A stretch of 33,227 nt of DNA from Bacteroidales bacterium (GTDB taxonomy: Bacteria; Bacteroidota; Bacteroidia; Bacteroidales; F082), in assembly GCA_029933565.1 (NCBI GenBank), contig JAOZNY010000006.1:1-33227 (forward strand), given 5' to 3'. This document shows positions 1-33,227 of the stretch, piece after piece (within the stretch, counting starts at the first letter, position 1; every line of letters begins with the position of its first letter). The position numbers and the translations under genes are program-made. The notes below the pieces were generated by a model that did no database searches, was not told the DNA's origin, and worked only from the letters and a program-made list of their open reading frames with translations.

Positions 1-125
1 CATCCTTGCACTAAAGTATTGTTAGCATCCCACACTAAAGTATTGTTAGCATCCCCGCACTAAAGTACGGGGTAACTCATATTGCGGTTAGTACGGGAAA
101 AAGAAATTCTAAGAAAAAACTTTCT
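1..125. repeat. Short direct-repeat array with palindromic core
   Basis: Three copies of CACTAAAGTA start at 9, 33 and 58 (spacing 24 and 25). The first two share the longer unit CACTAAAGTATTGTTAGCAT. The third forms a hairpin, CCCCGCACT-aa-AGTACGGGG (53-72), with one mismatch in nine pairs. The core ACTaaAGT is palindromic in every copy. The array begins at the window edge, so its full length is unknown. It lies downstream of the minus-strand membrane gene at 126-554 and could end that transcript or be a degenerate extragenic repeat; function is not known. Confidence 0.6.
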
Positions 126-554
126 TTATGCCAAAACTGCTTTCCACGGAATCATCATTGCCACTATTAATAAGGCAATCGAATAAAATATCAAAATAGT
201 TCTAATTGCATGCAAGGAATTGGCTTTCTTTTTCGCCTTGAACAAACCAATAGCCAAAAAAGCAATAACAATAAGCATCATTAATGGGTGTTCCATTCCA
301 TAAAACCTTAAATCCTTTGATTTCATAAAGCCTTCCCCAAAATGCACTTTTTCACTTATAAAAAGCAAAACTATCCCTAAAACTGCCTGAAAATAAAAGA
401 GCCATTTTGTGAACTTAAATATTTTTTCCCGCTTGGCGAAACATTCTTCCTTTTTCTTTATTAAGATAACCGTTGCAAGTAGTACGCTTAAAAAAAGCAT
501 CGCTACCGCTATCCACATAATTCCCGAATGGGTGTGTTGAATTATATTGTACAT
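126..554 (-). CDS. Small four-helix membrane protein, cytochrome-b-like, unnamed
   Basis: A 142-residue integral membrane protein with about four hydrophobic helices: roughly residues 10-33, 49-66, 89-105 and 118-138. Two histidine sites sit near the membrane, HTHSG at about residues 8-10 and MEHP before helix 3. Their spacing would suit haem binding, and from memory similar short Bacteroidota proteins are sometimes annotated as cytochrome b-like; that role is inference. The start MYNIIQHTHSG fits the family's usual beginning. It stands alone on the minus strand and shares no operon with the divergent MutS-like gene. No catalytic motif is visible. Confidence 0.75.
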   Translation of the reverse strand: MYNIIQHTHSGIMWIAVAMLFLSVLLATVILIKKKEECFAKREKIFKFTKWLFYFQAVLGIVLLFISEKVHFGEGFMKSKDLRFYGMEHPLMMLIVIAFLAIGLFKAKKKANSLHAIRTILIFYSIALLIVAMMIPWKAVLA

Positions 555-721
555 TTTTATATCTGTTTAAATAAATTGTTAAATTATTTCTGCTGCAAAT
601 TAATGCATTTTTAAACCAATAAGCACTATCTTTTTTTATATGATTTATCATGTTGCAAGCATCATGGAACTCTATCGCAATCTGAAAAAAAGTTTTATAA
701 AATATTAACCCATTCGTTGAT

Positions 722-886
722 AAATGAAACTTCTCGCAGTAAACTGACTGAGGTATCCAAGTCGAATCATGATATTTATTAGCATCAAGCTGCGGGGAAG
801 AAAACCCATGAGATCCCTCGACTATCGCTCGGGATCAGTTCGGCTAAATGATTTTGAAAAACAAAATAATAGTCTCACTGATTTAA
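722..886. repeat. Structured dispersed repeat, copy 1
   Basis: Bases 782-886 match 27995-28099 without gaps over 105 positions with about nine mismatches, and weaker similarity extends back to about 722 (27931 in copy 2). The element holds an inner hairpin beginning GATCCC and ending GGGATC, with CGA-cta-TCG inside. An outer pairing joins CTCGCAG (733-739) to CTGCGGGG (790-797). In copy 2 the outer arms read CTCGCAT and ATGCAGGG, so a base pair changed on both sides. Copy 1 ends a few bases before the -7 element of the MutS-like gene. The remaining gap between genes, 555-721, shows nothing I can name. Confidence 0.75.
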
Positions 887-891
887 ATATT

Positions 892-899
892 TACTTTTG
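892..899 (+). promoter_or_regulatory. Promoter -7 element of the MutS-like gene
   Basis: TACTTTTG matches the Bacteroidota -7 consensus TAnnTTTG and lies 23 bases before the start codon. No good TTTG box is seen about 20 bases upstream; that position is the 3' end of the dispersed repeat. Confidence 0.55.
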
Positions 900-922
900 C
901 GCCACATCAAATATTTATATAA

Positions 923-2725
923 ATGAACATTAGCCCTCTAGAATATTTTACTGCAAATCTGGAAAAATATCAGCAACAACTTAAAACAACAAAAGACAAA
1001 ATTCGACAGACTTCTATTTTAAGGCTTATTGTGTTTGTAGTTAGTGCAGGTGCAATTTACATTAGTACTTCTTTTAGCCTGCTTATTCTATTTACAAGCA
1101 TTTTTGCAGGTCTTGTTGTTTTTGTTCTTCTAATTAAAAAACACCTAAGACTCTACAAACAAAAACAATGGTTAGAGGCTTTGGTAGAGGTAAACACCAA
1201 CGAAATAAGCATTTTAAAAATGGAGGCTCATGCTGAATATTCAGGTAAGGAATTTATTGACGACGACCACCCTTTTAGTTCCGATTTGGATCTGTTTGGA
1301 AAAAAATCTCTGTTTAGGCTAATCAACCGTACTTCTACATTAAATGGCAAAAAGCAACTTGCCAGTCAACTTACATTTCCCAATAAAAATGAAAATAAAA
1401 TAAAGGAACGACAGGCGGCAATTGCCGAACTTAATACTAAAAACAATTGGCGGCAGAAATTTCAGGCAACCGGCCGTTTAAACCCTGAGAAAGAAAACGA
1501 TGTTGAAGGTCTTGTTGATTGGGCAAACACGAAAAATACCAGTTTTAATAATTGGTTTTATAAATCTATGCTTTTTATTAATCCAATAATCGGATTTTCT
1601 GTTGTAACACTAATAGGTTTTGGTATTCTTAATTTTTCAAGTTTTCTGGTTTTTCTTTTATTACCTTTCTCATTGGTAGGGCTGAAACTAGGGGAAATAA
1701 ACAAAGAATATGGTTTGATGGGCAAAAAAACAAAACTGCTTATAAAATATTCTGAACTCTTTAAATTATTTGAAAATGAAGAGTTTACGGGCAACTTGCT
1801 AAAAGAACTTAAAAAAGAAGTCGCAGCAGAAAATCTATCGGCTTTTGCCGAAACAAAAAAACTCTCAAAAATAATGGCAGCCTTCGACTATAGGCTGAAC
1901 ATGATTATGGGATTCTTGCTGAACATATTTTTTATATGGGATATTTTGCAAATAATAAGGCTGGAAAACTGGAAAACAAAAAATTCATCTAAACTAAAAA
2001 CCTGGTTTGAGATGTTGGCAACCGTAGATGAACTAAATTCCTTCGCTGGTTTTAATTACAGTTTTCAACTATCTGTTTTTCCTGAATTCTCAAATGACTT
2101 TTCAATTATCGCTGAAAATGCAATGCACCCTTTTATTACAAAAGAAAACAATGTTGGGAATCCTATTAATATTGCTGCCTGGAAAAAATTCAATGTGATT
2201 ACAGGTGCAAACATGGCCGGAAAAAGTACCTATCTCCGAACGGTTGGTGTAAACTTAGTGTTGGCGATGACGGGTTCTGCTGTGTTTGCCGATAAATTTG
2301 TTTTCAAGCCGGTTGAAATTATTACCGGAATAAAAACTTCCGACTCTTTACAAGATGGAGAATCTTACTTTTTTGCAGAACTAAAACGTTTAAAACAAAT
2401 AATTGATCAACTCGAAAAAGGAGATAAATTGTTCATTATCCTCGACGAAATATTGCGTGGCACAAACTCTGCCGATAAACAAAAAGGCTCGCTGGGGTTA
2501 ATAAAACAATTGCTTAGATTAAATGCTTCCGGAATTATTGCTACCCACGATCTTGCTCTGGGAAAACTAATTGAAAGTTTCCCTGAAAGCATTACCAACA
2601 AACGTTTTGAGGTGGAAATAACTAACAACCAACTTGTGTTTGATTATAAAATAAAAGATGGAATTTCGCAAAACCTCAATGCTACATTTTTGATGAAAAA
2701 AATGGGAATTGTTCCAGTTAAGTGA
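923..2725 (+). CDS. Membrane-anchored MutS-family ATPase
   Basis: A 600-residue protein with a C-terminal MutS ATPase domain and a MutS-core-like helical region, but no N-terminal mismatch-reading domain. Walker A is GANMAGKST at about 428-436, the loop SLQDGESYFFAEL at about 475-487, Walker B LFIILDE at about 503-509, then a TNSADK/ATHD region (515-543) typical of MutS ABC-type ATPases. Two hydrophobic helix pairs, about 31-72 and 215-255, predict a membrane anchor, which canonical MutS and MutS2 lack. The family occurs in Bacteroidota and is usually annotated only as a MutS-related protein. A role in mismatch repair is doubtful; a membrane-bound DNA- or nucleic-acid-linked ATPase is more likely. 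Monocistronic. Confidence 0.85.
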   Translation: MNISPLEYFTANLEKYQQQLKTTKDKIRQTSILRLIVFVVSAGAIYISTSFSLLILFTSIFAGLVVFVLLIKKHLRLYKQKQWLEALVEVNTNEISILKMEAHAEYSGKEFIDDDHPFSSDLDLFGKKSLFRLINRTSTLNGKKQLASQLTFPNKNENKIKERQAAIAELNTKNNWRQKFQATGRLNPEKENDVEGLVDWANTKNTSFNNWFYKSMLFINPIIGFSVVTLIGFGILNFSSFLVFLLLPFSLVGLKLGEINKEYGLMGKKTKLLIKYSELFKLFENEEFTGNLLKELKKEVAAENLSAFAETKKLSKIMAAFDYRLNMIMGFLLNIFFIWDILQIIRLENWKTKNSSKLKTWFEMLATVDELNSFAGFNYSFQLSVFPEFSNDFSIIAENAMHPFITKENNVGNPINIAAWKKFNVITGANMAGKSTYLRTVGVNLVLAMTGSAVFADKFVFKPVEIITGIKTSDSLQDGESYFFAELKRLKQIIDQLEKGDKLFIILDEILRGTNSADKQKGSLGLIKQLLRLNASGIIATHDLALGKLIESFPESITNKRFEVEITNNQLVFDYKIKDGISQNLNATFLMKKMGIVPVK

Positions 2726-2798
2726 AATTGCAGAATTCAACCTTGCTCTCAGAAACGACAACCCCACTAAAACCTGGGAAATCGACGGAGGTTTGTAA
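2709..2798 (+). pseudogene. Possible C-terminal coding remnant
   Basis: In a frame different from the MutS-like gene, and overlapping its last codons, a 29-codon stretch reads SEIAEFNLALRNDNPTKTWE and ends DGGL then TAA. The composition looks protein-like rather than random. There is no ATG; only a TTG could start it. It may be the 3' stub of a lost gene or chance. I do not recognise the family. Confidence 0.25.
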
Positions 2799-2833
2799 AT
2801 CATTTTTTTTCAATATTAGTTTTCTATCACAAC

Positions 2834-2864
2834 TTGCATATTGTTCAAATATACATTACCTTTG
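2834..2864 (+). promoter_or_regulatory. hipBA promoter
   Basis: TTG at 2834-2836, a 20-base spacer, then TACCTTTG at 2857-2864: a full match to the Bacteroidota promoter pattern. The start codon of hipB is 44 bases downstream. Confidence 0.75.
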
Positions 2865-2902
2865 CTAATGGCTAATTTATTAGTTGTTACATAACTTAAT
2901 AC

Positions 2903-2920
2903 TATATTATGGATAATATA
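2903..2920. promoter_or_regulatory. Candidate HipB operator over the hipB start codon
   Basis: TATATTAT-GG-ATAATATA is a perfect 8-bp inverted repeat with a 2-bp centre, and it contains the hipB ATG (2909-2911). HipB-family antitoxins bind palindromes near their own promoter. The local AT-richness makes the evidence moderate only. Confidence 0.4.
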
Positions 2921-3241
2921 TTATATGATAATGAATTTGTTCTTGATGAGTTTAACCCTGTTGCCATTCGAATAAAAATTGCTGAAAAGATAAAGAAAAA
3001 GCGCTTGAGTCTTGGACTTGGGCAACAGACGTTAGCAAAAAAGTCGGGGGTAAGTTTGGGAAGTTTAAAGCGTTTTGAAAACAAATATGAAATATCCCTC
3101 AAACATCTTTTACAACTGGCAATGGTTTTGGGTGCTTTGGATGAGTTTAATAACCTCTTTCCTGAGAAAGAATTCAACAGCATTGATGAGATATTAAAAT
3201 CAAAAAAAATCAAAGAACGCAAAAGGGGGAAAAATGATTAA
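2909..3241 (+). CDS. hipB: HipB-like antitoxin, HTH_XRE family
   Basis: A 110-residue protein with one XRE/Cro-type helix-turn-helix at about residues 28-80: IRIKIAEKIKKKR, then LGQQTLAKKSGVSLGSLKRFE, where the recognition helix lies. Such proteins neutralise a HipA kinase and repress the operon. The gene overlaps hipA by eight bases (ATGATTAA), which implies translational coupling. The basic, lysine-rich tail (about 95-110) is of unclear role. The upstream promoter is strong, and an 18-bp palindrome covers the start codon, consistent with autorepression. The context with HipA makes the assignment firm, though neutralisation of this particular toxin is inferred. Confidence 0.85.
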   Translation: MDNILYDNEFVLDEFNPVAIRIKIAEKIKKKRLSLGLGQQTLAKKSGVSLGSLKRFENKYEISLKHLLQLAMVLGALDEFNNLFPEKEFNSIDEILKSKKIKERKRGKND

Positions 3242-4334
3242 GGAAACAGAATTGATCAAAGTAAAAATTGGAAACCAAAAAGTTGGCACCTTAATCCTAT
3301 CTAATAACAACTTATGCTTGTTTGAATACGACAGGGAATTTGTTTCTGCCGGCTTTTCAATCTCTCCATTTTATTTACCATTAAAATCTGGGGTTTTTAC
3401 AGCAAAACGTGATCCCTTTAATGGACTTTTTGGTATTTTCAACGACAGTTTGCCAGATGGATGGGGCTCCCTTTTAATTAATAGATATCTCAAAAGCAAA
3501 AACATCAACCCTGCTGATTTATCTGTTCTCCATAGGCTAAGCCTTGTTGGTAATTCAGGAATGGGGGCTCTGGAGTTCGAGCCCAATACCACTCTTAAAA
3601 CGGCACAAGAAATAACCGACCTTAACCAAATTGCCAACGAAATAGAAATAATATTTAAGGAGGAGAAAGAAAGCTCTTGTTTGGAACAATTAGTCCAACA
3701 GGCAGGTTCTTCGGGAGGAGCACGCCCAAAAGTATTTGTTAATGTTAATAATGAATCATGGATAGTAAAATTCAGGTCATCGACCGACCCAATGAATATG
3801 GGGGAAATTGAATACCACTATTCGTTGGTAGCTAAAAAATGTAAAATTGAAATGCCAGAGACCACACTTTTTGAAAACAAGTATTATGGTGTTAAACGTT
3901 TTGATAGGTTTGCAGCAAAAAAAATATTGACCCATTCCGCATCTGGCTTGCTTTATGCCAGTCATCGCTTTCCGTCCCTTGATTATACCGAATTGATTAA
4001 GGCAACTCTGGCATTAACAAAAAACATGGAAGAGGCTCTCAAAGTTTTCCGCCTTATGGTTTTTAATGTATTAACCGGCAACAAGGACGACCATGCTAAG
4101 AACTTCTCTTTTTTGTACAGAAAAGGAAACTGGGAATTTGCCCCAGCCTACGATTTAGTACCAAGCAATGGCTTTAATGGAAATCACTCAACAACAATTT
4201 CTGGAAGCGGAAACCCAACCAAAGAACAAATTTTTAATGTTGCGCAAAACTGTGGTTTACCACAAAAAAATGTCAACATTATTTTTGAGGAAGTGTTTAT
4301 TGCTAGCAAAGAAATCCATAAGGTAAAACTGTAA
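3234..4334 (+). CDS. hipA: HipA-family serine/threonine kinase toxin
   Basis: A 366-residue HipA-like kinase. The N-terminal subdomain carries FGIFNDSLPDGWG (about 65-77) and RLSLVGNSGMGALEF. The kinase core has a serine/glycine-rich loop, GSSGGARPKV (about 158-167), then WIVKF with the probable ATP-site lysine, then VKRFDR. TGNKDDHAKNFSFL (about 282-295) gives the catalytic Asp and metal-binding Asn, and APAYDLVPS the metal-binding Asp. All key residues seem intact. Known HipA toxins phosphorylate aminoacyl-tRNA synthetases; the target here is unknown. It is shorter than E. coli HipA (about 440), and the C-terminal helices stop soon after the last Asp motif, so the tail may be trimmed. Confidence 0.88.
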   Translation: MIKETELIKVKIGNQKVGTLILSNNNLCLFEYDREFVSAGFSISPFYLPLKSGVFTAKRDPFNGLFGIFNDSLPDGWGSLLINRYLKSKNINPADLSVLHRLSLVGNSGMGALEFEPNTTLKTAQEITDLNQIANEIEIIFKEEKESSCLEQLVQQAGSSGGARPKVFVNVNNESWIVKFRSSTDPMNMGEIEYHYSLVAKKCKIEMPETTLFENKYYGVKRFDRFAAKKILTHSASGLLYASHRFPSLDYTELIKATLALTKNMEEALKVFRLMVFNVLTGNKDDHAKNFSFLYRKGNWEFAPAYDLVPSNGFNGNHSTTISGSGNPTKEQIFNVAQNCGLPQKNVNIIFEEVFIASKEIHKVKL

Positions 4335-4349
4335 TAATATTCATTCAAA

Positions 4350-4381
4350 TTTGCCTCCCGTCTTTTAAAATATTATTTTTG
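4350..4381 (+). promoter_or_regulatory. Promoter of the beta-barrel protein gene
   Basis: TTTG (4350-4353), 20-base spacer, TATTTTTG (4374-4381). The start codon follows 23 bases later. This is one of the best consensus promoters in the window and shows the gene is transcribed separately from hipBA. Confidence 0.75.
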
Positions 4382-4404
4382 TAAGATAATTAATCTATAC
4401 TACT

Positions 4405-5133
4405 ATGAAAAAAATACTGCTTATTTCAATTATCATGTTTTCAATTATTACCGTTTTTGCTCAAAGCCCCTGGTGGTTTGGAGGTCACCTTGGTGTTAAT
4501 TTCAACACTGTTACAGGACAATACAATAACGACGACGACATCAAGCACACCTTTATTACAACACCAATGTTCGGAGCAATAGCCATGTACTCGGTTAACG
4601 ATATGATTTCGGTGATTACCGAAATAAATATTGCTAAATCAGGCGCAACGTATAAATACGATTATAATGATGAAACTCGTAATTTCTCAGAGGCAGTTGA
4701 TGTAAAATACAAAGAATGTTATACTATTCTGCAAATTCCGGTGCTAGCCAAATTTACATTTGGTGAAGATTGGCAATATTTTGGCTATGGAGGATTTTAC
4801 TGGAGTTATATCCTTGGAGGAAAATACAAAGCTGAGTCAGAAAATGGAAATTTCGATGGAAAGATAAAGTTTGGTGATTATCCTGATAATTATAATGGTG
4901 ATGATATGTACCTTGATAAAGATTACAACAGAAGAACTGATATAGGTTTAAACATAGGTGGCGGTGTTCAAAAAGAACTGGGACCAGGTGTTATTGCTGC
5001 AGATCTTAGATTTGGATTTGGATTTCTCGATTCAAATAAATGGCCAGATGACGATAAACCAGACGATTACAAAGCCTATAGGAATTTTGTAATAGGCCTT
5101 AATATTTCATATTTAATTAATTTGGGCAGATAG
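4405..5133 (+). CDS. Outer-membrane beta-barrel protein
   Basis: A 242-residue secreted protein. Residues 1-19 form a signal peptide (MKKILLISIIMFSIITVFA, cleavage before QSP). The rest is alternating aromatic/polar strands with glycine turns typical of small PorT/OmpW-like barrels of Bacteroidota, for example GYGGFYWSYILGGKY and DLRFGFGFLD, ending ISYLINLGR as a last strand. Two acidic loops, near YNGDDMYLDKD and WPDDDKPDD, could bind cations; that is speculation. It has its own promoter and no operon partner. Substrate or partner cannot be told from sequence. Confidence 0.75.
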   Translation: MKKILLISIIMFSIITVFAQSPWWFGGHLGVNFNTVTGQYNNDDDIKHTFITTPMFGAIAMYSVNDMISVITEINIAKSGATYKYDYNDETRNFSEAVDVKYKECYTILQIPVLAKFTFGEDWQYFGYGGFYWSYILGGKYKAESENGNFDGKIKFGDYPDNYNGDDMYLDKDYNRRTDIGLNIGGGVQKELGPGVIAADLRFGFGFLDSNKWPDDDKPDDYKAYRNFVIGLNISYLINLGR

Positions 5134-5207
5134 TGTTTATCAGTTCATTACTGTCTTTTTTTGCCATAATTTTCGGATGAGAGGCCTACGATTTAATCTC
5201 TATTATT

Positions 5208-5229
5208 AACACTAAGTGTTTGTTTTAGT
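5208..5229 (+). terminator. Weak hairpin between convergent genes
   Basis: AACAC-taa-GTGTT followed by TGTTTTAG lies between the converging beta-barrel and glycyl-radical-enzyme genes. The stem is only five pairs, so termination is uncertain. Confidence 0.25.
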
Positions 5230-7552
5230 TTAAACTACTTCTGCTAATAATTTCATTTTGTGCCTCTAGAGTTAGATCATTAAAAAATGCTGAATAGCCA
5301 GAAACCCTTACTAAAATATTAGGATATAAATTAGGATCTTTTTGTGCCTTAATAAGTATTTTAGGGTCCAAAACATTAAGTTGAACTTGCATACCTTTTC
5401 GTTTAAAATATGTGGTAACTAACGATTTTATGGCGTTCTTTCCTATTTCACCTCTTAGTGTTTCTTTGTTAAATTTTACATTGAGGTTTACTCCATTTGC
5501 GAATTTTGTAAAATCTATGCGATTAAGTGAATTAAACATTGCAGTAGGTCCACTTTTGTCTGCTCCGTTTGTAGGTGCAATACCAGATGAAAACGATACT
5601 CCCTTTTTTCTTCCACTTGGCAAGGCTCCTGTAATTTTTCCAAAATATGCATGTGTGGTCATTGAGTACAAACCTGTTACATACTTACCTCCCCTATAGT
5701 TTGTGTATTCATTTAAAAGTTTGCTAAAGGTTCCCGCAACATACATAACCATTTTATCGACTTCTTCAATATCATTACCAAATTTCGGAATTCTGAGCAA
5801 CTGTTTTCTTATGGTCTCATTTTTAAAATCTGACTTCAACTCTTTAATAAGTTCTGCAAAATTCATAGATTTATCTTCAAAGACAGCCTTTTTTATAGCA
5901 AAAAGTGAATCACCAGCATCTACTGCACCCACGCACTGAACACCCGACAAATTATAAATTGCCCCTCCTCCAGTGGAACATACACCTGAAGAAATACAAC
6001 CATCGATAAAACTACTTGACAAAGGTGTTGGATGAAATTTATGATTCGCCCTTTCAATTGCATGCATATCCGAAATAAATTTCTTAATCAGAATTCTCAA
6101 CTGATTTTCAAAGGCTTCTAATAATAACTCAAAAGTATCGAACTTAGTTTTGGAATAAATGGTTTTTTCGAGAACACTGACCACATTAAATAAGGCAGCA
6201 TCGGTAGAAGCAAAACTCTTTCCGGAAACCGTTGGTTCAACACAACCAACTGGTGTATAATTTCCGACATCCTCAGCGGAATACCCATTAAGTTGAAGTG
6301 TTTCTGGTATCACCTCATCATTGTAAAGCGCCGGTGACCCGTATCCAGTCGCTAAAACACTAAAAATCTTGTTCAAATATTTAGTAGGAGAATTATTATG
6401 AATGCGTGCATGAAAGTTAGGCTGTCGTAAACCCAGTTCTTCCATAATTTCCAAAAGAATATAACTCAATTCATTGGTTGCATCCGTTCCGTCCGCATTC
6501 TTCCCTCCTACACAAACCACTTGCCCGCTCATTAGTCCACTATGATATTCAGTAATTTGCTCAGATAAAATCGGGATTAATTCAGCAAATTTAATACTGA
6601 AAGCAGCAAGCAATTCTTTGGCTTTTTCACGGCTTAATTCGCCGGAAGCGATTCCTTTTTCATAAAACTCAAAAAGGTAATTATCTATTCTTCCAGGTGA
6701 AATTCCATTGTCGAGACTTTCTAAATTTATTGCTATCTGAACAAAAAATATTGATTGTAATGCTTCATGTAAGTTATTTGCAGGATTTAGAGGAACATTT
6801 TTACAAACGTCTGAAATTGAAATTAATTCGCGCTTTCTGTCTGTGTCATCTTCCGTTTCTGCCAATCTCAAAGCTGCTTTAGAATATCTGTCTGCAAAAT
6901 CAACCATCGCTGTATTAACAATCTTGACCGCTTCATAAAAGTTCCATTTCTCACTTCCCTTTTCTTGCTTTGCTTGCAAGGTATTGGCTTCTTCCAAAAT
7001 ACCTTTTATTCCGTACTTAACCAATTTCTTATAATCCGGAGCAAAATGTGCAATACCTCCCGTTTCGTTTATCACATATTCTGTCGATTTAAGTTGACTA
7101 ATAATAAACTTAATTTTATTTCCAAGACCCGAAAATGCTTTCATCGCTAAGAAGCGCATAGACCAAAAAGGCATAGTCTTTAATAATTTTTTTCTTTCTT
7201 CCGAGGTGATTTTTAATGGGTTAACCTTTCTTGATGAAAATTTGAAAATATCAAGCAATACCGCAAAGCCATGAAGTTCGGGATAAATAGAACCCCCAAC
7301 ACGCTTTGCACTAAAATTACCAACTATTAATTCATCTGGATAAATTGTTATCGATTTTTCCAGCAGAACCCTCCTCATTGCTTCAGCAATTTGAATATCA
7401 ATAGGCTTTTTTCGATTCGAAGATTTTTTAAAATAATCTGTCCAAATTACTGCCCGCTCAGCACACACAGAATATTCTGCATCTAACACTGCCTTTTTCA
7501 AAGTTGTTATTCTACCGATTGCCTTGTTTGTTATTGTATTTGGTTTAATCAT
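5225..7552 (-). CDS. Glycyl radical enzyme, PFL2/glycerol-dehydratase-like, substrate unknown
   Basis: A 775-residue anaerobic glycyl radical enzyme of normal length. The radical loop RVSGYSAFF places the radical at about Gly752. The cysteine loop PVGCVEPTVSGKS gives the thiyl Cys at about 437 and Glu at about 439, the pair used by the diol-dehydratase-like branch (glycerol, propanediol, choline and hydroxyproline enzymes). A histidine in AHFAPDY (about 169) is also kept. However, the segment LESLDNGISPGR (about 278-289) differs from the GHS-type substrate segment of known glycerol dehydratases, so a different substrate is likely. It follows its activase with an 8-base overlap. No microcompartment gene is nearby. 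It could also be called a PflD/YbiW-type protein; I do not assign a substrate. Confidence 0.88.
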   Translation of the reverse strand: MIKPNTITNKAIGRITTLKKAVLDAEYSVCAERAVIWTDYFKKSSNRKKPIDIQIAEAMRRVLLEKSITIYPDELIVGNFSAKRVGGSIYPELHGFAVLLDIFKFSSRKVNPLKITSEERKKLLKTMPFWSMRFLAMKAFSGLGNKIKFIISQLKSTEYVINETGGIAHFAPDYKKLVKYGIKGILEEANTLQAKQEKGSEKWNFYEAVKIVNTAMVDFADRYSKAALRLAETEDDTDRKRELISISDVCKNVPLNPANNLHEALQSIFFVQIAINLESLDNGISPGRIDNYLFEFYEKGIASGELSREKAKELLAAFSIKFAELIPILSEQITEYHSGLMSGQVVCVGGKNADGTDATNELSYILLEIMEELGLRQPNFHARIHNNSPTKYLNKIFSVLATGYGSPALYNDEVIPETLQLNGYSAEDVGNYTPVGCVEPTVSGKSFASTDAALFNVVSVLEKTIYSKTKFDTFELLLEAFENQLRILIKKFISDMHAIERANHKFHPTPLSSSFIDGCISSGVCSTGGGAIYNLSGVQCVGAVDAGDSLFAIKKAVFEDKSMNFAELIKELKSDFKNETIRKQLLRIPKFGNDIEEVDKMVMYVAGTFSKLLNEYTNYRGGKYVTGLYSMTTHAYFGKITGALPSGRKKGVSFSSGIAPTNGADKSGPTAMFNSLNRIDFTKFANGVNLNVKFNKETLRGEIGKNAIKSLVTTYFKRKGMQVQLNVLDPKILIKAQKDPNLYPNILVRVSGYSAFFNDLTLEAQNEIISRSSLN

Positions 7553-8450
7553 ATGTTATTGGAGTAATTCCAAAATTGGAAAATTGATACTTTATTTTTT
7601 CTATTTCCCCCTTGCTATGAGGTTTGACTTTGAATATTTCTGTGTTGTGATCAATTCTTATTGCTTTTGAGTTTCCCATACTGTGATATGGAAGCAGATG
7701 TGTTGTAGTGTGCCCGTTTTCTTGCAAATAATTACAAAACAGTTCTATATCTTCAATACTGTCGTTTACGCCTGGTATTAAAGGTATTCGAACTTGTACA
7801 TTTTTATAAATATGATTGAGTTTCTCGAAATTACTTAAAATTGTGGTATTAGTAATCCCTGTATATTTTTTATGCATTTGTTTGTCCAGATGCTTAATAT
7901 CAAAATAAATTAAATCGATATATGGAAGTAGGTCAACAATCTTTTCAAAATCAAACTGTCCGGATGTTTCAATATTTATATGGATTTTATTCTTTTTAAG
8001 TGACCTAAGAATACCATTGAGAAACTCAGGATTAATTAATGGCTCACCACCTGAGAATGTTACTCCACCATCAGAATCATCATAAAAATCAACATCCTTA
8101 AGCAACTCTTTCAATATATCTATTTCATTCATTTTTTGCCCTATCATTCTGCGGGCATCTTTTGTACAAATATCAATACAAGCACCACAGGCTGTGCAAG
8201 TTGAATAATCACTAATTTTGGTAATCTTATCTATTGCACTAACAGGGCAAACATCTATACATTTTCTACAATCCTCACAATTTTCCGAGTAAAAAGCAAC
8301 TTCTGCCTTGCCTTTTTGTGATTCCGGATTCTGACACCATTTACACTTTAACGGACAGGCTTTTGTAAACACTACTGTTCTTATTCCAGGTCCATCGTGA
8401 ATGGAAAATCTCTGAATATCAAAAATGTAGGGCGAATTATTTTCTAATAT
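7545..8450 (-). CDS. Glycyl radical enzyme activating enzyme with non-standard start
   Basis: A radical-SAM activase that installs the radical on the adjacent enzyme. It has CPLKCKWC (the CX3CX2C cluster site), an insert with two ferredoxin-like cysteine sets (CEDCRKCIDVC and CTACGACIDIC), then GGVTFSGGEPL for SAM binding. The track begins at a GTG (8372), but the frame stays open to a stop at 8496-8498, and the codons just upstream spell FDIQRFSIHDGPGIRT, the conserved first strand of this family. The extension has no ATG, GTG, TTG or CTG. Alignment from memory with glycerol-dehydratase activase suggests initiation at ATA (8448-8450); the ATT at 8424-8426 is another choice. The 8450 start is therefore an inference; the coding extension itself is plain. 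The 3' end overlaps the enzyme gene by eight bases. Confidence 0.85.
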   Translation of the reverse strand: MLENNSPYIFDIQRFSIHDGPGIRTVVFTKACPLKCKWCQNPESQKGKAEVAFYSENCEDCRKCIDVCPVSAIDKITKISDYSTCTACGACIDICTKDARRMIGQKMNEIDILKELLKDVDFYDDSDGGVTFSGGEPLINPEFLNGILRSLKKNKIHINIETSGQFDFEKIVDLLPYIDLIYFDIKHLDKQMHKKYTGITNTTILSNFEKLNHIYKNVQVRIPLIPGVNDSIEDIELFCNYLQENGHTTTHLLPYHSMGNSKAIRIDHNTEIFKVKPHSKGEIEKIKYQFSNFGITPITYD

Positions 8451-8522
8451 GCTTTGAATATTAACTGTGTTTAAGGCAGGCTTTGTATTAATTAATTACA
8501 AAACTGTCAATTTCTTAAGTCA

Positions 8523-8549
8523 CAAAAGTATCAATATTTTCCAAAGTTA
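8523..8549 (-). promoter_or_regulatory. Possible activase/glycyl-radical-enzyme promoter
   Basis: On the minus strand TAACTTTG (8549-8542) and TACTTTTG (8530-8523) each match the -7 consensus TAnnTTTG. Neither has a clear TTG box 20 bases upstream. Transcription from the nearer one would begin around 8515, upstream of the extended activase start. Confidence 0.4.
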
Positions 8550-8663
8550 TTTTTGCCTTCAATATTATTCATACTTTTTAACTGGCGCTAGCCCATTGTC
8601 ATTAAGTAAAAGTATGACGGCCACATTCACAAAATAAAACTTTAATCTTTTTAACAAAAACAC

Positions 8664-8692
8664 TTTGATTATAAAAATAATATATAATTTTG
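8664..8692 (+). promoter_or_regulatory. Promoter of the methylmalonyl-CoA decarboxylase operon
   Basis: TTTG at 8664-8667, a 17-base spacer and TAATTTTG at 8685-8692. The spacer is a little short. The mce start codon follows 83 bases later. The rest of the gap back to the activase shows nothing else I can name. Confidence 0.5.
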
Positions 8693-8775
8693 TGAATTAT
8701 TTAACAGATGGTTTTAAGACTGTAAAATTTTAATAAAATCGAAGCAAAAATTTCAAACCAATAGAACAATTCAAA

Positions 8776-9180
8776 ATGGAATTAACTCATATCGAACACA
8801 TTGGCATTGCAGTAAAAAGCCTTGAGCAGGCAATTCCATATTACGAAAACATACTTGGTCTTAAGTGTTATGCCATCGAAGAGGTGAAAGACCAGAGGGT
8901 AAAAACAGCCTTTTTTAAAATTGGACAAACAAAACTGGAACTTTTGGAAAGCACAAATCCGGAAGGGCCTGTTGGGAAATTCATAGAAAAGAAAGGCGAA
9001 GGAGTTCACCACATTGCATTTGCAACTGATGGTGTTCAGCAAGCCTTAAATGAAGTTGAAGAAAAAGGTATCCGCCTAATCGACAAAGTCCCACGCAAGG
9101 GAGCTGAAGGATTGAATATTGGATTCTTGCACCCAAAATCTACTTTTGGAGTACTTACTGAATTTTGCGAAAAACCATAA
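8776..9180 (+). CDS. mce: Methylmalonyl-CoA epimerase
   Basis: A 134-residue glyoxalase/VOC-fold enzyme that interconverts (R)- and (S)-methylmalonyl-CoA. Metal ligands expected in the family are visible: His in EHIGIAV (about residue 8), His in VHHIAF (about 79) and Glu in LTEF (about 129). The segment TKLELLEST and the C-terminal [18 protein letters not shown] are typical of bacterial epimerases. It is the first gene of the mce-mmdA-oadG-mmdC-mmdB operon and supplies the isomer the decarboxylase uses, so context and sequence agree. Full length. Confidence 0.95.
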
Positions 9181-9182
9181 AT

Positions 9183-9231
9183 GTTTTGAGTTCTGTGTTA
9201 GACAAAAAACACAAAACACTGAACTCAAAAC
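9183..9231 (+). other. Long hairpin between mce and mmdA
   Basis: GTTTTGAGTTCTGTGTT (9183-9199) pairs with AACACTGAACTCAAAAC (9215-9231): 16 of 17 pairs around a 15-base loop. It has no following T-run, so it is not a classic terminator. It may set relative mce and mmdA expression, serve as an RNase site, or be a small inserted inverted repeat. Confidence 0.65.
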
Positions 9232-9247
9232 ACCAAACATTGAACCA

Positions 9248-10807
9248 ATGACTATTGAAGATAACATTCAAAAACTTCTTAGCAAACGCGAAGAGGCAAA
9301 ACTGGCAGGTGGCGAAAAACGAATTGCTTCACAAAAAGCCAAAGGAAAATTCACGGCCCGCGAACGCATTCATCTTTTGCTCGACGAAGGTAGTTTTGAA
9401 GAATACGATATGTTTGTGACCCACCACTCAAACGAGTTTGGTCTTGAAAAACAAAAATTTCTTACCGACGGAGTTATTACAGGTCACGGAACCATCGATG
9501 GACGGGTGGTATACGTTTACTCACAGGATTTTACAATTCTAGGCGGCTCACTTTCTGAAAGTTATGCCAAAAAGATTTGTAAAATAATGGATCAGGCATT
9601 AAAAGTTGGGGCTCCATTAATTGGTATAAACGACAGTGGTGGTGCACGAATTCAAGAGGGTGTTCAAAGTTTAGCTGGCTATGCCGAAATATTCCAACGC
9701 AATATTATGGCCTCGGGTGTAATCCCTCAGTTATCTGCCATTTTCGGTCCTTGTGCAGGTGGTGCTGTTTACTCTCCTGCCCTCACCGATTTTATCCTAA
9801 TGAGCAAGGAAAATTCCTATATGTTTGTTACCGGTCCAAAGGTTGCCAAAACCGTAACCGGAGAAGATATTTCAATCGAAGATCTGGGTGGTCCCGATGT
9901 TCATGCAAAAAAGTCGGGGGTTTCACACTTTATCAGTGAAGACGAGGAAGAGGGATTTCTGATTTTAAGAAAACTCCTATCGTATCTTCCACAAAATAAT
10001 CTTGAAGACCCAATTGTAACAGAGTGTGATGACCCCGTTGACAGAAAGGAAGATTTACTGAATGAAATTATTCCTGATAAGGCAAGTATTCCCTATGATG
10101 TTAAGGATGTAATTTATGCTATTGTTGACTATTCAGAATTTCTTGAAGTACAAAGACATTATGCTGCTAATATTGTTACCGGTTTTTCGAAATTTAATGG
10201 AATTCCTGTTGGGATAGTTGCCAACCAGCCCAACTTTTTAGCCGGAGTGCTCGACATAAATTCATCGCGTAAAGCTGCACGTTTTGTTCGCTTCTGCGAT
10301 GCTTTTAATATTCCAATTATTACACTTGTTGATGTTCCGGGTTTCCTTCCGGGAAGCGCACAGGAATATGGTGGGATAATTTTGCATGGAGCCAAATTGC
10401 TATTTGCCTATGGAGAAGCAACGGTTCCAAAAATTACTATTACACTTCGTAAATCTTATGGCGGTGCCCACGATGTTATGGGGTCGAAACAATTAAGAGG
10501 CGATATTAATTATGCATGGCCTTCGGCCGAAATTGCAGTTATGGGTCCTGAGGGTGCCATTGAAATTATTGAGGGGAAAAATATAAAAGCAATTGAAAAT
10601 GAAGAAGAAAAACAAAAGTTCATAAAAGAAAAGGAAGAGGCTTACAAAAAGAAATTTGCAAACCCATTTGAGGCTGCCAGTTACGGTTTTATCGATGATG
10701 TTATTGAACCCAGAAATACAAGGTTTAGGATAATCAGAGCATTGAAGGTGTTAGCCACTAAAAAGGATACTAATCCTCCCAAAAAACATTCAAATATACC
10801 TCTATAA
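9248..10807 (+). CDS. mmdA: Methylmalonyl-CoA decarboxylase alpha / carboxyltransferase subunit
   Basis: A 519-residue acyl-CoA carboxyltransferase (crotonase-fold, two halves). [17 protein letters not shown] is the family's normal start, so I place the start at 9248; the track's longer version adds 43 codons read through the mce 3' end and intergenic hairpin. Visible motifs: [31 protein letters not shown] (oxyanion hole/CoA loop), [12 protein letters not shown], and in the C half [12 protein letters not shown] and [12 protein letters not shown]. It moves the carboxyl group from methylmalonyl-CoA to the biotin carrier. Propionyl-CoA carboxylase beta is very similar; the neighbouring oadG and mmdB genes favour the sodium-pump decarboxylase. 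Confidence 0.95.
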
Positions 10808-10819
10808 AATCATTTTATT

Positions 10820-11173
10820 ATGACACTGATATTTGATACTCCGGCCTTTCTCGAACAGGGAATAATTATTGCAATTACAGGTTATGTGATAGTTTTTACA
10901 GCCCTGGTAATTTTATATTTTGCTTTTACTGCTGTTTCTAAAATACTTCTCATTAAAACTAAAAGACATCTCGCCAAAAGCGGCAAACTAAAAAACCTAA
11001 AAAACAATGAAATACATATTAGTGGAGAAGTTTCGGCAGCCATAGCAATGGCTGTTTATTTACAAAACTATCTGCACGATGAAGAAAGTGGTATACTAAC
11101 AATAAAGAAAATCTCCAAAACCTATTCGCCATGGAGTTCAAAAATTTACGGACTAAGAAATTCTAACCGATAG
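10820..11173 (+). CDS. oadG: Sodium pump decarboxylase gamma subunit (OadG family)
   Basis: A 117-residue protein with one membrane helix (about residues 13-37), a charged linker, and a C-terminal soluble part. ISGEVSAAIAMAVYLQNYL and the end WSSKIYGLRNSNR are typical of Bacteroidota OadG/MmdD-like subunits. It holds the carboxyltransferase to the membrane beta subunit. It starts 12 bases after mmdA and stops 2 bases before the biotin carrier gene. Confidence 0.85.
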   Translation: MTLIFDTPAFLEQGIIIAITGYVIVFTALVILYFAFTAVSKILLIKTKRHLAKSGKLKNLKNNEIHISGEVSAAIAMAVYLQNYLHDEESGILTIKKISKTYSPWSSKIYGLRNSNR

Positions 11174-11175
11174 AC

Positions 11176-11604
11176 ATGCAAAAGTTTAAATTTACCATAC
11201 GTGGAAACGATTACGAGGTTGAAATCAAGAAAATGGAGGACTGCCATGCCAATATTGAAGTTAATGGCACCATTTACAATGTTGAACTTCACAAAGAGCA
11301 AACCATTTCAAAAACACCTATTTTAAGGAGACCAGCTATTAAGCATCCTGAGGGCTCTGACAGAATAAAAAAAGTTAATGAGTCTGTTTTTAAGGTTAAA
11401 GCACCCTTGCCGGGAAATATTTTACAGTTGTTCGTTAAACAAGGTGATGAAATAAAGAAAGGTGATAAACTGCTTCAATATGAAGCCATGAAAATGGAAA
11501 ACAACCTATTATCAGAAAAGGATGGAGTTGTTGCTGAAATTAAAGTAAACCTTGGAGATACAGTACTTCAGGATGATGATTTGATTTATTTGGAACTTAA
11601 ATAA
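11176..11604 (+). CDS. mmdC: Biotin carboxyl carrier subunit
   Basis: A 142-residue carrier. The C-terminal half is a biotinyl/lipoyl domain with the biotin site EAMKMEN, the modified Lys at about 106. Before it comes KAPLPGNILQLFVKQGDEIKKGD, the standard first half of the fold. The N-terminal 60 residues form a small extra domain seen in Bacteroidota decarboxylase carriers, joined by a short basic linker rather than the Ala/Pro-rich linker of other species. It carries CO2 from the alpha subunit to the beta subunit. Confidence 0.93.
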   Translation: MQKFKFTIRGNDYEVEIKKMEDCHANIEVNGTIYNVELHKEQTISKTPILRRPAIKHPEGSDRIKKVNESVFKVKAPLPGNILQLFVKQGDEIKKGDKLLQYEAMKMENNLLSEKDGVVAEIKVNLGDTVLQDDDLIYLELK

Positions 11605-11608
11605 CGAA

Positions 11609-12931
11609 ATGATGTTTGGGCTAAAAAAGGCATTGACAGTTTTTGGGATAATTGCAACTCTTGCAGTAATGAACATTGTTTTCGTTCAAAACAGTTTTTC
11701 AAAAAACACAACTACTGTAAGCATTGATAAGAACGAAACACAATCAGAAGGGGGTGTTCTTAATGGTATTACAAAATTCTACACATATTCCGGTTTCAGG
11801 AATGCAAACCCTGGAAACTTCTTTATGATCCTTGTGGGTCTTCTTTTTATTTTTCTTGCCATTAAATACGACTACGAACCACTGCTGCTAATTCCCATCG
11901 GGACTGGAATAATTATTGGTAATATCCCGTTTTTTCAAGATGGGGGTGTTAATCTCCAACTTGGAATTTATCAGGAAGGCAGCGTTTTAAATTATCTCTA
12001 TTTTGGGGTTGTAAAAGGCATCTATCCCCCACTGATATTTTTAGGTATTGGTGCAATGACAGATTTCTCCTCTTTGATTTCCAATCCACGATTAATGCTT
12101 CTTGGTGCTGCTGCTCAGGTTGGCATTTTCCTAACTTTTCTTGGTGCTTTATTTTTAGGCTTCAATATGCCTGAGGCAGGTGCCATTGGAATAATTGGAG
12201 GCGCAGATGGCCCTACTGCAATTTTCCTTTCTTCAAAATTGGCAAACGGTTCAATTATTAATGGTATTCAAACCAAGAATTTAATTGGCCCCATCGCTAT
12301 CGCAGCATATTCCTATATGGCATTGGTTCCGGTTATTCAGCCACCAATAATGAGACTGCTAACCAACAATAAAGAAAGAATAATAAGGATGAAACCGCCA
12401 AGAGCGGTTAGCAAACTGGAAAAAATAATTTTTCCAATTGTTGCTATGATACTTACAACTTTTATTTCTCCTGGCGCATTGCCATTGCTTGGAATGTTAT
12501 TTTTTGGCAACCTGTTAAAAGAAAGTGGTGTTACAAAACGCCTTGCCGACACTGCCCGAACTTCACTTATTGATATTGTTACAATACTTTTAGGACTTAC
12601 GGTTGGAGCCTCCACCCAGGCCGATGTATTCTTAACTTCCGAATCAATTTTAATCTTTGTTCTTGGAGCATTGTCATTTGTGGTTGCAACAGCAGGTGGT
12701 GTTATGTTTGCCAAAGTAATGAACCTGTTTTTAAAGGGTGATAGTAAAATAAACCCACTTGTAGGAGCAGCAGGAGTTTCGGCAGTTCCCGACAGTGCCA
12801 GGGTTGTACACACCGAAGGGCTTAAATACGACCCATCAAACTATTTGCTAATGCATGCTATGGCACCAAATGTAGCAGGAGTTATTGGTTCGGCAGTTGC
12901 TGCAGGTATTATGATGAGTTTTTTGATGTAG
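11609..12931 (+). CDS. mmdB: Sodium-translocating decarboxylase beta subunit
   Basis: A 440-residue membrane protein that decarboxylates carboxybiotin and exports Na+. About ten hydrophobic helices are visible. IGGADGPTAIFLSSKLA carries the conserved Asp needed for Na+ transport; GAAGVSAVPDSARVVH and HAMAPNVAGVIGSAVAAG match the C-terminal family motifs. The N-terminus has an extra hydrophobic segment and a linker (about residues 1-55) before the core beginning NPGNFFMILVG; this extension is common in Bacteroidota. Last gene of the operon, four bases after mmdC. Confidence 0.93.
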   Translation: MMFGLKKALTVFGIIATLAVMNIVFVQNSFSKNTTTVSIDKNETQSEGGVLNGITKFYTYSGFRNANPGNFFMILVGLLFIFLAIKYDYEPLLLIPIGTGIIIGNIPFFQDGGVNLQLGIYQEGSVLNYLYFGVVKGIYPPLIFLGIGAMTDFSSLISNPRLMLLGAAAQVGIFLTFLGALFLGFNMPEAGAIGIIGGADGPTAIFLSSKLANGSIINGIQTKNLIGPIAIAAYSYMALVPVIQPPIMRLLTNNKERIIRMKPPRAVSKLEKIIFPIVAMILTTFISPGALPLLGMLFFGNLLKESGVTKRLADTARTSLIDIVTILLGLTVGASTQADVFLTSESILIFVLGALSFVVATAGGVMFAKVMNLFLKGDSKINPLVGAAGVSAVPDSARVVHTEGLKYDPSNYLLMHAMAPNVAGVIGSAVAAGIMMSFLM

Positions 12932-12951
12932 GAAATTATTTTGTATTTTTG
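12922..12951 (+). promoter_or_regulatory. Promoter of the RelE-type toxin-antitoxin pair
   Basis: TTTG (12922-12925), 18-base spacer, TATTTTTG (12944-12951). The -33 box lies inside the last codons of mmdB. The antitoxin ATG is 18 bases downstream of the -7 element, giving a very short leader. Confidence 0.6.
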
Positions 12952-12969
12952 TACTTCAATTGAGTTAAC

Positions 12970-13179
12970 ATGAAAGTACTACTTGAAGTAAAAGATAATA
13001 AGGTTGCTTTTTTTTTAGAGATTATTAAAAACTTCTCTTTTGTAAAAGAAGTAAAAACAATATCAGATGCTAAAGCAGATTTAATTCAAGATATTAAAGA
13101 AACTGTTGAAGAACTAAAATTGGTTAGAGATGGCAAATTAATAGCCCGTAATGCCGAAGACTTAACAAATGAGTTATAG
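12970..13179 (+). CDS. Putative antitoxin of a RelE/ParE-type pair
   Basis: A 69-residue protein whose first part, KVLLEVKDNKVAFFLEIIKNFSFVKEV, is a short beta-helix unit, and whose tail, VEELKLVRDGKLIARNAEDL, is the acidic/amphipathic sort that wraps a toxin. Its stop lies 8 bases past the toxin's start codon (11-base overlap). I see no classic DNA-binding motif, so autoregulation is not proven. Its role rests on size, position and the following RelE-like gene. It has its own promoter although it directly follows mmdB. Confidence 0.7.
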   Translation: MKVLLEVKDNKVAFFLEIIKNFSFVKEVKTISDAKADLIQDIKETVEELKLVRDGKLIARNAEDLTNEL

Positions 13180-13495
13180 TGTTAAGGTCATACCCAAGTT
13201 TGAAAAAAACTTAAAAAAACTGTCCAGAAGATACCCATCTTTAAAAATGGAGTTTTCTCACCTTGTACAATCATTAAAAGATAATCCAAAACAAGGTAGT
13301 CCTTTAGACCATAATTGTTTCAAAATTAGAATTTCCATTGCTTCAAAAGGCAAAGGCAAATCTGGAGAAGGGCGAATAATCACTAATCTGGTTGTTAGAG
13401 ATAAAACGGTTTATTTACTGAGTATTTATGATAAATCTGATAAAGAAAATTTATCAGACAAGGAACTTTTAGAATTACTAAAAAATGTTCCGTAA
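13169..13495 (+). CDS. RelE/ParE superfamily toxin
   Basis: A 108-residue basic protein. SVKVIPKFEKNLKKLSRRYPSL is the helical start of RelE-fold toxins, FKIRISIASKGKGKSG and GRIITNLVVRDKTVYLLSIYDKSDK the beta core, with the KxxxNLS C-terminus seen in chromosomal RelE-like proteins of Bacteroidota. Family members cut mRNA in the ribosome or poison gyrase; which applies here cannot be told. Length is normal and no residues look lost. Alternative: an inactive relic kept by linkage. Confidence 0.78.
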   Translation: MSYSVKVIPKFEKNLKKLSRRYPSLKMEFSHLVQSLKDNPKQGSPLDHNCFKIRISIASKGKGKSGEGRIITNLVVRDKTVYLLSIYDKSDKENLSDKELLELLKNVP

Positions 13496-13511
13496 ATTAT
13501 AAAATCAAATT

Positions 13512-14120
13512 ATGCTAATTATTGGAATTGCCGGAGGTAGTGGTTCGGGGAAGACCACAGTAGTAAAAAAAATTGTTAGGGCTCTGCATAAAAGTGCCGT
13601 AACGGTTATCCCTCAGGATGCTTATTATTTTGACAATGGCCATCTGACTAAAGAAGAAAAGCTTAAAATAAATTTTGACCACCCAAACTCCATTGAATGG
13701 GATTTATTGAATGAGCATCTCGACGACTTAAAAAAAGGAAAGTCCATTGCCAAGCCCAATTATGATTATGTAAGTTGTGCCAGATTAGAAAATTACGACA
13801 TTATTCAACCTAACAAAGTAATAATTGTTGAGGGGATACTCGTTCTTTCAAATGAAGAACTTCGTAAACGAATGGACATTAAACTTTTCGTTTCAACCGA
13901 TAGTGACGACCGGCTTATGAGGATAATAAAACGCGATACTTTATCGCGAGGAAGATCGCTGGACGCTGTTCTTACTCACTACAGTAAGTATGTACAACCC
14001 ATGCACCAACAATTTATTGAACCCGCAAAATTATTTGCCGATGTTATTATTCCACAAGGTGGTGAAAACAAAGTAGCCATTGAAATGGTTGTTTCCAGAA
14101 TAAAAATGTATCTCCCTTAA
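13512..14120 (+). CDS. udk: Uridine kinase
   Basis: A 202-residue P-loop kinase that phosphorylates uridine and cytidine in pyrimidine salvage. GIAGGSGSGKTTV is the P-loop at residues 5-17; IPQDAYYF, FDHPNSIEWDLL and KPNYDYVSC are substrate-site motifs; IIVEGILVL holds the Walker B-like segment, and IKRDTLSRGRSLDAVL the lid arginines. Full length. The stop codon overlaps the next start (TAATG). Confidence 0.95.
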   Translation: MLIIGIAGGSGSGKTTVVKKIVRALHKSAVTVIPQDAYYFDNGHLTKEEKLKINFDHPNSIEWDLLNEHLDDLKKGKSIAKPNYDYVSCARLENYDIIQPNKVIIVEGILVLSNEELRKRMDIKLFVSTDSDDRLMRIIKRDTLSRGRSLDAVLTHYSKYVQPMHQQFIEPAKLFADVIIPQGGENKVAIEMVVSRIKMYLP

Positions 14121-14317
14121 TGAGCCTAAACAATAACATAAAAAATCCATGTATTCAAGTTTGCACTAAAGATGAAAATGGTATTTGTTTGAGTTGTTAC
14201 CGTAGCAAGGAAGAAATTAGAGGTTGGTACAAATGTGACGATACGCAAAAACAATTCATTCTAAAAAAGGCTAATAAACGTAGAGCAGAATTTGATAAAA
14301 ACCAGTTTTACATTTAG
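14120..14317 (+). CDS. DUF1289 small cysteine protein
   Basis: A 65-residue protein with NPCIQVCTKDENGICLSCYRS and a following EIRGWYKCDDTQKQ, the hallmark of DUF1289: four closely spaced cysteines (C11, C15, C24, C27) that probably bind zinc or an Fe-S cluster. Function is unknown. It is translationally coupled to udk by TAATG. Confidence 0.85.
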   Translation: MSLNNNIKNPCIQVCTKDENGICLSCYRSKEEIRGWYKCDDTQKQFILKKANKRRAEFDKNQFYI

Positions 14318-14330
14318 AAACCTACAAGTA

Positions 14331-14444
14331 TTTGTCATCCTGAGCCAAAGCGACCACGTGCGCTATAGCTTTAGCGGCGGCACAAGAATCTCTAATACAG
14401 TGAATAAAATGAAACAGATTCTTCACTGCATTCAGAATGACAGA
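14331..14444. repeat. REP/MITE-like extragenic inverted repeat
   Basis: TGTCATCCTGA (14333-14343) is inverted at TCAGAATGACA (14432-14442), with AAGAATCT (14384-14391) and AGATTCTT (14416-14423) nested inside, and a small inner hairpin CGCTA-tagctt-TAGCG near 14361. This TGTCATyCTGA / AGATTCTTC pattern is a familiar non-coding repeat in Bacteroidota and other genomes. The track ORF at 14292-14534 is an artefact of it. Confidence 0.7.
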
Positions 14445-14491
14445 CCTCTCTTTATTTTGAACAGCCTTTTTGAAACTGCTAGCATTATTCT

Positions 14492-14833
14492 TTACTTCAC
14501 ACTTTCGTCTCTTTCCTTTTTTTCAAGAAAATGACCAATTACAAGTGCTATTCCACCAAATAGAAATATCATCGAAAAATATGCTGGATTTTCCGGTAAT
14601 AATTCCATGCTGTTAAGAACTCCTCCCAACAGCAAGCCAAGTGCGGCTCCAATAAATAATAGTCCTATTTTTAAGGCAGAAAAACCCTGTGGTTTGTTTG
14701 GGCTTAAAAATATTGAGGCATCAACACCTTTTTCAAGTAATTTAAACCTTTCGCTTCTTCTAATCATTAAAAAGATTACTGAATAACTAAATCCAAAAAT
14801 AATTGCGGTAATAAAAATTGGTTCTAATTCCAT
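14492..14833 (-). CDS. DUF6249-type membrane protein
   Basis: A 113-residue protein with three hydrophobic helices (about 6-24, 53-72 and 84-101) and a basic loop MIRRSERFKLLEKGVDASIF after the first. This pattern and the ending IGHFLEKKER match DUF6249, a Bacteroidota inner-membrane family often found near an ECF sigma factor. No sigma factor is present here. Function unknown. The 3' end runs close to the repeat at 14331-14444. Confidence 0.75.
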   Translation of the reverse strand: MELEPIFITAIIFGFSYSVIFLMIRRSERFKLLEKGVDASIFLSPNKPQGFSALKIGLLFIGAALGLLLGGVLNSMELLPENPAYFSMIFLFGGIALVIGHFLEKKERDESVK

Positions 14834-14917
14834 TGTTTTATAATTTAATTATGATTTATACGTTTTGCTTTTTTGACGCCATACTTGTTTTAAGGTTACA
14901 TAATTTCAGTTTTTTCA

Positions 14918-14925
14918 TATATTTG
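14918..14925 (+). promoter_or_regulatory. Probable tnaA -7 element
   Basis: TATATTTG matches TAnnTTTG. It predicts a leader of about 160 bases before the tnaA start codon. No good -33 box is seen 20 bases upstream. Confidence 0.5.
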
Positions 14926-14949
14926 TGCCACATTAACGGGAGAGTTTTC

Positions 14950-15021
14950 ATGAGTAACATTCTTCAAATAACCAAAAAAAGTACTTTTCGCAGCATTAAA
15001 AAACGCGATAGTTTTGCATAG
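14950..15021 (+). CDS. Possible 23-codon leader peptide of tnaA
   Basis: ATG at 14950 opens a 23-codon frame, MSNILQITKKSTFRSIKKRD then SFA, ending at TAG 11 bases before the terminator hairpin at 15032. It lies 24 bases after the -7 element, so it would be at the 5' end of the tnaA transcript. Unlike TnaC leaders of enterobacteria it has no tryptophan, so tryptophan sensing by the nascent chain is not supported. It is basic and could simply be chance. Codon AGC-ATT and the next base (GCATTA, 14993-14998) could pair with TAATGC (15029-15034), which overlaps the terminator's left arm. Confidence 0.35.
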   Translation: MSNILQITKKSTFRSIKKRDSFA

Positions 15022-15031
15022 TACTTCCTAA

Positions 15032-15065
15032 TGCCTTTCCAAAAAAGGCAGTTTTTAATTTTCTT
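15032..15065 (+). terminator. Intrinsic terminator inside the tnaA leader
   Basis: TGCCTTT-ccaaa-AAAGGCA (15032-15050) is a perfect 7-bp stem followed by GTTTTTAATTTTCTTT. It lies upstream of tnaA and downstream of the tnaA promoter, so it would cut tnaA expression unless an alternative fold forms. Confidence 0.6.
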
Positions 15066-15091
15066 TCATAATAATTTTAAAAATCAAATCA

Positions 15092-16468
15092 ATGGAATTA
15101 CCATTTGCAGAATCATTTAAAATAAAAATGGTGGAGTCGATTAAGCGAAGTACCCGCCAGAACAGAATAAAATGGATTGAAGAAGCGAAGAATAACCTCT
15201 TTAATCTAAGTAGCGACAAGGTTTTTATTGACCTGCTCACCGACTCAGGAACAGGTGCCATGAGCGATAAACAATGGTCGGAAATGATGCTCGGTGACGA
15301 AAGTTACGCAGGAGCGTCATCTTTTTTTAAACTTAAAAATGCAATAAAAGACATTACAGGTTTCGATTATTACCTTCCAACACACCAGGGAAGAGCAGCA
15401 GAAAATGTATTGTTTTCAGCAAAAATTAAAGAGGGAAACCTGGTTCCCGGAAATACCCATTTCGATACCACAAAAGGGCATATTGAATTTAGAAAGGCTT
15501 ATGCTATTGACTGCACTATCGATGAAGCATTTGACACAGCCATCGATCACCCTTTCAAGGGAAACCTTGATTTAATTAAATTGGAGAATGTACTTAAGAG
15601 CAATCCTAAGGAAAATATTCCATTAATTATTGTTACTATTACCTGCAACTCTTCGGGTGGTCAGCCGGTTTCTATGGAAAACCTTAAGGCAGTAAGGCAA
15701 ATGTCTGACAAATATGGAATTCAGGTGTTTTTCGATTCGGCTCGTTTTGCCGAAAATGCATACTTCATTAAAATACGTGAAAAAGGATATGCCCATAAAA
15801 GCATTCGCGAAATAGTTAAGGAAATGTTTTCGTATGCCGATGGAATGACAATGAGTGCCAAAAAGGATGCTATTGTAAATATGGGCGGTTTTATCGGGTT
15901 CAGAAATAAAGACGATTACGATGATGCAAGTGTTTTTAACATTATGTTCGAAGGTTATCTTAGTTATGGAGGAATGTCGGGCCGCGATATGAATGCACTT
16001 GCACAAGGACTCTACGAAGGAACCGAATTTGATTATCTGGAAACAAGGATCTCGCAAGTGGCCTATCTGGGGCAAAAACTTAAAGATTACGGCGTTCCTG
16101 TACAATATCCGTTTGGTGGCCATGCTATTTTTGTTGATGCCAAAAAATTCCTTCCTAACATTCCGAAAGAGGAATATATTGCCCAAACACTTGCTGTTGA
16201 ACTTTATATTGAAGGAGGCGTTCGCGGAGTAGAAATTGGTACATTGCTAGCCGATAGGGATCCTGAGACAGGAATAAACCGATATCCCGAATTAGAGTTA
16301 ATGAGACTTACTATTCCAAGAAGGGTTTATACCAACAACCATATTGACTATGTTGCTGCTGCCCTAATTAATGTTTACGACAGAAGGAATGGTATTACCA
16401 AAGGTTTTAAAATAACTAAGGAAGCACCTATTTTAAGGCATTTTACTGTTAGTTTGGAGAGGGTTTAG
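15092..16468 (+). CDS. tnaA: Tryptophanase
   Basis: A 458-residue PLP enzyme that splits tryptophan to indole, pyruvate and ammonia. FIDLLTDSGTGAMSDKQW, LPTHQGRAAEN, FDSARFAENAYFIK and MSAKKDA (PLP lysine about 258) are fold-I beta-eliminating lyase motifs. Tyrosine phenol-lyase is close, but HFDTTKGH, FDSARFAENA and GVRGVEIGTLLADRDP follow tryptophanase: the phenol-lyase arginine expected in VRSMERG is isoleucine here. The C-terminus LRHFTVSLERV is complete. It stands alone, with no neighbouring tryptophan permease, and a possible attenuator precedes it. Confidence 0.92.
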   Translation: MELPFAESFKIKMVESIKRSTRQNRIKWIEEAKNNLFNLSSDKVFIDLLTDSGTGAMSDKQWSEMMLGDESYAGASSFFKLKNAIKDITGFDYYLPTHQGRAAENVLFSAKIKEGNLVPGNTHFDTTKGHIEFRKAYAIDCTIDEAFDTAIDHPFKGNLDLIKLENVLKSNPKENIPLIIVTITCNSSGGQPVSMENLKAVRQMSDKYGIQVFFDSARFAENAYFIKIREKGYAHKSIREIVKEMFSYADGMTMSAKKDAIVNMGGFIGFRNKDDYDDASVFNIMFEGYLSYGGMSGRDMNALAQGLYEGTEFDYLETRISQVAYLGQKLKDYGVPVQYPFGGHAIFVDAKKFLPNIPKEEYIAQTLAVELYIEGGVRGVEIGTLLADRDPETGINRYPELELMRLTIPRRVYTNNHIDYVAAALINVYDRRNGITKGFKITKEAPILRHFTVSLERV

Positions 16469-16525
16469 GAAAAGCAAAAATAATAAACGTGAATATTATT
16501 TATTTATCGTTAAAAGAAAAAAATT

Positions 16526-17077
16526 ATGGCAAAAAATAACTTTAGCAACTGGTGGACTTTAGCATTTAATGGGGTAATTGCTATTTTATATGGCCTATTG
16601 GCGATTTTTGTTCCACAAACAACCCTACTCACAATAGTAACGTATTTTGGTATTGTAATACTAATAATTGGCCTCGCCATGCTTTTTGGGGTTGTAAACA
16701 ATATGAAAAATAAGCAGTCTTATGCAGGAGATATGATAATTTCAATAGTAACTATTATTATTGGAGGCTTGTTGGTATTTTACACACAAAAGTCACTTGA
16801 AATATTTGTTATTGTAATTGGAAGTTGGGCTATTTTATTGGGCATTTTTCAACTCTTCTTATTAACAAATGATCATTACACAAAATCTACTAAAAACACA
16901 TTTCTTGTAAATGGACTATTAACACTGGCTTTTGGAGTAATGCTTTTTTTCAACCCCTTCGAGGCGGCATCAATAATGCTAGTAATTAGCGGAATACTGG
17001 CTTTTGTATTTGGAATTATCCTAATTTCTATTTCTATGAAAGTTAAAAATCTTACTGATAATCATCAGAATCAGTAA
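16526..17077 (+). CDS. HdeD/DUF308 family membrane protein
   Basis: A 183-residue protein with six hydrophobic helices in pairs: the repeated pattern starting WWTLAFNGVIAILYGLLAIF, then FGIVILIIGLAMLFGVV, and again in the second half (FLVNGLLTLAFGVMLFF). This is the HdeD/DUF308 fold; the E. coli relative is linked to acid resistance, but most members have no known role. The last 26 bases overlap the 3' end of recJ on the other strand, with no terminator between them. Confidence 0.85.
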   Translation: MAKNNFSNWWTLAFNGVIAILYGLLAIFVPQTTLLTIVTYFGIVILIIGLAMLFGVVNNMKNKQSYAGDMIISIVTIIIGGLLVFYTQKSLEIFVIVIGSWAILLGIFQLFLLTNDHYTKSTKNTFLVNGLLTLAFGVMLFFNPFEAASIMLVISGILAFVFGIILISISMKVKNLTDNHQNQ

Positions 17078-18821
17078 ATTTAATATCTAATACCCTTATT
17101 TGAAGGGTGGTACGGCCTTGCCAGGTGTTTTCATCAATATGATAGCAAACACTAAATGCTTTGCCTTCTTTCATTTTATCGTAATGATGGCCTAGGTTAA
17201 ATCCAATTGCAGGAATTGGAGCACCACGCTTAGTAGTTTGAACTACCGAGAATTTTAAGTGTTTTTGTCCGTTCTTACCAACAACCTTTGCATAGCCTGT
17301 GTCAATAACATTATTTGATTGAAAAATTGGCGACATATTTCCCGGGCCAAAAGGTGCAAACTGCTTTAAAATTTTGAAAAAGTTATCGTTAATATCTGAG
17401 ATATCAAGTTCCTGATCTATTTCTATTTCAGGAATCATCATGTCATCAGTAAGTTTTTCGTTGGCATAATCCTCAAATTCTTTTTTAAATTTATCAAAAT
17501 TTTCAGGTTTAAGAGCCAGGCCTGCCGCATAAGTATGTCCACCAAAATGCTCTAAAAGATTACTGGAATTGTCGATACCATCATAAATATCAAACTTTTT
17601 TATTGATCGTGCCGAACCGGTTATCAAATCATCTGACTTAGTAAAGACTATTGAGGGTTTATAAAACCTTTCGATCAAACGTGAAGCAACAATACCAATT
17701 ACACCTTTATGCCAATCAGGACTATAAACAATGGTAGTTTTTTTGCTATTATTAATTGGATTATTTTCAATTTGTTCAATTGCTTCTTTTGTGATATTGC
17801 TATCAAATTCTCGGCGGGTAATGTTTAGTTCATTGATTTGAGCCCCCAATTTCTCGGCATACTCCATATTTGTACTAATCAGCAGCCTCACTGAGTTTGT
17901 AGCATCTTCTATCCTGCCGGCAGCATTAATTCTAGGTCCGAGCGAGAAAACCAAATCGTTAACAGTAATTTCCTTTTTAAAATAGAATTTCGATGATTTT
18001 TCTTCTGCCGGTACGGTTCCCGCCGATTTAAATAATGAACAAATTCCACTTCTTGGATTTTTATTGATTTTATCTAAACCATAAAACGCCAAAATCCTAT
18101 TTTCGCCCGTTATGGGTACAATATCAGCAGCAATACTAACTGCAACTAAATCCAAAAAGTCAAATACCTTTTCTTCATCTAAATTAGTTTTAATTGCTAT
18201 CGCTTGTGCCAGTTTAAAACCTACGCCACAACCCGAAAGTTCTTTAAATGGATAGTTGCAGTCATCCTGCTTGGGGTCGAGCACAGCTGCAGCTGCGGGA
18301 ATTATATCGCCAGGCCGGTGGTGGTCACCAATAATAAAATCAACACCTTTTTCGGTGGCATATTCAACTTTATCAACTGCTTTAATTCCACAATCCAAAG
18401 CAATTATTAGTTTGACCTTATTGCTGGCAGCATAATCAATGCCTTTAAACGAAATCCCATAACCTTCATTGTAGCGGTCGGGAATATAAAATTCAATATT
18501 TTTATAAAAAAGTCTTAAAAAACTATAAACCAAAGAAACAGCTGTGGTACCATCTACATCGTAATCACCGTAAACCATTATCTTTTCGTGTTTCTCAACA
18601 GCCAATATTACCCTTTCAACGGCCTTGTCCATATCTTTCATAAGAAACGGATCGTGTAGTTGGTCGAGTTGGGGGCGGAAAAACCGTTTTGCCTCATCGA
18701 AGTTGGAAACACCTCTTGTGAAAAGTAGACTACCTAACTTTGGGTTAATATTAAGTTCCGAAGACAAGCGCTTAACTTTCTCAATTTCTGCATTTTCGTT
18801 CAATATCCAGCGCTTCTCCAT
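17052..18821 (-). CDS. recJ: Single-stranded-DNA exonuclease RecJ
   Basis: A 589-residue DHH/DHHA1 phosphoesterase that degrades single-stranded DNA 5' to 3' in recombination and mismatch repair. VYGDYDVDGTTAVSL holds the first metal-binding Asp set, LIIALDCGI the next, and GDHHRPG the DHH motif. DHHA1 elements LGPRINAAGRIEDATNSV and EHFGGHTYAAGLAL follow, and the OB-fold tail includes FAPFGPGNMSP. The start MEKRWIL fits the family. The 3' end overlaps the HdeD gene by 26 bases. Confidence 0.95.
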   Translation of the reverse strand: MEKRWILNENAEIEKVKRLSSELNINPKLGSLLFTRGVSNFDEAKRFFRPQLDQLHDPFLMKDMDKAVERVILAVEKHEKIMVYGDYDVDGTTAVSLVYSFLRLFYKNIEFYIPDRYNEGYGISFKGIDYAASNKVKLIIALDCGIKAVDKVEYATEKGVDFIIGDHHRPGDIIPAAAAVLDPKQDDCNYPFKELSGCGVGFKLAQAIAIKTNLDEEKVFDFLDLVAVSIAADIVPITGENRILAFYGLDKINKNPRSGICSLFKSAGTVPAEEKSSKFYFKKEITVNDLVFSLGPRINAAGRIEDATNSVRLLISTNMEYAEKLGAQINELNITRREFDSNITKEAIEQIENNPINNSKKTTIVYSPDWHKGVIGIVASRLIERFYKPSIVFTKSDDLITGSARSIKKFDIYDGIDNSSNLLEHFGGHTYAAGLALKPENFDKFKKEFEDYANEKLTDDMMIPEIEIDQELDISDINDNFFKILKQFAPFGPGNMSPIFQSNNVIDTGYAKVVGKNGQKHLKFSVVQTTKRGAPIPAIGFNLGHHYDKMKEGKAFSVCYHIDENTWQGRTTLQIRVLDIKFTDSDDYQ

Positions 18822-18840
18822 CAGGGGGGTAGTTTAATTC

Positions 18841-18872
18841 GTAAAGATAGCCAATTAAAGAAGGTTTCAAAA
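18841..18872 (-). promoter_or_regulatory. recJ promoter
   Basis: On the minus strand TTTTG (18872-18868), an 18-base spacer and TATCTTTA (18849-18842), one base off TAnnTTTG. It lies about 20 bases before the recJ ATG. Confidence 0.5.
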
Positions 18873-18960
18873 CTCAATATTGACAAAAGAGAGTATATAT
18901 TCTGTTTTTTATCATAACTTTCTTGTTATCAGGGAGCGGAGGTTTGGGGGAGTTTATCGG

Positions 18961-18992
18961 GTTGTTAAGTTATCAAGTTGTCAATGTTACCA
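18961..18992. repeat. Degenerate 8-bp tandem repeat
   Basis: GTTGTTAA, GTTATCAA, GTTGTCAA and TGTTACCAA follow one another between recJ and the permease gene. Four imperfect units; it may be a slippage product. No function is evident. Confidence 0.4.
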
Positions 18993-19028
18993 ACTAAATT
19001 CAGAAAGTGTTACACAGCCTCTTGATTC

Positions 19029-20270
19029 CTAAAAACTAGACCTCATTGCCTCAACAGGGTCAAGACGTGAAGCTGAATATGAAGGTACAAAACCCGAAAC
19101 CAAACCTATTAATGCTGAAACAAAAATTCCTAGAAATACATTTTCAAATGTTAACGTAAGTTCAAAATTAAGCATCGACTCTGAAAAGAAAGTAAGAATA
19201 TAAACTATAAAAAGACCTACAAGTCCACCCATTAGTGAGAGGAAAATTGCTTCAAAAAGAAATTGCAGTAGGATAAAATAATTCTTCGCGCCCAGCGACT
19301 TTTGAATACCAATTTGATTGGTGCGCTCCTTTACAGATACAAACATAATATTGGCTATACCAAACCCACCAACAAGCAACGAAAAACCACCAATTATCCA
19401 TCCTACCATCGCAATAACGGCAAATAACTGGTCGAAGCCTTTACTGATAATATCCGTTTCGTTTATGGCAAAACTATCGTCGGCACGTGGTGGTAATTTG
19501 CGTATTGAGCGCATTATTCCTGTTAGTTCATCTATCATTTGCTGATTTGAAATCCCAGGTTTTGCCATTACGGCTAAGGTTGAACCAATATTTCTTACAT
19601 CCAAAACACTACGTCCATAATTTATTGGTATGAACACCCTATTGTCTTTAGATTCGCCAAAAACACTCTCCCCTTCTTTTTTTGTAACTCCAATTACATC
19701 CAGTTTTCGTCCAAACACTTTTATTTTCCTTCCAATGGGATCTATTCCCTGAAATAACTGGTCGGCTATTTCTGTTCCAATAATGGCAACATTGTTTCCT
19801 CTATGTGTTTCGACTGGTGAAAAATATCTTCCGGCCTCAAGATCGAAAGGAAAAACCTTATTGTAATCCTGCGAAACGGCTATAATAGGCACGTTTTGCA
19901 TTTCATTATTTTTATAGTAAATATTCCGACTTACCCCAAGTATAAATGCCGATGCCTCAACGGTGCTACTTCGCTTTTGCAACTCCTCCATTTCACTTAC
20001 TTTTGGCTCAGGTCTGTTATAATATTTCCACCACGGATAATCGCCACCCATTGCCCATGGCCATTTTTGTATAAAAATAACATTGCTGCCCAATGAGTTT
20101 ATTTCCGATTTAATACTATTTTCCAAACTGTCGAAAACAGTGAATACAGAAATAATAGAAAATATCCCAATCGTAATTCCCAGCAATGAAAGTAAAGTTC
20201 TTACCTTATTCACTACCAGTGCATTTATTGCAAACAAAAAACTCTCGATAAACAGTTTAATAACAATCAT
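19029..20270 (-). CDS. MacB-type ABC transporter permease
   Basis: A 413-residue permease with an N-terminal helix (LRTLLS region, about 20-43), a large extracytoplasmic domain (about 45-280) and three C-terminal helices from GWIIGGFSLLVGGFGIANIMF onward. FVSVKERTNQIGIQKSLGAK is the FtsX-family coupling region, and the end RLDPVEAMRSSF is the usual C-terminus. I place the start at the ATG at 20270 (MIVIKLFIESFLFAINAL); the track adds 23 codons. No MacB ATPase is adjacent; the adaptor fragment at the window's end is 12 kb away and may or may not be related. The substrate is unknown. Confidence 0.88.
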   Translation of the reverse strand: MIVIKLFIESFLFAINALVVNKVRTLLSLLGITIGIFSIISVFTVFDSLENSIKSEINSLGSNVIFIQKWPWAMGGDYPWWKYYNRPEPKVSEMEELQKRSSTVEASAFILGVSRNIYYKNNEMQNVPIIAVSQDYNKVFPFDLEAGRYFSPVETHRGNNVAIIGTEIADQLFQGIDPIGRKIKVFGRKLDVIGVTKKEGESVFGESKDNRVFIPINYGRSVLDVRNIGSTLAVMAKPGISNQQMIDELTGIMRSIRKLPPRADDSFAINETDIISKGFDQLFAVIAMVGWIIGGFSLLVGGFGIANIMFVSVKERTNQIGIQKSLGAKNYFILLQFLFEAIFLSLMGGLVGLFIVYILTFFSESMLNFELTLTFENVFLGIFVSALIGLVSGFVPSYSASRLDPVEAMRSSF

Positions 20271-20414
20271 TGCTTTTTTATTTTTATCTACCCAAACTAA
20301 AGCAAGGGTAATGCAAAAAAATCTTTGTAAAAGTAACACAAGTTTTAATTAATTCTGTTATTTTGCAAAAGCCTTTCAATTAAAATTAAGGAGTCATAAA
20401 AAAACTAATTTGCA

Positions 20415-21932
20415 ATGTCAAAAAAAATCACATCAGCATTAATATCAGTTTTTTACAAAGACGGCTTAAAGCCGGTTCTTGAAAAACTAAACGAACTGGG
20501 TGTTGAAATTTATTCAACTGGTGGAACCTTTGATTTTATCACAAAAAATGACTTCAAGGCTAAAACCATTGAATCGCTCACATCTTACCCCTCAATTTTG
20601 GGTGGCAGAGTAAAGACACTTCACCCTAAGGTTTTTGGTGGAATTTTGGCACGAAGGGAAAACCAAAGTGACATTCAGCAACTGGCCGAATATGAAATTC
20701 CGGAGTTTGACCTTGTAATTGTTGACCTCTATCCATTTGAAGAAACTGTGGCAAATTCTGATAATGAAACTGAGATTATTGAAAAAATTGATATTGGTGG
20801 TATTAGTCTTATCCGTGCTGCTGCCAAAAACCATAAAGATGTTTTAGTTGTTTCCTCTTCATCGCAATATGATGAACTTCTTTCATTGCTTGAAAAAAAC
20901 AATGGAGAAACAGAACTTAGCGACCGAAGATATTTTGCCTCTCAATCATTTAACGTTAGTTCGCATTATGATACTGCCATTTTCAATTGGATGAATAATG
21001 GTGAAATTGACGTTTTTAAATCGAGCAACCAATTACCAAATGTACTTCGCTATGGCGAAAATCCACATCAAAAAGGGGTGTTTTATGGTGAAATGGAAAA
21101 GGTGTTTAAACAACTTCATGGCAAAGCAATTTCGTACAACAACCTACTTGACCTTGAGGCAGCAATAAACCTCATTAACGATTTTGAAGAAACCACTTTT
21201 GCAGTAATTAAACATAATAATGCATGTGGCCTTGCTTCGCGCGAAAAACTTGTTGACGCCTGGAAGGATGCATTGGCTGGCGATCCTGTTTCGGCCTTTG
21301 GTGGTGTATTAACAACCAATAGAAATATTGACAAGGAAACAGCCGAGGAAATAAATAAAATTTTCTTTGAAATAATTATTGCCCCATCTTACGATGATGA
21401 TGCTCTTGAAGTATTAAAGACAAAAAAGAATAGGATTATCCTCGAAAAAGTGGGCTTTGAATTTGGTAATAAACAGTTTCGCTCGATGATGAACGGTGTT
21501 TTGGTTCAGGACAAAGACCAAAAAACTGAAACTGTTGATGATTTGAAAACCGTTACAGCCAGTTCGCCCGACGCAAGGGAAATAGAAGATTTGTTATTTG
21601 CCAATAAACTGGTAAAGCATACCAAATCGAACACCATTGTTTTAGCCAAGAACAAACAGTTGATTGGTTCAGGCACAGGACAAACTTCGAGAGTTGATGC
21701 ACTTAAACAGGCAATTGAAAAAGCACATAATTTTAAGATGGATCTTCAAGGTGCAGTAATGGCTTCAGATGCTTTTTTTCCATTTGCCGATTCTGTTGAA
21801 ATTGCAGGTAAAGCAGGGGTTAAATCTGTTGTTCAGCCAGGAGGTTCTATTCGCGACAAACATTCAATTGAATATTGCAACAACAATAAAATAAGCATGG
21901 TGTTTACAGGAGTTCGCCACTTTAAACATTGA
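20415..21932 (+). CDS. purH: Bifunctional AICAR transformylase / IMP cyclohydrolase
   Basis: A 505-residue purine enzyme for the last two steps to IMP. The N-terminal MGS-like cyclohydrolase domain shows STGGTFDFI, GGRVKTLHP and VDLYPFEETV; the C-terminal transformylase domain has LRYGENPHQKG, VIKHNNACGLA (catalytic Lys-His), DPVSAFGGV and FFPFADSVEIAGKAGV. It ends SMVFTGVRHFKH, the normal C-terminus. Monocistronic between a divergent permease and mreB. Confidence 0.96.
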   Translation: MSKKITSALISVFYKDGLKPVLEKLNELGVEIYSTGGTFDFITKNDFKAKTIESLTSYPSILGGRVKTLHPKVFGGILARRENQSDIQQLAEYEIPEFDLVIVDLYPFEETVANSDNETEIIEKIDIGGISLIRAAAKNHKDVLVVSSSSQYDELLSLLEKNNGETELSDRRYFASQSFNVSSHYDTAIFNWMNNGEIDVFKSSNQLPNVLRYGENPHQKGVFYGEMEKVFKQLHGKAISYNNLLDLEAAINLINDFEETTFAVIKHNNACGLASREKLVDAWKDALAGDPVSAFGGVLTTNRNIDKETAEEINKIFFEIIIAPSYDDDALEVLKTKKNRIILEKVGFEFGNKQFRSMMNGVLVQDKDQKTETVDDLKTVTASSPDAREIEDLLFANKLVKHTKSNTIVLAKNKQLIGSGTGQTSRVDALKQAIEKAHNFKMDLQGAVMASDAFFPFADSVEIAGKAGVKSVVQPGGSIRDKHSIEYCNNNKISMVFTGVRHFKH

Positions 21933-21936
21933 TTCG

Positions 21937-22029
21937 TATATTTGCTGGTTCTGTTTGAACTTTGTTCTTTAAAAAAAATTCACCGCTCAGCGGTTATTAA
22001 CACATTAAAAATTGCAGCATTAAGGCTGC
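21937..22029 (+). promoter_or_regulatory. mreB promoter and hairpin-bearing leader
   Basis: TATATTTG (21937-21944) matches the -7 consensus and predicts a leader of about 90 bases. The leader has two small perfect hairpins: ACCGC-tca-GCGGT (21982-21994) and GCAGC-attaag-GCTGC (22014-22029), the second ending nine bases before the ATG. They could affect translation, or the first may help end purH transcription. Confidence 0.45.
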
Positions 22030-22038
22030 CCACAGAAT

Positions 22039-23061
22039 ATGGGAATGTTTTCGTTTTTAACAAAAGAAATTGCTATTGACCTTGGAACGGCCAATACCAT
22101 CATTATTTACAACGATAAAGTAGTTGTTGATGAGCCATCGATAGTTGCCCTTGAAAGAAATACGGGCAAAATTATCGCAATAGGAAAAAGGGCACAAATG
22201 ATGCATGGCAAAACACACGAAAACATAAAAACCATCAGGCCTCTACGCGATGGTGTTATTGCCGACTTCCAGTCAGCAGAATTTATGATTCGTGAGATGA
22301 TTAAAATGATTGGGATTAAAAGTTGGCTTTTTCCTCCTGCCTTGAAAATGGTAATCTGTATCCCTTCGGGAATAACGGGTGTTGAAGAAAGGGCCGTAAA
22401 AGACTCTGCCGAACAGGCTGGAGCGAAAGACATTAAACTGATACACGAACCAATGGCCGCCGCAATTGGAATTGGCATCGACGTGCTTGAACCAACAGGA
22501 AATATGATTATTGATGTTGGGGGTGGTACAAGCGAAATTGCTGTAATAGCACTGGGTGGTATTGTTAACAATACTTCAATACGCATTGCAGGCGATGATT
22601 TTAATTCCGACATTGAAGAATATATGCGCAAAGAGCATAATATTAATATTGGTGAGCGAACCTCGGAAAGAATAAAAATTGAAGTTGGAGCTGCTATTGA
22701 TGAGTTAGAAAATCCACCCGATGATTACGAAGTACTAGGCAGGGACATGCTTACGGGCATCCCAAAAGGCATAATGGTAAATTATAAAGAAATAGCCCAA
22801 TGTTTGGATAAATCTATTTCAAAAATTGAAGCTGCGGTTCTTAATGCTTTGGAAAATACCCCTCCCGAATTATCGGCAGACATTTATCGTACGGGTATTT
22901 ATCTTGCAGGAGGCGGTTCGATGCTTCGCGGACTTGACAAAAGAATCCACCTTAAAACCAAACTTCCGGTACATGTTGCCGAAGATCCACTTAGGGCTGT
23001 AGCCAGAGGCACAGGAATCGCCCTTAAAAACTTTGATAAATTCACCTTCTTGATTAAATAA
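22039..23061 (+). CDS. mreB: Rod-shape protein MreB
   Basis: A 340-residue bacterial actin that guides lateral wall synthesis. DLGTANTIIY is phosphate loop 1, VGGGTSEIAVIAL phosphate loop 2, and YLAGGGSMLRGLD the adenosine loop. The N-terminal FSFLTKEIAI includes a short amphipathic membrane-contact segment. First gene of mreBCD; full length. Confidence 0.97.
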   Translation: MGMFSFLTKEIAIDLGTANTIIIYNDKVVVDEPSIVALERNTGKIIAIGKRAQMMHGKTHENIKTIRPLRDGVIADFQSAEFMIREMIKMIGIKSWLFPPALKMVICIPSGITGVEERAVKDSAEQAGAKDIKLIHEPMAAAIGIGIDVLEPTGNMIIDVGGGTSEIAVIALGGIVNNTSIRIAGDDFNSDIEEYMRKEHNINIGERTSERIKIEVGAAIDELENPPDDYEVLGRDMLTGIPKGIMVNYKEIAQCLDKSISKIEAAVLNALENTPPELSADIYRTGIYLAGGGSMLRGLDKRIHLKTKLPVHVAEDPLRAVARGTGIALKNFDKFTFLIK

Positions 23062-23080
23062 TAAAACTGATTAAAAACCA

Positions 23081-23896
23081 ATGCGGAATTTATTCATTTT
23101 CCTGTGGAATAATAGGTTTTTGTTGGTGTTTTTAATTTTGGAATTTTTCTCTTTAGCTCTACTTTCAACATCTTATTCTTATCATCGAAGTCTTAGTTTT
23201 AATTTAAGTAGCGATATTTCAGGAGGGTTCCTAAGTAAGGCTGCTAATATTTCAGATTATTTTTTCCTAAAAGAAGTAAACAAAAATCTCCTTAAAGAAA
23301 ATGCTCTTTTAAGAAATCAACTTTCCAGTTCTTTTCTAACAACCGACACAAACATTGTTTTCAGCGATACTCTTTTTCAGTTTATACCTGCCAGAGTTAT
23401 AAGCAACACCACAACTATGCAGTCGAACAGAATAATTGTAGATAAAGGTAAGTTGCATGGTATAGAAAAAGAAATGGGCGTTATTTCAAACAATGGCCTG
23501 GTTGGTATTGTAATTGGTGTTTCAAACCACTATTCAACAATTATGTCGGCTTTGCATCAAAATGCAAATTTCAGTGCAAAAATTAAGGAAAGCGGGCAAT
23601 TAGTAAATGTTTCATGGCCCGGAAAAGATTACAAATTTGGTGAAGTTACAGATATTCCATCGCACATTCAATTGCTAACAGGCGATACAATAATTAGTAG
23701 CGGAAACTCTATTATCTTCCCTGAAGGAGTGATAATTGGAATTATTGAAAACCATGAACAACGTGTGGATAAAGACCTGAGCATTGCCAGTATTAAGTTT
23801 AACGTAGATTTTAACAGCCTTCATTCTGTTTACCTTATTAAAAACATGATGAAGACTGAAATAGACTCACTTTTAATACTAAATAGAAATGAATAA
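23081..23896 (+). CDS. mreC: Rod-shape protein MreC
   Basis: A 271-residue periplasmic scaffold with one N-terminal membrane helix (about 9-28), a coiled-coil (about 50-80, EVNKNLLKENALLRNQL) and the beta-rich C-terminal domain with VDKGKLHGIEKEMGVISNNGLVGIVIGVSNHYS. It links MreB to the wall-synthesis enzymes. Twenty bases after mreB, and it overlaps mreD by eight bases. Confidence 0.93.
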   Translation: MRNLFIFLWNNRFLLVFLILEFFSLALLSTSYSYHRSLSFNLSSDISGGFLSKAANISDYFFLKEVNKNLLKENALLRNQLSSSFLTTDTNIVFSDTLFQFIPARVISNTTTMQSNRIIVDKGKLHGIEKEMGVISNNGLVGIVIGVSNHYSTIMSALHQNANFSAKIKESGQLVNVSWPGKDYKFGEVTDIPSHIQLLTGDTIISSGNSIIFPEGVIIGIIENHEQRVDKDLSIASIKFNVDFNSLHSVYLIKNMMKTEIDSLLILNRNE

Positions 23897-24401
23897 TATA
23901 ATTATCAAAAATATTGTCCGTTTTCTGTTGCTGGTGGTAATTCAGGTATTTCTACTAAACAAAATGAATTTGTTTGGTTACATCACTCCGTTTATTTACA
24001 TGCTCTTCATTATTTTATTGCCACTTAGAACTAATAAACTATTAATACTTTTTCTTGCTTTTTTAACAGGTTTTACCATCGATTTTTTTGGCGACACACC
24101 GGGTCTGCATTCATCGGCAACAGTACTTATAGCTTTTTTACGACCGGGTTTATTAAAAGCCTTTTTTGGGAATATCGAATTTAATTTGGATGAAGAACCC
24201 AATATTATTAAGCTTGGTTTTTTCGGGTTTTTCCGCTATGCTCTTGTAATGGTGATTGTTCATCATTTTTCATTGTTCTTTCTCGAAGTATTAAATTTAT
24301 CCAAAATGGTGTTGATTCTAAAAAATACTCTTTTTAACAGTTTGGCTTCATTATTCCTGATCTACATTTATATTTTTCTATTTACCCGAAACAAGAGTTA
24401 A
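23889..24401 (+). CDS. mreD: Rod-shape protein MreD
   Basis: A 170-residue membrane protein with about five helices. The pattern FGYITPFIYMLFIILLP, then LAFLTGFTIDFFGDTPGLHSSATVLIAFLRP, is typical of Bacteroidota MreD. Last gene of mreBCD, ended by the hairpin at 24411. Confidence 0.9.
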   Translation: MNNIIIKNIVRFLLLVVIQVFLLNKMNLFGYITPFIYMLFIILLPLRTNKLLILFLAFLTGFTIDFFGDTPGLHSSATVLIAFLRPGLLKAFFGNIEFNLDEEPNIIKLGFFGFFRYALVMVIVHHFSLFFLEVLNLSKMVLILKNTLFNSLASLFLIYIYIFLFTRNKS

Positions 24402-24410
24402 AGGATAAAA

Positions 24411-24446
24411 AAAAGACTTGCCTCCAATGGAAGCAAGCCTTTAATT
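24411..24446. terminator. Terminator after mreD, possibly bidirectional
   Basis: AAAGACTTGCCTCC-aat-GGAAGCAAGCCTTT (24412-24442) forms a 14-position stem with two mismatches, with A-runs before and T-rich sequence after. It separates mreD from the convergent peptidase gene. Confidence 0.75.
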
Positions 24447-24503
24447 TAATGTTCTTGAACAGATAATTTTCTAAATCTAAATCACCTTCAAACTATGTAT
24501 TTA

Positions 24504-26762
24504 TTATTCCTCAATAGGAACATCTTCTAAAGTTTCAATCCTTACTGGTTGAGGAATGGTTTTACGAATTGTTAGTTCGTCAACCAAATGACCGGCACCG
24601 GCAAATTTATCGATGATAAATAATACGTAACGGGCATCAACTACAATTGTACGTTGAAGTTTAGGAGCAAAAGCAAGATCGCTGCTCATTGCCTCCCAGT
24701 TCCCATCAAAAGCAAGACCAATTAATTCGCCTTTTCCATTCATAACAGGAGAGCCTGAATTACCACCAGTAATATCATTGTTGGTAAGGAAACAAACCAC
24801 CATTCTACCGTCATCGTTTGCATAAGGGCCATAGTCTTTTGTTTCATAAAGTTCCTTTAATTTAGGAGCAACAATAAATTCATTATTCTCTGAATCTTCT
24901 TTTTCAATTACACCACTTAAGTGAGTTACATAATCGTAGGTAACTGCATCCTGTGGATCATAACTTAAAACCTGACCATAAGTAAATCTCATTGTAGAGT
25001 TAGCATCAGGATAGAAATATCTTTCGGGCTCCATTTCGCGCATTGCCTGCATATAAAGTCTTTTGGCTTTTGACATTGTTGCTCCACCTTTTTTATAGTT
25101 GCCAGAGGCAGTCATAATATTAGCCATAAACTGCTGCATTAAAACAAAACCAGGGTCTTTATTAATAACTTTAAGACTTGGATCTTTTAAAAATGCCTCT
25201 GTTTTTGCTGCATCACTAAACATTGATTTCTCAAAAACATAATCTGCAATAGCGTAAAAATCACCATCGTGCTTTTTATACAGTTCGGTAAGAAGTTCAG
25301 GTTGCATATCAGAAGGAAGTTTTTCGTAATAAAGTTTTGTCATTTCAGCAAAAACATCCCTATCGGTTGCCATATCATAATCTTTAAAATGATCAGCAAT
25401 TCCTTCAATCATTCCCTCAGAAGCCTGAGAAATATTCTCTTCTTTTTTAGCTTTCTTCTTTTTATCCTTTTCTTCTTTAAGTTGCTTTAACATTCCCTGT
25501 AAACCAGAATACTCCTGTGCATAACCAATAATTCCACTTCCTCCTATACCTGTAATACTCGCATAAATTAGAGGCGTTATACCATCTGCCATACTTTTGT
25601 AGGCATCGTCAATATCAGTAATCACATTTCCATACTTTTCTTTTCTGTCAGCATCAGCCTCAACCCATTCCTGAAACTTCTTTTCGTATTCTTTCTTTTG
25701 GCCAACAACGTCTAGTTTTTCAACACCACGGTTTTGCCCAATAAAATATTTCCAACCATTAGCAATTCCTGCATACTGTGAGGCATACTTAATTCTTACG
25801 GCCTGATCGGCATCCATATGTTTTTTCCATGTTTCAAGTTTTTTTCCAAAAACCTCAATTAACGGAGGAAAATAATATTCTGTTTTAAAGTTAAGTCCTT
25901 CGGCTGTTAAATACCTTTCGGTACTTCCGGGAAAACCCCAAATCATTGCAAAGTCATTTTCTTTAACACCATCCAACGAAACAGGTAAGTGATGTTTAGG
26001 TACCATTGGAATATTTTCTTCTGAGTATTCAGCAGGACTTCCGTCAGGTGCTGTGTAAACTCTAAAAATTGAAAAGTCACCGGTATGACGAGGCCACATC
26101 CAGTTATCGGTATCGCCACCATATTTTCCAATTGACGATGGTGGGGCACCTACCAAACGAACATCCTTAAAAACTTGATAAACAAATAAATAATACTCAT
26201 TTCCATCAAAAAAACTTTTAACCACAACATTATACTTTCCATCTTCTGCAGCAGCCTTTTTCAGGCGGGAAGTAATTTCTTTGATAGCCGATTTACGATC
26301 TGAACCCTCAAGGGTGTCGCTAATCATTGGAAGAATACTATCGGTAACATCATCCATCCTAACAAGAAACGAAGCGGTAAGCCCTTCATTGGGCAATTCT
26401 TCTTCTTTGCTCATTGCCCAAAAGCCATCGGCAAGATAATCGTGCTCAACAGTAGAGTGCTTTTGAATGGCGTCGAACCCACAGTGATGGTTGGTAAACA
26501 ACAGTCCTTGTGATGAAACTATTTCACCGGTACAAAAATAGCCACTAGGCTTAGGGTCGTTTGATAAACCAACAATGGCATCTTTCAAACTTGAACTATT
26601 AATACTATAAATTTCTTCGGGTGTTAACTGTAAGCCCTTTTTCTGCATATCCACATAATTCAATCTGTCGATAAACATGGGAAGCCACATCCCTTCGTCT
26701 GCTTTTAGTTTCATTCCTGAGAATAAAATCAAAGCAACAATTACATAAGTAAATCTCTTCAT
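24504..26762 (-). CDS. dpp7: S46 dipeptidyl-peptidase, DPP7-type
   Basis: A 752-residue secreted serine peptidase of the DPP7/DPP11 family, releasing dipeptides from peptide N-termini in the periplasm. A signal peptide covers residues 1-21 (MKRFTYVIVALILFSGMKLKA, then DEGMW). The triad is visible: His in LFTNHHCGFD, Asp in TDNWMWPRHTGDFS, Ser in ITGGNSGSPV. Eighteen residues after the Ser, FDGNWE has Gly where DPP11 enzymes have Arg, pointing to hydrophobic P1 preference as in DPP7; this comes from counting against the known Gly/Arg673 rule. A lysine-rich insertion (KEEKDKKKKAKKEE) is in the helical domain. Full length. Confidence 0.93.
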   Translation of the reverse strand: MKRFTYVIVALILFSGMKLKADEGMWLPMFIDRLNYVDMQKKGLQLTPEEIYSINSSSLKDAIVGLSNDPKPSGYFCTGEIVSSQGLLFTNHHCGFDAIQKHSTVEHDYLADGFWAMSKEEELPNEGLTASFLVRMDDVTDSILPMISDTLEGSDRKSAIKEITSRLKKAAAEDGKYNVVVKSFFDGNEYYLFVYQVFKDVRLVGAPPSSIGKYGGDTDNWMWPRHTGDFSIFRVYTAPDGSPAEYSEENIPMVPKHHLPVSLDGVKENDFAMIWGFPGSTERYLTAEGLNFKTEYYFPPLIEVFGKKLETWKKHMDADQAVRIKYASQYAGIANGWKYFIGQNRGVEKLDVVGQKKEYEKKFQEWVEADADRKEKYGNVITDIDDAYKSMADGITPLIYASITGIGGSGIIGYAQEYSGLQGMLKQLKEEKDKKKKAKKEENISQASEGMIEGIADHFKDYDMATDRDVFAEMTKLYYEKLPSDMQPELLTELYKKHDGDFYAIADYVFEKSMFSDAAKTEAFLKDPSLKVINKDPGFVLMQQFMANIMTASGNYKKGGATMSKAKRLYMQAMREMEPERYFYPDANSTMRFTYGQVLSYDPQDAVTYDYVTHLSGVIEKEDSENNEFIVAPKLKELYETKDYGPYANDDGRMVVCFLTNNDITGGNSGSPVMNGKGELIGLAFDGNWEAMSSDLAFAPKLQRTIVVDARYVLFIIDKFAGAGHLVDELTIRKTIPQPVRIETLEDVPIEE

Positions 26763-27118
26763 TATTTCGGTTTTTTGTATTTAAATAATCTTTTCAAATG
26801 TACATAAATTATACCAGCAAGTATAATGTGTTGATATTTACTTTTTTACTGAGTTTCAAATTTGGAAATAAATTCACAATTGTTCACAATTGAACATGCC
26901 ATTTTAATTTCGGACAAAATATGATTTTAAAAAATCTTAAAAAAATAACGTTTGATTGAGATGTCCATAAACGGAGATACTTAAACTATTATTATGTAAA
27001 ATAGCATTTACAGATAAGGGCTTAACAACTATTATTTTCATAACCTGTACATTATAATGGCGGTATAATTATTGCTAAACAACACCATTATCTTTAACTA
27101 ATTTCTAACAAACACATA
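26763..27118. other. Intergenic region with peptidase promoter and a small direct repeat
   Basis: This 356-base gap between divergent genes holds TACATTTG on the minus strand (26802-26795), a -7 element for the S46 peptidase; two tandem copies of TTCACAATTG (26873-26892) followed by AAC; and TATCTTTA at about 27089-27096, a near-consensus -7 for the plus-strand secreted protein. No gene or RNA is seen. Confidence 0.5.
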
Positions 27119-27814
27119 ATGAAAATGAAAAAATTAATTTTACTTTTTACGATTGGGCTTTTTGCCACTTTAACATTTGGACAGGATTTATATTTAGGTT
27201 CCGCTGCCCCGGAAAACTATATTTCACCTGATGAAAACCCAATAGTTCTTGATGGAGACAGAAGTTTACCATGCCTTGCATGTTCTATTCCTGAAGGAGA
27301 AGCAGATATTCAAGATAACGAAGAAGATGTAGTTAATGGTGGGTGCAACACTAATCCTCCTTTATTTATTGACGTAAACCCTGGTGATGTTTACTGTGGT
27401 CGAACTAATACTTACAACAATGGTAGTTCGAGAGACACCGATTGGTACAGACTGATTCTTACAGAAACCAAGACTATGTATTTAACAGGTTCCGGTGATT
27501 GTGATTTAAATCTTTTTATTCTTTCAACTGACGATAATTGTAATGCTTCTGTTGTGGCAAATGTAACTGCCCCTGCCGGAGTTGATTCACAAACATCTTA
27601 TGTTTGTACTCCAGGTACATGGTATTTTTGGGTAGGATCTCCGACGTTTTCGGGAGTGGACAATGGTGCCGACTATCAAATAGTAATAACAGAAGGTCCT
27701 CCAACTGATCCATGGTGCGCTTCAGAAATCCCTGTTTCAAACTGGGCAATTTACTTAAGTATATTCCTAATGCTAATTTTCTCTGCTTTTTATTTCAGAA
27801 GAAGGCTGGCTTAA
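27119..27814 (+). CDS. Secreted domain protein with C-terminal sorting tail
   Basis: A 231-residue exported protein. Signal peptide: about residues 1-22 (KKLILLFTIGLFATLTFGQ). The body has a cysteine-containing beta-sandwich: EGEADIQDNEEDVVNGGCN, then CGRTNTYNNGSSRDTDWY, a pattern from memory common in pre-peptidase C-terminal-like (PPC) domains of Bacteroidota and Planctomycetes. The end, PVSNWAIYLSIFLMLIFSAF then YFRRRLA, is a short motif, one hydrophobic helix and a basic end, the layout of PEP-/IPTL-CTERM sorting tails cut by exosortase-type enzymes. No exosortase gene is in the window. Function unknown. Confidence 0.8.
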   Translation: MKMKKLILLFTIGLFATLTFGQDLYLGSAAPENYISPDENPIVLDGDRSLPCLACSIPEGEADIQDNEEDVVNGGCNTNPPLFIDVNPGDVYCGRTNTYNNGSSRDTDWYRLILTETKTMYLTGSGDCDLNLFILSTDDNCNASVVANVTAPAGVDSQTSYVCTPGTWYFWVGSPTFSGVDNGADYQIVITEGPPTDPWCASEIPVSNWAIYLSIFLMLIFSAFYFRRRLA

Positions 27815-27874
27815 AAATATAATTGATAATTAACCGCTGATTAAAAATTCTTCTTCGTTTAAGACGGATTAGAA

Positions 27875-27920
27875 TAAAAACAAAAAAGCGACTTCAAATG
27901 AAGTCGCTTTTTTGTTTTTA
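27875..27920. terminator. Very long perfect bidirectional terminator
   Basis: AAAAAGCGACTTCA-aa-TGAAGTCGCTTTTT forms the core, and the perfect stem runs 22 pairs from 27875 to 27920 with A-runs on the left and T-runs on the right. It serves the plus-strand secreted-protein gene and could also end transcripts coming from the right. Confidence 0.9.
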
Positions 27921-27930
27921 CTAATTTTTC

Positions 27931-28099
27931 TAATGAAACTCCTCGCATCAAGTTGATGAAATATTTCAATCGAATTTTGTTTTTTTTACATCGTGCATCA
28001 ATATGCAGGGAATAAAACCCATGAGATCCCTCGGCTATCGCTCGGGATTAGTTCGGCTAAATGATTTTGAAAAACAAAATCATAGTCTCACTTATTTAA
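27931..28099. repeat. Structured dispersed repeat, copy 2
   Basis: This is the partner of the repeat at 722-886. Its right end, ATTTAA, runs into the last codons of the M49-like peptidase gene (stop at 28092-28094), so the element supplies the gene's stop and 3' UTR. The outer arms here read CTCGCAT (27942-27948) and ATGCAGGG (28003-28010), changed on both sides relative to copy 1. Confidence 0.75.
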
Positions 28100-29732
28100 G
28101 ACCCAGCATTTTAGGTCCCTGTTTGAAATAAATATCAACAGGAATACCTGCGTCGTTTACCCTTTGAAGGTCGTCTTTTAACTGATCTTTAATTATTCCA
28201 TCTTTCTCTATCCATGCTTTTGCTGCCTCGTAATCTCCATCACCCTGCATTTTTAAAATCTTTTGTGTTAAATCAGCTGCTGCAATTTTCATTTTATCTA
28301 TGTCGGTGGTGTAAGTACCATCTTCGTTACGGACAAAAGCACCTTTTTCCATAAAATAATTAAATCTTAACATATTTGCCATTCCGTGTGCACTTGATGC
28401 GCCAAAACGAACAGAACGGAAAATACCGGCCATAAAAGTAACATAGTTGTCCATGAGGTCGGTATCGTTAAACTCACCCATTTTGTTGAGTTTGGTAACC
28501 AGAAATAAACCAAGAATATCGGCTTTGCCTTCCTCAATGGCTGAATACTTTTCCTTTAGTGCTTTACGTGCTGAGCCTTTTCCATTAATGGTATTTTTTA
28601 TTCCTAAACCATGAGCCACTTCGTGAAACATGGTGTTTGAGAAAAACGCATCAAAAGTGATGTGTTTCCTTTGATCTTTGGCAATTAAAACATCGGCAAT
28701 GGGAACAAGGATATTATCAAATTTAGCACGCATGGCATTTTTCAACTGTAACTTTCGAGTTCCTTTTTGTAACTGAACTCTTTCATCATTTGGTAAATTG
28801 ATGGCAATGGTCTTGCCGGCCATATTACAGTCGCCTGCATAGTAAATCACATCGTAGGCGTTGAGGTCAACATCTGAACCTGGTGTTTCTGCTTTGTAGG
28901 CATCTTCAACGGGCAATTCCTTTTGAAGTTGAGGGAGGAAGGCTGCGTATTTAGAGAGTCTGTCGCTCCACACAACATCTTTAACCAAAACAAACGATTC
29001 GTGAGCGGCTTTGTAGCCAAACAACCCATCAGTATAATTTTCAATGGGACCCACAACAATGTCCACAAGATTGTTTTTCATGCTCAGCCATGCCATATCA
29101 CTTTCAAAATAATCATCGGTAAGCAGAGCCTTAGAACGTAATGTTAAATAATTGGCAAAATCTTTATCATCGGCAAAGGAGGCCGCCTCCAGCAGTAAGC
29201 CTGCTGCTTTTTCTACATGTGACTTAAAGGCATCGTGATACCAAACGATGGTAAGTTTTCCTTCGTCGTTACGTTTAACAAGTGTGTAAAGGTTAGTTTT
29301 GTCGGGATTGTCCCAGGCTTCAAATTCCTCAACAGTCATGTCGTGGGGATAGAATTGTGCCCCAGCCGGCTTCTTTTCATAACCATCAATAAAAGGCGCA
29401 AGGTTGTTTAATTCGTCCCAAGGACCGTAATTAATCTCAGCATAACGACGAATATTGTTGTCATCTATTCCCGATAAAAAATCTTGTTTGTCCCCAATAT
29501 TTTCCAACCAGAATATTTCTTCCATCACATCAGCAGCCTGGAATAGTTTCTTTAGCATTTCCCTTTGATTGTCACTTAAGTGAGAAATATCGGTTGTAAG
29601 TTTTACCTCAGCATATTTTGCCATTTTATAAGTGGTTTTTTCTTTGTTTTCTGAGGTCTTTTTTTCTGCGTTATCGCATGAAGTCAATATCATTGAAAAC
29701 ATCATTACGAAAAGTAAACTATATTTAATCAT
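28092..29732 (-). CDS. M49-like (DPP III-related) lipoprotein metallopeptidase
   Basis: A 546-residue zinc peptidase. MFSMILTSC is a lipobox (Cys about 19), so it is a lipoprotein. HEVAHGLG at about residue 369 is a zinc site with the ordinary HEXXH spacing instead of the HEXXGH of classical DPP III. YSAIEEGKADILG gives the third ligand and FRSVRFGASSAHGMANMLRFNY a family block. These resemble the M49-like half of plant NUDT3-type proteins rather than the longer bacterial DPP III (about 675 aa). Peptide substrate is inferred. A TACCTTCG -7-like element is at 29780-29773. The stop codon lies inside the dispersed repeat. Confidence 0.85.
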   Translation of the reverse strand: MIKYSLLFVMMFSMILTSCDNAEKKTSENKEKTTYKMAKYAEVKLTTDISHLSDNQREMLKKLFQAADVMEEIFWLENIGDKQDFLSGIDDNNIRRYAEINYGPWDELNNLAPFIDGYEKKPAGAQFYPHDMTVEEFEAWDNPDKTNLYTLVKRNDEGKLTIVWYHDAFKSHVEKAAGLLLEAASFADDKDFANYLTLRSKALLTDDYFESDMAWLSMKNNLVDIVVGPIENYTDGLFGYKAAHESFVLVKDVVWSDRLSKYAAFLPQLQKELPVEDAYKAETPGSDVDLNAYDVIYYAGDCNMAGKTIAINLPNDERVQLQKGTRKLQLKNAMRAKFDNILVPIADVLIAKDQRKHITFDAFFSNTMFHEVAHGLGIKNTINGKGSARKALKEKYSAIEEGKADILGLFLVTKLNKMGEFNDTDLMDNYVTFMAGIFRSVRFGASSAHGMANMLRFNYFMEKGAFVRNEDGTYTTDIDKMKIAAADLTQKILKMQGDGDYEAAKAWIEKDGIIKDQLKDDLQRVNDAGIPVDIYFKQGPKMLGLK

Positions 29733-29772
29733 TTTATTAATTTTTTATCCAAAAAACGGATGGTTTGAAGTG

Positions 29773-29780
29773 CGAAGGTA
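29773..29780 (-). promoter_or_regulatory. Possible -7 element of the M49-like gene
   Basis: TACCTTCG on the minus strand differs by one base from TAnnTTTG and lies about 40 bases before the start codon. Confidence 0.4.
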
Positions 29781-29900
29781 AGAGTTTTAGACGCAGATTG
29801 CGCAGATATTTTATGATTTAGTTTTATGTGAAGACACTATTATTATTTGATTTTTAGTATTGGGATGATTGATTATTTGTTTGAAAAATGAGTTGCCATT

Positions 29901-31022
29901 TTATAAAAGAAACTCCTCCAAATTATATGGGCTTATGGTTTCGAAATAAGCAACTTGATAAGCTTTACTAAAAGTAAGTGGTATTTTTCCAGACTTTCGT
30001 GGATTTACTTTAAACTCAAAAACACTATATTGCCCATCCATTTCCTCAATAAGGTCTATTTCTTGTTGTTGTCGTGTCCTCCAAAAATAATGGCTTCCAT
30101 AAAACCCATCGTAGGAAGTTTTTTTTATTCTTTCGCTAATAATAAAATTTTCCCATAAAGCACCTTTATCTGTGCGTTTTTCCCAAGGAAGAAAATTACC
30201 AATTAAAGCATTGCGGATGCCATTATCGTGAAAGAATATTTTCTTGCCTTTTTTTATTTCGTTTCTAGTATTGCCACTAAGGGCATTAAGCCTGAAAATA
30301 ATAAAGGCTTTTTCAAGCAAATCAATATACCTTTCTACGGTTTCTTTATCAACTCCAACATTTCTGCTTAACTCAAGAAATGAAACCTCACTTCCTACCT
30401 GATGTGCCAGTAGTTTAAGTATTTTATCCAAAACAACGGGCTTCTTAATTTGTCCGAACGACAGAATGTCTTTGTATAAATAACTTCCTGCAAGATTTTT
30501 AAGCAGTTTTATTTCCTGTCCCTGACTAGTTACTATTTCAGGGTAATAACCATAAATCAATCGGGTGTTTAGCATTCGTTTTTCGGTAATTAACCCATGA
30601 TGGTTAACCATTTCCTGAAAAGATAAAGGAAATAAAATATATTCGAACTTCCTTCCGGTAAGAGGTTCGTTAATTGTATTTGCCAATTCAAGTGCTGAGG
30701 AACCGGAAACAAAAAGCCGCTTATCGCTTAAGTAATCAGTAATCAATTTCATTACTATTCCAATATTTGGTATCATTTGCGCTTCGTCGATAACAATGCT
30801 GTTGTAATTAGAAAACAGTTGGGTGAGTTGTAATGAATTTGTCCCTGTTAATAAATCCTTAGTGTCGGGTTCGTCACCATTCAAAAAAACCACTTTATCC
30901 TTTTTGCTGAACAAATTGTTCAATAGGGTTGTTTTGCCTACTTGTCGGGCTCCTAAAATTACAATTGCCTTTTTTTTATTGGTCTCTGATTTTATTAAAT
31001 GGATAATATTTCTTTCAATCAT
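29901..31022 (-). CDS. AAA ATPase with DUF4143 domain (first of two)
   Basis: A 373-residue protein. Walker A GARQVGKTTLL (about 24-34), Walker B SIVIDEAQMIP (about 74-84), and sensor-like FVSGSSALEL. DUF4143 begins near PLSFQEMV. Near the C-terminus EIDLIEEMDGQYSVFEFKV keeps a PD-(D/E)xK nuclease-like signature (Asp, then E-x-K). Such proteins are very common in Bacteroidota, with no settled function; roles in defence, TA-like systems or DNA processing have been suggested. Distant paralogue of the next gene. Its promoter carries a triple palindrome array, and its mRNA may be nearly leaderless. The C-terminus is short. Confidence 0.85.
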   Translation of the reverse strand: MIERNIIHLIKSETNKKKAIVILGARQVGKTTLLNNLFSKKDKVVFLNGDEPDTKDLLTGTNSLQLTQLFSNYNSIVIDEAQMIPNIGIVMKLITDYLSDKRLFVSGSSALELANTINEPLTGRKFEYILFPLSFQEMVNHHGLITEKRMLNTRLIYGYYPEIVTSQGQEIKLLKNLAGSYLYKDILSFGQIKKPVVLDKILKLLAHQVGSEVSFLELSRNVGVDKETVERYIDLLEKAFIIFRLNALSGNTRNEIKKGKKIFFHDNGIRNALIGNFLPWEKRTDKGALWENFIISERIKKTSYDGFYGSHYFWRTRQQQEIDLIEEMDGQYSVFEFKVNPRKSGKIPLTFSKAYQVAYFETISPYNLEEFLL

Positions 31023-31029
31023 AACTTTG

Positions 31030-31125
31030 CAAATATAATAAATTTCGTATTGAAACGAAAAATGTTATGCTTATTTTCGTATTAAAACGAAAAATGTTAT
31101 GCCTTATTTCGTATTAAAACGAGAA
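31030..31125 (-). promoter_or_regulatory. Promoter with triple palindromic repeat (first ATPase)
   Basis: TTTCGT-attraa-ACGAAA occurs at 31043 and 31075, and with one inserted base at 31107, an exact 32-bp period with spacer AAATGTTATGC between copies. The -7 element TATATTTG is at 31037-31030 on the minus strand; the nearest palindrome fills the space between it and the expected -33 box. Only seven bases separate the -7 element from the ATG. A repressor-operator array is likely, perhaps autoregulatory. Confidence 0.7.
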
Positions 31126-31128
31126 ATA

Positions 31129-32433
31129 TTATTGTTGTGATGCAAGAAATGAGGCATAATAAATTGGAATAAATTCAAGTTTTTGGGTTTTCAATTTTCC
31201 TAATTCGCCATGAGAAAGAACGTAGGCGTTTTTAATATCGGCAAATTGATTCAATAATAGGTGCAGGCTTTTTAAACTTCCTGAACTACCACTTTTTACT
31301 TCAACGGGAATTATTTCGTTGTTTACGGCCAACAAATAATCAACTTCAGCACTACTGCTTTTCGATTGCCTTGCCCAATAATAAAGATTCTTCTGTCCGG
31401 CAGCCAAAAATTCCTGACCAACAAACTGCTCTGCCATCGCCCCTTGAAATACTGTATTAATATTATGTTTTATTTCCAGAAAACTATTGCTCAATCCGTT
31501 AAGATGAGCCATTAACCCAATGTCCAAAAAAACAGATTTGAATTTCTTTTCGTTTGCACCTGCTTCAAGAGGAAGGCCGGAAGGGCTTGTTGCCTTTATT
31601 TTACGGAGCAACCGGGCATTGGTAAGTGCGTTGAAAGCACTTTTTATTGTTGGGTTAGTAAAGCCACTTGCCAATTGCGAATACTTAATTTGTTTACCGG
31701 TAGATTTGGCGGCAGACGACAAAACTGTGTTCAGGCATTCAGTATTTACAGCAGGGGAGTATTTTGAAAAATCTTGAGCGTAAGTATAAAGTAAATCGGA
31801 ATGTATTTCGAATACCTCTGAAATTCTCCCCCCATTACTAAAATGTTTGACTGCTTCGGGCATACCTCCGACAAAAAAATAGGTAAACACATCCTCCAAA
31901 ATTGTTTGATGGATGATTGCCGAAAGTTGTTTGGGTTGTGAATTTATTATTTCATTCACCTGCTCTTTTCCATTTGCCCTTAAAAACTCAGAAAAACTCA
32001 TGGGTAACATTTCCTGGGTTTGAACCCTGCCCACAGGAAAGGGAATATTATTGAGTGTGAATTCAAGTAGCGAACCGGCTGCAATTACGTGAATTTCGGA
32101 TAGTTGTTCATAAAAATACCGTAATGACATTATTGCATTTGGACAGTTCTGTATTTCATCGAAAAATAAAAGGTCGTGTTCAGAATTGATTTTACTATTA
32201 AGCAAAACTTCCAGTTCGCCAATAATTCTACCAGCGTCTAAATCTTGCTCAAAGATGCCCTTCCATTTTGGGTTTTTCTCAAAGTTTACCTGATGTACTT
32301 TTCCTTTGTACTGTTTACCGAATTCCAGAATGCTGTAAGTTTTACCTACTTGCCTGGCTCCTCTAATTATCAAAGGTTTACGATGATCGGAGTTTTTCCA
32401 TTGTATTAATTTGTCCTGAATATCCCTCTCCAT
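31129..32433 (-). CDS. AAA ATPase with DUF4143 domain (second of two)
   Basis: A 434-residue protein of the same family. Walker A IRGARQVGKTYSILEF (about 23-38), Walker B LLFFDEIQNCP, VIAAGSLLEFTL as the sensor segment, then DUF4143 from PMSFSEFLRANG. The nuclease-like signature is EVDYLLAVNNEIIPVEVKSG (Asp, then E-x-K-S). It differs from the neighbour in length and sequence, so this is not a recent duplication. Its own promoter carries a different 33-bp repeat. The two genes are on the same strand but separately promoted. Confidence 0.88.
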   Translation of the reverse strand: MERDIQDKLIQWKNSDHRKPLIIRGARQVGKTYSILEFGKQYKGKVHQVNFEKNPKWKGIFEQDLDAGRIIGELEVLLNSKINSEHDLLFFDEIQNCPNAIMSLRYFYEQLSEIHVIAAGSLLEFTLNNIPFPVGRVQTQEMLPMSFSEFLRANGKEQVNEIINSQPKQLSAIIHQTILEDVFTYFFVGGMPEAVKHFSNGGRISEVFEIHSDLLYTYAQDFSKYSPAVNTECLNTVLSSAAKSTGKQIKYSQLASGFTNPTIKSAFNALTNARLLRKIKATSPSGLPLEAGANEKKFKSVFLDIGLMAHLNGLSNSFLEIKHNINTVFQGAMAEQFVGQEFLAAGQKNLYYWARQSKSSSAEVDYLLAVNNEIIPVEVKSGSSGSLKSLHLLLNQFADIKNAYVLSHGELGKLKTQKLEFIPIYYASFLASQQ

Positions 32434-32450
32434 CTCAATTGTTTTTTGAG

Positions 32451-32550
32451 CAAAGATAGTCTATTTACTTTAAAAACACAAGGGTCTTTTTAAAATGATA
32501 CTTTAAAAACACAAGGGTCTTTTTAAAATGATACTTTAAAAAGGAAGGGG
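32451..32550 (-). promoter_or_regulatory. Promoter with 33-bp tandem repeat (second ATPase)
   Basis: The unit TACTTTAAAAACACAAGGGT continuing to TTTTTAAAATGA begins at 32466 and 32499, with a partial third at 32532; the period is 33. Each unit has inverted ends, TTTAAAAA and TTTTTAAA. The promoter TTG (32481-32479), N20, TATCTTTG (32458-32451) on the minus strand has its -33 box inside the first unit. The leader is about 12 bases. Confidence 0.75.
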
Positions 32551-32592
32551 TGATACATTAACATTATCAAATATATAAAAAAATTTCTATCG

Positions 32593-33227
32593 CTAATTCT
32601 GTTTTTTAATCTTATCATCTTTCGACAAGCCCTCCAAAACTTCAATATTAATTCCATCGGAAAGGCCAGTTTTAATGTATCTCTTTTCAAATACTTGTGG
32701 CTCTATTTCCACCTCTACAAAAACAGTATCATTTTCAAACTGAAGAAGACTTTCGGAAATTGCTAAAACACTGTCGACCCTGTTAAGTACAATATTTGCA
32801 TTTGCGCTGTAACCTGCTCTGATAAATTGATTTTCCAGAAGTTTCACATCAGCCTTAATTTCGAATTGAACGGCACCATTTACCTCAGCACCCTTTGGGG
32901 AAATATGTTCAAGCATTGCTTCAAACTCCACATCTTCGAGTGCACCAATAACAAGAATTAAAGGCATTCCCTCTTTAATTTTTCCTACTTCCGACTCATC
33001 GATATTTCCTTCAAAAACCATTTCTCCCATATCGGCAATATTTGCAATTGTTGTTCCTGCATTAAAGTTATTAGCCTCAATTACCTGATATCCAATCTCA
33101 ACAGGAATAGCCAAAATCATTCCATCTATGGTTGCTTTTACAAGAGTATTTGTCTGTCCTCCTGAGTTTTTTGTCTGACCTTCCAGAATTAACTCAAGGG
33201 TTTCCTGTGCTGTTTCCAGTTCTTCGA
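32593..33227 (-). CDS. RND/HlyD-family efflux adaptor, 5' end outside the window
   Basis: The frame stays open from the window edge (33227) to the stop at 32593, so the track's ATG at 33120 is internal. The visible part is the C-terminal half of a periplasmic adaptor: the end of the coiled-coil (EELETAQETLELI), the barrel/lipoyl return TLVKATIDGMILAIPVEIGYQV, the beta-barrel segment EGNIDESEVGKIKEGMPL, and the membrane-proximal domain ending VLEGLSKDDKIKKQN. Such proteins bridge an inner-membrane pump (MacB or RND type) to an outer-membrane channel. Pump partner not visible here; one would expect it just downstream, but the DUF4143 genes lie there. Confidence 0.88.
   Translation of the reverse strand, partial: EELETAQETLELILEGQTKNSGGQTNTLVKATIDGMILAIPVEIGYQVIEANNFNAGTTIANIADMGEMVFEGNIDESEVGKIKEGMPLILVIGALEDVEFEAMLEHISPKGAEVNGAVQFEIKADVKLLENQFIRAGYSANANIVLNRVDSVLAISESLLQFENDTVFVEVEIEPQVFEKRYIKTGLSDGINIEVLEGLSKDDKIKKQN

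Follow-up and report, generated by a model that had tools for sequence, protein, structure and literature searches.

A conserved leader-peptide family, probably acting by ribosome arrest, upstream of the tryptophanase gene in Bacteroidales

Introduction

Sensing of a free amino acid by the ribosome has its textbook example in TnaC, a leader peptide of enterobacteria and related groups, and tna control in Escherichia coli uses Rho. Expression of tnaA in this organism is controlled by free L-tryptophan via arrest on TnaC (PMC8429421, PMC10941005), in which the Trp residue W12, Asp D16, and the terminal Pro P24 are essential (PMC3902921). In the transcriptome of Bacteroides thetaiotaomicron, leader-like small ORFs have been reported in long 5′ untranslated regions, with neither tnaA nor tryptophan mentioned (PMC7366714). 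A search of open-access literature returned no account of a leader upstream of tnaA in Bacteroidota, and since it was limited to such work, the novelty of the system presented here is provisional.

Organization of the tnaA locus

The window, that is, the whole stretch of 33,227 nucleotides of Bacteroidales DNA analysed here, carries tnaA on the forward strand (15092–16468, ATG at 15092), present as one copy in the genome. The 458-residue product scores 846 bits against the tryptophanase model NF053783 (cut-off 750), which identifies it as a genuine tryptophanase, and this is the gene taken to be controlled by the elements that precede it on the same strand. The most distal of them is a −7 promoter element of the Bacteroidota type, TATATTTG (14918–14925), read from the sequence, a few bases 3′ of which the transcript would start. 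It is followed by a leader ORF of 23 codons, MSNILQITKKSTFRSIKKRDSFA (14950–15021, ATG at 14950, TAG at 15019–15021), recognized from the sequence and from homologous ORFs, and then by an intrinsic terminator (15032–15056), consisting of a 7-bp stem with the arms TGCCTTT (15032–15038) and AAAGGCA (15044–15050), a loop of five nucleotides, a G, and a T-run (15052–15056), with a folding energy of −7.5 kcal/mol given by RNAfold. This order of promoter box, ORF, hairpin with T-run, and tnaA, read by the earlier note from the DNA of the window, was recovered with every element in its place.

Farther upstream, an arrangement GACGC-N14-GGTTACA located 5′ of the −7 box was considered as an operator of tnaA and set aside, since its occurrences elsewhere match the opposite, divergent strand, where it reads TGTAACC-N14-GCGTC. 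In the window the latter element (14875–14900, reverse strand) lies 41 nucleotides before a divergent gene of 113 amino acids (14492–14833, reverse strand), encoding a DUF6249 membrane protein according to Pfam, and its sequence looks like a promoter for a sigma factor of the ECF type. In relatives the element precedes genes of DUF6249 proteins, as well as sigma factor-like (RNA polymerase) and PspC-like genes, with the names in relatives assigned by eye, and all of these possibly form a small autoregulated regulon.

Conservation of the leader peptide

Regions upstream of tnaA were gathered from genomes belonging to the genus, the family, and the order of the window, as well as from 80 named genome contigs, and removal of duplicates left 108 distinct regions, from which 72 non-redundant leaders were taken for the statistics of the motif. 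The loci come mostly from metagenome-assembled genomes, with the cultured isolate Ancylomarina sp. 16SWW S1-10-2 among the leader carriers, and since the leaders are related by descent, the counts given here do not represent independent events. A short ORF with a common end motif is present in 95 of the 108 regions. The point missed by the earlier note is that the conserved element is the peptide itself (NIKxRDx[FY]), common to most tnaA genes of the order. The 23-codon ORF of the window is a member of this previously unrecognized family of leader peptides, which are 20–30 residues long, carry a near-invariant motif at their end, and are located directly 5′ of the tryptophanase gene in many Bacteroidales.

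Column counts over the 72 leaders yield the consensus [FY]-[LRK]-N-[IVL]-K-x-R-D-x-[FY], positioned near the stop codon of the ORF, with the Lys, Arg, and Asp residues invariant. As the expression used for the motif search already included R and D, and K or R, controls by strand and by shuffling are of importance here, and the strict motif was found in 93 of 95 sense regions, compared to none of 95 antisense and none of 95 shuffled ones; the flanking aromatic residues and the close-by stop were outside this pre-selection. The claim that the ORF encodes a real, translated leader peptide is borne out. Within the motif segment the synonymous sites are saturated (pS 1.01) and pN is as low as 0.22, and the invariant Arg is encoded by all six of its codons in different leaders, which together indicate that selection acts on the peptide and not on the letters of the RNA. 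In the window the corresponding segment, F-R-S-I-K-K-R-D-S-F (14986–15015), is the proposed arrest segment on the basis of column counts, codon usage, and pN/pS.

Such strong conservation of amino acids in the C-terminal part would also be expected of a microprotein acting in trans, for example, as a regulator or partner of TnaA, the position of which would reflect co-expression only. This alternative is very improbable, as the N-terminal half of the peptide is nearly unconstrained (pN 0.61, pS 0.76), the motif always adjoins a stop and lies between the promoter and tnaA, and immediately 3′ of the leader there is an enrichment of RNA elements able to interact with its end (described below).

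As read directly from its sequence, the peptide of the window has no Trp, as the earlier note had observed, and this residue is present in only two of the 72 leaders of the family. The Trp residue needed by E. coli TnaC is thus missing, and no feature of the sequence identifies a ligand, which leaves room for an arrest architecture that was kept while responding to a different stimulus, such as indole, another aromatic amino acid, a polyamine, an antibiotic, or the general state of translation. We consider a stimulus of this kind unlikely, since the association with tnaA alone across many lineages favours a substrate or product of TnaA.

The distance between the motif and the stop is 2–9 residues in most leaders, with outliers at 15 and 22. 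The latter are found in two leaders, L021 and L044, in which the stop follows the RD pair by 22 and by 15 or more residues, respectively, compared to 2–6 as a rule; these natural variants could show whether arrest takes place at the stop codon or at the motif.

Distribution of the leader and spacing of the promoter

The leader is located upstream of 93 of 98 tnaA genes with protein identity of at least 70%, whereas in the bins of 40–59% identity it was found in only three of 51 regions. By inspection, these three cases are L187 and short loci with identity extending over about 30 residues. L187, which belongs to another order (60% identity), has a recognizable version of the motif, YILIKERDQFT, followed directly by the stop codon. 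A search of 61 genomes for the motif away from tnaA gave matches in chance-like places only, and those matches, being inside longer proteins or outside the context of a leader, were judged to be due to chance.

Boxes of the form TAnnTTTG are concentrated 60–80 nucleotides 5′ of the motif (61 occurrences in 72 leaders), and one is present within 12–80 nucleotides of the ATG in 66 of the 70 leaders that have an ATG. The number of codons ahead of the Asn of the motif is 12, 14, or 16 in most leaders. In the leaderless loci L153, L160, and L161 a TAnnTTTG box is found shortly 5′ of the ATG of tnaA itself, as though the switch were missing from between promoter and gene.

Adjacent pairs of leaderless tnaA-like genes, with about 50% identity, are frequent in other orders of the class (e.g., G125:C13, G087:C11, G279:C6, and G256:C86). 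Six genomes (G120, G156, G187, G305, G343, and G349) contain frames of about 850–900 amino acids with two tandem tryptophanase-like matches, apparently fused, duplicated β-eliminating lyases.

RNA elements following the leader

In the genus of the window, a hairpin starts 10–13 nucleotides downstream of the leader stop, counted from its first base, and this position is kept while the stems themselves differ, being TGCCTTT/AAAGGCA in the window, TCCTTCA/TGAAGGA in L003 and L006, GCCTTCA/TGAAGGC in L084, and GTCTTCA/TGAAGAC in L005. The changes are compensatory among these congeners, which are few, and L006 is without a good T-run. Across the family, terminator-like hairpins are found 3′ of the leader stop in 37.5% of leaders compared to 7.5% of dinucleotide shuffles at a score of 10, and in 12.5% compared to 1.1% at a score of 16, an enrichment of 5–10 times on an ad hoc score that combines a hairpin with a T-run. 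Both the congeneric stems and this enrichment uphold the assignment of an intrinsic terminator 5′ of tnaA in this genus. In the comparison with relatives proposed by the earlier note, where absence of any conservation would have spoken against a leader, the ORF was found to be conserved throughout the family and the hairpins within the genus. An inverted repeat, TATCGC ... GCGATA, is also present inside the leader ORFs of L005, L006, and L084 and, in a weaker form, in that of the window, and is possibly a pause hairpin for RNA polymerase.

The same note had proposed two mutually exclusive folds, with GCATTA (14993–14998) pairing with TAATGC (15029–15034). The letters are indeed present, but the pairing is found in none of four congeneric leaders and is not used in the minimum-energy fold of the window leader calculated with RNAfold. 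Together with the ORF and the terminator, this potential pairing is what would be expected of an attenuator of the trpL type, in which the speed of the ribosome at codons for a scarce amino acid selects one of two RNA folds. Such codon counting is extremely improbable here: the pairing is missing in the congeners, the leaders contain no run of repeated codons for any single amino acid, and conservation falls on N, I, K, R, D, and aromatics, with Trp as rare as stated above. The view of the earlier note that the leader is not a Trp-codon attenuator holds.

Terminators follow the leader stop in about one-third of leaders. In other lineages the end of the leader can form a helix with bases close to the start of tnaA, with a score of at least 18 in 16% of leaders (about one in seven) compared to 1.9% of shuffles. 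In L036 this helix, formed by the leader end and bases just 5′ of the tnaA ATG, is TTTTTCCTGAA/TTCAGGAAAAA, and two sister leaders have the helices AGGTATTGATT/AATCAATACCT (L028) and GGATATTGATT/AATCAATATCT (L135). Hairpins and helices together cover roughly 40% of leaders, with none recognized in the rest; neither a clear terminator nor a start-hiding helix is present in 49 of 85. The stretch behind the stop is, overall, rich in C and poor in G, with C exceeding G in 62 leaders and the reverse in five, compared to 43 and 27 for other genes (Mann–Whitney p = 7e-7 for the excess of C over G), a composition compatible with, though not proof of, the loading of Rho. The assertion that transcription is stopped independently of Rho applies to the genus of the window and to some others, but not to the system as a whole.

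The hairpins of the leader and the C-rich stretch behind its stop could also be viewed as parts of an RNA sensor, either a riboswitch or a protein-binding site, with the ORF being incidental. We give this explanation almost no credence, as the peptide is conserved while synonymous change is saturated, and as no Rfam family was found in the leader region of the window at the gathering score, with the matches below it, obtained with relaxed thresholds, being at the level of chance and none of them credible.

On a quick tree of TnaA, with output states assigned by simple thresholds, the status of the terminator changes at least 18 times, that of the helix seven times, and the presence of the leader five times, while the motif of the peptide stays. 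The RNA output behind the conserved peptide differs between lineages. An attempt to locate the arrest codon from the position of the hairpin failed to discriminate between the candidates, with standard deviations of 5.3 nucleotides measured from the stop and 5.6 nucleotides measured from the RD codons.

Proposed mechanism

Comparison of the leaders suggests that the encoded peptide is likely to arrest the ribosome and thereby to control tnaA in cis, with stalling switching the gene on. In the presence of an inducer, which is most likely the TnaA substrate L-tryptophan in its free form, the [FY]xNIKxRDx[FY] segment of the nascent chain would halt the ribosome from within the exit tunnel, either at the leader stop codon or just before it. 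In the window the halted ribosome would block the action of the terminator, in some relatives it would block the helix hiding the start of tnaA, and where only a C-rich stretch follows the leader it might block Rho, with tnaA being expressed in each case. With no inducer present, the ribosome would be released, the terminator would form, and transcription would stop at about 15056–15060. The arrest and the codon at which it takes place, the inducer, and a part played by Rho in the leader system are all inferred here.

Peptide-dependent arrest is the best explanation of the data because one conserved nascent chain is combined with exchangeable outputs, the left arms of which are near the end of the leader; since these arms lie where a stalled ribosome would sit, the terminator and the helix both predict that stalling turns tnaA on. 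Purifying selection on the last ~10 residues, a promoter box at a constant distance, and the exclusive association with tnaA support this reading as well. Three observations count against it. The stem in the window starts at the very edge of a footprint of the E. coli type, 13 nucleotides from the first stop base; over half of the leaders have no clear terminator or start-hiding helix; and the variable distance between the motif and the stop is unusual for strict termination arrest, so that arrest might instead take place during elongation, at the motif.

We can speculate further that Bacteroidales evolved an arrest peptide that responds to Trp while containing none, independently of TnaC, that this peptide forms its own ligand site with the Bacteroidota ribosome, and that it was wired to terminators, to Rho, and to the hiding of the start; the chances of this fuller scenario fall somewhat short of even. 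A second peptide family, unrelated in sequence and located before the same enzyme in a different phylum, would imply that nascent-chain control of tryptophanase either has several origins or has changed past recognition, and would open two answers to a single sensing problem to structural comparison. The leader would also provide a handle on the production of indole by Bacteroidales, in which the control of tnaA appears to be undescribed in the open literature.

Comparison with known systems

The profiles of the TnaC family, PF08053 and TIGR02616, recognize the E. coli peptide (NC_000913) with E-values of 3.7e-20 and 1.1e-11, whereas none of the Bacteroidales leaders tested matched either of them at E up to 1. 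Kinship was also considered on account of a shared [WF]-x-N-I spacing, but on the profile of the Bacteroidales family 53% of TnaC shuffles do no worse than TnaC itself; in view of this result and of the failed matches to the TnaC profiles, kinship with TnaC was dropped. Of the hallmarks of arrest peptides, a conserved C-terminal motif with free synonymous change is present in the Bacteroidales leaders. For another, a following RNA element that a stalled ribosome would alter, there are candidate hairpins and helices in the roughly 40% mentioned above and none recognized in the remainder, and the window itself is a borderline case in its spacing.

The enterobacterial leader SpeFL, which arrests in response to ornithine upstream of speF, is similar to the presumed arrest leader in being a metabolite-sensing nascent peptide ahead of the enzyme that consumes the metabolite, although the gene, the phylum, and the peptide are all different. 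In the erm and cat translation attenuators a stalled ribosome exposes a start, and the pairing of the leader end with bases before the tnaA start resembles them in some Bacteroidales lineages; however, there is no link to an antibiotic, and a terminator takes the place of the helix in further lineages that have the peptide. The closest counterpart is TnaC of the tnaCAB operon of E. coli and Proteus, which is likewise encoded by a short leader ORF between the promoter and tnaA, relies on a conserved peptide rather than on a codon run, has its motif no farther than about 12 residues from the end of the leader, and follows the logic, expected for Bacteroidales too, in which stalling turns tnaA on. 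Unlike TnaC, however, the Bacteroidales peptide is of unrelated sequence, has no set corresponding to W12, D16, and P24, and presents its invariant K, R, and D in another arrangement, and many lineages use an intrinsic terminator or a start-hiding helix where E. coli uses Rho. The Bacteroidales leader would therefore be TnaC-like in its logic without being a TnaC.
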